DNA from: [Flexibacter] sp. ATCC 35103
GTDB taxonomy: Bacteria; Bacteroidota; Bacteroidia; Flavobacteriales; Flavobacteriaceae
DNA length: 64,000 nucleotides
Reading direction: 5' to 3'
NCBI RefSeq assembly: GCF_001975985.1
Contig: NZ_MTQF01000010.1
Location: 186,001-250,000, forward strand
In this document: piece after piece, positions 1 through 64,000 of the stretch
Numbering within the stretch: position 1 is the first letter of the stretch
Layout of the letters: every line of letters starts with the position of its first letter
Notes under the pieces: model-generated
The model's database searches: none
The model's input: only the letters and a program-made list of their open reading frames with translations
Told to the model about the DNA's origin: nothing
Translations under genes and position numbers: made by a program

Positions 1-1
1 C

Positions 2-454
2 AAGGAAAATATTGCATACGGAAAACCAGATGCAACCAATGAAGAAATTATCCTGGCTGCAAAACAAGCAAATGCTTTTAATTTTGTAGAAGGTTTCCCT
101 GAGAAATTTGAAACTGTCGTAGGAGAACGCGGCGTAAAATTATCCGGAGGACAACGCCAGCGTATTGCAATTGCCAGAGCATTGCTTAAAAATCCAAGTA
201 TTTTGATATTAGATGAAGCAACATCATCTTTAGACAGCGAAAGCGAAAAATTAGTTCAGGAAGCGTTAGAAGTTTTAATGGAAGGAAGAACAAGTATTAT
301 TATTGCTCACCGCCTTTCGACTATTAGAAACGCTGATAAAATATTAGTTTTAGATAACGGAAAAATAACCGAAGAAGGAACGCATCAGGAATTAATAAAT
401 CTCGAAAACGGAACCTATAAAAACCTAAGTAATCTTCAGTTTAGTAATTATTAG
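2..454 (+). CDS. ABC exporter ATP-binding domain (MsbA-like), 3' part only
   Basis: This is the C-terminal 150 codons of an ABC transporter whose start lies left of the window; the frame is open back to base 2. The visible part begins at a KENIAYG segment typical of the post-Walker-A region of lipid and multidrug exporters. It then has the ABC signature [15 protein letters not shown], Walker [13 protein letters not shown] and the switch histidine in IIAHRLST. Such half-transporters fuse six membrane helices to this ATPase and act as homodimers in the inner membrane. The missing N-terminus prevents any statement about substrate; MsbA-like lipid flippase is the family guess. The internal ATG at 182 is not the start. 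A repeat hairpin and a terminator follow. Confidence 0.9.
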
Positions 455-480
455 TTAGAAAATCCTAAACCTCAAAATTA

Positions 481-511
481 AACCCGACAGGTTTTTAAAA
501 CCTGTCGGGTT
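481..511. repeat. short perfect palindromic repeat
   Basis: The inverted repeat has arms AACCCGACAGGTTTT and AAAACCTGTCGGGTT almost abutting. It sits just after the ABC transporter stop and before a separate terminator. Palindromes with the ACCTGTCGGGTT core are, from memory, a dispersed flavobacterial intergenic repeat; only one copy is seen here. It could form a cruciform or an RNA hairpin. Confidence 0.7.
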
Positions 512-530
512 AAAAAAAGTGCATAAAAAA

Positions 531-556
531 GCTCCAATGCAAATTGGAGCTTTTTT
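531..556. terminator. bidirectional intrinsic terminator
   Basis: The stem GCTCCAAT / ATTGGAGC has a GCAA loop, followed by TTTTTT on the plus strand and preceded by AAAAAA, so it can work in both directions. It lies between the convergent ABC transporter and proline dehydrogenase genes. Confidence 0.8.
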
Positions 557-583
557 ATGTAAACTGTAAACTGAGACTGAAAA

Positions 584-1753
584 CTATTTCCCTTTCCTTC
601 TCTTACGTTCTGCTTTTATCATCGATAATTCACGGCTTGTCTGACCCGCTACAGAAGTATTTTCTTCGGCACGACGAATCAAATAAGGCATAACATCTTT
701 TACAGGGCCAAATGGCAAATATTTCGCTACATTATAACCATTTTCGGCAAGGTTGTAACTAATATTATCACTCATTCCGTACAATTGTCCAAACCATATT
801 TTATTATCGTTTTTCGCAATTCCTTTTTCCTGCATCATTTCCATCAATTTATAAGAACTCAATTCATTGTGAGTTCCCGCAAAAATTGACATTATTTCTA
901 AATGCTCTAACATATAATGTACAGCAGCATCATAATTAATATCTGTAGCTTCTTTAGAAACACAAATTGGCGAAACATAATTTTTTTCTTCTGCTCTTTT
1001 GTTTTCTTTTTCCATGTAAGCACCACGAACCAGTTTCATTCCAATAAAAAAGCCTTCAGTTTTAGCCACTTCATGCAATTTTTTTAAATAATCCAGACGG
1101 TCCCAACGGTACATTTGCAAAGTATTAAATACGATTGCTTTCTCCTTATTATACTTACGCATCATATCAGTAACAAGATCATCAGCGGCATCCTGCATCC
1201 AGCTTTCTTCACCATCAATCAATAAAGCCACATCTTTTTTATGTGCTTCACCACAAACCTGGTCAAAACGGGCCACTACTCTATCCCACTCTGCTTGTTC
1301 TGCAGGAGTCAAAGTTTGTTTTTCGCCTAATTTCTCATACAATTCAAAACGTCCAAAACCTGTTGGTTTAAAAACAGCAAACGGAATCGCCAAACGTTCT
1401 TTAGCAAATTCAATTGTTTTTAAAGTCATTTGTAAAGCAGCGTCAAATTGCTCTTCTTCCTCTTTTCCTTCAACAGAATAATCTAAAACAGATGAAACAC
1501 CTTTGGTAAACATTTTATCTACCACTGTAATACAATCGTTCTCGTTTACGCCACCACAAAAATGGTCAAAAACAGTTGCACGAATTAATCCTTCTACAGG
1601 AAGATTTGCTTTGATGGCAAAATTGGTAACAGCAGTTCCTATCCTTACTAAAGGTTGGCTGTCGATCATTTTAAAAAGAAAATAAGCTCTATCAAGTTCT
1701 GTGTCGCTTTTTAGCGAAAATGCAACCTGAGTGTTATCGAATATTTTTTCCAT
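584..1753 (-). CDS. proline dehydrogenase (PRODH)
   Basis: This FAD-dependent enzyme oxidises L-proline to pyrroline-5-carboxylate, the first step of proline catabolism, at the inner face of the membrane. The 389-residue protein is the monofunctional, non-PutA type. The TIM-barrel hallmarks are visible: a KLVRGAYMEKE segment followed, near the C-terminus, by YLIRRAEEN, the conserved substrate-binding RR pair. I chose the ATG at 1753 (MEKIFDN). An in-frame TTG at 1774 would add seven residues, but that TTG is the end of the -7 promoter element TATATTTG and cannot be translated from this promoter. No P5C dehydrogenase gene is adjacent. Confidence 0.93.
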   Translation of the reverse strand: MEKIFDNTQVAFSLKSDTELDRAYFLFKMIDSQPLVRIGTAVTNFAIKANLPVEGLIRATVFDHFCGGVNENDCITVVDKMFTKGVSSVLDYSVEGKEEEEQFDAALQMTLKTIEFAKERLAIPFAVFKPTGFGRFELYEKLGEKQTLTPAEQAEWDRVVARFDQVCGEAHKKDVALLIDGEESWMQDAADDLVTDMMRKYNKEKAIVFNTLQMYRWDRLDYLKKLHEVAKTEGFFIGMKLVRGAYMEKENKRAEEKNYVSPICVSKEATDINYDAAVHYMLEHLEIMSIFAGTHNELSSYKLMEMMQEKGIAKNDNKIWFGQLYGMSDNISYNLAENGYNVAKYLPFGPVKDVMPYLIRRAEENTSVAGQTSRELSMIKAERKRRKGK

Positions 1754-1771
1754 TAAGGTCAGTTTTTTGTG

Positions 1772-1779
1772 CAAATATA
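1772..1779 (-). promoter_or_regulatory. -7 promoter element TATATTTG of proline dehydrogenase
   Basis: An exact TAnnTTTG match on the minus strand lies 18 bases upstream of the ATG at 1753, leaving a short leader of roughly 10-14 nt. It decides the start codon of the downstream gene. Confidence 0.65.
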
Positions 1780-2024
1780 GATAGAGTTTTGAATATTATT
1801 TACTAAAACACAGCATAATTTTTAATATCGTTAATAAGATTAACTCAATTATTATATAAAGTGGTAAGAGTTTACTTCTTTATATAGATTCCCATTTAAA
1901 AAATCAAAATAAAGAGATCAAATCATTACTTAGAATCATTCGTTTTAAAACAAATTTGAGTCAAAGTTTGAATATTATTTAGTTAAAAATGCCTTATTTT
2001 GCGGTTTCAATTAACTACAGAAAT

Positions 2025-3092
2025 ATGCAATCTATTCAAGCTAATAATTATCTCGTACATTTTAACCAAAATGCATACGAAGCCCTAAATAATCATTTAA
2101 AAGAAAATAAATACTCTAATTTGTTTATTGTAGTTGATAATGAGACAAATGAGTATTGCCTACCTAAATTTTTGCCTTTACTTGAAACAGATTTAACGAT
2201 TGAAATCATTGAATTTGAATCTGGAGAAATCAATAAAAATATTGAAACCTGTATTGAAATCTGGAAAGTACTGACAGAACTTGGTGCTGACAGAAAATCG
2301 CTTGTAATAAATCTTGGCGGCGGCGTAGTAACAGATCTTGGCGGATTTGTTGCCTCTACTTTTAAACGCGGTATAGATTTTATCAATATTCCAACAACCT
2401 TATTATCTATGGTAGACGCTTCTGTTGGCGGAAAAACAGGAGTTGATTTAGGAAATCTTAAAAATCAGATTGGTGTTATCAACGTACCTCAAATGGTATT
2501 AATTGATACGGATTATCTTGAAACTTTACCACAAAGCGAAATGCGTTCCGGTCTGGCAGAAATGCTAAAACACGGACTAATATATGATGCAGCATACTGG
2601 AAACAGTTTTTAGACCTAAAAGCAATTGATTTTGCTGATTTTGATGAATTGATTTATCGCTCTGTCGAAATTAAAAATGATATCGTAATTCAGGATCCAA
2701 CAGAAAAAAATATTCGTAAAGCATTAAATTTTGGACATACTTTAGGACATGCTATCGAAAGTTACTTTCTGGAAAGTGAAACTAAGAAAACATTACTGCA
2801 CGGAGAAGCGATTGCAATTGGAATGATTTTGGAAAGTTATATCTCTTTGCATAAAAACTTAATTACTGCAGCAGAATATACTGAAATCAAAACCGCAATC
2901 AAGAGTATTTATGATGATGTAAAAGTCGAAGAAAATGACATCGATCCTATCTTGGAATTGCTTATTCACGACAAAAAAAATGAATATGGTTTGATTCAAT
3001 TTGCCTTAATTGAAGGAATCGGAAAAATAAAAATTAATCAATCCGTTGAAAATAAATTGATTCTAGACGCGTTTCAAGATTATAAATCTTAA
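2025..3092 (+). CDS. aroB: 3-dehydroquinate synthase
   Basis: AroB converts DAHP to 3-dehydroquinate, the second step of the shikimate pathway, using NAD and a divalent metal in the cytoplasm. The NAD-binding stretch INLGGGVVTDLGGFVAS, the KRG...PTTLLSMVDASVGGK block, and the metal ligands in RSGLAEMLKHG, NFGHTLGHAIE and LLHGEAIAIG are all present. From the ATG at 2025 the product has 355 residues, close to the usual 350-365. An upstream in-frame ATG at 1989 would add 12 residues, but a promoter-like TATTTTG (1995-2001) lies between them and the family normally starts close to MQSIQANNY-type residues, so 2025 is preferred. Confidence 0.95.
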   Translation: MQSIQANNYLVHFNQNAYEALNNHLKENKYSNLFIVVDNETNEYCLPKFLPLLETDLTIEIIEFESGEINKNIETCIEIWKVLTELGADRKSLVINLGGGVVTDLGGFVASTFKRGIDFINIPTTLLSMVDASVGGKTGVDLGNLKNQIGVINVPQMVLIDTDYLETLPQSEMRSGLAEMLKHGLIYDAAYWKQFLDLKAIDFADFDELIYRSVEIKNDIVIQDPTEKNIRKALNFGHTLGHAIESYFLESETKKTLLHGEAIAIGMILESYISLHKNLITAAEYTEIKTAIKSIYDDVKVEENDIDPILELLIHDKKNEYGLIQFALIEGIGKIKINQSVENKLILDAFQDYKS

Positions 3093-3111
3093 ACTTTTTT
3101 TAATAAAAAGC

Positions 3112-3144
3112 TTTGCTTTAGGTATATATTATTTTTTACATTTG
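3112..3144 (+). promoter_or_regulatory. promoter of the arginine decarboxylase leader
   Basis: A -33-like TTTG (3112-3115) is followed after 21 bases by an exact -7 element TACATTTG (3137-3144). Transcription should begin near 3149-3151, about 240 nt ahead of the decarboxylase start codon. This makes a long 5' leader that contains a 59-codon ORF starting almost at the transcription start. Confidence 0.65.
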
Positions 3145-3149
3145 CCACG

Positions 3150-3329
3150 ATGAAAACAAACAAAAAACAAAGACAATTCAGTTCTTATAGAAACCGGCTC
3201 AATAGTTCCTTGCTAAGGATGTTGAATCGTTTTTATACGAGCAAAAGTCCGTTTTGTTGTGATATTTTTCAATGCTCAAAAGCAGAACACGAAAAACTGC
3301 AAATTGTATTTGCGAATATTAGGGTTTGA
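3150..3329 (+). CDS. putative 59-residue leader ORF upstream of arginine decarboxylase
   Basis: This short basic ORF begins MKTNKKQRQFSSYRNRL and ends EKLQIVFANIRV. I recognise no family. Its ATG lies five bases after a perfect -7 element, so it would be translated from a leaderless or nearly leaderless mRNA. It ends 61 nt before the decarboxylase at 3391 and contains seven arginines in 59 residues, which invites an arginine-attenuation or uORF model, but no classical run of Arg codons is present. It carries a small TCCTT-AAGGA palindrome (about 3209-3221), and an AU-rich hairpin may form after its stop (about 3330-3365). Alternatively the region is a structured leader RNA and the ORF is accidental. 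Confidence 0.45.
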   Translation: MKTNKKQRQFSSYRNRLNSSLLRMLNRFYTSKSPFCCDIFQCSKAEHEKLQIVFANIRV

Positions 3330-3390
3330 ATTTTAGATTTAGTACCGTTTTCTAAATTAAAAATTACAATCTCAAATATCACAAAATATA

Positions 3391-4794
3391 ATGAATACAA
3401 AATATTCTGATCTAATTAATCAAACTTACTATTTTCCTCAAACGGAATTTAAATTAAACAAAGACAACCTGCAATTTCACAATATCGATTTGATGAAATT
3501 AGTTGAACAATACGGTACGCCTTTAAAATTTACTTATTTACCGCAAATTTCTGAAAACATTAATAAGGCAAAAGCCTGGTTCAGAAAATCAATGGAAAAA
3601 AACAAGTACGACGCAAAATACTACTATTGTTATTGCACAAAAAGTTCTCATTTTGAATACATTATGAATGAAGCTTTCAAAAATAATATTCACATAGAAA
3701 CATCATCAGCATTTGATGTTAATATTGTAGAAAATTTGCTTGAAAATGGTAAAATCAACAAGAGTACTTATGTTATTTGTAACGGATTTAAAAGAGACGA
3801 ATACATTACTAATATTGCAAGATTAATCAATAGCGGACATAAAAACACGATTCCGATTATTGATAATTATGAAGAACTTGATTTGCTTCAGGCAGAGATT
3901 AAAGGAAAATTCAAAATTGGAATTCGTATCGCAGCCGAAGAAGAGCCTAAATTTGAGTTTTATACTTCTAGATTAGGTATTGGATATAAAAACATTGTTT
4001 CGTTTTATAAAAAACAAATTCAGGAAAATGATAAATTAGAGCTTAAAATGCTTCACTTTTTTATCAATACCGGAATAAACGATACTTCATATTACTGGAA
4101 TGAGTTAGTAAAATGTATTAAAGTATACATTGCACTTAAAAAGGAATGCCCTACCCTTGATGGTTTGAACATTGGCGGAGGTTTCCCGATTAAAAATTCT
4201 CTTGCGTTTGAATATGACTATCAATATATGATTGATGAAATTATCAATCAGATTAAAATTGCATGTGATGAAGCCGAAGTTGATGTACCCAATATCTTTA
4301 CAGAGTTTGGATCATTTACAGTAGGTGAAAGCGGTGGCGCAATCTATCAGATTTTGTACCAAAAACAACAAAATGACAGAGAAAAATGGAATATGATTGA
4401 TTCCTCATTCATTACCACTTTGCCGGATACTTGGGCTATAAATAAACGTTTTATTATGTTGGCGGTAAACCGCTGGAATGATACATACGAGCGGGTTTTA
4501 TTAGGAGGTTTGACTTGTGATAGTGACGATTATTACAACTCAGAACAAAATATGAACGCCATTTATTTGCCTAAATACAACAAAGAAAAGCCATTGTATA
4601 TTGGTTTCTTTAATACTGGTGCGTATCAGGAAACTATTGGTGGTTACGGAGGTTTACACCACTGTTTAATCCCACAGCCTAAACATATTTTAATAGATCG
4701 AGATGAAAACGGCATTTTAGCGACTGAAGTTTTCTCAGAACAGCAAACTTCTGATGATGTATTGAAAATTTTAGGTTATACTAAAAAAGTATAA
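3391..4794 (+). CDS. arginine decarboxylase-like PLP enzyme (fold type III)
   Basis: This 467-residue alanine-racemase-fold decarboxylase probably converts arginine to agmatine for polyamine synthesis in the cytoplasm. The PLP lysine is K84 in YCYCTKSSHF. A phosphate-binding GLNIGGGFP loop follows, and the C-terminal LLGGLTCDSDD box carries the Cys-Asp pair that completes the active site across the dimer. In flavobacteria this subfamily is annotated as biosynthetic arginine decarboxylase; ornithine or diaminopimelate decarboxylase are related alternatives, and substrate cannot be fixed from motifs alone. It is preceded by a 240-nt leader and followed after 106 bp by a deoxyhypusine-synthase-like gene, which supports a polyamine role. 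Confidence 0.85.
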   Translation: MNTKYSDLINQTYYFPQTEFKLNKDNLQFHNIDLMKLVEQYGTPLKFTYLPQISENINKAKAWFRKSMEKNKYDAKYYYCYCTKSSHFEYIMNEAFKNNIHIETSSAFDVNIVENLLENGKINKSTYVICNGFKRDEYITNIARLINSGHKNTIPIIDNYEELDLLQAEIKGKFKIGIRIAAEEEPKFEFYTSRLGIGYKNIVSFYKKQIQENDKLELKMLHFFINTGINDTSYYWNELVKCIKVYIALKKECPTLDGLNIGGGFPIKNSLAFEYDYQYMIDEIINQIKIACDEAEVDVPNIFTEFGSFTVGESGGAIYQILYQKQQNDREKWNMIDSSFITTLPDTWAINKRFIMLAVNRWNDTYERVLLGGLTCDSDDYYNSEQNMNAIYLPKYNKEKPLYIGFFNTGAYQETIGGYGGLHHCLIPQPKHILIDRDENGILATEVFSEQQTSDDVLKILGYTKKV

Positions 4795-4900
4795 AAAAAA
4801 ACCTGCAAAATAAAAGTTAATAAATATAAAATTATTAATTTGCAGTACCATCCAAAAGGTTACACTTTTAATTCAAAAAAAACAAAAAAACAAAAACAAA

Positions 4901-5869
4901 ATGAAAGGACCAATCAGTCAGTTTATTGAAAAACATTATTTACACTTTAATTCTGCCTCTCTGGTTGACGCTGCAAAAGCATACGAGCAACAATTGGCAA
5001 ATGGTGCTAAAATGATGGTAAGTATGGCTGGCGCAATGAGTACAGCAGAAATTGGTAAAATTTTTGCCGAAATAATCAGACAAGATAAAGTACAAATTAT
5101 TTCCTGTACCGGAGCCAATCTAGAAGAAGACATCATGAATTTAGTAGCACACTCTCATTATGAAAGAGTGCCTAACTACCGTGATTTGACTCCGGAAGAT
5201 GAATGGGCTTTGCTTGAAAGAGGGCTAAACCGTGTTACAGATACTTGTATTCCTGAGCATGAAGCATTTCGTCGTTTGCAAAAACATATTTACAAAATCT
5301 GGAAAGATGCTGATGACAAAGGAGAACGTTATTTTCCGCATGAATTCATGTATAAAATGTTGTTATCCGGTGTCTTAGAAGAATATTACGAAATAGATTT
5401 AAAAGATAGCTGGATGTATGCAGCTGCTGAGAAAAACTTACCTATTATTGTACCGGGTTGGGAAGATAGTACGATGGGAAATATCTTTGCTTCATACGTA
5501 ATCAAAGGAGATTTAAAAGCTTCAACCATGAAGTCAGGAATCGAATATATGGTTTTTCTTTCAGATTGGTATCCAAAAAATAGTGCTAACGGAATTGGAT
5601 TTTTCCAAATTGGTGGTGGTATTGCAGGAGATTTTCCTATTTGTGTAGTGCCAATGCTTTATCAGGATATGGAAATGCATGATATTCCGTTCTGGAGTTA
5701 TTTCTGTCAGATTTCAGATTCTACAACTAGTTACGGATCTTATTCCGGAGCAGTTCCAAACGAGAAAATCACTTGGGGTAAATTAGATATTAAAACCCCT
5801 AAATTTATTATTGAGTCGGATGCTACAATTGTTGCACCGTTAATTTTTGCTTACTTATTAGATTTATAG
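4901..5869 (+). CDS. deoxyhypusine-synthase-like enzyme, probable polyamine (homospermidine) synthase
   Basis: The 322-residue NAD-dependent transferase belongs to the DHS family. It keeps the NAD-binding IISCTGANLEED segment and the catalytic lysine (K294) in the motif NEKITWGKL, which matches the WGK lysine that receives the aminobutyl group in eukaryotic DHS. Bacteria have no eIF5A, so protein modification is unlikely. Plant homospermidine synthase evolved from DHS, and homospermidine is, from memory, the dominant Flavobacterium polyamine, so synthesis of homospermidine or a similar polyamine is the best inference. A weak own promoter (TTAATTTG near 4837-4844) may lie in the 106-bp gap after the decarboxylase. 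It is followed after 7 bp by the acidic-tail gene. Confidence 0.85.
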   Translation: MKGPISQFIEKHYLHFNSASLVDAAKAYEQQLANGAKMMVSMAGAMSTAEIGKIFAEIIRQDKVQIISCTGANLEEDIMNLVAHSHYERVPNYRDLTPEDEWALLERGLNRVTDTCIPEHEAFRRLQKHIYKIWKDADDKGERYFPHEFMYKMLLSGVLEEYYEIDLKDSWMYAAAEKNLPIIVPGWEDSTMGNIFASYVIKGDLKASTMKSGIEYMVFLSDWYPKNSANGIGFFQIGGGIAGDFPICVVPMLYQDMEMHDIPFWSYFCQISDSTTSYGSYSGAVPNEKITWGKLDIKTPKFIIESDATIVAPLIFAYLLDL

Positions 5870-5876
5870 GATATTT

Positions 5877-6284
5877 ATGAAAAGAGTTATAGTAGACTAC
5901 GCTAAACTTACCAACGAAATTTTGAACCTTTTGGTAGAGAAATTTCCTGATGGTTATGATGATTCGGATGTAATCCGTTTTAGAAATGCTAAAAACGAAT
6001 TGATCGAAGCTGTTGAAGTTCGTACTGAAGACACTATTTATTTAGTAAAAATTAGTACCAAACTTGCTGACAGAATCGAGAATTACGATGAAGATGATGA
6101 TATCGACGTAGATGTTGATGTAATCGAACCAGTAAAAGGTCTTGATCTTGATGATGATATTGATGATGACGATGACGATGATACATTAGATAAACCGGAT
6201 GTTGATGGTGGTGATGACGATGATGACGAAGACAAAGATCCAGATGATATTGCTGACGAAGATGATGAAGACGACGAAGATTAA
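5877..6284 (+). CDS. conserved-looking protein with a long acidic tail
   Basis: The 135-residue protein has two parts. Residues 1-70 form a compact domain (MKRVIVDYAKLTNEIL... RTEDTIYLVKISTKLAD). Residues 71-135 are almost entirely Asp and Glu with a few hydrophobics, ending DEDDEDDED. I do not recognise a function. The layout recalls the delta subunit of Gram-positive RNA polymerase and other nucleic-acid-mimic proteins, but no homology is claimed. It starts 7 bp after the DHS-like gene and ends before a strong terminator, so it is probably cotranscribed with it. A polycation-binding role would fit a polyamine operon, but that is speculation. Confidence 0.8.
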   Translation: MKRVIVDYAKLTNEILNLLVEKFPDGYDDSDVIRFRNAKNELIEAVEVRTEDTIYLVKISTKLADRIENYDEDDDIDVDVDVIEPVKGLDLDDDIDDDDDDDTLDKPDVDGGDDDDDEDKDPDDIADEDDEDDED

Positions 6285-6306
6285 TTTTTATCTTTCAAAA
6301 TAAACT

Positions 6307-6333
6307 AAAGGAACTCTATTGGGGTTCCTTTTT
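6307..6333 (+). terminator. intrinsic terminator after the polyamine block
   Basis: The stem AAAGGAAC / GTTCCTTT with a short loop is followed by a run of T. It ends the decarboxylase / DHS-like / acidic protein unit 23 bp after the last stop. Confidence 0.8.
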
Positions 6334-6420
6334 TTATTAACTTCAAAAAATAATAAAAAATAAGAAAAATACTATATTTAATATTTTTCATTATATTTAG
6401 CGATCAATAAATATCAGCCA

Positions 6421-8529
6421 ATGACTTCAGAAATTTTACATGCCAAATTAAAAGAAAATTTCGGATTTGAAAAGTTCAGACCCAATCAGGAAACGATTAT
6501 TAATACTATACTTTCCGGTCAGGATACTTTAGCTATTATGCCAACCGGAGGAGGAAAATCGATTTGTTTCCAGTTACCGGCATTGGTTTTACCGGGAATT
6601 ACGATTGTTATTTCTCCTTTGATCGCCTTGATGAAAGATCAGGTAGACAGTTTAAAAACCAACGGAATCCTGGCTTGCTACATCAATAGCAGTCAATCAA
6701 GTGAAGAACAGCAATTTTATATTGATAACTTAAAATCGAATAAATTCAAGCTTGTTTATATCGCTCCGGAAAGTCTGTCTTATCTTGATGTTGTTTTTAA
6801 TGAGCTAACAATCAGTTTAATTGCGATTGATGAAGCGCATTGTATATCTTCGTGGGGACATGATTTTCGTCCTGCATATACCAATTTGGGATATCTAAAA
6901 AGCCGCTTCCCCTCTACTCCTGTCCTTGCATTGACAGCTACAGCAGATAAAGCAACGCGTACGGATATAACAAAACAGTTGAAATTAAGAAATCCAAAAA
7001 CTTTCGTAGCTTCATTTGATCGAAAAAATCTAAGTTTAGAAGTTCGTCCGGCATTAGACCGGGTAAAACAAATTATTGATTTTGTAGAAAACAAACCCAA
7101 TGAATCCGGGATTATTTATTGCTTAAGCAGAAAAACTACAGAAGAACTCGCTTTGAAATTGCAAAAAAGCGGCGTAAAAGCTAAAGCATATCATGCCGGT
7201 CTTGAAAATAAACTCCGTGCCAAAACACAGGATGAGTTTATAAACGATGATTGTCAGGTGGTTTGTGCTACAATTGCGTTTGGAATGGGAATTGATAAAT
7301 CAAATGTTCGTTGGGTAATTCATTATAATTTACCAAAAAATATAGAAGGTTATTATCAGGAAATTGGTCGTGCTGGTCGTGATGGTTTACCTGCTGAAAC
7401 TGTTTTGTTTGAAAGTTATGCCGATGTAATTCAGCTTCAAAAATTTGCTTCAGAAGGATTAAACTCTGATGTTCAGCTGGCAAAACTGGAAAGAATGAAA
7501 CAATATGCAGATGCATTAAGCTGCAGACGAAAAATTCTCCTTTCCTACTTTGGTGAACTCGTAAAAGAGAATTGCGGAAACTGCGATATTTGCAAAAATC
7601 CTCCAAAATTTTTCGATGGTACGATTCTCGCGCAAAAAGCATTGTCGGCCATTAGTCGTTTGCAGGAATCTGAGCCTTTGGCTGTAATTGTAGATTTTTT
7701 GCGCGGCTCTAGAAACGCGTATATCTACGAAAAAAATTATCAAAGCTTAAAAACCTACGGAATTGGCGCCGACATATCCTGGTATGATTGGAACCAATAC
7801 CTAATTCAGTTAATAAATCTTGGATATTGCGAAATTGCTTTTCATCAGCACAATAAGATTTTGCTTACTCCTTTTGCGAAGAAAGTTTTGTTTGAAGGCG
7901 AAAAAGTACAATTAACTACAGTTGTCAAAAAAGTAATTGATAAAAATGAAATAAAGGAAGTTAAAACTAAAACAGCTAAAAATTCTCTTTTTGAAATACT
8001 TCGAACATTACGTTACGAAATTGCCAAAGATGAAGAAGTTCCTGCTTATGTCATTTTTAGTGATGCAGCCTTAAGACAAATGGAAACTCTGCGACCAATG
8101 AGCGACGAAGAATTTCTTGCCATTGATGGTGTTGGTAAAGTAAAGCTTGAAAAATACGGACAAGAATTTATAGATGCAATTACTTATTATGAAAAAGTAA
8201 AGAAAACAAAAGTTAAAGCTAAAAAAGAAGGCAACACTTATAAAACAACTTTAGATTTATTTCAAAATGGTGCCACTGTAAAAGAAATTGCTGAGCAAAG
8301 AAATTTGGGGTATACCACGATTATTTCGCATTTGGCAAAATTATATGTTGATGGCAGTAATATAGATTTAAGTGAGTTTGTATCTGAAAGTGAAGTTTTA
8401 GAATTGCATAAAGCACAAAAAGAATTGGAATATCCAACCGCGTTAAAACCGTATTACGATCATTTTGAAGAAAAATTATCGTATGATAAAATTAGATTAG
8501 GTTTGGCAATTGTTGAGAGGAATAAGTAA
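6421..8529 (+). CDS. recQ: ATP-dependent DNA helicase RecQ
   Basis: RecQ unwinds DNA 3' to 5' in recombinational repair and fork rescue. All expected domains are present in order: helicase core with Walker A MPTGGGKS (about 40-47), DEAH box at 137-140 followed by the RecQ aromatic loop CISSWGHDFRP, and C-terminal motor motifs ATIAFGMGIDK and YYQEIGRAGRDG. The zinc domain (CRRKILLSYF, then CGNCDIC), an RQC winged helix, and an HRDC domain near residues 540-600 (ALRQMETLRP... IDGVGKVKLEKYG) follow. A further C-terminal helix-turn-helix-like segment (ATVKEIAEQRNLGYTTIISHL) extends it to 702 residues, longer than the 609 of E. coli RecQ but usual for Bacteroidota. Monocistronic. Confidence 0.95.
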   Translation: MTSEILHAKLKENFGFEKFRPNQETIINTILSGQDTLAIMPTGGGKSICFQLPALVLPGITIVISPLIALMKDQVDSLKTNGILACYINSSQSSEEQQFYIDNLKSNKFKLVYIAPESLSYLDVVFNELTISLIAIDEAHCISSWGHDFRPAYTNLGYLKSRFPSTPVLALTATADKATRTDITKQLKLRNPKTFVASFDRKNLSLEVRPALDRVKQIIDFVENKPNESGIIYCLSRKTTEELALKLQKSGVKAKAYHAGLENKLRAKTQDEFINDDCQVVCATIAFGMGIDKSNVRWVIHYNLPKNIEGYYQEIGRAGRDGLPAETVLFESYADVIQLQKFASEGLNSDVQLAKLERMKQYADALSCRRKILLSYFGELVKENCGNCDICKNPPKFFDGTILAQKALSAISRLQESEPLAVIVDFLRGSRNAYIYEKNYQSLKTYGIGADISWYDWNQYLIQLINLGYCEIAFHQHNKILLTPFAKKVLFEGEKVQLTTVVKKVIDKNEIKEVKTKTAKNSLFEILRTLRYEIAKDEEVPAYVIFSDAALRQMETLRPMSDEEFLAIDGVGKVKLEKYGQEFIDAITYYEKVKKTKVKAKKEGNTYKTTLDLFQNGATVKEIAEQRNLGYTTIISHLAKLYVDGSNIDLSEFVSESEVLELHKAQKELEYPTALKPYYDHFEEKLSYDKIRLGLAIVERNK

Positions 8530-8585
8530 TCTTAGTTTTTCTGTCATTTCTCCCTTAGTTTGAAATGACATGATGCTAAAATAAA

Positions 8586-8616
8586 AAATCCTGTGAAATT
8601 AACTTCACAGGATTTT
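8586..8616. terminator. bidirectional intrinsic terminator
   Basis: A stem of AATCCTGTGAA / TTCACAGGATT with a six-base loop is flanked by A and T runs, between convergent recQ and the DinB-like gene. A second small hairpin, TGTCATTTC / GAAATGACA (8542-8570), lies just after the recQ stop. Confidence 0.8.
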
Positions 8617-8634
8617 TTGTTTTTAAAAAGTAAA

Positions 8635-9150
8635 TTACAAATACCTTTCTTCAAAAACTTTTTGATGATGTTTTTGATGACCAATAATAACAAAACCTAA
8701 AGCTCCTGCTGATAATTGATGTGTTGAAGCAGTTCCAACCCTTTTTAGTTGTTCTTCAGATAGACTCTTGTAAAACAATAAGGTTGAATGTCTTACAGCG
8801 GAAAGCTCTGTTAATAAATCCTGAATGCTTCTCGCATTTGCGTTTGTATTGTCTACATAATCATTCTCTTCAAAACCCGGTAAAGGTGTTTTATCATTTC
8901 TTGAAAAACGCAAAGCACGATACATAAAAATACGTTCACAATCTATCAAATGCTGAATAATGTCTTTAATAGTCCACTTGCCTTCCGCATAACGGTAATC
9001 AAATTTATCTAGTGGAATATTTTGTACAAAGCGGATAAAATCATGAAGAGAGATTTCTAACTCTTCAATCAGATTAACTTCTCCGGCTTCACGAACATAA
9101 TTTGCAAAAGGACCGGAATATTCTGTTTCTAATAATTGACTTGAATTCAT
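8635..9150 (-). CDS. DinB/YfiT-family metal-binding protein
   Basis: This 171-residue four-helix bundle belongs to the DinB superfamily, which includes thiol transferases and damage-inducible proteins that use a metal bound by three histidines. The candidate triad is H67 (DIIQHLIDCER), H158 and H162 (GHQKHHQKV), the usual spacing. The cell-level role is unknown; a bacillithiol-dependent transferase would fit the ypdA homologue elsewhere in the window, but this is inference. It lies 45 bp downstream of ppc on the same strand and is probably cotranscribed with it. Confidence 0.85.
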   Translation of the reverse strand: MNSSQLLETEYSGPFANYVREAGEVNLIEELEISLHDFIRFVQNIPLDKFDYRYAEGKWTIKDIIQHLIDCERIFMYRALRFSRNDKTPLPGFEENDYVDNTNANARSIQDLLTELSAVRHSTLLFYKSLSEEQLKRVGTASTHQLSAGALGFVIIGHQKHHQKVFEERYL

Positions 9151-9195
9151 ATTTTTTACAATTTATATATCCTTAAATTTTTCTGTAATCTAACT

Positions 9196-11781
9196 TTATG
9201 CTGAATTTCTACTTGCATTGGTATTTCCAAAAAGTGATCTTGTAACGATTTTTTCGTATACTTTTATCAACTCTTCATTTCCATTAGTATCTTTATTCAA
9301 TTCGTTAATTTTTAGCAAAGCATATTGTTGTATTGTTAACAATGGCAATACAATACGTTCTCTTACCTGAATAGAAGCTATACCATCAGGATAATTTTCC
9401 ATTAAGGTTTTATGTCCTGCTATTTTCAATAAAAGACGTTTTGTTTCTGAAAACTCATCATAGATAATTTGCCAGAATTCACCAAATTCAGGATCTTTTC
9501 TCATATATGCTGTCAATGGTAAAAATGATTTTGCCAGAGACATCATACTATTTTCTAAAAGTGTTTTAAAGAATAAAGAATTATGATATAAATCTTGTAC
9601 TTTATCCCATTGTCCGCTTTCTTCAAAATATTTTAAAGCAGATCCTACTCCAAAAAATCCAGGTACATTTTGTTTCAATTGACTCCATGAACCTACAAAA
9701 GGAATCGCTCTTAAATCAGCGAAGTCTAATGATTCAGACTTGCTTCTTTTAGATGGTCGGCTTCCAATATTAGTTTTAGAATAATATTTTAACGTACTCA
9801 TCTTCTCTAAATAAGGAATAAATTTAGGATGATTTTTAAAGCTTAAATATTTATCATATCCTAAGCCTGCCAATTGAGTTAAAATTTGTGTTTCTTCATC
9901 ACTCAATTCATTTTTTCCTTTACTAAAAACCTGATTCGTTACTCCAGCGCTTAATAAATTCTCTATATTATAACGGCAAGAATCTAAAGTTCCAAAATTA
10001 GAACTAATGGTTTGTCCCTGAACGGTAATCTGAATTTCATTATTCTCGATTTTTGGACCAAGAGATGCGTAAAATTTATGTGTTTTTCCGCCTCCACGTG
10101 CAGGTGGTCCTCCACGACCATCAAAGAAAATAGCTTTAATACCATATTTTCTTGAAATTTCAGTAAGCGCAATTTTAGCCTGATATATACTCCAGTTTGC
10201 CATTAAATAACCACCATCTTTAGTTCCGTCAGAGAAACCTAACATGATTGTTTGTTTATTGCCCCTTGATTTTAAGTGTTTAGAGTATTCAGAATTGGTG
10301 TACAACTGCTCCATAATCTGATGCGCATTTTGCAAATCATCAACAGACTCAAAAAGCGGAATAATATCCACTGTTGGATTCTCCCAATTGTTCAATCTGA
10401 TCATGGCAAAAGTTTCCATAACATTCAGCGCGCTTTCGTTATTACTGATGATATAACGATTTGCTCCAAATTCGCCATTATTGGCCTGAATGGTTTTTAT
10501 AGCCTGAACAGATTCTAAAGTTGATCTTGTAATTTCGTCATCAAAATCTGCCGGATTTAATTCTCCTTTTACTTTTGATAAAACAACTAATTTCTCTTCT
10601 TCGGATAATTCAAAATAATTAGCAGGGAATATTTTTGAATCAGAATTCAAATAATGATTTACCACATCCTTAAATACTGCATCATGAATTTTACTATTCT
10701 GGCGAATATCTAAAGTCGCAAAATGAAAACCAAAAAGATTAATTTTTACTAAAAAAGCTTCCAGTTCATCCAAATAAAGAGACTGATGTTTTTCGATAAT
10801 AATATCTCTGATAAGATTTAACTGCGTTAACAATTCGTCTAAAGTAATATAGATTTCACCTTTTGAATAAAAAACAGAACGATAAAGTTTTTGTTCAAGT
10901 TCAGATACCAAAGTATCAACACCTGAGAACGTTAACTTACGTTTTAGATTTCTCATTTCTATATAATAACACTTCAAAATCGAAGTACGCAAACGCTCCG
11001 CAACTTTTAATGTGATTTCAGTAGTTACAAACGGATTTCCGTCACGATCTCCACCCGGCCAGAAGCCTAGTTTGATTAATTGATTTTGAATAGAGTTTCC
11101 CTGAAGGATATTTTTTTGTAAATAATGAACAATTTCTCCTGAAGTAGCATAGAAAACATTTTCTAAATACCAGATCAAACTAACCGCTTCATCATAAGGA
11201 TTTGGTTTTTCATTCTGGATAAAAGGAGTTTTACCCAACTGTGCCAGTAATTGTTTTATTTTTAATAAATCATTTTGGCGAATTGCTTCAGTCAAATCAT
11301 TTATAATTCCTAAAACCGGACCAGGATAAAACTGTGTAGGATGCGCTGTTAAAACAGTTCTTACATTAAAGCTTTCCAGGAATTCGATTAATTCTTCATC
11401 TTTCTCTTTCGCATCAGATTTCTCTTTGATATCGCGTAAAGATCCGCGCCCTTCCATATTGTTTACTTCAGGAAAAGCAGCATCTTCGATCGCATCAAAT
11501 AATACAATCTGACGTTCTATATATTGAATAAATCGAAACATTAAATCGATTTTCTCCGTTTCTGAAGCATCGTTTAAATATCTGTCTGAAAAGAAATCAA
11601 AAATTTCCTTAGGTGTTTCTTGTTTTTTAAATCCCGTTTCGCAAGTTTCTGAAAATAAAGGAAGTAAAGCTCCTGTATTGTCTATAGAATCAAAGGGTAA
11701 AGTTATAAATACACTATTATATATATGGTATTTAGAGAGAACATCTTGATTAAAACGTTCTATTTTAGGCAACGTGTACAT
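9196..11781 (-). CDS. ppc: phosphoenolpyruvate carboxylase
   Basis: PEPC makes oxaloacetate from PEP and bicarbonate, replenishing the TCA cycle. The 861-residue length suits the bacterial type. Key motifs are visible: the catalytic histidine H147 in VLTAHPTQ, the WPGGDRDGNPFVT block (241-253) and the glycine-rich loop at 555-565. In that loop the sequence is FFDGRGGPPARGGG, whereas E. coli PEPC has FHGRGGSIGRGG, so the histidine (H579 in E. coli) is Asp here. The usual extreme C-terminal RNTG is RNSA. Both are probably lineage traits and not damage, since the rest is intact. The start codon lies about 30 bp after the terminator of the upstream lrp-family gene. Confidence 0.95.
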   Translation of the reverse strand: MYTLPKIERFNQDVLSKYHIYNSVFITLPFDSIDNTGALLPLFSETCETGFKKQETPKEIFDFFSDRYLNDASETEKIDLMFRFIQYIERQIVLFDAIEDAAFPEVNNMEGRGSLRDIKEKSDAKEKDEELIEFLESFNVRTVLTAHPTQFYPGPVLGIINDLTEAIRQNDLLKIKQLLAQLGKTPFIQNEKPNPYDEAVSLIWYLENVFYATSGEIVHYLQKNILQGNSIQNQLIKLGFWPGGDRDGNPFVTTEITLKVAERLRTSILKCYYIEMRNLKRKLTFSGVDTLVSELEQKLYRSVFYSKGEIYITLDELLTQLNLIRDIIIEKHQSLYLDELEAFLVKINLFGFHFATLDIRQNSKIHDAVFKDVVNHYLNSDSKIFPANYFELSEEEKLVVLSKVKGELNPADFDDEITRSTLESVQAIKTIQANNGEFGANRYIISNNESALNVMETFAMIRLNNWENPTVDIIPLFESVDDLQNAHQIMEQLYTNSEYSKHLKSRGNKQTIMLGFSDGTKDGGYLMANWSIYQAKIALTEISRKYGIKAIFFDGRGGPPARGGGKTHKFYASLGPKIENNEIQITVQGQTISSNFGTLDSCRYNIENLLSAGVTNQVFSKGKNELSDEETQILTQLAGLGYDKYLSFKNHPKFIPYLEKMSTLKYYSKTNIGSRPSKRSKSESLDFADLRAIPFVGSWSQLKQNVPGFFGVGSALKYFEESGQWDKVQDLYHNSLFFKTLLENSMMSLAKSFLPLTAYMRKDPEFGEFWQIIYDEFSETKRLLLKIAGHKTLMENYPDGIASIQVRERIVLPLLTIQQYALLKINELNKDTNGNEELIKVYEKIVTRSLFGNTNASRNSA

Positions 11782-11812
11782 AATCTATTGTAGTTGGTGG
11801 TTAATTAGTCAT

Positions 11813-11843
11813 AAAAAAACCCCAAGAATAAACTTGAGGTTAT
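11813..11843 (-). terminator. intrinsic terminator of the Lrp-family gene
   Basis: Read on the minus strand, AACCTCAAG / CTTGGGGTT pairs around a short loop and is followed by TTTTTTT. It separates the Lrp-family gene from ppc, so ppc either reads through it or starts in the roughly 30-bp gap. Confidence 0.75.
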
Positions 11844-11869
11844 ATTTAAATATAGCATTCAAGAAGATA

Positions 11870-12349
11870 TTACATATTTTTAAAAATAGTATGCATCAAA
11901 CGCTTCTTATCGTTTATACTTTCTTCTAATGAAATCATAGTTTCTGTTCTGTAAACACCATCGATATCATCGATCATGAAGATAACTTCTTTTGCGTGTT
12001 TAGTATCTTTTGCTCTGATTTTACAAAAGATGTTGAATTTTCCTGTAGTTACAGAAGCTACTGTTACAAACGGGATTTGATTGATTCGCTCTAGTACAAA
12101 TTTTGTTTGAGACGTATTATTAAGGAACACACCTACATAAGCAATAAATGAATATCCTAATTTATCGTAATCTAAGGCCAATGAAGAACCCATTATTATC
12201 CCGGCGTCTTCCATTTTTTTTACTCTAACATGCACTGTACCAGCAGATATCAATAGTTTTTTTGCAATGTCAGTAAACGGAACTCTCGTATTGTCTATTA
12301 ACATATCTAAAATCTGGTGATCTACTTCATCTAAACGAAATTTACTCAT
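11870..12349 (-). CDS. Lrp/AsnC-family transcriptional regulator
   Basis: This 159-residue feast/famine regulator has an N-terminal winged helix (LDEVDHQILDMLIDN..., with the recognition region LISAGTVHVRVKKMEDAGII) and a C-terminal RAM ligand/oligomerisation domain (residues about 70-155). Such proteins sense amino acids and act as dimers or octamers on DNA. It has its own probable promoter: minus-strand TTTG followed by TATACTTTG in the 77-bp gap after the carboxypeptidase gene. The target and ligand are unknown. Confidence 0.9.
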   Translation of the reverse strand: MSKFRLDEVDHQILDMLIDNTRVPFTDIAKKLLISAGTVHVRVKKMEDAGIIMGSSLALDYDKLGYSFIAYVGVFLNNTSQTKFVLERINQIPFVTVASVTTGKFNIFCKIRAKDTKHAKEVIFMIDDIDGVYRTETMISLEESINDKKRLMHTIFKNM

Positions 12350-12426
12350 AATTCTTTAATTAATATTACTAATTGCTATTACAAAGTATAAAAATATATA
12401 TAAAAAACAACAAATTCACATAAAAA

Positions 12427-13581
12427 TTAACTTTTTATCAATCCGTTAACAAATTTAACATTTTTATTTAAATAAAAATCTGCTTTTTGATTCAATTTCG
12501 GAAAATTAGTAAAGTCATCTGAATAAACTGCTCCTTTTGCATCATATTCATAATGTCCAAAATAATTTTCCAATTCGCCCACTTCAACTATGTAAGCATT
12601 AAAATGAATTTTATTTTCAATCAATTCTTCTTTGTATTGTGCGACAAAATTCGTAATAATTTCGATACCATCATAATTTATTTTGATGTTTTTATACATA
12701 AAATCATAAAAAACCACTTTATTTTGTGAAATATTCAAATAATCACTAATTCTATTATTAACTAAATCGTTTTCGCTTATCGATTTAAAACCTGAAATAA
12801 GTGAGAAAAATAGGAACTTTCGAGTGATTTCTCTCTCGTAATCATTAGCAAAATGGCCGGCTTCAAATAGTATAGTTGGCACTCCTAAAAACTGGAATGT
12901 ATCTCCTATACAATTGATATTGAACGAGTCATCAAATCGCCCAATTTGTCCCGGAATATATTCTTGCAATACATCATTGATTGCTGCAATTACATTTATA
13001 GCTTTTAAACGGTTCTCGTTTATCTCTCTTTCTTCATTATACGAGGGTGCTAAAAATGAAACAGTTGCCGGCTTACCTGTTGCTCCTGCGCCAAAAATAG
13101 TACGCTGATCATGCAAATTAAAACAGTAATGAGGTTTAAAGGTTTCAAAAGCTTCTCTTAAAACGTTGCTTTCCGGTTGTGTCAGATTCTGTGAATCACG
13201 ATTTAAGTCCACTTTATTAGCATTTTCTCTGGTATAAAGTCTTGCACCATCAGGATTTAAGATCGGAATACTATAAAATGTAAATGTATTAAGCATTTTT
13301 TCTGCAAACTCAGATCCGCTGTTTAATACATTAATAAAGTCAAACAACGCTTTTGTAGTCGTACTTTCATTTCCATGCATTTGTGACCATAGATAAATAC
13401 GTGTTTCTCCAGTTCCAATTTTGTAACTGTAGATAGGTTCGTCTAAAACAGATCTGCCAATTATTTGTACTTGATTATTAGTATTTAGTTTCTCTAATAT
13501 AGGCTGAATATGATCTAAAGTCAAATAACGACCTGATATTGATTGCTCTTTGTGCTGGCTAAATAATTCTTCTAAATTCAT
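12427..13581 (-). CDS. M14-family zinc carboxypeptidase
   Basis: The 384-residue metallocarboxypeptidase carries the M14 zinc site: HGNE (H and E ligands, about residue 69-72) and the later histidine in CFNLHDQR. The substrate-binding Arg/Asn block appears as NPDGARLYTRENANKVDLNRD, and the catalytic general base is probably the Glu of LFEAGHF. No signal peptide is seen, so it is likely cytoplasmic, unlike digestive carboxypeptidases. It may trim peptides or remove C-terminal or amidated residues from peptidoglycan fragments. It is divergent from an XRE regulator, and its -7 element lies inside a 16-bp palindrome that recurs across the shared spacer, so it is probably that regulator's target. 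Confidence 0.85.
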   Translation of the reverse strand: MNLEELFSQHKEQSISGRYLTLDHIQPILEKLNTNNQVQIIGRSVLDEPIYSYKIGTGETRIYLWSQMHGNESTTTKALFDFINVLNSGSEFAEKMLNTFTFYSIPILNPDGARLYTRENANKVDLNRDSQNLTQPESNVLREAFETFKPHYCFNLHDQRTIFGAGATGKPATVSFLAPSYNEEREINENRLKAINVIAAINDVLQEYIPGQIGRFDDSFNINCIGDTFQFLGVPTILFEAGHFANDYEREITRKFLFFSLISGFKSISENDLVNNRISDYLNISQNKVVFYDFMYKNIKINYDGIEIITNFVAQYKEELIENKIHFNAYIVEVGELENYFGHYEYDAKGAVYSDDFTNFPKLNQKADFYLNKNVKFVNGLIKS

Positions 13582-13594
13582 TGTCTTTTGATTA

Positions 13595-13610
13595 GTTTAC
13601 AAAAGTAAAC
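13595..13610. promoter_or_regulatory. operator 1, covering the carboxypeptidase promoter
   Basis: The perfect dyad GTTTAC-AAAA-GTAAAC. Read on the minus strand it contains the -7 element TACTTTTG (13607-13600), 19 bases from the carboxypeptidase ATG, so a bound protein would occlude that promoter. Confidence 0.75.
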
Positions 13611-13618
13611 ATCTTTAT

Positions 13619-13634
13619 TTTTACAATTGTAAAC
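13619..13634. promoter_or_regulatory. operator 2 (TTTACAATTGTAAA)
   Basis: This is a second copy of the same 16-bp dyad (xTTTAC-AATT-GTAAAC), 24 bp (centre to centre) from operator 1. The spacing is a little over two helical turns. Confidence 0.7.
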
Positions 13635-13651
13635 AATTAAAAAAAGAGATA

Positions 13652-13667
13652 ATTTATAATTGTAAAC
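13652..13667. promoter_or_regulatory. operator 3 (one mismatch)
   Basis: A third copy, TTTATAATTGTAAAC, with one arm base changed. A weaker half-site (TTTACAAGTGATTAA) lies at 13761-13776 in the middle of the spacer. Confidence 0.6.
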
Positions 13668-13815
13668 ATAATTTTGTCCTTTATTTAGTTAATAAGCATA
13701 TCAGGAGTTGACAAATGTTATTACTTTAAATAAATAAATTTAAATTACTATATATTAGCTATTTACAAGTGATTAACTAAAGTATTTATTGCTTAATAAA
13801 CAGCCTTAATATATA

Positions 13816-13831
13816 ATTTACAAGTGTAAAA
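13816..13831. promoter_or_regulatory. operator 4, just upstream of the XRE gene promoter
   Basis: The copy TTTAC-AAGT-GTAAA abuts the -33 TTG (13832-13834) of the XRE gene promoter. Confidence 0.65.
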
Positions 13832-13862
13832 TTGCTTTATTGAATCCTTTTAGTTACATTTG
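13832..13862 (+). promoter_or_regulatory. promoter of the XRE regulator
   Basis: A -33 TTG (13832-13834) is followed after 20 bases by an exact -7 TACATTTG (13855-13862). The -7 lies inside operator 5, so the regulator probably represses itself. Confidence 0.7.
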
Positions 13863-13867
13863 TAAAC
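13852..13867. promoter_or_regulatory. operator 5, over the XRE -7 element
   Basis: The copy aGTTAC-ATTT-GTAAAC has its left arm slightly degenerate; the degenerate bases are those needed for the -7 element TACATTTG. Confidence 0.65.
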
Positions 13868-13886
13868 AACGATTTAAATAACAACA

Positions 13887-13902
13887 ATTTACAATGGTAA
13901 AC
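13887..13902. promoter_or_regulatory. operator 6, overlapping the XRE start codon
   Basis: In the copy TTTAC-AATG-GTAAAC the central ATG (13894-13896) is the start codon of the XRE gene. Bases of the operator therefore encode the first residues (MVN). Confidence 0.7.
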
Positions 13903-14343
13903 ATCGATGATTTTGTAAAACGTCTGGAGATTATACTGGATTATTATGCGTTGAATGCTTCTTCTTTTGCAGACAGAATTGGTGTTCAGCGTTCAAGTAT
14001 GTCTCACCTGCTTTCCGGAAGAAACAAACCCAGTCTGGATTTTGTAATGAAAATTTTAGAAGTTTTTCCGGATGTAGATTTATATTGGATCCTAAATGGA
14101 AAAGGAAGTTTTCCTAAAAATAATGAGGAAGTTTTAGAAACTGTAAAAACGCCCGCTCCTGCTTCGCAAGAAAATTTTACAGGCGGAGATTTATTTTCTC
14201 AGATAAATTATAAAGAAGTTCAAAAAACAGAAACAACACCTTCTCCGGAAATTAAAAATCAAAATTTAATTCCTGAACAAGGTGAAATAGAAAAAATTGT
14301 CATTTTTTATAAAAACGGAACCTTCAAGGCCTATAATCCGTAA
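13894..14343 (+). CDS. XRE-type helix-turn-helix regulator
   Basis: The 149-residue protein has an N-terminal lambda-repressor-like HTH (about residues 8-65; LNASSFADRIGVQRSSMSHL is the turn region). A flexible Pro/Thr/Gln linker follows, and then a short conserved-looking C-terminal tail, IEKIVIFYKNGTFKAYNP. There is no peptidase or sensor domain. Its start codon lies within a copy of a 16-bp palindrome found six times in the spacer shared with the divergent M14 carboxypeptidase, so autoregulation together with control of the carboxypeptidase is the natural reading. The signal it responds to is not evident. Confidence 0.9.
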   Translation: MVNIDDFVKRLEIILDYYALNASSFADRIGVQRSSMSHLLSGRNKPSLDFVMKILEVFPDVDLYWILNGKGSFPKNNEEVLETVKTPAPASQENFTGGDLFSQINYKEVQKTETTPSPEIKNQNLIPEQGEIEKIVIFYKNGTFKAYNP

Positions 14344-14425
14344 TTTGAAAAAATCGCATATTTGAAAAATTTTTAAAATAATTTTCGTTTAAGTGATTCT
14401 CACGGGACTTAAAAATATTGAAAAT

Positions 14426-14977
14426 TTACAGCTGAAAACCATTTTCAGGAATTTTACCTAAAACTCCTTCATAATGTTTTTTCAATACCAAAAGATCGGC
14501 TTCATAATCTCCGGTTGGAAAAAATGCCTTTCCTAAATTAACTTCTTTTTTACCCCAGTCAAAAGCAACCGGAATAATTGGCACATTTGCCTTAAGAGCT
14601 ATATAATAAAATCCGCTTTTAATTTCTGTAACTTTCTTGCGTGTTCCTTCAGGAGCAACTGCCAGACGAAAAACTTCTTTTCTTTTAAAAATAGCCGCAA
14701 TCGAATCGACTTTGTTAAGTCCGCCGCTGCGATCTAATGGTTCTCCTCCTACACTTCTGAAATAATATCCAAACGGAAATTTGAATAATTCCTTCTTTCC
14801 TACCCAGTTCATTTCTAATCCGGAGATTCCACGCGTAAAAATTCCTAAATAAAAATCATGATTACTAGTATGTGGCATCACCATCATCACACATTTTTTA
14901 ACTTCTGCATTTTCAATTCCTACTATTTTCCAGCCCATTAGCTTAAAAAAGATGAATTTGTACAACTGTTTTTTCAT
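14426..14977 (-). CDS. 1-acyl-sn-glycerol-3-phosphate acyltransferase-like protein
   Basis: This 183-residue PlsC-fold acyltransferase has the catalytic HX4D box as HTSNHD (H36-D41) and the glycerol-phosphate-binding motif as APEGTRKK. It is shorter than typical PlsC (about 240 residues), has only a hydrophobic N-terminal segment, and belongs to the small flavobacterial subgroup usually annotated as glycerol acyltransferase. It probably transfers acyl groups to a lysophospholipid or another membrane lipid at the inner membrane. It is divergent from the methyltransferase gene at 15044 across 66 bp; its own promoter is probably the minus-strand TTATTTTG close to 15000. Confidence 0.85.
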   Translation of the reverse strand: MKKQLYKFIFFKLMGWKIVGIENAEVKKCVMMVMPHTSNHDFYLGIFTRGISGLEMNWVGKKELFKFPFGYYFRSVGGEPLDRSGGLNKVDSIAAIFKRKEVFRLAVAPEGTRKKVTEIKSGFYYIALKANVPIIPVAFDWGKKEVNLGKAFFPTGDYEADLLVLKKHYEGVLGKIPENGFQL

Positions 14978-14993
14978 TAAAATTTATTTTTTG

Positions 14994-15026
14994 TTGCAAA
15001 ATAAAAGATTTAAAGTGGTAAATTTG
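14994..15026 (+). promoter_or_regulatory. promoter of the methyltransferase-M23-lipoprotein run
   Basis: A -33 TTG (14994-14996), 22 bases, then an exact -7 TAAATTTG (15019-15026), with the ATG 18 bases later at 15044. Confidence 0.6.
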
Positions 15027-15043
15027 AGTAAAAGCATTTAAAA

Positions 15044-15709
15044 ATGATTCAAAAATTATTTAGTTATATCATTCCAATAAAAATATTCAAGAAAAAATCA
15101 GAAAGAAGTAAAATTATCGAAATTACCTGGGCGAATGGTGAATTGGTTTTAGATTCTGAAAATACAAATTATTCATACGGCAGTTTGCAGCGTATATTAA
15201 GGTATGGACTTAGAAATATAGGTTATGATACTATTCTTAAAATGGATCATATTCTATTATTAGGAGTTGCAGGCGGAAGTGTCATAAAAACATTGGTGGA
15301 TGAAATAGAATACAAGGGGAAAATTACCGGTGTCGAAATTGATTCGGATATGATACAGATCGCAAATCAATATTTTAACCTGGATCAAATAAAACAATTA
15401 GAAATTATTATTGATGATGCATTTGAATTTGTATTAAAAACAAAAAACAAATATGATCTGATTATAATTGATATTTTTGAAGATATTAAAATGCCGAATT
15501 TTTTATTTGAGAGTTTTTTTAGCGAACGTATTTGTTCCCTTTTGAAAAATAATGGTTTTGTACTTTTTAATACCATGATTTTAGATGAAGCACATAATGT
15601 TCGAAATCAAAAATATATTTCTGAAATAAACACTGCATTATTTACTTCAAAAATGCTGCCTCGCGTAGAAGTACATAATGAACTAATAATTATTGAAAAA
15701 GTCGCCTAA
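15044..15709 (+). CDS. spermidine-synthase-like methyltransferase-fold protein
   Basis: The 221-residue protein has a Rossmann-type SAM-binding fold of the spermidine synthase family: motif I HILLLGVAGGSVIKTL, an acidic ribose-binding residue in ITGVEIDSDM, then IIIDDAFEFV and LIIIDIFED. The polyamine-binding residues of true SpeE are not clearly conserved and the protein is shorter than SpeE (about 280), so it is more likely a methyltransferase-like relative than a genuine spermidine synthase. It heads a probable operon with the M23 peptidase gene, which starts 11 bp after its stop. Confidence 0.75.
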   Translation: MIQKLFSYIIPIKIFKKKSERSKIIEITWANGELVLDSENTNYSYGSLQRILRYGLRNIGYDTILKMDHILLLGVAGGSVIKTLVDEIEYKGKITGVEIDSDMIQIANQYFNLDQIKQLEIIIDDAFEFVLKTKNKYDLIIIDIFEDIKMPNFLFESFFSERICSLLKNNGFVLFNTMILDEAHNVRNQKYISEINTALFTSKMLPRVEVHNELIIIEKVA

Positions 15710-15720
15710 AATCAAATTTT

Positions 15721-16398
15721 ATGAAACCTCTTGTATCTATACTAAAAGCCTTACCGCCTACTAAGATTATTGATTCCAGTATTCATTTATCAAAATATAT
15801 TCCGTTGGATTTATCAATAACCAATCATGAGTTAGTTGAAAGTAAACCTGAAAACGCTGTAGAATTTGAAAATTTTATTTCAAATTATTTAGAAAAAAAC
15901 AATGCACAAGTTGCATTTGGCGGCTATATAGAAGGTCGTACATTATACCAGCGAAGCACTATTTTTAAGAACGACTCAATTCCGGAACGTAATATTCATA
16001 TAGGCCTGGATTTATGGACAAAAGTTGATACCGCAGTTTTAGCTCCGTTAAACGGAAAAGTACACAGTTTTAAAAACAATGTGGGTTTGGGAGATTATGG
16101 TCCAACAATAATTTTAGAACACATTGTCGAAAATGAAAAATTTTATACTTTATACGGACATTTATCGTTAGAAAGTATAGAAAACCTTAGTGTTGGGAAA
16201 GTTTTTAATAGAGGGCAACAAATTGGAACTTTAGGAAACTCCTCTGTCAATGGAGATTATGCACCGCATGTTCACTTTCAGATTATAAAAAATATCGAAG
16301 AATATCATGGTGATTATCCCGGAGTTTGTAATACAAATGATTTGAATTTCTATATTGAAAACTGTCCGGACCCCAACTTATTATTAAAAATTACTTAA
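15721..16398 (+). CDS. M23-family (LytM-like) peptidase
   Basis: This 225-residue protein has a complete lysostaphin/LytM fold: the first zinc ligands in HIGLDLW (HxxxD), the beta core LAPLNGKVHSF..., the catalytic His in YGHLS and the HxH ligands in HVHF. M23 enzymes cleave peptide cross-links of peptidoglycan. No signal peptide is evident at the N-terminus, which is unusual for a wall hydrolase, so it may act on a cytoplasmic substrate or be exported by an unrecognised route. It is followed after 6 bp by a lipoprotein gene. Confidence 0.85.
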   Translation: MKPLVSILKALPPTKIIDSSIHLSKYIPLDLSITNHELVESKPENAVEFENFISNYLEKNNAQVAFGGYIEGRTLYQRSTIFKNDSIPERNIHIGLDLWTKVDTAVLAPLNGKVHSFKNNVGLGDYGPTIILEHIVENEKFYTLYGHLSLESIENLSVGKVFNRGQQIGTLGNSSVNGDYAPHVHFQIIKNIEEYHGDYPGVCNTNDLNFYIENCPDPNLLLKIT

Positions 16399-16404
16399 AT
16401 AGTT

Positions 16405-16881
16405 ATGAAGAAAGCAGGATTGATTATATGTTTGTTGTTGTTAATAGGATGTAAATCGAAAAACATCAGCAGAGACACTGAAGATTTAAAGATTAAGAAA
16501 ATTTCTGGTTCAGAAATTAATGCCAATCAACAACAAAAAGCCTATGAATTGGGCAAACGAGTTTTAGAAACTTGCAATACATCGAAATTTAAACCCTTTA
16601 ATGAGACTGAAGTTACTTCATCTGTCAGAGAAAACACAACTGAAGAACGCCTGACTAAAACTTGCCAGAAATTTAGACAGTATTACGGAAGTTTTATTGA
16701 TTTAAAATTAGATGGAGTTTATAAAACAAAACAAGAAGTCGTGTATCGCTATCATGCTTTATACACAAAAAAGGTTGCTAATAAGGAATTGCGCGTTTTT
16801 GTAAATGAAGACAATTTAATTTCTGCAATCAAATCAATGGATTGGGATGAAAAATTTGATTCTAAACTAACAGAACAATAA
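16405..16881 (+). CDS. small lipoprotein of unknown function
   Basis: The 158-residue protein opens with a signal peptide and lipobox (MKKAGLIICLLLLIGCKSK; lipidation at C16), so it should be anchored in a membrane facing the periplasm. The mature part is charged and mixed alpha/beta (GSFIDLKLDGVYKTKQEVVYRYHALY) and resembles small NTF2-like or DUF3887-like folds; I make no firm assignment. It lies 6 bp after the M23 gene and 9 bp before the next secreted protein, so the four genes form a likely operon. Confidence 0.8.
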   Translation: MKKAGLIICLLLLIGCKSKNISRDTEDLKIKKISGSEINANQQQKAYELGKRVLETCNTSKFKPFNETEVTSSVRENTTEERLTKTCQKFRQYYGSFIDLKLDGVYKTKQEVVYRYHALYTKKVANKELRVFVNEDNLISAIKSMDWDEKFDSKLTEQ

Positions 16882-16890
16882 AATAAAACT

Positions 16891-17415
16891 ATGAATTTAA
16901 AACTATCTCTTTTAATAATACTGTTAATTTCAACATTTGCAAACGCTCAGGAAACAATGAGCATAAAAGGTTCAAAACCTTATCCCGCAACACAGGATTA
17001 TACTTTTATTTGTGAAAAATATGTATATACCGGCGAAGCAAATGTGCAGATTGCAAAAACAGAAAAAGGAGGAGTTTTAAAAATAAGCATACAAACTACA
17101 AATGATAAAACCCGCATTTCAGGCGGGTTATATGTTGATTTAGCAAATGGAGATGTTATACCGTGTGTTGATAAAAACAGCAATGAAACTATAGAAGGTA
17201 AAACATCTTCATACTATTATTTTACTCCGGCTGAAATGATTAAGCTTAAAAAAAATGATATTAAAGGAATTAGATTTATAGTAAAAGGAAACGCTGCAAC
17301 TTTTGGCGATCAAACAGGTTATTTTACAGCTTCGAACAAAATGTCTTATTTTTCGACGGCCTTCGATAAATCAAAAAAAACATTTGATACAGCTGCAGCA
17401 ATTAGTGCATTATAA
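16891..17415 (+). CDS. secreted protein of unknown function
   Basis: The 174-residue protein has a clear Sec signal peptide (MNLKLSLLIILLISTFANAQ, cleaved after ANA) followed by a beta-rich domain (LKISIQTTNDKTRISGGLYV..., GIRFIVKGNAATFGDQTGYF). It is predicted to be periplasmic or surface-exposed. I recognise no family. It is the last closely spaced gene of the run that begins at 15044. Confidence 0.75.
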   Translation: MNLKLSLLIILLISTFANAQETMSIKGSKPYPATQDYTFICEKYVYTGEANVQIAKTEKGGVLKISIQTTNDKTRISGGLYVDLANGDVIPCVDKNSNETIEGKTSSYYYFTPAEMIKLKKNDIKGIRFIVKGNAATFGDQTGYFTASNKMSYFSTAFDKSKKTFDTAAAISAL

Positions 17416-17467
17416 ATAAAATATTTGCTCTAATAAATCTTATATTTATATCTAATTTTAATATCCC

Positions 17468-17938
17468 ATGAATTCTAACGAAGCCTTAATTACAAAATTC
17501 TATACTGCTTTTGCAAACGCTGATGCTAAAACAATGAGTGAATGCTACCATCCGAAAATTCATTTTGTTGATCCTGCATTTGGTTTGCTTAAAGAAGAGC
17601 AAGTTTCTAAAATGTGGGAAATGTTAATTTTAAGAAGTAAAGGCAATATCAAAATTGAATTTTCAAATATAAAAGCAGATGATGTTTCAGGATCTGCAAA
17701 ATGGGTTGCAGCCTATAATTTCAGTAAAACCAATAGAAACGTAATTAATAGAGTTTCTGCTGAATTTGTATTTCAAGACGGACTTATTATTAAACATACC
17801 GATAGTTTTAATGTCTGGAAATGGTCTAAACAAGCTTTTGGAATTACTGGTTATTTATTAGGATGGACGGGTTATTTTCATAAGAAAATTCAGGAACAAG
17901 CTTTATTATCACTAAAAAAGTTTCAGGAGTCAAAATAA
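17468..17938 (+). CDS. NTF2-like (SnoaL-type) protein
   Basis: The 156-residue protein has a cone-shaped NTF2-like fold: the opening helix ALITKFYTAFANADAKTMSECYHP is followed by HFVDPAFG and alternating strands. Proteins of this shape bind or turn over small hydrophobic substrates, or are simple structural domains. No catalytic dyad can be named with confidence. It lies 52 bp after the secreted protein and before a strong 16-bp hairpin. Confidence 0.8.
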   Translation: MNSNEALITKFYTAFANADAKTMSECYHPKIHFVDPAFGLLKEEQVSKMWEMLILRSKGNIKIEFSNIKADDVSGSAKWVAAYNFSKTNRNVINRVSAEFVFQDGLIIKHTDSFNVWKWSKQAFGITGYLLGWTGYFHKKIQEQALLSLKKFQESK

Positions 17939-17959
17939 TTAAGTCTTTTATAAAAACAC

Positions 17960-18000
17960 AAAGTTCGCAAAGCTATATTAAAATTAGCTTTGCGAACTTT
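17960..18000. terminator. long repeat hairpin, probable bidirectional terminator
   Basis: The perfect 16-bp arms AAAGTTCGCAAAGCTA and TAGCTTTGCGAACTTT have a nine-base loop. The GTTCGCAAAG core is a dispersed flavobacterial repeat from memory. It lies between convergent genes. Confidence 0.7.
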
Positions 18001-18083
18001 ATATTTTATGGATATTTCTACACGCTTTGCGTAAAAACTTAACTCCCGATAACTGTCAGATTGCAGTTAAATTTTAAGTAAAG

Positions 18084-19571
18084 TTAAGATTTAAACCATC
18101 CGGCAACTAATTCATCCTCAAATGAATTTGCGTTTTTATGAATAAACTCGTTTGTATTTTTATTATAAGAATAATCTAAAGCCCAGGTTTGGTGATTTTT
18201 AGCCAGATCCTTAATGCTTTCGCAAACTAAAGCAATTTCTTTATCAGTTGTTGTTGGGTGAATAGACATTCTGATCCATCCCGGTTTTTTGATCAAATCG
18301 CCAATCGTGATTTCATTTACCAATTTATTCGAAGTTTCCTGATCTACATGCAGTAAAAAATGTCCATAAGTTCCGGCGCAGCTGCATCCTCCCCTGGTTT
18401 GAATTCCAAATTTATCATTTAGTAATTTTACACCTAAATTAAAATGAAGATCTTCAATAAAAAAAGAAATAACACCTAAACGATTCGTATGTTGACCAGC
18501 TAAAATTTTAATATTTGAAACCGCTCCGAGTTCATTAAAAACATAATCAACAATTTCGTGTTCGCGTTGCAGGATATTTTCAATTCCCATTTCTTCTTTA
18601 AGTTCAATTGCCAGTGCTGTTTTTATAACTTGCAGAAAACCAGGAGTTCCGCCATCTTCACGATCCTCAATATTGTCAATATATTTATGTTCACCCCAAG
18701 GATTTGTCCAGCTCACGGTTCCTCCGCCAGGACAATCAGGAATCATATTATTGTATAGTTTTTTATTAAAAATCAAAACTCCCGAAGTTCCCGGACCACC
18801 TAAAAATTTATGAGGAGAAAAGAAAATTGCATCGAGATATGATTCGGGATCTTCAGGATGCATGTCAATTTCTACATAAGGTCCTGAACAAGCGAAATCT
18901 ACAAAGCAAACTCCGTTATGTTGGTGCATTAATTTGGCTGCTTCATGAAAAGGAGTTTTTAAACCTGTAACATTCGAACATGATGTTATAGAAGCAATTT
19001 TGATCGTTCGGTCAGCATATTTTTCTAATAGTGCTTCTAAATTATCCAAACAAAAAAGTCCTTTTTCACAAGACGGAATAATTTCAACATCAGCAATAGT
19101 CTCTAACCATGATGTTTGATTAGAATGGTGCTCCATATGTGAAATAAACACAATTGGTTTTTTTTCGGCCGGAACATTAATAAAATCTTTAAGATTTTCA
19201 GGAATTTTCAAACCCAAAATACGCTGAAATTTATTTACAACACCTGTCATTCCTGTTCCGTCAGTAATCAAAACATCATCCTGATTGGCATTTGTATGAC
19301 GTTTTATAATATTTCTGGAATGATGATATGCTTTTGTCATGGCAGTACCTGACACCGTTGTTTCTGTATGAGTATTCGCTACAAAAGGTCCAAATTCATT
19401 GAGAAGTTTTTCTTCAATAGGGCGATAAAGCCTTCCGCTGGCTGTCCAATCTGTATAAATAATTTTTTTCTTGCCGTATGGAGAAGTAAATTCCTGATCA
19501 ATTCCAACAATATGTTGCCTAAAATCCTGAAAATAAGTTTCCAGAGTGATGGTATTATTTTTGCTATTCAT
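18084..19571 (-). CDS. class V aminotransferase (cysteine-desulfurase-like)
   Basis: This 495-residue PLP enzyme has the class V fold with the Schiff-base lysine K255 in FFSPHKFLGGPG and a substrate-binding VCFVDFACSG motif. A CSCAG cysteine loop (TRGGCSCAGTYG) lies near the expected position of the desulfurase catalytic cysteine. Desulfurase, selenocysteine lyase or an unrelated aminotransferase are all possible, and no isc or suf genes are nearby to help. I chose the ATG at 19571. An in-frame TTG at 19631 would add 20 residues, but a perfect -7 element TATATTTG (19600-19593) lies between, so the longer form is not transcribed from that promoter. Confidence 0.88.
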   Translation of the reverse strand: MNSKNNTITLETYFQDFRQHIVGIDQEFTSPYGKKKIIYTDWTASGRLYRPIEEKLLNEFGPFVANTHTETTVSGTAMTKAYHHSRNIIKRHTNANQDDVLITDGTGMTGVVNKFQRILGLKIPENLKDFINVPAEKKPIVFISHMEHHSNQTSWLETIADVEIIPSCEKGLFCLDNLEALLEKYADRTIKIASITSCSNVTGLKTPFHEAAKLMHQHNGVCFVDFACSGPYVEIDMHPEDPESYLDAIFFSPHKFLGGPGTSGVLIFNKKLYNNMIPDCPGGGTVSWTNPWGEHKYIDNIEDREDGGTPGFLQVIKTALAIELKEEMGIENILQREHEIVDYVFNELGAVSNIKILAGQHTNRLGVISFFIEDLHFNLGVKLLNDKFGIQTRGGCSCAGTYGHFLLHVDQETSNKLVNEITIGDLIKKPGWIRMSIHPTTTDKEIALVCESIKDLAKNHQTWALDYSYNKNTNEFIHKNANSFEDELVAGWFKS

Positions 19572-19592
19572 TAGTGTGCCTGAGTTTGATTG

Positions 19593-19600
19593 CAAATATA
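19593..19600 (-). promoter_or_regulatory. -7 element TATATTTG of the class V aminotransferase gene
   Basis: An exact TAnnTTTG on the minus strand, 22 bases before the ATG at 19571, rules out the upstream TTG start. Confidence 0.6.
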
Positions 19601-19751
19601 TTGCTTTTTTATATAATTGCGAATTTATCAATTGTAAACTTCAAACATTACATAACCGGTTAGTATCTTTAGTTAAATTGTCATTTTTTTAATAATTTAT
19701 CACAATATTCTATCGGATTAATAGGGCAAGTAAAATTAACAATACCATTTT

Positions 19752-20285
19752 ATGAAAAATTTATCAGTAGCTACTTTTGGTGGTGGATGTTTTTGGTGTA
19801 TTGAAGCTGTAATTCAGCGTTTAAAAGGAGTAGAATCCTTAAAATCAGGTTTTTCAGGAGGTTTTATAAAAAATCCTCCATACCGTGAAGTTTGTACTGG
19901 CAGGACTGGACATGCCGAAGTTATACAAGTAACATTTAATCCTGACATAATTTCATATCATGATCTTCTTTATATTTTCATGACAAGTCACGATCCAACA
20001 ACCTTAAACCGTCAGGGAGCTGATGCAGGAACTCAATATCGTTCTGTCATTTTGTATCATGATGAAGAACAAAAAGCAATTGCAAAACAAGTTTTCGAAG
20101 AAGTGAAACGTTTTTACGAAGATTCAATTGTAACTGAATTAAAACCTTTTGAAGTGTTTTACAACGCCGAAGAAGATCATCAAAATTATTACAATAATAA
20201 TCAGGATGCGCGTTATTGCCAGATAGTAATAGATCCGAAAGTACAAAAACTAAAAAAAATGTACGCAGATAAGTTAGTAGGCTAA
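19752..20285 (+). CDS. msrA: peptide-methionine (S)-S-oxide reductase
   Basis: MsrA reduces the S-diastereomer of methionine sulfoxide in proteins. The active-site motif GGCFWC gives the catalytic cysteine C13 (with C16). The GHAEVIQVTF, DPTTLNRQGADAGTQYRS and late EDHQNYY motifs of the family are intact. At 177 residues it is a single-domain MsrA without fused MsrB. There is no signal peptide, so it is cytoplasmic. It is followed by selO after 125 bp of repeat-containing DNA. Confidence 0.95.
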   Translation: MKNLSVATFGGGCFWCIEAVIQRLKGVESLKSGFSGGFIKNPPYREVCTGRTGHAEVIQVTFNPDIISYHDLLYIFMTSHDPTTLNRQGADAGTQYRSVILYHDEEQKAIAKQVFEEVKRFYEDSIVTELKPFEVFYNAEEDHQNYYNNNQDARYCQIVIDPKVQKLKKMYADKLVG

Positions 20286-20294
20286 TTAAAGATT

Positions 20295-20392
20295 TTGACA
20301 CAGATTAGAAGGATTAGAATGATTTTCCTCACTTACTTATAAATTTCTTAGAGATTTAAAAAGAATCATTTTAATCTGTATAATTTGTGGCA
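20295..20392. repeat. imperfect inverted repeat between msrA and selO
   Basis: The arms ACAGATTAGAAGGATTAGAA (from about 20298) and TCATTTTAATCTGTATAAT (from about 20365) pair imperfectly. The right arm brings a TATAATTTG string upstream of selO. A similar arm, TTTTAATCTGTATAATCCG, occurs at 49453-49471. Confidence 0.55.
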
Positions 20393-20410
20393 AAAAAATA
20401 AAAAATACAA

Positions 20411-21979
20411 ATGAAAAATTTAAAAATAAAGAATCGATTTACTACTGAATTGCCTGCAGATCCTAACGAAACCAATGAAATTCGTCAGGTTTCAAATGCT
20501 GTTTTTTCTTATGTAAATTCAACAAAACCTTCAAATCCGGTGCTGATTCATGCTTCTGAAGAAGTAGCTGAATTAGTTGGTATTTCTACAGATGAAATTA
20601 AGTCTGAATCTTTTGTAAATGCCTTTTCAGGAAAAGAAATTCTTCCCGAAACACGTCCGTATGCAATGCGTTATGCCGGACATCAGTTTGGGAATTGGGC
20701 AGGACAACTGGGTGATGGCCGTGCTATTAATTTGACCGAAGTTGAACATAATAATGATTTTTTTACACTTCAGTTAAAAGGAGCCGGAAAAACACCGTAC
20801 TCCAGAACGGCCGACGGTTTAGCAGTTTTACGTTCTTCTGTCAGAGAGTATTTGTGTGCTGAAGCGATGTATCATTTGGGAGTTCCCACTACCCGATCAC
20901 TTTCGCTGATGTTATCCGGCGATCAGGTTTTACGCGATATTTTATACAACGGAAATCCAGCTTATGAAAAAGGTGCTATTGTTTGCCGCGTTGCTCCGTC
21001 TTTTATTCGTTTTGGAAGTTTTGAAATGCTGACGGCCAGAAATGAACTCAAAAATTTAAAACAATTTGTTGAGTATAACATAAAATACTATTTCCCGGAG
21101 ATTAAAGGCGAACCAAAAGAACAATACATAGAATTCTTTAAAACAGTCGCGGATAAAACCCGTGAAATGATTTTACATTGGCAACGTGTAGGTTTCGTGC
21201 ATGGAGTAATGAATACTGATAATATGTCAGTTCATGGAATCACGATCGATTATGGACCTTATGGCTGGTTAGAAAATTACGATCCTAACTGGACTCCAAA
21301 TACTACAGACAGTCAAAATAGAAGATACCGTTTTGGGAATCAACCGCAAATTGCGCAGTGGAATTTATATCAGTTAGCAAATGCTCTTTATCCGTTAATT
21401 AATGAAGCAGAACCATTAGAAAAAATCTTGGAAGCCTTTATAAATGATTTTGATTCAGATTACAAAACAATGTTTTTAAGTAAGTTAGGTATATTTACTT
21501 CTACTGAAACTGATAGTAAATTAATAATAGCTTTAGATACAGTTTTACAATTGTCCGAAACTGATATGACTATCTTTTTTAGAACTTTAAGCCAGATAAA
21601 AAAGACAGATTCAGTTGATCAGGCAATTGAAAAAATTCAATATTCATTTTATATACCGGAAGAAATTTCAGGAGATATTTTAGATTCCTGGAAAAAATGG
21701 TTTGCTGTGTATCTTGAAAGATTACAAACTGAAGAATTATCAGATGAAAATCGTTTAGAAAAAATGAACGCTATAAATCCTAAATATGTTCTTCGAAATT
21801 ATATGTCACAGTTGGCAATTGATGCAGCAGATCAGGGAGATTATTCTTTAATTGATGAGCTTTACAAATTATTACAAAAACCTTATGATGAACAACCAGA
21901 ATACCAAAAATGGTTTGCAAAAAGACCAGATTGGGCAAGATCAAAAGTAGGTTGTTCCATGCTTTCTTGTAGTTCTTAA
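20411..21979 (+). CDS. selO: protein adenylyltransferase SelO (YdiU family)
   Basis: SelO is a kinase-fold enzyme that binds ATP in an inverted orientation and AMPylates protein substrates, with a link to oxidative stress. The 522-residue protein has MRYAGHQFGNWAGQLGDGRA, LQLKGAGKTPYSRTADG (nucleotide lysine) and GVMNTDNMSVHGITIDYGPY (metal-binding N and D residues). The C-terminal end GCSMLSCSS carries cysteines where eukaryotic SelO has selenocysteine near the extreme C-terminus. Neighbouring msrA points to a shared redox theme. It is convergent with ypdA-cyth. Confidence 0.93.
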   Translation: MKNLKIKNRFTTELPADPNETNEIRQVSNAVFSYVNSTKPSNPVLIHASEEVAELVGISTDEIKSESFVNAFSGKEILPETRPYAMRYAGHQFGNWAGQLGDGRAINLTEVEHNNDFFTLQLKGAGKTPYSRTADGLAVLRSSVREYLCAEAMYHLGVPTTRSLSLMLSGDQVLRDILYNGNPAYEKGAIVCRVAPSFIRFGSFEMLTARNELKNLKQFVEYNIKYYFPEIKGEPKEQYIEFFKTVADKTREMILHWQRVGFVHGVMNTDNMSVHGITIDYGPYGWLENYDPNWTPNTTDSQNRRYRFGNQPQIAQWNLYQLANALYPLINEAEPLEKILEAFINDFDSDYKTMFLSKLGIFTSTETDSKLIIALDTVLQLSETDMTIFFRTLSQIKKTDSVDQAIEKIQYSFYIPEEISGDILDSWKKWFAVYLERLQTEELSDENRLEKMNAINPKYVLRNYMSQLAIDAADQGDYSLIDELYKLLQKPYDEQPEYQKWFAKRPDWARSKVGCSMLSCSS

Positions 21980-22021
21980 AAGTTTTTTTGCCACGAATTT
22001 ATAGATTTGCCTATAAAATAA

Positions 22022-22081
22022 TGTCAAATTGAGCGAAGTCGAAATGCACACAAAGTGTTCTGGACTTCGCTCGAACTGACA
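22022..22081. repeat. inverted repeat between convergent selO and ypdA
   Basis: The arms TGTCAAATTGAGCGAAGTC (22022-22040) and GACTTCGCTCGAACTGACA (22063-22081) pair with three mismatches. The GAGCGAAGTC core recurs near 39403-39432 in the window. It may also help termination. Confidence 0.6.
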
Positions 22082-22121
22082 ACAAAAATTTGCCTAAATT
22101 CGTTAATTTGTGATGATATTT

Positions 22122-23090
22122 TTATTTTGAAGTAATAAAATCCACAATCATATTGGCATGAACGCGAGAGTTTTCGATAAACCATTTATGTGTATGCATC
22201 CCGCCGCACACAACTCCTGCTAAAAATAAACCTTCTACATTTGTTTCCATTGTTTCAGGATTGTATTTTGGTGTTTTTAATTCATCTTGAGATAGTTGAA
22301 TTCCCATTTTTTCAAGAAAAGTCAAATCAGGTTTATAACCTGTCAATGCTAAAACAAAATCATTCTCTATTGTAACTTTTCCGTTTGGTGTTTCAATTTC
22401 GACTTTATCTTCACTAATTTCGGTAATATTAGATTCAAAATAAGCTTTAATACTTCCTTCAGCAATCCGGTTTTCTATATCTGGTTTTACCCAATATTTT
22501 ACTCGATTATTGATTTCGTTTTTACGAATAACCATTGTAACATTTGCTCCTTTTCTCCAGCATTCTAATGCTGCATCAACAGAAGAATTATTGGCGCCCA
22601 CAACTAAAATATTTCTAAAGGCATATTCATGCGCTTCTTTATAATAATGACGCACTTTTGGCAATTGCTCTCCTTTTATATTCATTGTAATGGGAATATC
22701 ATAAAATCCGGTAGCAATAATCACATTCTTAGCATCATATGAAGATTTGTTTGTTGTGATTTTAAATCTTTTATTTTCTAATTTCTGAACTTCAGTAACT
22801 AGTTCAAATAAGTTAATATTAAAATTAAAGTAGCGATGTATATTACGATAATATTCCAAAGCTTCTTGACGGCCAGGCTTTGGCGCCAGGCAATTAAACG
22901 GAATATCTCCTATTTCCAGTCTTTCTGCTGTTGAAAAAAAAGTCATATACAAAGGATAGTTGAAAATACTATTTACAATCGCCCCTTTTTCTATAATCAG
23001 ATAACGTAAGTTTTTCTTTTGAGCTTCTATTGCACAAGCAAGACCAATAGGACCGCCTCCAACAATGATTAAATCATATTGTTCTGTCAT
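22122..23090 (-). CDS. ypdA: YpdA/Bdr-type flavoprotein, putative bacillithiol-disulfide reductase
   Basis: The 322-residue FAD/NAD(P) oxidoreductase has an N-terminal FAD-binding IIVGGGPIGLACAIEA and a second dinucleotide-binding ILVVGANNSSVDAALE. A C-terminal GLFLAGVVCGG...HTHKWFIENSR segment follows. YpdA reduces bacillithiol disulfide in Firmicutes, and some Bacteroidota also make bacillithiol, so that role is plausible here but not shown. It starts 4 bp after the CYTH gene ends, on the same strand, and is therefore probably cotranscribed with it. Confidence 0.85.
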   Translation of the reverse strand: MTEQYDLIIVGGGPIGLACAIEAQKKNLRYLIIEKGAIVNSIFNYPLYMTFFSTAERLEIGDIPFNCLAPKPGRQEALEYYRNIHRYFNFNINLFELVTEVQKLENKRFKITTNKSSYDAKNVIIATGFYDIPITMNIKGEQLPKVRHYYKEAHEYAFRNILVVGANNSSVDAALECWRKGANVTMVIRKNEINNRVKYWVKPDIENRIAEGSIKAYFESNITEISEDKVEIETPNGKVTIENDFVLALTGYKPDLTFLEKMGIQLSQDELKTPKYNPETMETNVEGLFLAGVVCGGMHTHKWFIENSRVHANMIVDFITSK

Positions 23091-23094
23091 AGTT

Positions 23095-23571
23095 CTATTG
23101 TTTTTCCCAGTCTTTAAAAGGATTTTTACTCAAATAAGCATTATAGTATCTGGGGTCATTAGTAACTTCTTCTCCTAACCAATCCGGTTTCTCAAACGTT
23201 TCTGTTTCAGATTCCAACTCGATTTCGGCCATTACCAAGCCTTCATTTTCTCCATAAAATTCATCTACTTCAAAAATATGTTTTCCTGACTTTATCTCAA
23301 AACGGGTTTTTTCTATTTTGCCTTTTTCGCATAATTTAAGTAATTCCTGAGCTTCATCAACAGGAATTTCATTTTCCCATTCAAAACGCGACATTCCGCC
23401 TTGTTTTCCAATTCCTTTAATGGTAATAAAGCCTTTATTTCCTTTAATTCTAACCCGAACAGTTCTTTGCGGGATTGAACTTAAATATCCCTGAGCAATT
23501 TTATTTTGAGTAAAAGCCTGTTCTTTAAAATCACCAGATTTTACAAGAAACTTTCTTTCTATTTCGACCAT
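23095..23571 (-). CDS. CYTH-domain protein (triphosphate tunnel metalloenzyme)
   Basis: The 158-residue protein has the CYTH signature EIERKFLV (ExExK) at its start and alternating charged strands forming the triphosphate tunnel (RTVRVRIKG, FITIKG, RFEWENEIP, KTRFEIKSG, FEVDEFYGENEGLVMAEIELE). Members are tripolyphosphatases, thiamine triphosphatases or class IV adenylate cyclases. The length and lone-domain form match the small bacterial inorganic triphosphatases. It is probably the first gene of a two-gene operon with ypdA. Confidence 0.88.
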   Translation of the reverse strand: MVEIERKFLVKSGDFKEQAFTQNKIAQGYLSSIPQRTVRVRIKGNKGFITIKGIGKQGGMSRFEWENEIPVDEAQELLKLCEKGKIEKTRFEIKSGKHIFEVDEFYGENEGLVMAEIELESETETFEKPDWLGEEVTNDPRYYNAYLSKNPFKDWEKQ

Positions 23572-23737
23572 TTCTCTGTATTAAATTAAATTTTATGCAA
23601 GTTACTTAATTTAATTCACTCCTAAAATCAAGAACTAGTTATCTATAAGATTTTGCTTAAATATGTAATCGTCTCAAAATTAGATATATAGATTCAAAAT
23701 AACAGACTATTAATGTATTATGTATTTATTTTTTTGT

Positions 23738-23745
23738 TAAATTTG
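23738..23745 (+). promoter_or_regulatory. -7 element TAAATTTG of the OmpA-family gene
   Basis: An exact TAnnTTTG, 23 bases before the ATG at 23769. No clear -33 TTG was found. Confidence 0.5.
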
Positions 23746-23768
23746 ATAGAATCTTAACTCCATCACTT

Positions 23769-24680
23769 ATGTCTAAAAAAGCACTTTATCTATTAGGCAT
23801 TGCAATAACCATTATTTTAGGTACCTATTTGTATGTAAACTTTTGTTGCAATTGTACTATAAAAACACCAGCGCCTGATACTGAAAAAGTACCGGTAGTT
23901 GTGGGTGAAGAGACTAATTTTGTCCCTTTTATTCTAAATGGTTCCGGAATTGATTATCATACAAATGATAACATCAAGTTCCTGAAAAACAGTTTTGCAG
24001 TTATTCTGCCTGTTAGTGATTCTGTAGCGATTGGAATTGAAAACCTTAAAAAATTTTTAATTGCAAATCCAAAACAAAAAATAACCATCACCGGTTACGC
24101 TACTTCGGATGAGACAAATAGTACTTCGGATGAAAATCTTGGTCTTGCAAGAGCAAATGATATAAAGAAGTATTTTATTTCTAAAGGTTTATCAGCTTCT
24201 CAATTGGATACTAAAGGTGAGATAATTGATAAATGGAAAACAAATTCAGATACGCTTTTAGGTCCTGCCGAATACAAATTTGAAACATTGGAAACAACTC
24301 CCGATGTAACTGATGAATGGGTAGTTTTGAAAAATAAAATTAATGGAGATCCTTTAATCCTGCATTTCAATACCAATAAAGCCAGTGATAAACTGACAGA
24401 TGTTGAAAATCAAAAAGTGGCAGATTTATTACACTATATGAAACATGAAAAAGATGCAGTTATTTTAGTGGTTGGACATAGTGATAATGTTGGAAATCGG
24501 GATTCTAATGTTATTCTTGCCCAAAAACGTGCTGATTTTTCTAAAAATTATTTATCTAAAAAAGGTATTGAAGAAAGTCGTATTACCACTGAATCAAAAG
24601 GACCTGATGAACCTGTTGGCGACAATAATACGGGAGAGGGAAAAGCGACCAACAGAAGAACCGTAATTACAATCAAATAA
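23769..24680 (+). CDS. OmpA-family protein with two peptidoglycan-binding-like domains
   Basis: The 303-residue protein has an N-terminal membrane anchor (about 5-25; LYLLGIAITIILGTYLYVNF). Two OmpA C-terminal-like domains follow: the first, about residues 80-165, has LGLARANDIKKYF but lacks a strong NRR-type motif; the second, about 195-300, has VVGHSDNVGNRDSN..LAQKRADFSKNY and ends with NRRTVITIK, complete with the conserved Asp and Arg. The second should bind diaminopimelate in peptidoglycan. It has no beta-barrel. It is followed after 19 bp by an HhH protein that also has one membrane helix. Confidence 0.85.
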   Translation: MSKKALYLLGIAITIILGTYLYVNFCCNCTIKTPAPDTEKVPVVVGEETNFVPFILNGSGIDYHTNDNIKFLKNSFAVILPVSDSVAIGIENLKKFLIANPKQKITITGYATSDETNSTSDENLGLARANDIKKYFISKGLSASQLDTKGEIIDKWKTNSDTLLGPAEYKFETLETTPDVTDEWVVLKNKINGDPLILHFNTNKASDKLTDVENQKVADLLHYMKHEKDAVILVVGHSDNVGNRDSNVILAQKRADFSKNYLSKKGIEESRITTESKGPDEPVGDNNTGEGKATNRRTVITIK

Positions 24681-24699
24681 TTAATCAAAATATACTATT

Positions 24700-25251
24700 A
24701 TGAATATACCATGTATCTTAATACCTGTACTAGTTGGATTAATCTGTGGAATTTTGGGTTACTTACTAGGAAAAATGAATTCTAAAGGAGATGATTCGCT
24801 TGCTTTATCACTGCAGGCTGATTTAGATGCCTGTAAAGCAAATACAAGAAACCTGAATGCTAAAATTTCTTCTTTAGAAGATGATTTGGCATCAAAAACT
24901 AATGTTTCTGCATCCGGACAATCTTTTACATCTACTGCAGCTCCGGCCTTTTTGTTTGATGCATTACTGGCATCTGATACTTATGGAAAAAAAATCAAAG
25001 AAAATGATCTGAAAATCGTTGAAGGTATCGGACCTAAGATTGAGGCTTTATTAAATGCAGCTGGTATTACCACCTGGCAGGAATTATCAGAAACATCAAC
25101 TGAAAAATTACAATCAATTCTGAATGCAGGCGGAGAAAATTTTGCGATTCATAATCCCGGAACCTGGGCTAAACAAGCTTTTTTAGCTTATCAGGGCAAA
25201 TGGCAGGAATTAAAAGACTGGCAACAAGGTTTGCTGGGAGGAAAAGAGTAA
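24700..25251 (+). CDS. membrane-anchored protein with a helix-hairpin-helix domain
   Basis: The 183-residue protein opens with one transmembrane helix (residues 5-24, ending in LGKMNS), then a short coiled coil (about 34-66). A helix-hairpin-helix-like domain lies at about 103-140 (DLKIVEGIGPKIEALLNAAG). HhH domains usually bind nucleic acid non-specifically, and the same fold is used for protein contacts. It is probably cotranscribed with the OmpA-family gene (19-bp gap) and ends before a terminator. The pairing of a wall-binding protein and a membrane HhH protein is seen here, but its function is unknown to me. Confidence 0.8.
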   Translation: MNIPCILIPVLVGLICGILGYLLGKMNSKGDDSLALSLQADLDACKANTRNLNAKISSLEDDLASKTNVSASGQSFTSTAAPAFLFDALLASDTYGKKIKENDLKIVEGIGPKIEALLNAAGITTWQELSETSTEKLQSILNAGGENFAIHNPGTWAKQAFLAYQGKWQELKDWQQGLLGGKE

Positions 25252-25268
25252 AGAAAAGTTACAAAGGT

Positions 25269-25305
25269 ACAGAGTTGCAAAGGTTCAAAGGTTTTGTAAC
25301 TCTGT
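25269..25305 (+). terminator. intrinsic terminator
   Basis: The arms ACAGAGTTGCAAA and TTTGTAACTCTGT (one G-U pair) surround an eleven-base loop, with AT-rich DNA after it. It follows the HhH gene. Confidence 0.65.
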
Positions 25306-25342
25306 ATTTATTTTAAACTTTTTGTTATTTTATTTGAACCTC

Positions 25343-26377
25343 CTAAAAAATTGAATCCCATTTTTTAGAAAGATTATACCATAATTGTCCTTGAGAAACT
25401 TCAAGCGGACAATCGATATTGTTGGTATAAAGTGCTCCGGTTCCCAAACCTTGAGGCATATTTGAATGCTGTAAAAATGTCCATTGTGAAATAGCGTTGA
25501 GCCCGATATTACTCTCTAATGCTGATGTAATCCACCAGCCAATATTGTATTTTTCGGCCAAATCAATCCATTCTTTGGTTCCTCTAAAACCGCCAATAAA
25601 ACTTGGTTTTAGAATGATGTACTGAGGTTTGATTTTTTGCAATAATTTTTCTTTTTCTTCTAACGAGAAAACACCTATCAATTCTTCATCCAGCGCAATA
25701 GGAAATGGGGTTGTTTTACATAAATCTGCCATTTCTAAAACATTCCCTTTTTTAATTGGCTGTTCTATACTATGAAGCTGAAATTTGTTAAGTTGAACAA
25801 GCTTATCTAAAGCTTCGTTTAAAGCAAAAGCGCCATTTGCATCAACCCGAATTTCGATTTGTTCTGCTGAAAAATGACTTCGGATAAAGTGTAATAATTC
25901 TAACTCTTTCTCAAAATCTATCGCACCAATTTTAAGTTTGATACAACTGAAACCATCAGCTAATTTCTCTTCAATTTGCTGTTTCATATAGGCAGCTTCT
26001 CCCATCCAAACCAAACCATTTATAGTAATTGATTTAGAATTGTTTGTAAAATCTGATGGAAACAACACATATGGATCTTTACTTTTTAGTGATAAAAAAG
26101 CCATTTCGATCCCGAATTGTATTGACGGAAATTCAAGTAGCGCTTCCCATAAAGCAGTTTCTCCCAAATGAATATTTTCGCAAGCCCAGTTTAGTTTTTC
26201 TTCATAATCATCCCTGTCATCTGCACTTAAACCACGTAGAATTCCGCACTCTCCTATTCCTTTTTTATTATTTTCTTCAAGAACAATAAACCATGTTTCT
26301 TTTTGCATCATAACCCCTCTGGAAGTTCCTGAAGGGCGCTTAAACTCGAGCATGTATTTGTGGTAAGTTGCTTTCAT
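25343..26377 (-). CDS. menC: o-succinylbenzoate synthase (enolase superfamily)
   Basis: MenC dehydrates SHCHC to o-succinylbenzoate in menaquinone synthesis. The 344-residue protein has the enolase-superfamily residues: the lysine pair in CIKLKIG, metal ligands in VDANG, SIEQP and ALDEEL, and the opposite lysine in IILKPS. Dipeptide epimerases share this fold, so the name rests on context: menA, menB and menD all lie within the next 10 kb on the same strand. A long inverted repeat lies immediately upstream of its start. MenE and MenF are not in the window. Confidence 0.85.
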   Translation of the reverse strand: MKATYHKYMLEFKRPSGTSRGVMMQKETWFIVLEENNKKGIGECGILRGLSADDRDDYEEKLNWACENIHLGETALWEALLEFPSIQFGIEMAFLSLKSKDPYVLFPSDFTNNSKSITINGLVWMGEAAYMKQQIEEKLADGFSCIKLKIGAIDFEKELELLHFIRSHFSAEQIEIRVDANGAFALNEALDKLVQLNKFQLHSIEQPIKKGNVLEMADLCKTTPFPIALDEELIGVFSLEEKEKLLQKIKPQYIILKPSFIGGFRGTKEWIDLAEKYNIGWWITSALESNIGLNAISQWTFLQHSNMPQGLGTGALYTNNIDCPLEVSQGQLWYNLSKKWDSIF

Positions 26378-26390
26378 GATTGTATTTTAA

Positions 26391-26502
26391 ACCATATAAG
26401 TTATATAAGTTCATTTAATCAGATTGTGTAAAATCTTAATGGTTAAAGATTAAGCAAGCTTTATATGATATAGTTTCAATGAACTTATATAACTTATATG
26501 GT
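26391..26502. repeat. MITE-like element with perfect 25-bp inverted arms
   Basis: The left arm is 26391-26415 (beginning ACCATATAAG, ending TTCATT) and the right arm 26478-26502 is its exact reverse complement (AATGAACTTA to TTATATGGT). The inner 62 bases hold a second small inverted motif (TCTTAA...TTAAAGA). The element fills the gap between menC and the TPR gene. No target-site duplication is obvious. It could be a non-autonomous mobile element or a large RNA hairpin. Confidence 0.7.
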
Positions 26503-26508
26503 AAGCCT

Positions 26509-27711
26509 TTAATTGTATAATTTCAAAACTCTTTCAAAGTCTTTTGATGGTAAACCTGCTTTTTCGAAAACGGCAAAGTCTTGTTTTGTTTTATCTTTCC
26601 AGCTTAAATTATCGGTGACGTTTTGAGTCTGATATTTTTTATAGATTGCTTTTGCCTCACTATAATCGTCGCTCACCAAATAAACATGCGCTAAATTTAA
26701 TTTTACCAATAACTCTGTGTCGTCCAGTTTTTCACCTTCTTTAAGAAACTTAATGGCTTTTGCATATTGTTTCGTCAGAATGTAGCAGTATCCAATAGAA
26801 CTGTAATCAATTGCCGTAGCTTTACCATCATTTATGATAGTATTTAGCTTTTGAATCGCTTCATTGTATTTTTGCAATTTTATTAAAGTCGAAGCCTGAG
26901 TTCTCAAATCATTATAAACGTTTTTAGAAATATCTGCATCTTTATAACACGTGTTTCCAAAGTCTTTATATACTTTGTTTTTTTCTATTGGCAATAATTT
27001 TTGGAACTCTGTGTAACGATATTGTTTTATAATTTTATCCAGAATACAAACACAAAAATCATCAGAATTGGCCATTTTTTGAGCCATTGTCGATGTTTTA
27101 CAAAGACTTATAATTTCGTTTTTGTTGTCTTGGTTCCATCCACGGTTTAATTTCGTGTCTACCCAAGGCACAACTTCAAGAACAATTTTTTGATTTAGAA
27201 GCCAGTTTTTGCTGTGAAATCCAAACCATATTGTGCTGATATCCTGACCTAAACACGAAGATTTATCAAGCGACAATCTTTTTGCGTCTTTACTTAATGG
27301 CTCTACCTGTGCATAACAGGATTTATCTGTCTTGCCATCATCGATATATTTTTTTGCAGCATCATTTGAAGTAAAAAGTGCATAAGTACAAGTATCATCT
27401 CCGGAGATTTTTGACATTAAAAAAACGGCTCCGGCAGAACCTTGAGAAATTCCGGTGGGATCCGGAATTGATTTTAGTACAGAAACCAAACTATTCGCCA
27501 TTTGCTGGTTTTCGTCTAATAGTGTGATTCTATAAACGATTTCTGTTGTACCTACGGGCAGGTCTTCGGTTTTTAGTACGATTCGGTCACGGGCTGAAAC
27601 TATAATTTCTTTTGTTGTAGCGCGTTCTTTGTCCCAATAACCATCTTTTTGAGCAAAAGAATGAAATGAAACTGTGATCAAAAAAAATAGTGCAACCTTT
27701 TTTAAATTCAT
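26509..27711 (-). CDS. secreted TPR-containing protein
   Basis: The 400-residue protein has a Sec signal peptide (MNLKKVALFFLITVSFHSFAQ). An N-terminal beta-rich region follows (about 30-200) with several cysteines (DKSCY, DKSSCLG, SLCKTS, DDFCVCILDK), and then a C-terminal array of about three tetratricopeptide-like repeats (LIKLQKYNEAIQKLN..., AIDYSSIGYCYILTKQYAKA, LVKLNLAHVYLVSDDYSEA). TPR modules mediate protein contacts. I do not recognise the N-terminal domain. It is located between the DUF2199 gene and the MITE-like repeat. Confidence 0.8.
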   Translation of the reverse strand: MNLKKVALFFLITVSFHSFAQKDGYWDKERATTKEIIVSARDRIVLKTEDLPVGTTEIVYRITLLDENQQMANSLVSVLKSIPDPTGISQGSAGAVFLMSKISGDDTCTYALFTSNDAAKKYIDDGKTDKSCYAQVEPLSKDAKRLSLDKSSCLGQDISTIWFGFHSKNWLLNQKIVLEVVPWVDTKLNRGWNQDNKNEIISLCKTSTMAQKMANSDDFCVCILDKIIKQYRYTEFQKLLPIEKNKVYKDFGNTCYKDADISKNVYNDLRTQASTLIKLQKYNEAIQKLNTIINDGKATAIDYSSIGYCYILTKQYAKAIKFLKEGEKLDDTELLVKLNLAHVYLVSDDYSEAKAIYKKYQTQNVTDNLSWKDKTKQDFAVFEKAGLPSKDFERVLKLYN

Positions 27712-27751
27712 TTTATAAAATTTAGTTTAAATGTCCATGCAAATTTCAAGC

Positions 27752-28264
27752 CTAATTTTTGAGCATTTGCTGAATTCTTTTTTCAGCCTCTTCTTTTGTA
27801 ATTCCGTTGTAATAATCTTTTACAAATGGATGATCGAAATCTTTATGAGGAAAAATTTCGGGTCTTTCATTACCACTCTTAGTAACTACTGTTGTTGGGA
27901 TACTACCTGAGAATTCATATTGCGAAATATAATTCGAAAGCCACCCAAAATAATTGGTTTCATGATTTTCGTTATCAAAGTTTTCCAGATAATCCTTAAA
28001 ACTTTGTTCGCTTAATGAAACCCAGAAACCATATTCCAGATCTTCACAATGATCGTTAACTTTTTGAAATAAAACAACCCTAACAAATCTAAGAACATGT
28101 TCCGGATGTTTTATTACGCAAAAATCAGAATCGATTACTGCAATATCTTCTTTTTCCTGATCAGACAGATTATGATAACTATTAGGAGAATTATAGGTTA
28201 ATGCGGGCCAGCTTTCGTGTTCCTGACCACAACATTCACAAATGAATTTAATCGTTTCGTTCAT
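27752..28264 (-). CDS. DUF2199-family protein
   Basis: The 170-residue protein begins with a zinc-ribbon-like CECCGQEH segment, followed by WPALTYNSPNSYHNLSDQEK and CVIKHPEHVLRFVRVVLF, which match DUF2199 as I remember it. The family has no assigned function; the paired cysteines suggest a metal site. It is cytoplasmic, with no signal peptide, and precedes the TPR gene (40-bp gap) on the same strand. Confidence 0.8.
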   Translation of the reverse strand: MNETIKFICECCGQEHESWPALTYNSPNSYHNLSDQEKEDIAVIDSDFCVIKHPEHVLRFVRVVLFQKVNDHCEDLEYGFWVSLSEQSFKDYLENFDNENHETNYFGWLSNYISQYEFSGSIPTTVVTKSGNERPEIFPHKDFDHPFVKDYYNGITKEEAEKRIQQMLKN

Positions 28265-28288
28265 CTAATTTTATTATGAATACTAAAA

Positions 28289-28377
28289 TCCCAGCCCCGA
28301 TAGAGGCGGTATCCTTTTTTGAGAGGATTTTTCATCTTCTCAAAAAAGATATAGCCGAAAGCGGGAAATAGCTCCTT
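28289..28377 (+). ncRNA. Flavo-1-like structured RNA element, copy A
   Basis: This is one of three related elements in the window. It opens with CCCCGATAGAGGCGG, has a hairpin CTTTTTTGAGAGG... TTCTCAAAAAAG, then TATAGCCGAAAGCGGG and ends GAAATAGCTCCT. The shared 5' GATAGA and 3' GAAATAGCTCCT blocks agree with my memory of the Flavo-1 RNA motif of Flavobacteria, whose function is unknown. It lies in the DUF2199 / MBL gap, on the strand opposite to both neighbours. Confidence 0.6.
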
Positions 28378-28432
28378 ATGATTTTCAAACTTTTAAAATT
28401 TCGAAATTCTAAAAGCTCTATTGGTATACTAA

Positions 28433-29110
28433 TTAAAGTTCTATTGAATCTCCAATTTCAAGAAGCATTAAATCTTTGCCTTTATCGAAAAATTTACGAA
28501 TTGCATCTTCATGATTGATTTCGATATAACCGAAAGTGTCAAAATGATAGCCCAGGATTTTATCGCATTCGATAAAATCAGAAGCAATAATAGCATCTTC
28601 GACATCCATTGTAAAATTATTTCCGATTGGAAGTATTGCCAAATCTAATTTTGTACGCAACGGAATCAGTTTCATATCATATGTAAGAGCTGTATCGCCG
28701 GCTATGTAAATATTTTTATGCTCGCTTTCGATTACAAAACCGCCAGGATTTCCGCCGTAGCTTCCGTCAGGAAATGAGCTTGAATGAATGGCATTTACAT
28801 ATCTTACTTTTCCGAAATCAAAATTCCAGCTTCCGCCATGATTCATTGGGTGCGCTTTTAGCTCTCTTTGAGCATAATAGCTTGTAATTTCAGCATTTGA
28901 AACTATTACTGCATTGGTACGTTTTGCAATAGCTTCTACATCGAGAACGTGATCGCCATGTGCGTGTGTAAGCAATATATAATCTGCTTTTAATGTGTTT
29001 ATGTCAATTGCCGCAGCTTTTGGATTTCCTGTAATAAATGGATCAACAATAATATGTTTTCCTCCAACTTCAATGCCCAATGACGCGTGTCCGTAAAATG
29101 TGATTTTCAT
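28433..29110 (-). CDS. metallo-beta-lactamase-fold metal-dependent hydrolase (UPF0173, YtkL-like)
   Basis: The 225-residue MBL-fold protein has the dinuclear metal motif THAHGDH (H49, H51, D53, H54), followed by the family residues PMNHGGSW, the IYIAGDTALTYDMK metal Asp and a final GYHFDTFGYIE. It matches UPF0173 hydrolases such as YtkL, whose substrate is not known. It starts 30 bp after menA ends and probably shares its transcript; the link to menaquinone is positional only. Confidence 0.88.
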   Translation of the reverse strand: MKITFYGHASLGIEVGGKHIIVDPFITGNPKAAAIDINTLKADYILLTHAHGDHVLDVEAIAKRTNAVIVSNAEITSYYAQRELKAHPMNHGGSWNFDFGKVRYVNAIHSSSFPDGSYGGNPGGFVIESEHKNIYIAGDTALTYDMKLIPLRTKLDLAILPIGNNFTMDVEDAIIASDFIECDKILGYHFDTFGYIEINHEDAIRKFFDKGKDLMLLEIGDSIEL

Positions 29111-29139
29111 TTTTGTAAAATTTTAAAGTTGAACTTTGT

Positions 29140-30102
29140 TTATCTTCCACCTAAGAAAAGGTTAACAATAATGTCTGAAATCAATGAAATCATACATACT
29201 GTTAATAATATTGAAAGCAAAAATGTGCTAAGTGCCAGTTTTTTTAATTCTGGGTCTAACAGCTTAGGATTTTGATTTTTATAGACGGTAATTAAATGTT
29301 TAGTTAAAGGTATGTAGGCCAATAAAAACAGGTATTGATCGAAATTGTAATCGCTTAAAATTGCAAAAACAACAACCAGAAGCATCGCTGTAATAATCAA
29401 CGTAAAGTGATAAATTTTAGCTTTTGCCCCACCAATTTGAACTACGATTGTATTTTTTCCTGATTTTCTGTCTGATTCTTCATCGCGCATATTATTCAAA
29501 TTCAAAACTCCTACGCTTAGCAAACCAATTGAAATGGCAGGAAGAATCAATAAAGGATCTACTTCTTTAGAATATAAAAAATTAACACCCAATGTACTTA
29601 CAAGTCCGAAGAAGATGAAAACAAATACATCACCAAGCCCTTTATATCCGTAAGCTGAATTTCCTACTGTATAACGAATTGCCGAAGCAATTGCTGCAAC
29701 TCCCAGTAATAAGAAAAAGATTGAATATCCGAAATTAGTTTCGCCAAATGCAAAATAAATTAAGATTATTGCAGATAGTAAAGTAAGCAAAGAGGTTATT
29801 ATTATGGCTTTTTTCATGGCTTGAGGCGTGATAACTCCGCTTTGAATAGCACGCTTTGGTCCTATTCTGTCTTCATTGTCAGTTCCTTTTACACCATCTC
29901 CGTAATCATTTGCAAAATTGGATAAAACCTGCAATCCTAATGTTGTTAATAAGGCAAAACCAAAAATTTTCCAACTAAATACTTCTGTAGGTGTATTAAT
30001 CGCTTCTGTAGGATTTGAAAGCGCGTAAATACTTCCAACTATAATTCCAGAAACTGATAAAGGCAATGTGCGCAATCGTGCGGCTTCAATCCAATGTTTC
30101 AT
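29140..30102 (-). CDS. menA: 1,4-dihydroxy-2-naphthoate octaprenyltransferase
   Basis: MenA, a UbiA-superfamily integral membrane enzyme, attaches the polyprenyl chain to DHNA. The 320-residue protein shows eight to nine predicted helices, the first prenyl-diphosphate motif NFANDYGDGVKGTDNEDR (about 62-79) and the second as NNMRDEESDRKSGKNT. The Arg/Lys-rich IGPKRAI region follows the first motif. It lies downstream of menB (97-bp gap) and upstream of the MBL gene. Confidence 0.93.
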   Translation of the reverse strand: MKHWIEAARLRTLPLSVSGIIVGSIYALSNPTEAINTPTEVFSWKIFGFALLTTLGLQVLSNFANDYGDGVKGTDNEDRIGPKRAIQSGVITPQAMKKAIIITSLLTLLSAIILIYFAFGETNFGYSIFFLLLGVAAIASAIRYTVGNSAYGYKGLGDVFVFIFFGLVSTLGVNFLYSKEVDPLLILPAISIGLLSVGVLNLNNMRDEESDRKSGKNTIVVQIGGAKAKIYHFTLIITAMLLVVVFAILSDYNFDQYLFLLAYIPLTKHLITVYKNQNPKLLDPELKKLALSTFLLSILLTVCMISLISDIIVNLFLGGR

Positions 30103-30140
30103 ATTTTAATTTTAGATTTTAGATTTCTTTAAAAAGTTTT

Positions 30141-30179
30141 CAGTCACAGTTTCAGTTTTAAGTTTCAAGACTGTGACTG
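30141..30179. repeat. inverted repeat between menB and menA
   Basis: The perfect arms CAGTCACAGT (30141-30150) and ACTGTGACTG (30170-30179) are embedded in text like TTTCAGTTT and GAGACTGGAAACT. Related strings (GAGACTGAAAACT near 571-583, TTTTCAGTTTCAG near 50788-50800) occur elsewhere in intergenic DNA. Confidence 0.55.
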
Positions 30180-30199
30180 AGACTGGAAACTATTACTTT

Positions 30200-31033
30200 T
30201 TAAGGTAACCATTTATTTTCACCAAAGTTTGGTTTTCTTTTTTCTAAGAAAGCATTTCTTCCTTCTTTTGCTTCTTCGGTCATGTAGGCTAAACGAGTTG
30301 CTTCACCAGCAAAAACTTGTTGTCCTACCATTCCGTCGTCTGTTAAATTCATGGCGAATTTTAGCATTTTTATAGAGGTTGGTGATTTCTGTAGGATTTC
30401 CTGAGCCCATTCATATGCTGTATCTTCCAGCTCATCATGTGGGATAACGGCATTTACCATTCCCATATCCATAGCTTCCTGAGCAGAATAATTTCTTCCT
30501 AAAAAGAAAATCTCACGTGCTTTTTTCTGACCCACCATTTTTGCCAGATAAGCTGATCCGTAACCTCCGTCGAAACTGGTTACATCTGCATCTGTTTGTT
30601 TAAAAATCGCATGTTCTTTACTTGCCAGAGTCATGTCGCAAACCACATGCAAACTATGTCCGCCACCAACTGCCCAACCCGGAACAACTGCAATAACTAC
30701 TTTTGGCATAAAACGTATTAAACGCTGTACTTCAAGGATATTTAAACGATGCTGACCATCTTCACCAACGTAACCCTGATGTCCGCGCGCATTTTGATCT
30801 CCTCCGCTGCAAAAAGAATATACACCATCTTTTGTAGATGGCCCTTCTGCAGAAAGCAAAACTACTCCTATCGAGGTATCTTCTTGTGCGTCGTAAAAAG
30901 CCTGGTATAATTCTGAAGTTGTTTTAGGACGAAAAGCATTTCTAACATTTGGTCTGTTGAATGCGATTCTTGCAACTCCGTTACATTTTTTATATGTTAT
31001 ATCTTCAAATTCTCTGGCAGTTATCCAATCCAT
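30200..31033 (-). CDS. menB: 1,4-dihydroxy-2-naphthoyl-CoA synthase
   Basis: MenB is a crotonase-fold enzyme that cyclises o-succinylbenzoyl-CoA to DHNA-CoA. The 277-residue protein has FNRPNVRNAFRP, the oxyanion-hole FCSGGDQ, VPGWAVGGGHSLH and the active-site Asp region DVTSFDGGYGSAYLA. The C-terminal ends in ENKWLP. Its length and motifs match MenB and not a generic enoyl-CoA hydratase. The upstream 720-bp gap should hold its promoter. Confidence 0.95.
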   Translation of the reverse strand: MDWITAREFEDITYKKCNGVARIAFNRPNVRNAFRPKTTSELYQAFYDAQEDTSIGVVLLSAEGPSTKDGVYSFCSGGDQNARGHQGYVGEDGQHRLNILEVQRLIRFMPKVVIAVVPGWAVGGGHSLHVVCDMTLASKEHAIFKQTDADVTSFDGGYGSAYLAKMVGQKKAREIFFLGRNYSAQEAMDMGMVNAVIPHDELEDTAYEWAQEILQKSPTSIKMLKFAMNLTDDGMVGQQVFAGEATRLAYMTEEAKEGRNAFLEKRKPNFGENKWLP

Positions 31034-31755
31034 TTCTATTTGTTTAATTTTAAATAATTATAGTGTAAAAATAAAGCATTTTTACATTTTTACCTACTCA
31101 ATTTACTTTAAGTCTGTGAGAAAATGACGCCTAATGTTAACAATTGGTATTATCTTACAAAAAATAACGTTTTTTAACATTAGTTTTAAAAAATTATAAG
31201 TAATTTTACACCCTAGAAATCAATGAGATACATTTTATTTCATAGGATTCAGATTGATTTTCTTTCACTGATTTATTAACCTAAAAAATGATTTTTTTGA
31301 GAAAATTTAAAAAATTTGTCGCTCATTTTTACATGGTTTTTATTCGTAAACCCTTAAATAATGAGCAAATGATTTACTCATTTGTTGAAACTTCGAAAAG
31401 GAAATAGTAACACCTAAGGTTAAATGCTGGAATTGTTTAGTAATTAGTATAAAATTGATTACGAAAAGAGGAAAAAATACTAACTAAAACTTTCCATAAG
31501 TTATTTTATAAACCAATGGATCAGCCGTGAAATTGATGTTTCGCTTTTAATATGAATGTATGAATTGTTTGAAGACATACCGTTTCAAGAAGTAATTTCT
31601 AAAATTTTTAAAGTAGTTATCTCTTGAATGGATTCGAATTTATTTTATTTCTGTTTTTTTTTAATTACAATTTTTTTTAAAACTAGAATAAAAAGGGAAA
31701 GGCTGCTTGTAATGAGCAGCCTTTCCTGTTTTTAAGGAATAATGTAAAGAAACTT
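31034..31755. other. 722-bp intergenic region between menB and cvfB
   Basis: This AT-rich gap has no convincing gene. A 39-codon ORF at 31288-31407 (MIFLRKFKKFVAHFYMV...) has poor support. An inverted repeat CTAATGTTAA / TTAACATTAG lies at 31131-31140 and 31174-31183. The cvfB terminator ends the region near 31700. Flanking genes are both minus, so menB must be promoted from within it. I see no tRNA or known riboswitch. Confidence 0.5.
31696..31733 (-). terminator. intrinsic terminator of cvfB
   Basis: The stem GGAAAGGCTGCT / AGCAGCCTTTCC has a seven-base loop. On the minus strand it is followed by CTTTTT-type sequence 30 bp after the cvfB stop. Confidence 0.75.
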
Positions 31756-32613
31756 TTAGTTTTCCTTTATCAGATAAATTCCGTCGTCTTTAATTTCTAT
31801 AAGTTTGTCTTTGTATAAAGCTCCAATTGCTTTTTTGAAAGTTTTTTTACTCATTTTCAATACCGTTTTGATATCCTCAGGATGCGAAGCGTCATTTAAA
31901 CGTAAAAAACCACGATTGGCTCTTAATTCATCTAATATTTTTTCTGCATTTGGCTCAATACTCTGATAACCTTGCACTTGCAATGCAACATCAATTTTAT
32001 TGTCAGGGCGAATGTTTTTAATAAAACCAATCATTCTGTCTCCGGTTCTGATCGCATCATCATAAACTTCATCTTTGTACAACAATCCTTTGTGTTGCTC
32101 ATTGATGATTACGTTGATTCCTAATTCCGTAATATGCGAAACGATTAAATCTACTTCTTCGCCTTTTTCAACCGTTAGGTTTTCATTGCTTAAAAATTGA
32201 TTTAATTTACTTGAAGCTACCAAACGATTGGTTTTTTCATCCATATAAAGGTAAACTAAGTAACGTTTTCCTTTTTCCATTGGACGCGCTTGTTCTTTAA
32301 ACGGAACAAGAATATCTTTTTCCATTCCCCAGTCCATAAAAGCGCCAACCTGATTGATGTAATTTACTCTTAAAAGGGCAAATTCATTCAATAAGATATA
32401 AGGTTCAAGTGTTGTAGCGACAGGGCGTTGTTCGTGGTCTAAATATACAAAGACGATTAATTCTTCGCCTATTTCAAATTCATTGGGAACGTATTTATTG
32501 GGTAATAATATATCGTGAATTCCTTCCGGATCTTCTTCAGGATTTCCTAAAAATAAACCAACTTTGGTATCACGTAATATGGTAAGGGTATTGTATTTTC
32601 CTATTTCAATCAT
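31756..32613 (-). CDS. CvfB/YitL-family S1 RNA-binding protein
   Basis: The 285-residue protein has repeated OB-fold S1-like domains (about 5-65, 70-135 and 150-215) with the motifs VGLFLGNPEEDPEGIHDILLP and GAFMDWGMEKDILVPF. A C-terminal winged-helix (MSKKTFKKAIGALYKDKLIEI) completes it. This is the CvfB arrangement, a regulator of virulence or RNA handling in Firmicutes; in Bacteroidota its function is unknown. It is monocistronic, with a terminator 30 bp after its stop. Confidence 0.85.
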   Translation of the reverse strand: MIEIGKYNTLTILRDTKVGLFLGNPEEDPEGIHDILLPNKYVPNEFEIGEELIVFVYLDHEQRPVATTLEPYILLNEFALLRVNYINQVGAFMDWGMEKDILVPFKEQARPMEKGKRYLVYLYMDEKTNRLVASSKLNQFLSNENLTVEKGEEVDLIVSHITELGINVIINEQHKGLLYKDEVYDDAIRTGDRMIGFIKNIRPDNKIDVALQVQGYQSIEPNAEKILDELRANRGFLRLNDASHPEDIKTVLKMSKKTFKKAIGALYKDKLIEIKDDGIYLIKEN

Positions 32614-32748
32614 TTCTATAAGGTTCTAAGCTGTAAAATAGCTGAGTTTCTAAAGTGCAAATGTACGAAGTTTGAAAATGGTACGACGAAAAATGTTTTA
32701 GATAAAAATGTATCGTAAGATCTTTTTTCGGTTTCTCTTTTTTTTAAT

Positions 32749-32756
32749 TAAATTTG
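32749..32756 (+). promoter_or_regulatory. -7 element TAAATTTG of the M28 peptidase gene
   Basis: An exact TAnnTTTG, 25 bases before the ATG at 32782. The intergenic space is shared with divergent cvfB. Confidence 0.5.
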
Positions 32757-32781
32757 AGAATCTAAAATTAATTCCAAATCA

Positions 32782-34131
32782 ATGAAAAAGACCATTTTTT
32801 ATTCTGCTTTTATTTTTCTGTTTTGTACACAAATAACCCTTTCTCAAGTTGTTGAAGACCCGGAAATAAAGAAAATGATTACCGAAATTAAGGCTGAAAA
32901 CCTTGAAGCAACAGTTCGTAAATTAGTTTCTTTTGGCACAAGACATACATTGAGCGATACAAAAAGCAAAACAAAAGGTATTGGCGCCGCGCAGCAATGG
33001 GTAAAATCTGAGTTTGATAAATATGCATTAGAATCTAACGGAAGACTAACTTCTGTAATTGATTATTTTACTGTTAAAGCTGATGGAAAGCGTATCAATA
33101 AGGATAGCCAGCTTGGCAATGTAATGGCGACTTTAAAGGGAACAGACCCAAATGATAATCGTGTCCTTATTATAAGCGGACATCTTGATTCGAGAGTTTC
33201 TGATGTAATGAATGTAAAATCAGACGCTCCGGGTGCAAATGACGATGCTTCAGGAGTTGCAGCTGTAATGGAATTAGCAAAGGTAATGAGTAAAAGATCT
33301 TTTCCGGCAACCATTATTTTTGTGGCTGTAGTTGGTGAAGAGCAAGGTCTTATTGGTGCCCGACATCTTGCTGAAACAGCAAAAGAATCAAACTGGAATA
33401 TTATTGCAATGCTAAATAACGATATGATTGGCAATAGTTTGTCAAGTGGAACTAATTTAAGAGACAATACACAAATCAGAATTTTCAGTGAGACAATTCC
33501 GTTTATGGAAACCGAAGATGAAGCAAAAATGCGTAAAGCAACAAGCCGCGATAATGACAGTCCGTCGAGATTACTGGCACGTTATATCAAAACAGTTACA
33601 GAGCAATATGTAGATCAGTTAAAAGTAAAATTGATTTACAGAAATGATCGTTTTTTACGTGGCGGCGATCATACTCCGTTTAGCCAAAATGGTTTTGCAG
33701 CAGTTCGTTATTGTGAAATGAATGAGAATTTTGATCATCAGCATCAGGATTTAAGAACCGAAAACAATATAAAATATGGTGATTTAGTTGAATTTATGGA
33801 TTTTGATTATCTTAGAAAAAATACGTGTTCTAACTTAGCAACTTTGGCAAATCTTGCATGGTCGCCAAAAGCACCAACAAATGTGGGCATTGAGGTTAAA
33901 AATCTTTCTAATTCATCTGCTTTCTCCTGGAATGCTCCGGATGGAAAAGGACAATACGGATATCAGATTTTGATGAGAGAAACATCTTCTTCTCACTGGG
34001 AAAAAACATTTTTTGTAAAGGATACAAAAGCTGAAATACCTTATTCTAAAGACAATTACTTTTTTGCAATACAAACTGTAGATGCATTAGGACATTCAAG
34101 TTTACCGGTTTTTCCGGTACCAATTAGATAA
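32782..34131 (+). CDS. secreted M28-family zinc aminopeptidase with a fibronectin-like C-terminus
   Basis: The 449-residue protein has a signal peptide (MKKTIFYSAFIFLFCTQITLS). The M28 catalytic domain has all five zinc ligands and the general base: GHLDSR, GANDDASG, GEEQGLIG, NNDMIGN and RGGDHTPF. A C-terminal beta domain of about 85 residues (PTNVGIEVKNLSNSSAFSWNAP...) resembles a fibronectin type III module, and the protein ends without a Por-type CTD. It is likely a periplasmic or secreted peptidase that feeds on extracellular peptides. Confidence 0.9.
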   Translation: MKKTIFYSAFIFLFCTQITLSQVVEDPEIKKMITEIKAENLEATVRKLVSFGTRHTLSDTKSKTKGIGAAQQWVKSEFDKYALESNGRLTSVIDYFTVKADGKRINKDSQLGNVMATLKGTDPNDNRVLIISGHLDSRVSDVMNVKSDAPGANDDASGVAAVMELAKVMSKRSFPATIIFVAVVGEEQGLIGARHLAETAKESNWNIIAMLNNDMIGNSLSSGTNLRDNTQIRIFSETIPFMETEDEAKMRKATSRDNDSPSRLLARYIKTVTEQYVDQLKVKLIYRNDRFLRGGDHTPFSQNGFAAVRYCEMNENFDHQHQDLRTENNIKYGDLVEFMDFDYLRKNTCSNLATLANLAWSPKAPTNVGIEVKNLSNSSAFSWNAPDGKGQYGYQILMRETSSSHWEKTFFVKDTKAEIPYSKDNYFFAIQTVDALGHSSLPVFPVPIR

Positions 34132-34143
34132 AATTACTACATA

Positions 34144-34168
34144 AAAAAGCGCCTGATCAGGCGCTTTT
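34144..34168. terminator. bidirectional intrinsic terminator
   Basis: The nearly uninterrupted palindrome AAAAGCGCCTG / CAGGCGCTTTT lies between convergent M28 and DUF2853 genes. Confidence 0.75.
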
Positions 34169-34190
34169 CTTTTTTAATCTTACAAATAGA

Positions 34191-34532
34191 TTATTTGTAA
34201 ATACTTTCTTTTTTAAAATGCAATGTCAGCAAATAATAAACAACAGCTCTGTATTTGTGTTTGTTCGAATGTCCATATTTTTGAAGAACAGTAGAAATCG
34301 CCGGTTCTAAATCCGGACCATCCGGTAATCCCAGTTTCTTAATCAGGAAATTTTTTCTCACAGTATCTATTTCTGAATGTTGAGTTCCGGCAACCGTAGA
34401 TGCATCTGCATTATAAATAGAGGGTCCGCAGCCAATAACTACTTTAGTTAGTAAATCCATATCTGGTGTTACACCACATTTTACTTTTAGATCTTCTGCA
34501 TACTTTTTAATCAATTCTTCTCTTGCACTCAT
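34191..34532 (-). CDS. DUF2853-family protein
   Basis: The 113-residue protein has features of DUF2853: a DMDLLTKVVIGCGPSIYNADASTVAG core and a C-terminal YRAVVYYLLTLHF. No function is known to me. It has no signal peptide. It lies 86 bp downstream of menD, on the same strand, and could be transcribed from its own or the menD promoter. Confidence 0.85.
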   Translation of the reverse strand: MSAREELIKKYAEDLKVKCGVTPDMDLLTKVVIGCGPSIYNADASTVAGTQHSEIDTVRKNFLIKKLGLPDGPDLEPAISTVLQKYGHSNKHKYRAVVYYLLTLHFKKESIYK

Positions 34533-34618
34533 AATAAAAATTTAAATTAGGTTTATAAAAACCAAATTTAAAGATTTATCCTACATTAAAAATTATTTTA
34601 AGTTAATTTTATTTACAA

Positions 34619-36286
34619 TTACACTAATTCTTTAAAGTATTGTTTTAAAATAACATCGTTTTCAAAAGTTGGAGTAAAAATTTCTAAAATTCCTGCAGTA
34701 CTATTTTCATTATAAAGTGCTGCTAAATTCTTTTCTAACGAAGGTACATCATTAGCAGTCAAATAATTAAGATTATACATTTTGGCTAAATGCTCAGCTG
34801 TTAGATGATGAGAGGTTTCAAAATAAGTATTAAAAACAGGTTTTTCTTCATGTCCTGGCAAAATTCTGAAGATTCCTCCTCCTCCATTATTTATCAAAAT
34901 AATTTTGAAGTTTTTAGGAATATAGGAATTCCATAAAGCATTGCTATCGTATAAAAAACCAATATCTCCGGTAATGAATACGGTTTGCTTATCGCTTCTT
35001 CCTACTGCCGCACCTACTGCTGTTGATGTGCTTCCGTCAATACCACTTGTTCCGCGGTTGCAATAAACTTCAATTGAAGGATCAATCTCAATTAACTGCG
35101 CATAACGAATCGCTGAACTATTGCTAATTTGCAGCTGACTGTTTTTAGGAAGTGATTCTATTACTTTTTCGAATACTTTAAAATCAGAGAATGTAATTTT
35201 ACGCAAATATTCCTGTTTTCTGATTTTTCTTAAATCGTAAATTTTATCAATTTTTGAGAAATATTTACTCGATACAAATGCTGTTTTTGGAAGCAGTTCT
35301 TTGAAAAAATCTTCTGGTTCCATTACAAAATGTTTACTTAAAGCATTAAATGTATCGTAAGCACGTAAAGTGTCTATATGCCAATGATGTGCAGGTTTGT
35401 ATTTTCGTAAAAAAGCCTTAATACGTTTTGAAACAATCATACCGCCAAAAGTGATTAAAACTTCTGGTTCTAATTCTTTAAAATCACAATCGTCAAAAGG
35501 TGTAATTAAGCTGTCTATACTATTAATAAAACTTGGATCATGTAAGTTTGATGTTGTCTCCGTGAGCACTACAACTGAGGGATCTTTGGCGAAGTTTTCG
35601 AGAATTTCTTTGCTTACAGAATTAGCTTCGTTTATGCCTCCAATAAGAATTAATTTTCTTTTTGAAGTATTCCAAACAGAAACTACATCATCAATATTTT
35701 CAATAATTTTTGTTCCTGGAATTTCCTCTGAGTGCGTAATTTTTGGTTCAACAGAAAGTTCTGAAACCGTTTCGTATAATGGTTCCTCAAACGGAGCATT
35801 GATATGAACAGGTCCTTTTTGAAGAATGGCGGTTTCTATTGCTTTATTGATTTTTAAATCATTTTCGACAGAAGCATCTTCGGTTAAATTGGCATTGAAA
35901 ACGGAATGGTTCTGAAAAACATTTTCCTGACGAATCGTTTGCCCATCGCCAATATCGATTTTGCTTTGCGGACGATCTGCAGAAATTACAATTAACGGAA
36001 TCTGGCTGTAAAAAGCTTCGGCCACAGCAGGATAATAATTCAATAATGCTGATCCTGAGGTACAAACCACTGCGGTTGGCAATTTTGTTTGCTGGGCAAT
36101 TCCTAATGCAAAAAAAGCGGCACAACGTTCATCAGCAATGCTGTAACATTGAAAGTTGGGATTTTGTGCAAACCCAATTGTTAAAGGTGCGTTTCTTGAT
36201 CCCGGAGAAATGATAATATTGGTGATTCCTTTTGCTAAACAAATTTCGATAATGCTTTGAGCAAGCGCTATTTTGGGGTAAATCAT
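34619..36286 (-). CDS. menD: 2-succinyl-5-enolpyruvyl-6-hydroxy-3-cyclohexene-1-carboxylate synthase
   Basis: MenD is a ThDP enzyme that combines isochorismate and 2-oxoglutarate. The 555-residue length is standard. The N-terminal pyrimidine-binding motif SPGSRNAPLTIGFA, ADERCAAFFALGIAQ (catalytic Glu) and the C-terminal ThDP-binding GDIGFLYDSNALW...INNGGGGIFRILPG are intact, and the substrate loop ICTSGSALLNYYPAVAEA is seen. With menC, menB and menA it makes most of the pathway; menF and menE lie outside the window. Confidence 0.95.
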   Translation of the reverse strand: MIYPKIALAQSIIEICLAKGITNIIISPGSRNAPLTIGFAQNPNFQCYSIADERCAAFFALGIAQQTKLPTAVVCTSGSALLNYYPAVAEAFYSQIPLIVISADRPQSKIDIGDGQTIRQENVFQNHSVFNANLTEDASVENDLKINKAIETAILQKGPVHINAPFEEPLYETVSELSVEPKITHSEEIPGTKIIENIDDVVSVWNTSKRKLILIGGINEANSVSKEILENFAKDPSVVVLTETTSNLHDPSFINSIDSLITPFDDCDFKELEPEVLITFGGMIVSKRIKAFLRKYKPAHHWHIDTLRAYDTFNALSKHFVMEPEDFFKELLPKTAFVSSKYFSKIDKIYDLRKIRKQEYLRKITFSDFKVFEKVIESLPKNSQLQISNSSAIRYAQLIEIDPSIEVYCNRGTSGIDGSTSTAVGAAVGRSDKQTVFITGDIGFLYDSNALWNSYIPKNFKIILINNGGGGIFRILPGHEEKPVFNTYFETSHHLTAEHLAKMYNLNYLTANDVPSLEKNLAALYNENSTAGILEIFTPTFENDVILKQYFKELV

Positions 36287-36420
36287 TCTTATGGAGTATT
36301 ACTTTTTTAAAGAAAATCTAAAGCTGACGATTTCTTTTTAATATCACAAAGTTACAAACTTCGCATTGGATTTAACTTATAAATAGGAAGATATTAAGGG
36401 CTGTTTTTAGAAAAAGGGAA

Positions 36421-36428
36421 TATATTTG
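36421..36428 (+). promoter_or_regulatory. -7 element TATATTTG of the thioredoxin-fold gene
   Basis: An exact TAnnTTTG, 33 bases before the ATG at 36462, gives a short AT-rich leader. Confidence 0.55.
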
Positions 36429-36461
36429 TAAAACCGATTTTTTAATAAAAATATACTCCTT

Positions 36462-37640
36462 ATGCGTTTCTTCTATATCTTGTTTTTTTGCCTTTCGATA
36501 CAAGCCATGCAATCTCAAAATCAGTTTGTTCCTGATGATACGCCTTATAAAACAGCTTTAGAAAATGCCAAAAAAGAGGGCAAACCGCTATTTGTAATGC
36601 TTTATGCTGATTGGTGCCCACATTGCAACCAGATGAAAAAAGAAGTTTTTAGCGATCCTGCAGTGATCGAATTTTTAAAGAAAAACTATACTTGTGCCTG
36701 GAAAAATATCGAAAAAGAAGAAGGAATTGCCCTTAAAGACAAATATGGTACCAAATCACTGCCTGCTTTTTTATTTATAGACCCAAATACTGAAACCCTT
36801 TTATATGCTTTGAAAGGAGAATCTAAAAAGGCCGATTTTATGACCGAGGTCAATTATGCCTTGAATCCTAAAATGCAATTGCCGTATTTAGAGAAACAAT
36901 TTCTTGCAGATCCCAGTAATTCAACTACTTTTTTTACTTATCTGAATACATTGAAGAAAGGAAAAGACAGAACCGATTTATCGATTCCAACACATATTTA
37001 CCTCAATACACAATCTGATGCACAATTGGTTAGTGAACTAAACTGGCGTGTTATTGCAAATGGCGTAACCGATATTAAGTCGAGAGAGTTTCAATATGTT
37101 TTAAACCATCAAAAAGATTTTGCTGTTGTAGCTTCACAAAATCGTGTTGATCGCAAAATTGAAAGCATTGTAAATGAATTGCTTCGCCCTTATGTTGACA
37201 ATTTAGACACGATAAACTATTATAAACAAAGAGAAATTGCAAAATCGATTCGATTACAAAAGACAGATTCAATTGTTTTTAAATTTGATCTGACTTTAGC
37301 GGAAAGAACTGAAAAATGGGATTTCTATAAAAAGGTAACACTTGAAAATACCGAAAAATTGGTTTGGAATGATGCGAGTTTCCTTAAGGATATCGGTCAG
37401 ACTTATTTAAAACACATTTCAGATGCCGAAAGCTTAAAAAAATCAATTTTCTGGGTAAAACATTCGCTAGAATTAAATGATTCATTTGACGGTAATTTGC
37501 TTGTTGCCAGACTTTATAATAAGATAAAAGATAAAAAATCAGCTTTAAAATATGCCAAAGATGCTAAGGTAATTGGTACCCAAATGGGCTGGAGTACCAA
37601 AGATGTAGATGATTTATTAGCTGAACTAAATAAGAAATAA
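36462..37640 (+). CDS. exported thioredoxin-fold protein with a helical C-terminal domain
   Basis: The 392-residue protein has a signal peptide (MRFFYILFFCLSIQAMQSQN), a thioredoxin-like domain with the redox motif DWCPHCNQMKK (C52 and C55) and the cis-proline in SLPAFLFID. A long helical region (about 150-385) that looks like TPR-type repeats follows (ESLKKSIFWVKHSLELNDS...ARLYNKIKDKKSALKYAKDA). It probably acts in periplasmic thiol-disulfide exchange or in assembly of secreted proteins. A GNAT gene follows after 20 bp. Confidence 0.85.
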   Translation: MRFFYILFFCLSIQAMQSQNQFVPDDTPYKTALENAKKEGKPLFVMLYADWCPHCNQMKKEVFSDPAVIEFLKKNYTCAWKNIEKEEGIALKDKYGTKSLPAFLFIDPNTETLLYALKGESKKADFMTEVNYALNPKMQLPYLEKQFLADPSNSTTFFTYLNTLKKGKDRTDLSIPTHIYLNTQSDAQLVSELNWRVIANGVTDIKSREFQYVLNHQKDFAVVASQNRVDRKIESIVNELLRPYVDNLDTINYYKQREIAKSIRLQKTDSIVFKFDLTLAERTEKWDFYKKVTLENTEKLVWNDASFLKDIGQTYLKHISDAESLKKSIFWVKHSLELNDSFDGNLLVARLYNKIKDKKSALKYAKDAKVIGTQMGWSTKDVDDLLAELNKK

Positions 37641-37660
37641 CAAAAAAGACCAAAACAACC

Positions 37661-38158
37661 ATGAACGTAATACTTAGACCTGCGACAACAAATGATTTAG
37701 AGAAGATTCTGGAAATTGTAAATCATTCTATTTTGCATACTACTGCAAATTATAGTTATGATATTCAAACTCTTGAAGTACAAACAAAATGGTTTGAAGA
37801 TAAAACAGCCAAAAACCTGCCCATCGTTGTGGCTGAGTTAGCAGGTGAAGTTGTTGGTTTTGGGAGTTACGGACAATTTCGTGAAAAAATTGGATATCAA
37901 TATACCATCGAACATTCTGTTTATGTAGTTGATAATGTGATTGGAAAAGGTGTTGGATCTAAACTATTGCTTGAATTAATTCGTCTCGCAAAAGAACAGG
38001 GTTATCACGTAATGATTGGTGCAATTGACGCTGATAATGCCGGAAGTATTGCTTTTCATGAACGATTTGGATTTATAGTAACAGGAACCATTCGTGAGGT
38101 TGGTTATAAATTTGATCACTGGCTTGATTTGGTTTTTATGCAATTGATCTTGAAGTAA
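37661..38158 (+). CDS. GNAT N-acetyltransferase (phosphinothricin acetyltransferase-like)
   Basis: The 165-residue protein has the GNAT fold with the acetyl-CoA pyrophosphate loop VIGKGVGSKLL (Q/R-x-x-G-x-G/A type) and the family-specific IGAIDADNAGSIAFHERFGF. It is closest to the PAT/YwnH group, which acetylates phosphinothricin, methionine sulfoximine or similar compounds. The substrate is unknown here. It lies 20 bp after the thioredoxin-fold gene. Confidence 0.87.
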   Translation: MNVILRPATTNDLEKILEIVNHSILHTTANYSYDIQTLEVQTKWFEDKTAKNLPIVVAELAGEVVGFGSYGQFREKIGYQYTIEHSVYVVDNVIGKGVGSKLLLELIRLAKEQGYHVMIGAIDADNAGSIAFHERFGFIVTGTIREVGYKFDHWLDLVFMQLILK

Positions 38159-38310
38159 TGGGACGCGGATGAAACGGATTCGCTAATGCGAAAACGCGGA
38201 TTAATGCGGATTTTTTTCTTTTTTTTCTACAATGTTTATTTACTGGAACGCTTTTACCTGAAAGTTTTTTTACCGCAAAGGGCACAAAGAATTATGCGAC
38301 GCAAAGCTGA

Positions 38311-39297
38311 ATGTTAATATTTTTTCGTTTCGAACGTAAAAATTTAATTTATAAAGAAACTATTTTTAATCTACAACTATTGAATACAGACTATCCAATA
38401 CAAAAAGGCTATCTTAAAGTTAGTGAAGTTCATGAAATCTATTATGAGGTTTGTGGCGTTGATGATGGCGAAACTTATTTATTTGTTCACGGTGGTCCTG
38501 GTGCAGGGTTTTCAGAGCATGATAAGCGTTTTTTTGATTTTAAAAAACATAAAGTTGTCTTTTTTGATCAAAGAGGATCTGCTAAAAGTAAACCTTTTGG
38601 GAGCATAGAAGAAAATACGACTCAGGATTTGGTTAATGATATTAATGCGCTTCTCTCCTCTCTTAAAATCGAAAAGATAAATATTTTTGGTGGTTCCTGG
38701 GGAACAACTTTAAGTTTAGTATTTGCTATACAGAATCCGGAAAAGGTAAAAAGTCTTTTGCTAAGAGGTGTATTTCTGGGAGATAAAAAATCAATTGATC
38801 ATTATTTGAATGGCGGTGTCGAAAATGAGTTTCCTAAGGAATGGTCTCGTTTTAAAGGTAATGTACCAACTGCTTCAGGTTTAAGCATTCCGGCTTATTA
38901 TCTTGATCAAATGCTGAACGGAAGTCCGGAAAATAAAAAGTTCTTTTGTTACGAATGGGTATTTTATGAAATATCGATCTTTAAGAAAGGAATAAGCGAA
39001 AGTGAAATTGATACTATTATAAATGAATTTCCGTTTGAGTCTTTAGCAATTATGGAGGCGCACTACTTGGGAAACAATTGTTTTATTGAAGACAATTATA
39101 TAGTAGATAACATAAATTTTTTAGACAATATACCAACTATAATAGTCCATGGGAAATATGATGCTATTTGTCCGGTTCAATACGCTGAAACATTACATCA
39201 TAAACTTAAAAGATCTGCTTTGTATATTGAAAACACAGGACATTCGGATTCTGAACCTGGAATTGAACAGACGATTATTGAGATTTTAAATCAATAG
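38311..39297 (+). CDS. alpha/beta hydrolase, proline iminopeptidase family (S33)
   Basis: The protein has S33 hallmarks: the oxyanion motif VHGGPGAG (59-66), nucleophile elbow GGSWGTT with Ser129, acid in VHGKYDAICP and catalytic His in NTGHSDSE. S33 peptidases release N-terminal proline or act on small esters. The start is uncertain: the ATG at 38311 gives about 24 leading residues unlike the family, and a TTG at 38380 (then NTDYPIQKGYL) is an alternative. The 150-bp upstream gap holds degenerate ACGCGGAT-type repeats. Confidence 0.8.
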   Translation: MLIFFRFERKNLIYKETIFNLQLLNTDYPIQKGYLKVSEVHEIYYEVCGVDDGETYLFVHGGPGAGFSEHDKRFFDFKKHKVVFFDQRGSAKSKPFGSIEENTTQDLVNDINALLSSLKIEKINIFGGSWGTTLSLVFAIQNPEKVKSLLLRGVFLGDKKSIDHYLNGGVENEFPKEWSRFKGNVPTASGLSIPAYYLDQMLNGSPENKKFFCYEWVFYEISIFKKGISESEIDTIINEFPFESLAIMEAHYLGNNCFIEDNYIVDNINFLDNIPTIIVHGKYDAICPVQYAETLHHKLKRSALYIENTGHSDSEPGIEQTIIEILNQ

Positions 39298-39458
39298 ATT
39301 AGTTTGTTTTAAAGAGCTTAGAAACCAGTTTATACACGCTTTTGTCCTTTCGAGGCACGAGAAAATCTTCAAGAGTGGCTCGATAACCATTTAAGATTTA
39401 AAATACGCAACTTCGACTTCGCTCATTCTGACAGACTTTGGAAAAATATAAATCAAAA

Positions 39459-39499
39459 AAAATCCACAAACTTGAAATTGATTCAAATTGGTGGATTTT
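39459..39499 (-). terminator. intrinsic terminator of the glutathione peroxidase gene
   Basis: On the minus strand AAAATCCAC / GTGGATTTT pair, with partial pairing further in, and a long T run follows. It lies 20 bp after the stop at 39520. Confidence 0.65.
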
Positions 39500-39519
39500 A
39501 TGGTTTAGATAGTTATTAC

Positions 39520-40107
39520 TTAACTTTTTATCCAATTAATCACTTCTGGATCTGTTGGCAATGTTCTTGGCTTGATTACTTTAACCAATTCTCCTTTTTC
39601 GTTGATTAGATACTTTTGAAAGTTCCATTCTACTTCAGAATCCTGTAATCCATTTTTAGATTTTTGCGTCAAAAACTTGTAAACCTCACACATATCATCT
39701 CCTTTTACAGAAACTTTATCCATCATAGGAAAAGTTACACCGTAATTTTGTTGGCAAAATGTCTCGATTTCTTTGTTAGTACCCGGTTCCTGAGAAGCAA
39801 AATTATTAGCAGGAAAACCTACAATTACAAAACCTTTGTCTTTATATTCTTTGTAAATAGCTTCAAGATCTTTGTACTGAGGCGTTAATCCACATTTTGA
39901 AGCAGTATTCACAATCATAACTTTTTTACCTTTTAGAGAGGCAAAATCAAAAGTATCGCCTGATAAATCCTGAACTTTAAATTGGTAAATATTTTCTTTT
40001 GCCATGGCTTTATCTGTTTTAGATAATTTATTTTTACTGGTTTGAGCCTGAATTTGTGTACCTAATAAAAAGACAACACTACACGCTATAAATACTATTT
40101 TTTTCAT
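39520..40107 (-). CDS. exported glutathione-peroxidase-family thiol peroxidase
   Basis: The 195-residue protein has a signal peptide (MKKIVFIACSVVFLLGTQIQAQ) before a full GPx fold. The catalytic tetrad is C72 (NTASKCGLT), Q106 (NNFASQEPG), W161 and N162 (VEWNFQKY). Like most bacterial GPx proteins it has Cys and not Sec and probably uses thioredoxin. An additional cysteine at 118 (ETFCQQNYG) could serve as resolving residue. Unlike most bacterial family members it is predicted to be exported to the periplasm. Confidence 0.9.
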   Translation of the reverse strand: MKKIVFIACSVVFLLGTQIQAQTSKNKLSKTDKAMAKENIYQFKVQDLSGDTFDFASLKGKKVMIVNTASKCGLTPQYKDLEAIYKEYKDKGFVIVGFPANNFASQEPGTNKEIETFCQQNYGVTFPMMDKVSVKGDDMCEVYKFLTQKSKNGLQDSEVEWNFQKYLINEKGELVKVIKPRTLPTDPEVINWIKS

Positions 40108-40198
40108 TGTTTAATTTTTTATAAAATTAGTTAAAATCTGTTTTCAGTAAATATTTTGTCTGCTTTATTTTTATTAAACATAAGTTAAATAAAAAATT

Positions 40199-40229
40199 GA
40201 AGCCTAGCGTTAATCAGACGCTAGGCTTC
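40199..40229. repeat. perfect 12-bp inverted repeat with a C run
   Basis: The arms GAAGCCTAGCGT and ACGCTAGGCTTC surround a seven-base loop, and the plus strand continues CCCCC, not T. On the minus strand it is followed by AATTTTTTATTT, so it may terminate a minus-strand transcript. Confidence 0.6.
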
Positions 40230-40471
40230 CCCCCATACAAACAAATCAAACCATGAATTAATTGTTATGCTTTTATATTTTTATCGTATTATAATTGATG
40301 CCCCGGTTATTGTGAAAATTATATTTAAAATCAAAATATCTTTCTGTTTTATATCGTTTACTGGCGTTTATATTATAAAATGTACTAATTCTTATAATGA
40401 GATGAATCTAATTATTTTAATTTCTTATTTAATTTTCGGTTTGGAAGTCCGGGGACATCAACCATTAAATA

Positions 40472-40597
40472 CTATATTAAATCTGAATTTTTATTATAAA
40501 TAATATTGTTTCGAAAATCACTATTATTAAAATTGGTTAATGCCAAAACTGTGGTTAAACCCACAATTAATATCTTTAAAGTATATACGTAACTCAT
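40472..40597 (-). CDS. putative 41-residue membrane peptide
   Basis: This short ORF runs from ATG 40597 to TAG 40472 and begins MSYVYTLKILIVGLTTVLAL, a single hydrophobic helix, followed by a polar Asn-rich tail (NFNNSDFRNNIIYNKNSDLI). I recognise no family. Its start sits in the palindrome CTCATGAG. The terminator-like hairpin at 40199-40229 is about 240 nt downstream on this strand. No strong promoter was seen, and it could be chance in AT-rich DNA. Confidence 0.35.
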   Translation of the reverse strand: MSYVYTLKILIVGLTTVLALTNFNNSDFRNNIIYNKNSDLI

Positions 40598-40943
40598 GAG
40601 ATTTGGTTTTTAATATTGAGATTTACTTATTTTTAATAATTTTTAAATTTTTAACTTCTCTTCTTTGATTTTAAAACGGCCGCTGAATTTTAAATTTTGA
40701 AGCTGTTTTCTTTCGTTCTGCTATTTTCAGAATTATCGTTTGATGTTATAATAGCATTTACGTAATTGGATTACTTTTGGTTTTAAAAAAATGAAAAAAA
40801 ATATTGATTTTTTTCAAATGCCTTATTTTACTAGGTTTTAGGCTACAAAAAAATTTACAATTTTCACAAAAAAATAAATTATCTTTATCTCAAAGTATAA
40901 AATAGTATACTAAAATTTTGTTTAAGCTTTAAAATCCGAATCT

Positions 40944-41474
40944 ATGAGTCAAGATGAGTTGTTAGTTTTAATTTACAAAAAAGACGAAAGAGCTTTTACC
41001 CATTTGTATGATATGTACTCTAAAAGTTTGTTTTCTGTCATCAATGTTTTAATAAAAAATCGAGAAGAAGCCGAAGATGTTTTGCAGGAAGTTTTTGTCA
41101 AAATCTGGAAAAATATCGATTCTTATAATGAAGGAAAAGGTCGTTTTTACACCTGGATCCTTAATATAGCTAGGAATACATCGATTGACAAGCTAAGATC
41201 AAAAAATTTTAATAACAGCCAAAAAAACCTATCTTCAGATAATTTCGTAAATCTGTTAGACGACAGCAATAAATTGACTAATAGAATTGATACAATCGGA
41301 ATTCAGGAATTCGTCAAAAAACTGAAACCAAAATGTATTGAGATTATAGATTTATTATTTTTTAAAGGATATACCCAACAGGAAGCTTCAGAAGAATTAG
41401 CTATTCCATTGGGAACTATCAAAACACAAAACAGAAACTGTATTAACGATTTACGTAATTATTTAAAAATATAA
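40944..41474 (+). CDS. ECF-family sigma factor
   Basis: The 176-residue protein has sigma region 2 (AEDVLQEVFVKIWKNIDSY...FYTWILNIARNTSIDKLR) and region 4 with an HTH (GYTQQEASEELAIPLGTIKT). It lacks regions 1 and 3, so it is an ECF sigma factor of the group paired with RskA-type anti-sigma factors. Its gene overlaps the anti-sigma gene by one base (TAATG). It probably directs transcription of a stress regulon. Confidence 0.93.
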   Translation: MSQDELLVLIYKKDERAFTHLYDMYSKSLFSVINVLIKNREEAEDVLQEVFVKIWKNIDSYNEGKGRFYTWILNIARNTSIDKLRSKNFNNSQKNLSSDNFVNLLDDSNKLTNRIDTIGIQEFVKKLKPKCIEIIDLLFFKGYTQQEASEELAIPLGTIKTQNRNCINDLRNYLKI

Positions 41475-42262
41475 TGGAAGCACAAGAATATATAGAATCA
41501 GGAATTCTGGAATTGTATGTTTATGGTTTGTTAACCGAAACTGAAAATCTGGAAATAGCGGAACTGGCAAAAAAGAATCCGGAGGTTGAACAGGAAATTA
41601 TTTCGATAGAAAAAGCGATTGTAGCTTTATCATCAAGCTTCTCTCCTTTTCACTCTGTAGCTAATTTCGAAAAGATAAAAGCCCGCTTAGAATTGAAACA
41701 TGGCAAAGTAGTCGAGATGAAACCGGCTTCGAACTGGTCTCAATACGTGGGTTGGGCTGCAGCAGTATTATTGCTTTTAGGTTTTGGATATCAAACTCTG
41801 GAACTTACTAAAACAAAAGATGCTATTGCTACTGTTGGTACTGAGAAAAACAAAATACAAAGAGATTATGCTTACTTAGACCAGCAAAATAAGCAAACAG
41901 AAAAAAACCTTACTATTGTAAGGGATATTAAAAATACCGGTGTAACACTTGGTGGTCAGGCAGTTTCTCCTAAATCATTTGCAAAAGTGTACTGGAACAA
42001 AGAAACAAAAACGACTTATATTGACGCAGCAGGTTTACCAACGCCACCAAAAGGAATGGTTTATCAGGTTTGGTCTTTAAAATTAAGTCCGGTTCTTACA
42101 CCAACAAGCATTGGTTTACTGGATAATTTTGAAGGAAATGATCAAAAAATATTTGCTGTAAGTCAAACAAATTCAGCAGAAGCTTTTGGGATTACTCTTG
42201 AGCCAGCTGGAGGAAGTTTAACACCTACAATGGAACAATTGTACACTTTAGGAAAAGTTTAA
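41474..42262 (+). CDS. membrane anti-sigma factor with an RskA-like domain
   Basis: The 262-residue protein has an N-terminal cytoplasmic region (about 1-88, ILELYVYGLLTETENLEIAE) without the HxxxCxxC zinc motif. One transmembrane helix (91-107), an extracytoplasmic coiled coil (about 110-150) and a C-terminal RskA-like domain (VYWNKETKTTYIDAAGLPTP... QVWSLKL) follow. It should hold the preceding ECF sigma factor inactive at the membrane until an unknown signal triggers release. The genes overlap by one base, and a terminator follows. Confidence 0.9.
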   Translation: MEAQEYIESGILELYVYGLLTETENLEIAELAKKNPEVEQEIISIEKAIVALSSSFSPFHSVANFEKIKARLELKHGKVVEMKPASNWSQYVGWAAAVLLLLGFGYQTLELTKTKDAIATVGTEKNKIQRDYAYLDQQNKQTEKNLTIVRDIKNTGVTLGGQAVSPKSFAKVYWNKETKTTYIDAAGLPTPPKGMVYQVWSLKLSPVLTPTSIGLLDNFEGNDQKIFAVSQTNSAEAFGITLEPAGGSLTPTMEQLYTLGKV

Positions 42263-42286
42263 AAACTTAATTAGTTTGAAAATTCA

Positions 42287-42318
42287 AAACGCATATTAAT
42301 AATTTAATATGCGTTTTT
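42287..42318 (+). terminator. intrinsic terminator after the sigma/anti-sigma operon
   Basis: The stem AAAACGCATATTAA / TTAATATGCGTTTT has a TAAT loop followed by T residues. Confidence 0.8.
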
Positions 42319-42369
42319 TTATTATTTTTAATTCGTATAACTATCTATAAACCAACACTTATTCAAACT

Positions 42370-42768
42370 ATGAATTCAATTTTACTATTACGTCTTTCTG
42401 TTGCTGTAATTCTTCTTACCCATTCTGTTTTTGGAATATTTGATAACGGAATTAATGATTTTGGGAATTTATTTCTCAACCAGATTGGCTTTGCTCCTTT
42501 TGGTGTAATTCTGGCGTGGTCCATTAAATTATCGCACATAGTTGCAGCCGTACTTTTGATTTTCAATAAATATATTAAGCTTGCCGGATTTGTAACCATT
42601 TTTGTTTTAATAATGGGAATTATATTAGTTCATTTTAAAGAAGGCTGGTTTGTTGTTGGAGGCGGAAGAAATGGCATGGAATATAATGTTTTACTTATTA
42701 TTGTTTTATTGGCGATCATGTATCCTGAAGGATTTAAAAATAATAATCGTAATTTAAATCATATATAG
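42370..42768 (+). CDS. DoxX-like small membrane protein
   Basis: The 132-residue protein has four predicted transmembrane helices (about 5-20, 45-63, 68-86, 103-121), and the arrangement RLSVAVILLTHSVFGIFDNGI resembles DoxX/DoxD family proteins. These accompany thiosulfate oxidation or redox enzymes in some bacteria, but functions vary and cannot be told from sequence. It follows the terminator of the sigma operon, and the arsR gene begins about 100 bp later. Confidence 0.75.
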   Translation: MNSILLLRLSVAVILLTHSVFGIFDNGINDFGNLFLNQIGFAPFGVILAWSIKLSHIVAAVLLIFNKYIKLAGFVTIFVLIMGIILVHFKEGWFVVGGGRNGMEYNVLLIIVLLAIMYPEGFKNNNRNLNHI

Positions 42769-42837
42769 AACCAAATACTTTCTTAAATAAAACCCTAAAA
42801 AGAAAATAATCAAGTATTTTCTTTTTTTATATTCATC

Positions 42838-42860
42838 TATATCGTAATATTGCAATATAG
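42838..42860. promoter_or_regulatory. probable ArsR operator and promoter region
   Basis: The dyad ATATTGCAATAT (42847-42858) sits within the larger imperfect palindrome CTATATCG...TGCAATATAG. TAATATTG here is a near match to the -7 consensus, so the operator and promoter overlap, as expected for an ArsR-family repressor. Confidence 0.6.
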
Positions 42861-42870
42861 AAATAAAACG

Positions 42871-43203
42871 ATGGGCGCTACAAAAACAGATCATTTTACA
42901 GATGAACAAAACGAATTGGCTATTTTAACGAAGGCTTTAGGTCATCCTGCACGAATCGCTATTATTCAATACTTATTAAAAGTGAATACATGTATTTGCG
43001 GTGATATTGTAAATAAACTTCCGCTTTCTCAACCAACAGTTTCTCAACACTTAAAGGAATTAAAAAATGCCGGGCTTATAAAAGGAAACATCGAAGGAAA
43101 TGCCATTTGCTACTGTATTAATGAAGCGGGTTTTGAAAAAATTAAAGTTTTTTTTAGGCAAATTGATCTTCATTTAGAAAAAAGAAAAAACGAGTGTTGT
43201 TAA
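42871..43203 (+). CDS. arsR: ArsR/SmtB-family metalloregulator
   Basis: The 110-residue winged-helix repressor has KALGHPARIAIIQYLL, recognition helix LSQPTVSQHLKELKNAGL and the CxC pair in the alpha-3 region as NTCICGDIV, the arsenite-type site. The C-terminal CC may add thiols. I chose the ATG at 42871 (MGATKTD); an in-frame TTG at 42850 would add seven residues, but it lies inside the palindrome and the near-consensus -7. The adjacent ACR3, ArsC-like and DUF6428 genes indicate arsenic sensing. Confidence 0.9.
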   Translation: MGATKTDHFTDEQNELAILTKALGHPARIAIIQYLLKVNTCICGDIVNKLPLSQPTVSQHLKELKNAGLIKGNIEGNAICYCINEAGFEKIKVFFRQIDLHLEKRKNECC

Positions 43204-43221
43204 TTATTAAATCAAATTATT

Positions 43222-43695
43222 ATGAAACTTTCAGAAATTAAAAAAATACTGACTACTATTGAAGCCGTTAATTTTCAGTTACCAGACGGAAAATTTGTAC
43301 CTGAATATTTTCACGTAACCGAAGTTGGTTACATAACAAAAAACTTCATCGATTGTGGCGGAGTTGTTCGTAAAGAAACGGTTGTAAATTTCCAGCTTTG
43401 GGATGCTAACGATTATGAGCACCGCTTAAAACCTCAAAAATTAATTCATATCATTGAGCTTTCAGAGAAAGTTTTAGGAATAGAAGATTTTGAAATCGAA
43501 GTAGAATATCAAAATACGACAATTGACAAATATGATTTAGGTTTTAACGGAAAAGATTTTCTGTTATTAAATAAAACAACAGCTTGCTTAGCACAGGATC
43601 AATGCGGAATTCCGTCAGAAAAACCAAAATTAAAACTGACTCAATTAAATTCTGACGAATCAAATTCATGTACCCCGGGCGGGAGTTGTTGCTAA
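43222..43695 (+). CDS. DUF6428-family protein with a cysteine-rich C-terminus
   Basis: The 157-residue protein matches DUF6428 as I recall it: LPDGKFVPEYFHVTEVGYITKNFIDCGG is the family start. It ends SNSCTPGGSCC, three clustered cysteines, and has another pair (TACLAQDQCG) before that, which would suit arsenite or another soft metal. It lies 18 bp after arsR and 18 bp before the ArsC-like gene, so it is part of the arsenic operon. Its molecular role is not known. Confidence 0.8.
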   Translation: MKLSEIKKILTTIEAVNFQLPDGKFVPEYFHVTEVGYITKNFIDCGGVVRKETVVNFQLWDANDYEHRLKPQKLIHIIELSEKVLGIEDFEIEVEYQNTTIDKYDLGFNGKDFLLLNKTTACLAQDQCGIPSEKPKLKLTQLNSDESNSCTPGGSCC

Positions 43696-43713
43696 ACTTA
43701 AAAGGTTATAAAA

Positions 43714-44343
43714 ATGTCGAATCAAAATGCTTTATATTCAAAAATTCAATCTTTAGCGCAATCTTTTGATTTTGCCGCAATTTCTAAAGATCGCAAAGAT
43801 ATACTACAACCACTTGTTGGTTTTATTCAGCTAAAGTTTGAGCAACAACAAGAAATTAGATTGAACTTAATTTGTACGCACAATTCCAGAAGAAGTCATT
43901 TGGCTCAGGTTTGGGCGCAAACGGCAGCACATTATTATAAAATTAAAAATGTTTCCTGCTATTCTGGCGGAACTGAAGCTACGGCTTTATTCCCAAAAGT
44001 TACTGAAACACTAACGGAATCCGGTTTTAAGATCCAGAAAATATCTCAAGGTAATAATCCGGTTTATGCGATTAAATTCTCTGAAAACGAAGCGCCAATT
44101 ATTGGTTTTTCTAAAACCTACGATGACGATTTTAATCCGGAAAGTGAATTTGCTGCTATCATGACTTGTTCGCAAGCTGACGGAGGTTGTCCTTTTATTC
44201 CAGGAGCCGAGAAAAGAATTGCAGTTACTTATGATGATCCAAAAGCTTTTGATAATACTCCACAAGAAACAGAAAAATATAATGAAAGAAGTCTGCAAAT
44301 TGCAACTGAAATGTTTTATGTTTTCTCACAAATAAAAAAATAA
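43714..44343 (+). CDS. arsenate-reductase-like low-molecular-weight phosphatase-fold protein
   Basis: The 209-residue protein has the LMW-PTP P-loop CTHNSRR (C54 with R60, CX5R), a late general-acid-type Asp in ITVTYDDP-like VTYDDPKAF, and cysteines in [11 protein letters not shown]. Thioredoxin-coupled arsenate reductases have this fold. The N-terminal extension of about 48 residues is characteristic of the Bacteroidota version. In the arsenic operon, reduction of arsenate to arsenite for ACR3 is a good prediction, not demonstrated. Confidence 0.85.
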
Positions 44344-44344
44344 G

Positions 44345-45415
44345 ATGTCCTTAAATCATTGTTTTCCTGTTGCAGAGAAAAAGAAATTAGGTTTTCTGGA
44401 TCGTTTTTTGACGCTTTGGATTTTTCTTGCCATGTTTATTGGTGTTTCTGTTGGATATTTTTTTCCGTCAAGCGGAAGTTTCATCAATTCGTTTTCTAGC
44501 GGAACTACAAATATTCCATTAGCGATTGGTTTGATTTTGATGATGTATCCGCCATTAGCAAAAGTGAAGTATGAAAAAATGGGGGAAGTTTTTAAAAATA
44601 CCAAAATATTAGGTGCTTCTCTCTTTTTAAACTGGATTCTTGGCCCGTTTTTAATGTTTTCATTAGCACTTTTATTTTTAAAAGATTATCCTGAATATAT
44701 GATTGGCTTGATCCTGATAGGTTTGGCACGTTGTATTGCAATGGTTATGGTCTGGAATGATCTTGCTGACGGAAATCGCGAATATGCTGCTGGTCTTATT
44801 GCGTTGAACAGTATATTTCAGGTTTTGCTTTACAGCGTTTATGCTTATATTTTTATCACGGTTTTACCTCCTTATTTTGGATATTCGGGTTTTACGGTCA
44901 ATATCAGCATGATTCAGATTGCTGAAAGTGTTGCTGTTTATTTGGGAATTCCGTTTGCATTAGGAATTATATCCAGATATGGTTTGATAAAACTCAAAGG
45001 CGAAGAATGGTTTCAGCATACATACATTCCGTTCATTTCTCCTGTTACTTTGATTGCTTTGCTATTTACCATTGTTCTGATGTTTAGTTTAAAAGGGGAA
45101 TTAATCGTTCAGATTCCTATGGATGTGGTTAGAATCGCAATTCCGCTTGCAATTTATTTCGGGTTAATGTTTGTGATTAGTTTTTTTACCGGAAAATATT
45201 TTGGTGCTGATTATTCTAAAAGTACTTCGATTGCTTTTACTGCTACTGGCAATAATTTTGAATTAGCAATTGCTGTTTCAATTGGTGTTTTTGGCATTAA
45301 CAGCGGACAAGCTTTTACGGGCGTTATTGGTCCGTTGGTCGAAGTTCCTGCTTTGATTGCTTTGGTAAATGTGGCTTTCTGGTTTCGAAAGAGATATTTT
45401 TCTTTAAGTTGCTAA
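44345..45415 (+). CDS. acr3: ACR3-family arsenite efflux transporter
   Basis: The 356-residue integral membrane protein has ten predicted helices and the ACR3 signature [18 protein letters not shown] with the essential cysteine, plus [17 protein letters not shown] and [17 protein letters not shown]. It exports arsenite (and perhaps antimonite) using the proton gradient. It starts one base after the ArsC-like stop, so it is the last gene of the arsR operon. A Flavo-1-like RNA and a tandem repeat follow. Confidence 0.95.
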
Positions 45416-45547
45416 GATGCTAAGTTTTAGAATTTAATTCTTCTTATCAATTATTAGCCCAACATTTCAACCTTGGTTTTATCGTTACAATTTATCGTTA
45501 TATATAAATCATTGATGTGTAGCATTGATTATCTGCTATTATTGGGT

Positions 45548-45625
45548 GCCATTGATTGTGTGTCATTGATTGTGTGTCATTGATTGCGTGTCATTGATTG
45601 CGTCCCAACGGTTGAAACCGTTGGC
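45548..45625. repeat. four copies of a 14-bp tandem repeat plus a palindrome
   Basis: The unit GTCATTGATTGTGT occurs at 45548-45561 (first bases GCC), 45562-45575, 45576-45589 and 45590-45603, the last two reading TTGCGT. More degenerate CATTGAT strings precede. Right after the array is CCAACGGTTGAAACCGTTGG (45605-45624), a near-perfect palindrome, with GCTATG. Confidence 0.8.
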
Positions 45626-45712
45626 TATGTTTTATACTGAGTCATGTTTTAAATTTTTATTTCATCTTTTTCTTATATCTTTATTTTGATAGAATTATCT
45701 TGAAAACGAGTG

Positions 45713-45805
45713 CCCTGGCCCTGATAGAAGTGGAAATCCTTTTGTGCAGGTCCCGAGGCTTTGGGAGGCGCAAAAGATTGGAACTTACAGCATGAAATAG
45801 CTCCT
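45713..45805 (+). ncRNA. Flavo-1-like structured RNA element, copy B
   Basis: The element starts CCCTGGCCCTGATAGAAGTGG, has TCCTTTTGTGC paired with GCGCAAAAGA, and ends CATGAAATAGCTCCT. Within the loop of this hairpin it carries an extra small hairpin CCCGAGGCTTTGGGA. It is in the plus direction after acr3, probably beyond its terminator. Confidence 0.6.
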
Positions 45806-45860
45806 AATTCTTTGATTAATTTGAATCCTAAAAAAAATTAAACTTCTAAATATATTGCAT

Positions 45861-45894
45861 AAAAAAAGGTTCAACGTGATGTTGAACCTTTTTT
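45861..45894 (-). terminator. intrinsic terminator of ccsBA
   Basis: The stem AAAAAAGGTTCAAC / GTTGAACCTTTTTT with a GTGAT loop is symmetrical in strand. It lies 27 bp after the ccsBA stop and can also end plus-strand transcripts. Confidence 0.8.
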
Positions 45895-45920
45895 GTGAAT
45901 TAATAAAAACACTTTAGTTA

Positions 45921-48900
45921 TTATTTTTTCTTTTTATAATACTTGCGGTATTTTGGATATGTCAGAATTCCGATAAGGGAAATTGTTCCTAATGAATACC
46001 AGATCCAGCTTAATGAATGTGCTTCTCCGCTTGCATATGAATGCAGACCAACCAAATGGAAGTTTACTCCGTAATAAGTAAACAAAATTGAAATAAAAGC
46101 GTACATACTCATTAAATTAAAGAACCATTGTCCTCTTAATGAAGGAACAAAACGAGCATGAATTACAAAGGCATAAACCATAATCGAAATTAAAGCCCAG
46201 GTTTCTTTCGGATCCCATCCCCAGTAACGTCCCCAACTTTCGTTAGCCCATTGTCCTCCAAGGAAGTTACCAATTGTTAACATAATTAAACCAATTGTTA
46301 GGGCCATTTCGTTGATATAGGTAATTTCTTTGATATTTAAGTCCATTTTGGCTTTGTTCTTTTCGTTGGTAAAAAAGATCAAAATCAATCCAACAAAACC
46401 TAGAATCATTCCAAGCGCAAAAGGACCATAACTTGCCACAATTACCGCTACGTGAATCATTAACCAATATGAATTAAGAACCGGTTGCAGGTTTGCGATT
46501 TCCGGATCGATCCAGTTTGCGTTTGCTGCCATGAAGATCATTGATGTTACAAAAGCTGCCGATGCAACAGTAAGTTTTGACTTTTTATCAAAAGCAAGAC
46601 CAAAGAACATGGTTGCCCAGGCTACATAAACAATTGCTTCGTAAGCATTACTCCATGGTGCGTGACCTGAAATATACCAACGGGCGATTAAGGCAACGGT
46701 ATGAAATGCAAATATTACTCCTATTAATATATGAAAACCATTTACAGTTATACGAAGCCATTTTTTATCAAAGAAGATACTGAAAAGTGTAAAAATCAAC
46801 ATGAAGATTCCGGCAAGAGAATACCAATAAAACATTTTTGGTAAAATGTTGTAGCTATTATAGGCGATCTCAAGATCAATTTTCTTATCGCTTGGACGTA
46901 CTTTACTTCCAAATTTCTTCTGGAAACCATCTATACTTTCAACCAAATGATCTGCGGTTGAAAAATCCTTAGAAATTGATCCGTTGTTTAAAGCGCTAAA
47001 ATACATTGGTAAAATTTGCTTTACATACGTAGAATCCATTCCTTTTAAACCAGCATTCTGAATTTCTAAATACGAAATCCATTTGTTGTTTGGATCATTA
47101 GGGATTGGGAAAATTTTCAGGATACTTCCGCTTAACGCAGATTCCATCAGGTTTACTTTTTTATCTGTTTCGATAAAATCTTTCTCAAAGCTATTTGGAT
47201 TCCCTGCTTTGTAAGCTGCATCTAAATAAGGTGATAATTTATAATTTCCGTTTTCGTCAAAGAATTTTACAAACGGTACCAGTTTTGCTTTTCTGTCTAC
47301 GCCAATGATTTTACGAATACTATCATCTTTTGTATTTAAATAAATAAGCGGAACCTGGATCCAAACCTGAGCATATTGTGTCATTGACAAAAATACCTGA
47401 TCAGAATTCATTCCGTTGTAAGTGTCGCTCTGACTTACTTTTCTCAATAACTCTGATGAGAATGTATTGATAGGTTTCATTCTACCTCCGGCATCCTGAA
47501 TAATCAAACGTCCGAATTTAGCGGCATGTGCTACCGGAGCTTTATAAATCGTTAATAACGAATCGATTTGTTTCTGACTTGGTGCAGCAGTTACGTGATT
47601 GGCATGATCGTTAGGATCTGCAGGTGCATGATTATGACCGTGATCATGACCATCTCCCTCTGTATGAACGTGAGGTGCCTGAGCGAAACCAGAGAAACTT
47701 AGCATTAAAACCAGAATCGTAATTAATTTTTTCTTTTTTACATTCTCTAATTTACGTTTTAGATCAGCAAAACGAGAATGTTTCGTAAACATAATCGCCA
47801 TTAAACCAAAAAACAACATAAAATATCCTAAATATGTAATTGATGTTCCCCAGAAATCGTGGTTTACAGATAATACAGTTCCTTTTTCATCCGGATCGAA
47901 TGACGATTGAAAAAATCTGTATCCTTTATAATCTAAAACGTTGTTCATAAAAATTCTGGCATCAAATGTTTCTGTAGAATCCTGAACGGTTACTTTACTT
48001 TCAAAAGCAGAATAACTTTTTTCTGTTCCCGGATATTTTGTAGCGATAAAATCGTTTAGTTTTACTTTAAATGGTAAAATGTAAGCCTTGCTTCCGTAGA
48101 ATAAACTGTACTCAATTTTACCAATTTTAACTGTTTGAGGCTCTCCTACACTACCTTTTGATCCTAAAAGACGAACTTCTTTTTCCTGACCGTCTGCTTT
48201 AATTTTTACAATTAAGGCATCATGGTGTGATTTAGCTTTATAATCGTTATTCGATTCATAATCAACAATTCCTTTTATTGCCGGATCCGGAAAAACGATT
48301 CGGATATCACCAATACTATATAAGGAACGCATCATAAGAGGCTGAACATTATCTTTTGTTACGGTTCCTTTTAATTTATCTGCCATTCGCATAAACTCTC
48401 CTTCAAAAGGGGTTTGAATGGTATATTTATCACCGGTTGTATTAATGTTAATTGCGCCGTCTGTAGGTTTGTTTAAAGCAAACAATACATTGTGAATATT
48501 TTGAACTTCTCCTTCTTTCAGAAAATGTTCTTCACGTCCGCCTGCTCCTGCTTCAACCAGTTTAAGGTATAAAGTTCCGTTGGCAGTTGGTTTTATAGTT
48601 TCTTTAGCTCCCATAATATAATTGACATAAGAAACTTCAAAAGGAGTTTCATCAAATTTACCTGAAAGTGTAAAATCGTTATTAGTTACCGGCGAAAACA
48701 ATAATGCTTTATCAAAAGACCTGCGTTTCATTTCGCCTTTGTATTCTCCGTCTGCAAAAACAGTTAAGAATGTTTTGTCTGAATAAATTTGATTTTCAGC
48801 AGCGCCTTCACGAATTGGCATCATTCCTTCATAACTGATATATCGTGTAATAAATGCTCCTAAAAGGATAAAAATAAACGCAATATGAAGTATCAATGTT

Positions 48901-49133
48901 GCCCATTTCTCTTTTTTGTGCAATTGGTAGCGTTTGATATTTCCGAAAAAATTGATCATAAAAAAGACCATTATTGCCTCAAACCACCAGGTATTATAAA
49001 TTAGAATTCGAGCTGTATCTGTATTGTACTTACTCTCGATAAAAGTACCAACACCCATTGCTATAGCAAATGTTAAAAAAAGAACAGACATTAATCTTGT
49101 AGAAAACAAAAAAGAGAATATTTTTTTATCCAT
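45921..49133 (-). CDS. ccsBA: fused cytochrome c biogenesis protein CcsBA (ResB-CcsA)
   Basis: The 1070-residue membrane protein is the fused heme-delivery and cytochrome c synthase of System II. The N-terminal ResB-like half (1-455) has four helices, a large periplasmic domain (about 110-430) and the YRFFQSSFDPDEKGT motif. The C-terminal CcsA half has the heme-binding WWD segment WGRYWGWDPKETWALI (about 965-980), the conserved His near FVIHAR and HLVGLHSY. At the junction, residues 466-485 (KKKKLITILVLMLSFSGFAQ) look like a signal peptide and 488-513 is His-rich (HTEGDGHDHGHNH). Other fused proteins of Bacteroidota have a similar layout. Monocistronic, terminated at 45861-45894. Confidence 0.95.
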   Translation of the reverse strand: MDKKIFSFLFSTRLMSVLFLTFAIAMGVGTFIESKYNTDTARILIYNTWWFEAIMVFFMINFFGNIKRYQLHKKEKWATLILHIAFIFILLGAFITRYISYEGMMPIREGAAENQIYSDKTFLTVFADGEYKGEMKRRSFDKALLFSPVTNNDFTLSGKFDETPFEVSYVNYIMGAKETIKPTANGTLYLKLVEAGAGGREEHFLKEGEVQNIHNVLFALNKPTDGAININTTGDKYTIQTPFEGEFMRMADKLKGTVTKDNVQPLMMRSLYSIGDIRIVFPDPAIKGIVDYESNNDYKAKSHHDALIVKIKADGQEKEVRLLGSKGSVGEPQTVKIGKIEYSLFYGSKAYILPFKVKLNDFIATKYPGTEKSYSAFESKVTVQDSTETFDARIFMNNVLDYKGYRFFQSSFDPDEKGTVLSVNHDFWGTSITYLGYFMLFFGLMAIMFTKHSRFADLKRKLENVKKKKLITILVLMLSFSGFAQAPHVHTEGDGHDHGHNHAPADPNDHANHVTAAPSQKQIDSLLTIYKAPVAHAAKFGRLIIQDAGGRMKPINTFSSELLRKVSQSDTYNGMNSDQVFLSMTQYAQVWIQVPLIYLNTKDDSIRKIIGVDRKAKLVPFVKFFDENGNYKLSPYLDAAYKAGNPNSFEKDFIETDKKVNLMESALSGSILKIFPIPNDPNNKWISYLEIQNAGLKGMDSTYVKQILPMYFSALNNGSISKDFSTADHLVESIDGFQKKFGSKVRPSDKKIDLEIAYNSYNILPKMFYWYSLAGIFMLIFTLFSIFFDKKWLRITVNGFHILIGVIFAFHTVALIARWYISGHAPWSNAYEAIVYVAWATMFFGLAFDKKSKLTVASAAFVTSMIFMAANANWIDPEIANLQPVLNSYWLMIHVAVIVASYGPFALGMILGFVGLILIFFTNEKNKAKMDLNIKEITYINEMALTIGLIMLTIGNFLGGQWANESWGRYWGWDPKETWALISIMVYAFVIHARFVPSLRGQWFFNLMSMYAFISILFTYYGVNFHLVGLHSYASGEAHSLSWIWYSLGTISLIGILTYPKYRKYYKKKK

Positions 49134-49508
49134 TTTTAAGGAATTACATTGTATAAAAGTGGCACAAAAGTACTTAAAAATGTTGAGTTCTAATATTTGT
49201 ACTTTGTTAATAAAAACTAAAAAAAGAGGTTTTAATTAAATCAAATTCTTAAAAACGTACGCCTAATTTTACAAATTGGATAGTCTTTATATTACCAATA
49301 AATCGAATACTTGTTAGAGACCAAAAGGATCTTGGTTATTTTTGCTGATTATTAAACTGTTGCATTTCATTTTAAACCAATTTATCATAAATATTTGCCT
49401 TTATAAAAGCGTTTAAGTATCATTAACAAAATAAGTGTTCAGCAAAAATCCTTTTAATCTGTATAATCCGTGGTTAAACTTTAAAAAAAATAATGCTAAT
49501 TTTGCGAT
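49134..49508. other. 375-bp intergenic region between ccsBA and the DUF2520 gene
   Basis: AT-rich DNA between divergent genes. It holds the repeat string TTTTAATCTGTATAATCCG (49453-49471), related to one upstream of selO, and an exact -7 element TAATTTTG at 49497-49504. No ORF of substance is seen. Confidence 0.6.
49497..49504 (+). promoter_or_regulatory. -7 element TAATTTTG directly before the DUF2520 gene
   Basis: An exact TAnnTTTG that ends four bases before the ATG at 49509, so the mRNA would be leaderless or nearly so. Confidence 0.55.
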
Positions 49509-50270
49509 ATGATTCAAATAACGATAATTGGTTCCGGAAATGTTGCTCAGCATTTGATAAAAGCTTTCGCTAAAAGTGAACTTATAGAAATTGTACAGGT
49601 ATATTCCAGAAAAAAAGAAACACTGTCGTCTATAATTGAATTTGATAAAATCACAAGTGATTTTGCAGAATTAAAAGAAGCTGATTTATACATCATAGCA
49701 GTTTCAGACAAGGCTATTGCAGATGTTTCGAGTCAGTTGCCTTTTCAAAACCGAATCGTTGTTCATACTTCCGGTGCAGCTTCGCTTGATGTTTTAGACT
49801 CTAAAAACAGGAAAGGTGTTTTTTATCCGCTTCAGACATTTTCTAAAAACAAAGAGATTGATTTTTCGACCGTTCCGCTTTGCTTAGAAGCCGAAAATAC
49901 TTTTGATTTCCGTGTTTTAGAATCTGTAGCCAAAAGTGTTTCTACCGCTATTTTCCCTATTAATTCTGATCAGAGAAAAGCACTTCATGTTGCAGCTGTT
50001 TTTGTAAATAATTTTACAAATCATATGTATCAGATTGGTCAGGAAATTTGCGAAGAACATCAGGTTCCGTTTGAGATTTTAAGACCTTTAATACAGGAAA
50101 CAGCCAATAAAATCAATACACTTGATGCAATTGATGCCCAAACCGGTCCCGCAAAACGAAATGATTCTACTACAATTCAGACGCATTTAGAGTATTTGAC
50201 GAACGAAAATCAAAAGAATATTTATAAAATACTAACACAATCTATACAGAATAATGGCAAAAAGTTATAA
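49509..50270 (+). CDS. Rossmann-fold protein with DUF2520 domain
   Basis: The 253-residue protein opens with a dinucleotide-binding MIQITIIGSGNVAQHL, which fixes the ATG, and continues to a helical DUF2520 domain (about 120-250, containing ALHVAAVFVNNFTNHMYQI and the ending TIQTHLEYLTNENQKNIYKI). It resembles ketopantoate reductase and 6-phosphogluconate dehydrogenase-like folds; its substrate is unknown. The downstream kdsC-like gene overlaps its stop by 17 bases, so they form an operon. Confidence 0.88.
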   Translation: MIQITIIGSGNVAQHLIKAFAKSELIEIVQVYSRKKETLSSIIEFDKITSDFAELKEADLYIIAVSDKAIADVSSQLPFQNRIVVHTSGAASLDVLDSKNRKGVFYPLQTFSKNKEIDFSTVPLCLEAENTFDFRVLESVAKSVSTAIFPINSDQRKALHVAAVFVNNFTNHMYQIGQEICEEHQVPFEILRPLIQETANKINTLDAIDAQTGPAKRNDSTTIQTHLEYLTNENQKNIYKILTQSIQNNGKKL

Positions 50271-50781
50271 AGAAATAATGAACGACATCACAACCTTTGT
50301 TTTTGATGTTGATGGCGTACTTACAGACAGTTCAGTTTTTGTAACCAGTGAAGGAGAAATTCTTCGCACAATGAACATTCGTGATGGTTATGCGATGAAA
50401 GCGGCTGTAGAAAGTGGTTATCATGTTTGCATTATTTCTGGCGGAAGCAACGAAGGTGTTCGTGTTCGCTTACATAATTTAGGAATTAAAGATATTCATT
50501 TAGGAACTCCTGATAAGGTTAAAACGTTTAAAGAATACACCGATACTTATAATATCAAGCCTGAACAGGTATTGTATATGGGAGATGATATTCCTGATTT
50601 TCATGTAATGAAATTAGTAGGATTGCCAACTTGTCCCCAAGATGCAAGTCCTGAAATCAAAAATATTTCCCGCTATATTTCGCATGTAAAAGGCGGAAAA
50701 GGTGCTGCACGTGATGTTATCGAACAAGTCATGAAGGTACAGGGAAAATGGATGGAATATTTTAATGGACAACATGATTAG
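50254..50781 (+). CDS. KdsC-like HAD phosphatase
   Basis: The 175-residue HAD hydrolase has motif I VFDVDGVLTDSSVF (two Asp), motif II IISGG, and motif III/IV MGDDIPDFHVM. It is closest to 3-deoxy-D-manno-octulosonate-8-phosphate phosphatase, which forms KDO for lipopolysaccharide. The C-terminal tail (AARDVIEQVMKVQGKW) matches KdsC. No KdsA or KdsB gene is in the window. It overlaps the DUF2520 gene. Confidence 0.85.
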   Translation: MAKSYKEIMNDITTFVFDVDGVLTDSSVFVTSEGEILRTMNIRDGYAMKAAVESGYHVCIISGGSNEGVRVRLHNLGIKDIHLGTPDKVKTFKEYTDTYNIKPEQVLYMGDDIPDFHVMKLVGLPTCPQDASPEIKNISRYISHVKGGKGAARDVIEQVMKVQGKWMEYFNGQHD

Positions 50782-50892
50782 AGGGCAGTTTTCAGTTTCA
50801 GTTTTCAGTTTAAATAAATAACCTTGCCAACCTTTGAACCTTTGAACCTTTGCCCCTTTTGAATCTTAAAAAAAACTCAGAACCTTAAAAAA

Positions 50893-51819
50893 ATGAAATT
50901 CCTAAAACTCATTCGATACAAAAACCTTTTGATGCTTGCTTTTATGCAGGTATTATTTCGTTATGCATTTTTAAAACAACAGGATATTCCTTTGGCTTTA
51001 GCAGACTGGCAATACGGTTTATTAGTTTTAAGTACCGTTTTATTGGCCGCAGCTGGATATGTTATCAATAACATTTATGATGTTTTTACAGATACAATCA
51101 ATAAGCCTGAGGATGTAGTAATTGGCAAAGGAATTTCTGAAACTGCGGCTTACAATATTTATATCGGACTTAATATTACCGGTGTTGCTATTGGATTTAT
51201 TTTATCGAATATTATTTTAAGACCCGGTTTTGCGTCACTCTTTATATTGATTGCTTCGTTACTTTATTTTTACGCTACAACGCTAAAACAAATCATGATC
51301 CTGGGTAATTTTGTTGTTGCATTACTGCTTTCTGCAAGTGTTCTTATTATAGGTGTTTTTGACCTTTTTCCGGCAACAAATTCAGAGAATCAGGCTCAAA
51401 TGGCAAGTCTTTTTTCTATATTAACAGATTATGCTTTGTTTGCTTTCATGATCAATTTTATTCGCGAAATCATTAAAGATATTGAGGATGTAAATGGTGA
51501 TTATAATCAAGGAATGAACACATTACCAATTGCAATAGGTATTAGCCGTGCTGCAAAAGTAGCGGTGGCTTTTGCTATTATTCCTTTTATTTCCTGCTTA
51601 TTTTACGTCAATAAATACTTTGTAGAGAATAATCTTTTTATCGCTACATTTTATGCCTTTGCTTTTGTACTGGCGCCTCTTTTATATTTTATTATCAAAA
51701 TAGTTTCAGCAAAAACAAGTAAAGATTACCATCATTTGAGTAGTGTTTTAAAACTAATCTTATTTTTCGGAATTTTATCAATTCTGGTTATTACCTTAAA
51801 TATTAAATACAATGCTTAA
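50893..51819 (+). CDS. UbiA-family prenyltransferase (geranylgeranylglycerol-phosphate GGTase-like)
   Basis: The 308-residue membrane protein has about eight helices. Motif 1 is NNIYDVFTD (N59, D63, D67), and motif 2 is IREIIKDIEDVNGD. In flavobacteria this subgroup is annotated as geranylgeranylglycerol-phosphate geranylgeranyltransferase because of similarity to archaeal enzymes. The actual lipid acceptor in Bacteroidota is not certain, and it is separate from menA. It starts 111 bp after the KdsC-like gene; the Maf gene begins before its stop (overlap 8 bases). Confidence 0.85.
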   Translation: MKFLKLIRYKNLLMLAFMQVLFRYAFLKQQDIPLALADWQYGLLVLSTVLLAAAGYVINNIYDVFTDTINKPEDVVIGKGISETAAYNIYIGLNITGVAIGFILSNIILRPGFASLFILIASLLYFYATTLKQIMILGNFVVALLLSASVLIIGVFDLFPATNSENQAQMASLFSILTDYALFAFMINFIREIIKDIEDVNGDYNQGMNTLPIAIGISRAAKVAVAFAIIPFISCLFYVNKYFVENNLFIATFYAFAFVLAPLLYFIIKIVSAKTSKDYHHLSSVLKLILFFGILSILVITLNIKYNA

Positions 51820-52396
51820 AGAAAAATTAAAAAAATACACTTTAATTCTTGCTTCGGGATCACCTCGCAGACAACAATTTTTTAAGGACCTTGATCTTGA
51901 TTTCGAAATTCGATTAAAAGATATTGAAGAAATATATCCTCCGGAATTAAAAGCTGTCGAAATAACGGATTATTTAGCAGCGCTAAAAGCCAGTGCATTT
52001 GACGGGGAACTTAAAGAAAATGAGATTCTGGTAACCAGCGATACCATCGTTTGGCATAATAATAAAGCTTTAGGCAAACCTAAAAATGCCGAAGAAGCTT
52101 TTGAAATGATTAAATCGATGTCGAATACTACACACGAAGTTTTTACATCAGTTTGTTTTAGAACAAGCTTTACTTCTACTGTTATAAATGATGTTACTAA
52201 AGTTACTTTTAAAGATTTATCAGACGAGGCAATTTTATATTATATCGAAAACTATAAACCTTACGACAAAGCAGGCGCTTACGGAATTCAGGAATGGTTT
52301 GGTTTTATGGCAGTTGAAAAAGTTGAAGGTTCTTATACCAATGTTATGGGCTTGCCAACAGCCAAAGTTTACGAATATTTGAGTACTTTAGTGTAA
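51812..52396 (+). CDS. maf: Maf-family nucleotide pyrophosphatase
   Basis: The 194-residue protein has LILASGSPRRQQFFKDL near its start, then LVTSDTIVWHNNKALGKPK and GAYGIQEW, the Maf hallmark sequence. Maf proteins hydrolyse noncanonical or excess nucleoside triphosphates and affect septum formation. It overlaps the UbiA gene by eight bases and precedes the MscS-like gene by ten. Confidence 0.93.
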   Translation: MLKEKLKKYTLILASGSPRRQQFFKDLDLDFEIRLKDIEEIYPPELKAVEITDYLAALKASAFDGELKENEILVTSDTIVWHNNKALGKPKNAEEAFEMIKSMSNTTHEVFTSVCFRTSFTSTVINDVTKVTFKDLSDEAILYYIENYKPYDKAGAYGIQEWFGFMAVEKVEGSYTNVMGLPTAKVYEYLSTLV

Positions 52397-52406
52397 AAAA
52401 TTATTT

Positions 52407-52937
52407 ATGTTTTCTTTTAAAGAATATAGTCAGGAAATTTTAAGCACCATTGTTCTCCTTTTTGCTTTAGTAGCGCTACGGGTTATTATTGCAAAACTTA
52501 TACGCCGTTACGCCAGTACGAGTCATTTATTAGAGCACCGTACAAATTTGGTAATCAAATATATTCAGATATTAATGAATATACTGGTAACCATAAGCTT
52601 AATTGTTATTTGGGGTGTTGATACAAAAGATATTTTTATCACCGTTTCTTCAATTGCGACCGTGATTGGTGTGGCTATGTTTGCACAATGGTCTATTTTG
52701 AGTAATATAACGTCAGGAATGATATTGTTTTTTTCGTTTCCTTTCAGAATTGGCGATACCATCAAAATTCATGATAAAGATTTCCCTATCGAAGCAGAGA
52801 TTGAAGATATTAGTGCATTTCATGTTAACTTAAGAACAAAAGAAGGCGAAAAAATTATTTTTCCAAACAATCTATTATTGCAAAAAGGAATCTCGATTAT
52901 GCCTACACATTACGAAGACAAAGAATTCTTTGATTAA
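52407..52937 (+). CDS. small mechanosensitive channel (MscS family)
   Basis: The 176-residue protein has helices near 12-28 and 50-70, and a pore-lining third helix (FITVSSIATVIGVAMFAQWSIL) typical of MscS. A beta domain with FPFRIGDTIKI follows. It lacks most of the large cytoplasmic cage, so it is a small version of the channel. It is the last gene of the run that starts at 49509. Confidence 0.85.
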   Translation: MFSFKEYSQEILSTIVLLFALVALRVIIAKLIRRYASTSHLLEHRTNLVIKYIQILMNILVTISLIVIWGVDTKDIFITVSSIATVIGVAMFAQWSILSNITSGMILFFSFPFRIGDTIKIHDKDFPIEAEIEDISAFHVNLRTKEGEKIIFPNNLLLQKGISIMPTHYEDKEFFD

Positions 52938-53049
52938 AATTATAATGGGAATTTTATAAACTAATACTAAAAAGCTAAAACGATATTTTTTAAATAAAAT
53001 ATAATATTTGTTTTACCAATTACTAGTTTTTACTAATTCACCAAATAAA

Positions 53050-54150
53050 ATGATTCGTAACATAGAATTACCGTTTTATGCTAAACTTGCTTTTATACTT
53101 GTTAGCTTAATTTCTTTTGCTTTTATATTTTGCCTTGGCAAAGATATTATCACACCAGTATTAATGGCATTTTTATTTGCCGTATTATTAGTGCCCATTT
53201 TTACTTTTTTAAATTCCCGTTTAAAATTCCCCAGACATTTAGCCGCTGCTTGCTGTATTTTACTTTTTGCAGCTTGTATTGTGGGTATTTTGGTTTTTAT
53301 TTCGTATCAGGTAAGTGATATTGCAAATGATTTTGACACTATAAAAAAGAATGCTAATAAGTTTATCACAGACATTCATAGATTTGTAAAAGATAATTTT
53401 CATGTAAGCATTGGCGAACAAAAAAAATACATTGATACCGTAGCCAAAGATTCTGTACAAAATGGAAAAGCAACTATAGGTTCTGCTATAGTTTCCATAA
53501 CCGATTTACTTGTAGATTGCACCATTATTCCTATTTATACTTTTCTGTTCCTTTTATATAAAGATCATTTTATTTTGTTTTTAGCTAAATTGGTTAATAA
53601 AGAAGATCATGCAAACCTAAAAGCCATTTTAGGACAAATAAAAGTTTCTATTAATAATTACATTGTAAGTCTAATTTTAGAAATGATAGTCGTGTCTGTA
53701 TTGACAGGTTTAGGGCTTTGGATTATTGGAATCAAATATTTTATCTTATTAGGATTAATAACTGGAATTCTAAACCTTATACCTTATATTGGTATTTTAA
53801 TTGCTGGTATTATTACCCTTTTGGCATCATTAACAGGTTCTGGCGAAAGCTCCGTTATACTAGGGATTTTAATTGTAAACATCATCGTTCAATTGATAGA
53901 CAATAATTTATTAGTGCCTTTAATTATCAATTCTAAAGTAGAAATTAATGCCTTTGTTTCTATCATGGGAATTATTATTGGTGGTGCAGCTGCCGGGATA
54001 TCAGGTATGTTTTTAGCCATTCCTCTCTTAGCTATTCTAAAAATCATATTTGACAGAATTGAATCCTTAGAACCATGGGGTTATCTAATGGGCAATCATA
54101 TGCCCAGAAAATTTACCTGGAGAATTCGAAAAGCAAAAATCGAAAACTAA
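53050..54150 (+). CDS. AI-2E-family permease (TqsA-like)
   Basis: The 366-residue protein has eight predicted helices with the family architecture (LAFILVSLISFAFIFCLG, a long extracytoplasmic segment, then LVDCTIIPIYTFLFLLY, GLWIIGIKYFILLGLITG and a conserved C-terminal pattern EINAFVSIMGIIIGGAAAGI). AI-2E members export autoinducers or act as sodium-proton antiporters; which here is unclear. I chose ATG 53050 (MIRNIEL). A TTG at 53008, inside TAATATTTG, would add 14 residues but belongs to the promoter. Confidence 0.88.
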   Translation: MIRNIELPFYAKLAFILVSLISFAFIFCLGKDIITPVLMAFLFAVLLVPIFTFLNSRLKFPRHLAAACCILLFAACIVGILVFISYQVSDIANDFDTIKKNANKFITDIHRFVKDNFHVSIGEQKKYIDTVAKDSVQNGKATIGSAIVSITDLLVDCTIIPIYTFLFLLYKDHFILFLAKLVNKEDHANLKAILGQIKVSINNYIVSLILEMIVVSVLTGLGLWIIGIKYFILLGLITGILNLIPYIGILIAGIITLLASLTGSGESSVILGILIVNIIVQLIDNNLLVPLIINSKVEINAFVSIMGIIIGGAAAGISGMFLAIPLLAILKIIFDRIESLEPWGYLMGNHMPRKFTWRIRKAKIEN

Positions 54151-54235
54151 ATAGTACTTAGATTTTACAAAAAAGTCTTATTAATTTCTTATATTCATAC
54201 TATATATCAACTTTAAGCCAGCCATCAATTATCTA

Positions 54236-56065
54236 ATGTTTGTAAACAAAAAAATAGTCGTTTTTATTTTGTTATGCTTTTGCTTACAAGGCACCTATGC
54301 TCAGACTGATAAATCGAAAAAGGATACAAGCAATAAAAAAGACAGCACAGAAGTTTATACAAAAATTAAAAATTATTCAAAAAAGAATAAATTTACGCAA
54401 ACCCTTCATAAACTATTTTTCAGAACAGCAAAAACCAAAAAAAAGGAACAAATTCTTGTACAAAATGACACTACCAATTTTAATGGTAAAATTATCAGGA
54501 ACATTAATATCGTAACCCTTGATCCTTTTGGGCATTCTATTTCTGACACGACCCAAATGCCGAAAAATTGGGGAGAAAGAACAGGAAACAGACTGCATTT
54601 GAAAACAAAAAAAATCGCAATCTATAATCTGCTGTTATTTAAAAGAAATTCAGCTTATAATACTTATAAAGTACAGGAATCTGAGCGTTTGATACGTTCT
54701 CAGAAATATGTAACAGCAGTTAGAATAACGAACAAACTTGCAGGCGCAGCATCAGATTCTGTAGATGTTACGATTCGTGTTCTGGATTCCTGGAGTACAA
54801 TACCAAAATTTTCGATCTCTAGTAATCGTGTTTCTCTCGGGTTTAAAGAAAAAGACTTTTTTGGCTCAGGACAGCAATTGGAATATCGTTTTACAAACAG
54901 GTTTGATGATGGACGAAATGCTAATGAAGTTACCTATACCGTTCCTAATATTAAAAATACTTATATCGGAACGACGCTTTATTATAATATGGATCTTGAC
55001 AATAATTATACTAAAAGCATCAATATAGAACGGCTCTTTTATTCCCCGCTTACAAAATGGGCCGGAGGAGCTTATGTGGGGCAGATTTTTAGACGGGATA
55101 CTTTACAGGCGCCGGATATGACTTATGCCTATCAGCCTTTTAAAAATAATTTTCAGGATTTATGGGCTGGACATGCTTCAAAAGTATTTGAAGATGAAAA
55201 CGGTATAACAAACCTGGTTGCCAGCGGACGTTTTCTAAATGTTAATTATAGCGAAAGTCCGTCTGAACTTTATGATCCAACAAATTTTTATTCAGATGAG
55301 AAATTTATTTTTACAGGAATTGGGCTTAACAGGCGTAAATTTATAAAAGAAACTTACCTTTTTAGAAATGGACAAGTTGAAGATGTACCGATAGGCCGAA
55401 TTTATGGGGTTACTTTTGGATATCAATACAAGAATGCATTTTGGAGGCCTTATGTTGGGGCACAATTTTCTTTTGGAAATTATTACAGATGGGGATTTCT
55501 AAGTATGAATTTTGAAGCCGGAACCTTCTTTCATCAATCAAAAACATATCAAACCGCTTTTTTGATGGAAACCAATTATTTTACAAAACTCTACAAAATA
55601 GGCAATTGGAAACTCAGACAATTTGTAAATCCAAAATTTGTTATAGGTGCAAATCGTGAAGCTATTATTGGTGATCAACTGAATATCAACGAACAAAATG
55701 GTTTAGCTGGATTCAACAGCGCAATATACGGAACAAATAAGATGGTTTTGTCACTGCAAACCCAAAGCTATTCTCCTCATGCGCTTTGGGGATTTCGTAT
55801 GAACCCGTTTTTTAATTATTCGATTGCCGTATTAGGAAGTCCCAATAATGCTATGGGAAGAAATAAAGCATATCAAAAAATCACTTTAGGTTTATTGATC
55901 AGCAATGATTACCTGGTATTCAGTTCGTTTCAGCTTTCTATTTCCTACTACCCTACTATTCCATATCAGGGTGATAATGTATTTAAAACAAATACTTTTG
56001 AAACCACTGATTTTGGCTTGCAAAATTTTGAGCTTGCAAAACCAAGAGCTGTAGAATACAGATAA
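54236..56065 (+). CDS. outer-membrane protein with a POTRA-like domain and beta-barrel
   Basis: The 609-residue protein has a signal peptide (MFVNKKIVVFILLCFCLQGTYAQ), a basic Lys-rich stretch (25-80), a POTRA-type domain (about 88-190; KIIRNINIVTLDPFGHSI, VTIRVLDSWSTIP) and a C-terminal beta-barrel of many strands (from about 195). It looks like a relative of the BamA/Omp85 family in Bacteroidota, but its barrel lacks an obvious RGF motif. The client is unknown. It does not form an operon with a partner. Confidence 0.8.
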   Translation: MFVNKKIVVFILLCFCLQGTYAQTDKSKKDTSNKKDSTEVYTKIKNYSKKNKFTQTLHKLFFRTAKTKKKEQILVQNDTTNFNGKIIRNINIVTLDPFGHSISDTTQMPKNWGERTGNRLHLKTKKIAIYNLLLFKRNSAYNTYKVQESERLIRSQKYVTAVRITNKLAGAASDSVDVTIRVLDSWSTIPKFSISSNRVSLGFKEKDFFGSGQQLEYRFTNRFDDGRNANEVTYTVPNIKNTYIGTTLYYNMDLDNNYTKSINIERLFYSPLTKWAGGAYVGQIFRRDTLQAPDMTYAYQPFKNNFQDLWAGHASKVFEDENGITNLVASGRFLNVNYSESPSELYDPTNFYSDEKFIFTGIGLNRRKFIKETYLFRNGQVEDVPIGRIYGVTFGYQYKNAFWRPYVGAQFSFGNYYRWGFLSMNFEAGTFFHQSKTYQTAFLMETNYFTKLYKIGNWKLRQFVNPKFVIGANREAIIGDQLNINEQNGLAGFNSAIYGTNKMVLSLQTQSYSPHALWGFRMNPFFNYSIAVLGSPNNAMGRNKAYQKITLGLLISNDYLVFSSFQLSISYYPTIPYQGDNVFKTNTFETTDFGLQNFELAKPRAVEYR

Positions 56066-56197
56066 TAATTTTACTTTTTTTTATAAAATTTAAACTTACG
56101 AAAACGTTTTCAAAATCAAAACTTTACGGAATAATCAAACAGATTACACTCGTTAAAATACATCATTAACCCGACCAACTACATTTTGTTTTTCATT

Positions 56198-56216
56198 TTT
56201 GGCACAGTATATGAAT
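56198..56216 (+). promoter_or_regulatory. possible sigma-54 promoter (TTTGGCAC...TATGAAT)
   Basis: TTGGCAC at 56199-56205 matches the -24 element. The G of ATGAAT (56213) is 12 bases on from the first G of the pair, as in TTGC of the -12, though the last C of GC is A. The His-rich gene begins 42 bases later. Only a near match. Confidence 0.4.
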
Positions 56217-56257
56217 ATCCCTAAACAGGAATAACATTAACATTAAAACTAGAAAAA

Positions 56258-56776
56258 ATGAAAACAATAAAAATAGCAATCGTAGGTTTATTTCTTTTGG
56301 TTGCAAGTGCCACACAAGCTCAGGTATCTATAAATGTTAACATAGGATCTCCTCCGGCATGGGGACCACAGGGATATTCTGAAATGGAATACTACTATTT
56401 GCCAGACATTGAAGCCTATTATGATGTAAGAGCTTCGCAGTTTATTTATTTTGGAGGAGGAAGATGGGTTAGAACAACTTACTTACCAAGACAATATAGA
56501 AATTACGATTTATACGGAGGGTATAAAGTAGTTTTGACTGATTACCACGGAAGAACTCCTTATACTTACTTTGATCGTCACAGAGTAAGATATTACAAAG
56601 GGTATCACGGAGCTCCTCAAAGACCTTACAGACCAAGAGAAGTTTACGGATATAATGAACGTCCTCACAAAGAGTACAGACATGATAACAGACATCACGA
56701 TAAGCATGATAAACATGACAGACATGATAGAGACGATAGACACGATCACGATGATCACCACGGAGGAAGAAGATAA
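56258..56776 (+). CDS. secreted His/Asp/Arg-rich protein
   Basis: The 172-residue protein has a signal peptide (MKTIKIAIVGLFLLVASATQAQ). A Tyr-rich domain of about 100 residues (WGPQGYSEMEYYYLPDIEAY, YIYFGGGRW) follows, and then a C-terminal tail of about 40 residues made of His, Asp, Arg and Lys (HDKHDKHDRHDRD). The tail would bind metals such as nickel, copper or zinc. I recognise the domain only as a flavobacterial secreted type; function unknown. A possible sigma-54-like promoter precedes it and a terminator follows. Confidence 0.8.
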   Translation: MKTIKIAIVGLFLLVASATQAQVSINVNIGSPPAWGPQGYSEMEYYYLPDIEAYYDVRASQFIYFGGGRWVRTTYLPRQYRNYDLYGGYKVVLTDYHGRTPYTYFDRHRVRYYKGYHGAPQRPYRPREVYGYNERPHKEYRHDNRHHDKHDKHDRHDRDDRHDHDDHHGGRR

Positions 56777-56798
56777 TTTTTCTAAATAAATTTTCAAA

Positions 56799-56830
56799 AG
56801 AGACTATCAATATTTTGATAGTCTCTTTTT
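56799..56830 (+). terminator. intrinsic terminator of the His-rich gene
   Basis: The stem AGAGACTATCAA / TTGATAGTCTCT with a short loop is followed by seven T. Confidence 0.8.
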
Positions 56831-56911
56831 TTATGAGTTTTATTAATGAAAAAGGAAATCAATAACCAAACATTAACATTTCATTTAATTAGTCTTCAAA
56901 AATATAATTAG

Positions 56912-56919
56912 TATTTTTG
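56912..56919 (+). promoter_or_regulatory. -7 element TATTTTTG of the PIG-L operon
   Basis: An exact TAnnTTTG, whose last three bases are the in-frame TTG that would otherwise look like a start. The ATG at 56947 is 27 bases downstream. Confidence 0.6.
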
Positions 56920-56946
56920 AAGCTCTTTCAAACATTTAACTATACT

Positions 56947-59478
56947 ATGCGAAAAATTCAGATCCAGATTCTTCTTATTTTTTTAACAGGGATTTCCATT
57001 TCTTTTGCGCAACAACCACAAAAACCAAGTTCAGTAGAAATTTACAATCAAATCAAAAAATTAAATTTTTTAGGTTCAGTCTTATATGTTGCCGCCCATC
57101 CTGACGACGAAAATACACGTTTGATTGCGTGTATGGCAAATGAAATGAATGCCAGAACAGGTTATTTATCACTAACACGCGGTGATGGAGGCCAGAATTT
57201 GATTGGTCCGCAATTGCGCGAATTGTTAGGTGTTATAAGAACTCAGGAATTAATTGAAGCTAGAAAAATTGATGGCGGTGAACAGTTTTTTTCACGTGCG
57301 AATGATTTTGGTTACTCAAAAAATCCAGACGAAACCCTTGAAATCTGGGATAAAGATAAGGTTCTTGCTGATGTAATCTGGACCATTAGAAAATTTCAGC
57401 CGGATGTGATCATCAATAGATTTGATCATCGCTCTCCGGGTACAACACACGGACATCATACATCATCAGCAATGTTGAGTGTAGAAAGCTTTAAACTCAC
57501 AAACGATCCCAAAATATATCCCGACCAATTAAAATATGTGAAACCATGGCAGGTAAAACGTCAGTTTTTTAATCCATCATGGTGGTTTTACGGAAGCCAG
57601 GAAAAATTTGATGCCGCTAATAAATCTAAATTCACCAAATTAGAAACCGGAGTTTATTATAACGGAATTGGAAAATCGAATCAGGAAATTGCTGCTTTAA
57701 GCAGAAGCCGTCATCAATCGCAAGGTTTTGGAAGTACTGGTGCAAGAGGTCAGGAAACCGAATATCTGGAACTTATAAATGGTGATAATCCTAAAGAACG
57801 TGATAATTTATTTGATGGAATTGACACTTCATGGAACCGTGTTAAAAACGGAAAACCAATTGGAGATTTAATTACCGCTATTATCTCAAAATATGATTTT
57901 AGTAATCCATCAGCGAGTATTCCGGATTTAGTAAAAGCCTATTCTATGATTGAAGCGCTTGAAGATGACCACTGGAAATCTTTAAAGTCTGCTGCAATAA
58001 AAAATATAATTGCATCTTGTTCAGGATTGTATCTTGAAGCTGTGGCAAGCGAACAGGAAGCAACTCCGGGAAGTACCATTAAATTAAGTCTTGAAGCCAT
58101 TAACAGATCTCCTGTTGATATGCAATTGACAAGTGTAACGTCATTACCTGATAATAAAAACACTACTCAGAATATTGTATTAAAAAACAATAACGATCAA
58201 AAAATAAATTTACAAATTCAATTGCCCGGCAATATTGAATATACGCAGCCTTATTGGCTAAAAGAAAAAGCCAGCGTTGGGATGTATACGGTTTCAAATC
58301 AGGAAAATATTGGAATTCCGGATATTATAAGACAAGTAAAAGTACTTTTTAATATCAGCATAAATGGTATTGAAATTCCTTTTGAGCGTACCGTTGTTTA
58401 TAAATACAATGATGGCGTAAAAGGCGAAATGTACAATTTTCTGGATATTGTGCCTGAAGTAACTACTTCGATCTTAGAAAGAGTATTGATTTTTGGAAAC
58501 ACAAAAAGCAAAATGATTCCTGTAAAAGTACGCGCAGGAAAAGATGGCATTAAAGGAAATTTACAATTAGAATTACCTAGAAGCTGGAGTGTTTCTCCTA
58601 AAGAAATTCCTTTTGTTTTAGAGAAAAAAGGAAACGAGCAAATCTTTTATTTTGAGGTTACGCCGCCTGTAAACCCTGAAGAAGCAGTTGCAAAAAGCAT
58701 AGCAATAGTCGATAACAAACGCTTTGATAAAGATGAAACTATTATTGATTACGGCCATATAACCAAACAAATGGTCCTAAAACCAGCTGAATCAAAATGC
58801 ATTAGAATAGACTTAAAAACAAATGGCGATGCTATTGCTTATATTATGGGTGCCGGTGATGAAGTCCCGGAAAGCCTGGCTCAAATGGGATATAAAGTCA
58901 CAATCATAAAACCGGAAGAAATTACGCCAGAAAAACTGGATTCATTTAATGTAGTTATGACCGGAGTTCGTGCTTACAATACCGTAAATGCCTTGGCACA
59001 CAAGCAAAATATCCTTTTTAATTTTGTAAAAAGCGGTAAAAATATGATTGTGCAATACAATACATATGGCAAAACCGTTACCGATCAAATTGCGCCATAT
59101 CCTTTAAAAATTTCAAATGATCGTGTCACTGAAGAAAACGCCAAAGTTACTTTTCTCGCACCTAATCATCCTGTTTTAAATACACCAAACAAAATAAGCT
59201 CAAAAGATTTCGAAGGCTGGACACAAGAACAGGGTCTATATTATCCGGATCAATACGATTCTGCCTTCACTCCTATTATATCATCACACGATAAAGGTGA
59301 ATCTCCAAAAAATGGTGCCTTATTGGTAGCGCCGTATGGAAAAGGATATTACATTTACACTGGTTTGAGCTTTTTTAGAGAATTGCCCGAAGGTGTTGCC
59401 GGAGCGTACCGATTATTATCGAACATGATCTCTTTAAAACAGCCAGTTGAAGCTCCAAAACAAGAAATTAAGAAATAA
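56947..59478 (+). CDS. secreted PIG-L-family deacetylase with a glutamine-amidotransferase-like C-terminus
   Basis: The 843-residue protein has a signal peptide (MRKIQIQILLIFLTGISISF). The PIG-L domain has the metal motif AHPDDE (50-55) and the later HGHHTSS histidines, and removes acetyl groups from N-acetylglucosamine-type sugars. After a middle beta-rich region (about 380-620) the C-terminal 200 residues (about 640-840; AYIMGAGDEVPESLAQMG, VMTGVRAYNTVN, KNMIVQYNTYG) resemble a class I glutamine-amidotransferase/ThuA-like fold. The start is ATG 56947; a TTG at 56917 is part of the promoter. A 35-residue ORF and a sodium-solute symporter follow within 125 bp. Confidence 0.88.
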   Translation: MRKIQIQILLIFLTGISISFAQQPQKPSSVEIYNQIKKLNFLGSVLYVAAHPDDENTRLIACMANEMNARTGYLSLTRGDGGQNLIGPQLRELLGVIRTQELIEARKIDGGEQFFSRANDFGYSKNPDETLEIWDKDKVLADVIWTIRKFQPDVIINRFDHRSPGTTHGHHTSSAMLSVESFKLTNDPKIYPDQLKYVKPWQVKRQFFNPSWWFYGSQEKFDAANKSKFTKLETGVYYNGIGKSNQEIAALSRSRHQSQGFGSTGARGQETEYLELINGDNPKERDNLFDGIDTSWNRVKNGKPIGDLITAIISKYDFSNPSASIPDLVKAYSMIEALEDDHWKSLKSAAIKNIIASCSGLYLEAVASEQEATPGSTIKLSLEAINRSPVDMQLTSVTSLPDNKNTTQNIVLKNNNDQKINLQIQLPGNIEYTQPYWLKEKASVGMYTVSNQENIGIPDIIRQVKVLFNISINGIEIPFERTVVYKYNDGVKGEMYNFLDIVPEVTTSILERVLIFGNTKSKMIPVKVRAGKDGIKGNLQLELPRSWSVSPKEIPFVLEKKGNEQIFYFEVTPPVNPEEAVAKSIAIVDNKRFDKDETIIDYGHITKQMVLKPAESKCIRIDLKTNGDAIAYIMGAGDEVPESLAQMGYKVTIIKPEEITPEKLDSFNVVMTGVRAYNTVNALAHKQNILFNFVKSGKNMIVQYNTYGKTVTDQIAPYPLKISNDRVTEENAKVTFLAPNHPVLNTPNKISSKDFEGWTQEQGLYYPDQYDSAFTPIISSHDKGESPKNGALLVAPYGKGYYIYTGLSFFRELPEGVAGAYRLLSNMISLKQPVEAPKQEIKK

Positions 59479-59490
59479 AATATTCAGATT

Positions 59491-59598
59491 ATGGAAGCTA
59501 AAAAAACAAAAAAATGGAAAAAAAGCTACACTTACGTTTTGGTAGCTAACGCAATTTACATTGTGATTTTTTTCTTAATCATGCAATTATACTCATAA
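59491..59598 (+). CDS. 35-residue membrane peptide preceding the sodium-solute symporter
   Basis: This short ORF runs from ATG 59491 (12 bp after the PIG-L stop) to TAA 59598 (3 bp before the symporter ATG). It begins with a basic, Lys-rich stretch (MEAKKTKKWKKSY) and has one helix (VLVANAIYIVIFFLIMQLYS), inside-positive as a single-pass membrane protein. The tight spacing on both sides is strong evidence that it is coding. I suggest that it is a small subunit of the symporter, comparable in idea to small partners of SSS transporters (DUF4212-type), but no homology is claimed. Confidence 0.75.
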   Translation: MEAKKTKKWKKSYTYVLVANAIYIVIFFLIMQLYS

Positions 59599-59601
59599 CC
59601 T

Positions 59602-61326
59602 ATGCAACTATTTGATTGGATCGTACTTATTGTTACACTTTTATTTATTGTTGGGTACGGCTCCTGGAAAACTAAAGGAAGTAAAAACGTCGAGGATTTT
59701 ATTTTAGGAAACAATGAAACTCCATGGTATACTGTTGGGCTTTCCGTAATGGCGACACAAGCCAGTGCCATTACCTTTTTGTCAACTCCGGGACAAGCTT
59801 ATCATGACGGAATGGGTTTTGTGCAATTCTATTTTGGGTTGCCAATTGCTATGATTGTTATTTGTTTGACCTTTATTCCGTTATATCATAAAAATAAAGT
59901 CTTTACCGCTTATGAATTTCTAGAGAAACGATTTGACCTTAAAACACGTTCTCTCGCAGCAATTCTGTTTCTGGTTCAAAGAGGTTTAGGAACCGGGCTT
60001 ACCATTTATGCTCCGGCAATTATTCTATCAGCTCTTTTAGGCTGGAATTTGACTTTAATGAACATCATGATTGGTGTTCTGGTAATTATTTACACATTTT
60101 CAGGCGGAACAAAGGCGGTGAACGTGACTCAGAAACAACAAATGTTTGTGATTATGTCCGGAATGTTTATTACATTTTTCCTGATTTTGCATTATTTACC
60201 AAATGATATGACTTTTACAAGTGCATTGCATATTGCCGGTGCAAATGATAAAATGAATATTGTAGATTTCTCTTTTAATCCGGAAGAAAAATATACTTTC
60301 TGGAGCGGTATTACTGGTGGTTTTTTCCTTGCCCTCGCCTATTTTGGAACTGATCAGTCTCAGGTTGGGCGCTATTTATCAGGGAAATCAGTTCGCGAAA
60401 GCCAAATGGGTTTGATCATGAACGGACTTTTAAAAGTGCCAATGCAATTCTTTATTTTGTTAACCGGAGTTATGGTTTTTGTGTTTTTTCAGTTTAATCC
60501 TGTTCCGTTAAATTTTAATCCGAATAATAAGATTGTCATTGAAAAATCAGCTTATAAAGAAGAATATCATGCTTTAGAGAAAAAGCTAAGCACACTTTCA
60601 GAAGATAAAAAAGTAATTAATTTATTGTACATCGATCAGCTCAATCAGGATTTTGACAATCCTATTTTGCGAAAAGAATTAGTTACGCTGTCTAATAAAG
60701 AAAAAGACCTGCGTGATCGTGCGAAAGAAATTATATTAAAAGCAGATAGCAATAGCGAAACCAACGATAAAGATTATGTGTTTTTTCACTTTATCCTGCA
60801 TTATTTACCTAAAGGGCTTATTGGTTTATTATTGGCGGTAATTCTTTCAGCTGCAATGTCATCAACAGCATCAGGATTAAATGCTTTGGCCTCTACAACG
60901 GCGATTGATATTTATAAAAGAAATCTAAAAACCATAAAATCTGAGAAACATTATCTAAACGCTACTAAATTTTTCACCTTATTCTGGGGAGTTGTAGCCA
61001 TACTTTTTGCCTGTGTAGGTACTTTGTTTGAAAATTTAATTCAGTTGGTAAATATCATTGGGTCTATTTTCTACGGTACCGTTTTAGGAATTTTTTTAGT
61101 TGGTTTTTATCTGCGTCGTGTAAAAGCAAAAGCTATGTTTTACAGTGCTATAATTAGTCAAATGACTATATTTTTTATCTATTACTTTATGATTTACAAA
61201 CAGGAAAAATTAGGTTATTTATGGCTTAATTTTATTGGAGCAATGCTGACAATTGTATTGTCATTATTAATGCAGTTTCTGTTTTTTAAAAAAGAACCCA
61301 ATAATGATGAAGTTGTTTTAGAGTAA
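59602..61326 (+). CDS. sodium:solute symporter (SSS family)
   Basis: The 574-residue protein has about 13 predicted helices with an SSS fold (LFIVGYGSWKTKGSKNVEDF, FLGWNL region and LAYFGTDQSQVGRYLSG). An insertion of roughly 90 residues (about 300-390, EKSAYKEEYHALEKKLSTL...) between helices is hydrophilic and predicted helical. The substrate cannot be named; the association with PIG-L suggests an amino sugar or a glycan-derived product. A DUF805 gene follows after 30 bp. Confidence 0.92.
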   Translation: MQLFDWIVLIVTLLFIVGYGSWKTKGSKNVEDFILGNNETPWYTVGLSVMATQASAITFLSTPGQAYHDGMGFVQFYFGLPIAMIVICLTFIPLYHKNKVFTAYEFLEKRFDLKTRSLAAILFLVQRGLGTGLTIYAPAIILSALLGWNLTLMNIMIGVLVIIYTFSGGTKAVNVTQKQQMFVIMSGMFITFFLILHYLPNDMTFTSALHIAGANDKMNIVDFSFNPEEKYTFWSGITGGFFLALAYFGTDQSQVGRYLSGKSVRESQMGLIMNGLLKVPMQFFILLTGVMVFVFFQFNPVPLNFNPNNKIVIEKSAYKEEYHALEKKLSTLSEDKKVINLLYIDQLNQDFDNPILRKELVTLSNKEKDLRDRAKEIILKADSNSETNDKDYVFFHFILHYLPKGLIGLLLAVILSAAMSSTASGLNALASTTAIDIYKRNLKTIKSEKHYLNATKFFTLFWGVVAILFACVGTLFENLIQLVNIIGSIFYGTVLGIFLVGFYLRRVKAKAMFYSAIISQMTIFFIYYFMIYKQEKLGYLWLNFIGAMLTIVLSLLMQFLFFKKEPNNDEVVLE

Positions 61327-61356
61327 TTTTAAAAAAAAATTAAATAAAAATATTCT

Positions 61357-61725
61357 GTGAAAAATTTAAAAAATATTTTATTTTTTTATTCTTCTTTTAA
61401 AACCAAATCAGGAAGAGTCGAATATGGTATTTATTTTTTAGTAAATGTTTTATTGACTCTTTTAGCTTTAGATTTATACCGTAACGTAAATTTAAACAAT
61501 GAAAAAATTCTTAATATATTTTATAGTTGTCTAATTGTATTAGTTACGTTTGTTCCTATGCAAGCTGTTACAACGCGAAGATTAAGAGACTTGACCGCAA
61601 ATCCCACTTTTGTTATTTTTAATTTCATCCCTATCCTCAATATAGCTTTCATTATATTTTTACTATTGGTGAAAAAAGCAATAACAAGCAAACCCCAGGC
61701 GATTAATAAAACAAAAAATTCTTAA
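61357..61725 (+). CDS. DUF805-like small membrane protein
   Basis: The 122-residue protein uses a GTG start (MKNLKNILFFYSSFKTKSGRVEYG). The pattern of a leading SGRVEYGIYFL block, three to four helices, and VTTRRLRDLTANP (family Arg-rich motif) matches DUF805 as I know it. No function is assigned. It probably ends the PIG-L / symporter transcript. A Flavo-1-like element comes next. Confidence 0.8.
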   Translation: MKNLKNILFFYSSFKTKSGRVEYGIYFLVNVLLTLLALDLYRNVNLNNEKILNIFYSCLIVLVTFVPMQAVTTRRLRDLTANPTFVIFNFIPILNIAFIIFLLLVKKAITSKPQAINKTKNS

Positions 61726-61751
61726 CTCGATTATCTTTTAAAAACAAGATT

Positions 61752-61846
61752 GGTTAGCCCAGATAGAAGCGTTATTCTTTTTCTTGCTTCTTTAGCAAGG
61801 AAAAGATACGAGCGTCCCGAGGCTACGGGAGCTGGAAATAGCTCCT
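61752..61846 (+). ncRNA. Flavo-1-like structured RNA element, copy C
   Basis: It starts TTAGCCCAGATAGAAGCG, has hairpin CTTTTTCTTGC / GCAAGGAAAAG, then a second hairpin CCCGAGGCTACGGG and ends GGAAATAGCTCCT. The order of the two hairpins differs from copy B, where the second is nested in the first. It lies 26 bp after the DUF805 gene. Confidence 0.6.
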
Positions 61847-61940
61847 GAAAATTCTAATTCAAAAATTTATTACTTTAACCTTGTCCTAAACCATCATTCT
61901 TAGATTATAAAATATATTTTTAATTATTCTACAGCTTTTT

Positions 61941-62042
61941 TTGTCATTTCGAGGAAGGAGAAATCTTCGTAAGAAGCTCGACAAAGATTGGGTTTTCGTT
62001 ACGCAGTTACTCGCGAAGATTTCTCCTTCCTCGAAATGACAA
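61941..62042. repeat. 29-bp perfect inverted repeat
   Basis: The left arm 61941-61969 (TTGTCATTTCGAGGAAGGAG...) and right arm 62014-62042 (its exact reverse complement) surround 44 bases. The related pair at 63889-63979 has the same start GTCAT(C/T)TCGA(C/G)GAA. This is a dispersed flavobacterial element; the function is not known. Confidence 0.75.
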
Positions 62043-62207
62043 TGATTGTGGCTATTTTGTGTAAAAACCAAAATTTCTTAAGCACTTGATTTTAAACTTT
62101 GAGCATATCTTAAAAAAAGACTGCAAAATTTAAAAATTTAGATTCTACAGCAAAAGCTATATCTTTGAGAAAGTAACTATTTACAAATTAGCAAAATAAG
62201 CGTCATT

Positions 62208-62837
62208 ATGAAGGACTTAAAAAAATATAGTAATAAAACAAAGGCCGCTTTTATTTTGCTGATTGTAATGCTTATCATTTTGCTGGGTAATTTTAATACG
62301 CTTCAAAATTCAAAAAATGTCAACGAAAATATTAATGCAATTTATAAAGACCGTTTGGTTGTTGCTCATTATATTTTTCAATATTCTAAGGAACTTCATT
62401 TTATAAAAGCTGAAGCTGAAAAACTGGATTTAAGCGACAATATAAAAAAAGAAGAGATTATTAATACTTTAGATGTGATTCATAATATTGATGATTTATA
62501 CTCAAAAACCGTTTTAACGAATAAGGAAAAGCAATATTTTGACATTTTTTTAAGCTCCTGCAAAGAAATCAACAAACAAGTCGAAAACAAAAATTGGAAT
62601 AAAATTGTTGTTTCAAGCACAGAAGCTTTAAAAACATTAGAATTGTTATCTCAAATCCAGATTCAGGAAGGGAAAGCAAAATTAGCAAGTGCAAATGCAA
62701 TGTATAGTAAAAACAATAGTCTAGGACAATTGCAAATTGCATTGCTTATCATTTTGGGCGGAATTACTTTTTATCTCTTAATCGTAAAAAAAATTAAAAG
62801 AACTATCAAAATTCCTGAACCGCCAAGTATGAACTAA
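62208..62837 (+). CDS. membrane protein with a four-helix-bundle sensor-like domain
   Basis: The 209-residue protein has a first transmembrane helix (14-30), an extracytoplasmic helical segment of about 140 residues (NVNENINAIYKDRLVVAHYIFQYS...) that resembles the 4HB domain of chemoreceptors, and a second transmembrane helix (174-191) with a short basic tail (KKIKRTIKIPEPPSMN). There is no cytoplasmic signalling domain, so it would sense or bind but need a partner. It is divergent in neither direction: its neighbours are the repeat and the convergent DUF1348 gene. Confidence 0.8.
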   Translation: MKDLKKYSNKTKAAFILLIVMLIILLGNFNTLQNSKNVNENINAIYKDRLVVAHYIFQYSKELHFIKAEAEKLDLSDNIKKEEIINTLDVIHNIDDLYSKTVLTNKEKQYFDIFLSSCKEINKQVENKNWNKIVVSSTEALKTLELLSQIQIQEGKAKLASANAMYSKNNSLGQLQIALLIILGGITFYLLIVKKIKRTIKIPEPPSMN

Positions 62838-62843
62838 ATAAAA

Positions 62844-63257
62844 CTATTTTAGTTTTCTGTCTTGTTCTTTTATTGCGAGATCATTTATGCTGGCAAATCT
62901 TTTTTGCATAAGACCGTTTGCATCAAATTCCCAATTTTCATTTCCGTAAGCCCTAAACCAATTGCCTTCAGGGTTTTGATATTCATACTCAAATCGAACA
63001 GCAATTCGGTTTTCTGTATGTGCCCAATACTCTTTTTTTAGCTTATAATTTTTCTCTTTTTCCCATTTTTGAGATAGAAAGCGAACGATTTCTTCACGTC
63101 CGTTTACAAATTGATCTCTGTTTCTCCATTCGCTGTCCAGCGTGTAGGCTTTTGAAACTCTTTCCGGATCCTGGCTGTTCCAGGCATCTTCGGCTAACTG
63201 AATTTTTTCTAATGCCGTTTCATAAGTGAAAGGCGGCAACGGTAGTTTCTGTTCCAT
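62844..63257 (-). CDS. DUF1348 (NTF2-like) protein
   Basis: The 137-residue protein matches DUF1348: [43 protein letters not shown] and [17 protein letters not shown]. It has an NTF2-like fold of unknown function. It ends six bases from the stop of the convergent sensor-like gene and starts two bases after the TetR stop, so tetR and this gene are an operon with the regulator first. Confidence 0.88.
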
Positions 63258-63259
63258 TT

Positions 63260-63784
63260 TTATGAAATTAAAGTTTGAATGATTTTTTTGGATTGTTCTA
63301 TCAGTTCATTTGATTTAAATAACTGACTTTCGATTATACAGCTTTCAAATAATAAATAAATGTGATCTGCAACAAGATCGTTACTTGTAAACCCTGTAAA
63401 ATACTGTCGTAAATCCTTTTTATGGCTTTGAATTACACTTAATATCTTTTGATTATCTGGCGGGATTTCAGAAAGGATATTTAGAAAACTACAACCTCTG
63501 AAATTCTCATTTTGATTTATATAAATCAGAAAATCAAAGGAAGCCAGAACTTTTGATTTGGAATCTGTTTCTTTTAATGTGAAATTTTCTAACGAATTGA
63601 ACCAAAAAGCATGTCTTTCGTTTAAAAAAGCAACGCATAAATCTTCTTTAGATTTAAAGTGCTGATAAAAACTTGCTTTCGCTACTTTTGCCTCTTCAAT
63701 AATTTGGTTAATGCCAGTTGCATTGTAGCCTTGCTTGTGAAATAAAACAGAGACAGTATCTAAGATTCGTTCTTTGGGTTGCAT
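63260..63784 (-). CDS. TetR/AcrR-family regulator
   Basis: The 174-residue protein has an N-terminal HTH ([39 protein letters not shown]) and a C-terminal ligand domain (with C98 in FRGCSFLN). TetR repressors act as dimers and release DNA on ligand binding. A dyad operator at 63829-63842 overlaps its -33 region, supporting autoregulation. It is cotranscribed with the DUF1348 gene, its likely target. Confidence 0.9.
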
Positions 63785-63803
63785 TGATAATAATTTACAA
63801 ATG

Positions 63804-63842
63804 CAAATGTAAATAATTATTCATATAAACAGACAAGTCTGT
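63804..63842 (-). promoter_or_regulatory. TetR gene promoter and overlapping operator
   Basis: On the minus strand a -7 TACATTTG (63811-63804) is preceded by a TTG (63836-63834) at 22 bases. The dyad ACAGAC-AA-GTCTGT (63829-63842) covers that -33 element, as expected for a repressor binding its own promoter. Confidence 0.6.
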
Positions 63843-63888
63843 CTATCTTATTTAGTATCTGCTTTTCTATACACAATCTTGTCATCTC

Positions 63889-63979
63889 GACGAAAGAGAG
63901 ATCACACAAAAAATTCCTTTTCTAAAAAAACCGATCTTTGGCGAGTTACGAGTGAGATCTCTCCTCCGTCGAGATGACA
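63889..63979. repeat. inverted repeat at the right edge of the window
   Basis: The arms TTGTCATCTCGACGAAAGAG (from 63889) and GATCTCTCCTCCGTCGAGATGAC (to 63978) pair imperfectly. It is related to the repeat at 61941-62042. Confidence 0.6.
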
Positions 63980-64000
63980 CAAATAACACATAAATAAAAA

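Follow-up and report, generated by a model that had tools for sequence, protein, structure and literature searches.

Short membrane proteins are encoded beside genes of the sodium:solute symporter (SSS) family in several described cases, namely DUF4212, DUF485/YjcH, DUF997, DUF3311 and the NCBIfam 'symporter small accessory protein'. These partners are longer than the peptide described here and mostly have more than one helix. Human SGLT2 has a single-TM auxiliary subunit, MAP17, whose helix lies on TM13, and SGLT2 transport requires MAP17, probably through effects on folding and localisation (accessible part of PMC10803289). Among other transporters, AcrZ (for AcrB) and MgtS and MgtR (for MgtA) are one-helix small proteins that bind, stabilise or tune the transporter (accessible part of PMC10710835), and KdpF is a one-helix small protein of the Kdp pump (PMC3618439, in the part available).

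Results

We analysed a small ORF in a 64 kb stretch of DNA, the whole of which is called the window below. The ORF lies on the forward strand at 59491-59598 (ATG to TAA) and translates to MEAKKTKKWKKSYTYVLVANAIYIVIFFLIMQLYS, a peptide of 35 aa. It starts 12 nt past the stop codon (59476-59478) of the upstream gene, and the ATG of the downstream gene (59602) stands 3 nt after the end of its own stop codon, as the original prediction of a 35-residue membrane peptide squeezed between PIG-L and symporter genes had stated. The sole hydrophobic stretch covers about residues 14-33 (59530-59589) and six lysines fall within residues 4-11, in agreement with the single transmembrane helix and Lys-rich N-terminus that had been read from the sequence.

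Pfam matches likewise bear out the identity of both neighbours. The upstream gene (56917-59478, forward strand) encodes a protein of at most 853 aa that matches the PIG-L domain (PF02585, E 1.1e-12) and likely starts at a later ATG near 56947. The downstream gene (59602-61326, forward strand) encodes the proposed partner, a sodium:solute symporter of 574 aa that matches SSF (PF00474, E 8.1e-42) and scores 236.8 bits with the SSF family model TIGR00813, against a cut-off of 184. Its nearest solved relatives by sequence are 5nv9 (entered as 'putative sodium:solute symporter', which we take to be the sialic acid symporter SiaT), the sodium/iodide cotransporter, SMCT1 and the SGLTs. The PIG-L neighbour at most hints at amino-sugar compounds as the symporter substrate. 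Symporter residues about 303-388 (window 60508-60765) form an insert, about 85-90 residues long and mostly hydrophilic, at a place where 5nv9 has about 6; it is seen both as a gap between two stretches matched to 5nv9 and in the alignment. Further downstream, the ORF translations of about 61880-62070 and 63880-64000 share similar Arg-rich strings, which suggests a dispersed intergenic repeat.

Judged by its conservation, the small ORF is a real protein-coding gene under purifying selection, since it has homologues across the genus and family and its pooled pN/pS is 0.27 in frame, while the two alternative frames give 1.14 and 0.98 (25 ungapped sequences, from the window and 24 of the named family loci described below). 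The C-terminal part is more constrained, with a pN/pS of 0.21 for codons 9-35 versus 0.63 for codons 1-8. When a peptide profile, which contains the window peptide itself, was run against the 1539 stop-to-stop ORFs of the window, the small ORF was recovered at E 5.3e-16 and the next best ORF at 0.0066. A chance ORF is ruled out by the conservation in genus and family together with the selection at the amino-acid level.

Searches with the single peptide sequence found homologues in 34 of the 37 own-genus genomes, own genome included, at E <= 1e-4, with no match at that threshold in G002, G020 and G034. At E <= 0.001, 288 of 397 own-family genomes and 182 of 237 genera had a homologue. The symporter lies downstream of the peptide in 58 of the 59 loci L001-L059; in the lone exception, L038, the contig ends less than 200 nt away on the symporter side. 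A second set, the named loci, was fetched by symporter similarity as the best 80 of 577 confirmed candidates and leans to close relatives (Flavobacterium, Tenacibaculum, Maribacter, Zobellia, Polaribacter, Aquimarina and others). The nearest of these loci suggest that the window itself comes from a Flavobacterium. A family peptide ends beside the symporter start in all 80, in a count that covered ORFs ending at that place; the start-codon rule shortens the L190 peptide as extracted, and its frame still matches at E 5.2e-13. In most of the loci read the two ORFs lie a few nt apart or overlap at stop and start codon, and no natural peptide-symporter fusion was met among the loci read, as noted in reading rather than by systematic search. 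Trp9, Tyr13 and Asn20 are invariant across 32 aligned peptide sequences. Peptide starts in the alignments were picked by eye, and the profiles A1, A2, A5 and A6 contain some of the sequences that they later recover. Several own-family genomes, many of them small, encode a shorter peptide, in many cases of 28-33 aa, which lacks the N-terminal Trp and whose ORF frequently runs into the start of the symporter gene (L122, L124-L128, L132-L134, L137 and L138).

Searches with the single sequence had left 113 genomes of the genus and family without a match. In 80 of these the co-occurrence of peptide and symporter was examined from the side of absence, by a profile search and a symporter search. The symporter was present (E <= 1e-60) in 45 of them. 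A profile match (E <= 0.01) appeared in 28 of the 80, with the symporter adjoining it in every case; the weakest of these matches (E 0.002-0.006) were accepted for lying beside the symporter. No profile match came from the 35 genomes that lack the symporter. In G208 the profile match runs across a TGA and the actual peptide is shorter, at 26 aa. Seventeen genomes had the symporter and no profile match: the symporter is partial, at or near a contig end, in three (G034, G210 and G334), and in 11 the usual place holds a peptide, about 28-39 aa long, that has diverged and was recognised by eye. In the other three (G123, G339 and G225) PIG-L and symporter are kept and no peptide was recognised beside the symporter, and a wider profile run over the rest of these three genomes gave nothing convincing (best E 0.107, in G339). 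These comparisons suggest that the peptide goes with the symporter rather than with PIG-L.

In a wider survey of the phylum, the peptide profile matched 61 and the symporter search 143 of 395 genomes. Twenty of the peptide match places were fetched, one inside the own family (L104) and 19 outside it, from which L103 (G651) was dropped as a false match inside a 498-codon ORF. Of the 18 genuine matches outside the family, 16 have the symporter, 36-59% identical, no more than about 60 nt downstream; the two without an adjoining symporter are L091 and L100. At L096 the symporter is broken into two ORFs. This locus, near 21.5 kb on contig C1 of G732, is one of two peptide-symporter pairs near both contig ends, the other lying near 3845.7 kb, and one symporter copy of G732 has an in-frame TAG.

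We also read the 5' side of 80 of the 83 outside-family symporter loci without an earlier profile match (G664, G789 and G728 being left out), using profiles that each omitted the family under test. In 65 of the 80 loci, from 15 of the 16 families, the best-scoring ORF was a peptide of this kind that immediately precedes the symporter, at E < 0.05; in none of the 80 loci did any other ORF pass this threshold. A weakly scoring hydrophobic ORF occupies the place in eight further loci, which are L284, L287 and L304-L309; the latter are all six f52 loci, each with only a weakly similar ORF there (E 0.11-1.7). No peptide ORF was found before the symporter in the remaining seven (L262, L280, L281, L295, L296, L297 and L310). 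A lack of conserved homologues before symporters would have refuted the original prediction, and this check did not refute it: genes of the same symporter subfamily are preceded by the peptide in its own and in other families of the phylum. Members match the profile, have one hydrophobic helix and share the core W-x3-Y-x2-[VL], ending F-[YW]-x2-[TM]-x2-[FYW], with the W in 68 of 71 and the Y in 68 of 70 aligned sequences. Their gene lies nearly always directly 5' of a gene of one SSS subfamily and turned up in none of the genomes examined that lack the symporter. The exceptions to this arrangement are five genomes with separated genes and seven in which no peptide was recognised despite the presence of the symporter (G123, G339, G225, G605 of f19, and G559, G579 and G587 of f39), from which it follows that the peptide is either not needed everywhere or too diverged to see.

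Two observations concern the surroundings of the peptide outside the family. Eight loci of f38, a family in another class of the same phylum (L089-L091, L093, L098 and L100-L102), encode a conserved protein of about 200-225 aa upstream of the peptide, which we take to be WbqC-like, its opposite-strand neighbour presumably being gltX-like. Eleven loci (L240, L242, L243 and L245-L248 of f17; L253, L255, L257 and L258 of f18) have a second small hydrophobic ORF of about 50-66 aa upstream of the peptide, with its stop 105-127 nt before the symporter start; for two of these ORFs the Pfam search yielded nothing better than E 0.09.

The separated gene pairs come mostly from f38. In G548 and G489 (L091 and L100) the symporter lies about 15 kb beyond the peptide on the same contig and strand, and the gene after the peptide is on the opposite strand, presumably an SLC13-like gene in the symporter's place. 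This separation predicted a distant peptide in G478 and G504, two genomes of the same f38 genus in which the symporter stands alone (L280 and L281), and it was found in both. In all four genomes peptide and symporter share contig and strand, with the peptide 14.6-15.3 kb ahead of the symporter; the peptide matches at E about 1e-20 and scores as strongly as the adjacent copies of G519 and G618; the search profile (A5) includes the peptides of G548 and G489 and excludes those of G478 and G504. Since one genus holds all four pairs, they probably go back to one rearrangement. Compared with each other, the four copies show pS of 0.04-0.33 and pN of 0.01-0.06. A further copy, in G713 (f62), lies 108 kb from a bare symporter (E 5e-6).

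Discussion

The co-occurrence, together with the loci that lack PIG-L, ties the peptide to the symporter, and we consider it quite probable that the peptide is a dedicated single-pass accessory subunit of one SSS subfamily, comparable to MAP17. The Lys-rich N-terminus would stay cytoplasmic, and the helix would pack on the exterior of the symporter through the conserved W-x3-Y, Asn/Tyr and aromatic positions. Bound there, the peptide may help the symporter to fold, to persist in the membrane or to reach full activity, and the abutting or overlapping ORFs would allow translation in matched amounts. The charge bias expected of an N-in helix, a surplus of positive charge on the N-flank over the C-flank, is clear in the named loci (68 of 79 peptides) and weak in other families (19 of 37). 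An AlphaFold2 model of a read-through peptide-symporter fusion had a mean pLDDT of 54.5 and a pTM of 0.53, too low to use.

The original prediction spoke of a small subunit or regulator of the symporter. Its link to the symporter has held, through the co-occurrence and the loci without PIG-L. A subunit seems the likelier of the two roles, though sequence data separate them poorly. As a regulator the peptide would act in trans on the symporter, as an inhibitor or as an adaptor or protector in its proteolysis, in the way of MgtR and MgtS for MgtA. Such peptides are known for other transporters (PMC10710835, in its accessible part), and the co-occurrence and the separated loci fit this role as well as they fit a subunit. 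The tight, often overlapping gene pair points instead to constant co-production, which would suit a subunit better, and we regard the regulatory role as unlikely.

Far less room is left for a cis-acting leader or translational-coupling ORF that controls the symporter gene through an inert peptide. The ORF is small and, in most loci read, ends a few nt from the symporter start or overlaps it, as such an ORF would, but selection acts on its amino acids, and intact, selected copies lie about 15 kb away in four genomes, followed in at least two by an opposite-strand gene. Intact and conserved far from the symporter gene, the peptide has been retained there as a protein, as a pure leader would not be, and would act in trans; the separated loci thus weaken this reading to the point where we hold it to be very unlikely.

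It is less likely still, to the point of being highly improbable, that the peptide serves the PIG-L protein or a system shared by PIG-L and symporter. PIG-L does lie upstream in 71 of the 80 named loci, but the other nine have the peptide with no PIG-L among the adjoining genes, and in f38 the large PIG-L protein is not upstream of the peptide (L097 carries a PIG-L-like gene of 289 aa on the opposite strand). Conversely, G123, G339 and G225 keep PIG-L and symporter without the peptide. The peptide loci without an adjoining PIG-L weaken the case for it as a partner, and we treat it as a neighbour. Finally, a small hydrophobic ORF often has no known partner, but that this one has an unrelated role and merely rides beside the symporter gene is scarcely credible given its position and its co-absence with one symporter subfamily across several families of the phylum, and given that no ORF adjoining the own genome's three other SSS genes (E <= 1e-5) scored at E < 0.05 (best 0.053, 4.8 bits).

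We lean slightly to a broader proposal: the whole symporter subfamily in the phylum may be two-component, with a co-encoded single-helix subunit that arose independently as a counterpart of the MAP17-SGLT2 pair and was missed by the scanned profile libraries for its shortness. In that case these symporters, when expressed or assayed alone, would be incomplete transporters, and the bacterial pair would offer a small, genetically tractable model for the need of some SSS/SLC5 transporters, SGLT2 with MAP17 among them, for a one-helix partner. Annotation would likewise gain a widespread protein family that has no model in the scanned libraries.

Comparison with known systems

No family model in Pfam, NCBIfam or PHROGs, no PDB chain and no open-licence paper was found that covers the peptide. 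Members of the peptide family (32 and 30 against Pfam and NCBIfam, and the 25 of A6 against NCBIfam only) gave no profile match, at the thresholds applied, to the known small SSS partner families (DUF4212, DUF485, DUF997, DUF3311 and the NCBIfam accessory protein); the best unrelated match had E 0.0027, and none was common to more than three members. The best PHROGs match was 0.014. Among the titles and abstract openings of the open-licence literature, no study treating the family was found; small-protein catalogues such as that of PMC11364881, in which the word 'symporter' does not appear, may hold the peptide sequence without a function.

The peptide resembles AcrZ, KdpF, MgtS and MgtR in size (about 30-50 aa) and in its presumed action on a transporter, and differs from them in that they belong to other transporter families, with no profile relation to the peptide found. 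With the DUF4212, DUF485, DUF997 and DUF3311 proteins it shares the general plan of a short membrane protein encoded beside an SSS gene. The likeness to MAP17 is that of a one-helix protein dedicated to a symporter of the SSS superfamily (SGLT2, SLC5), the bacterial contact being an expectation drawn from the pattern described above. MAP17 is longer and is not encoded beside its symporter, and it is eukaryotic whereas the peptide is bacterial; no PDB chain matched profile A2 at E <= 1 in a set that holds MAP17 chains through SGLT2-MAP17 entries (e.g., 8hb0). Small partners of transporters, SSS members included, are thus a known kind, and the new part is the peptide family itself, its spread through the phylum and its link to one symporter subfamily.
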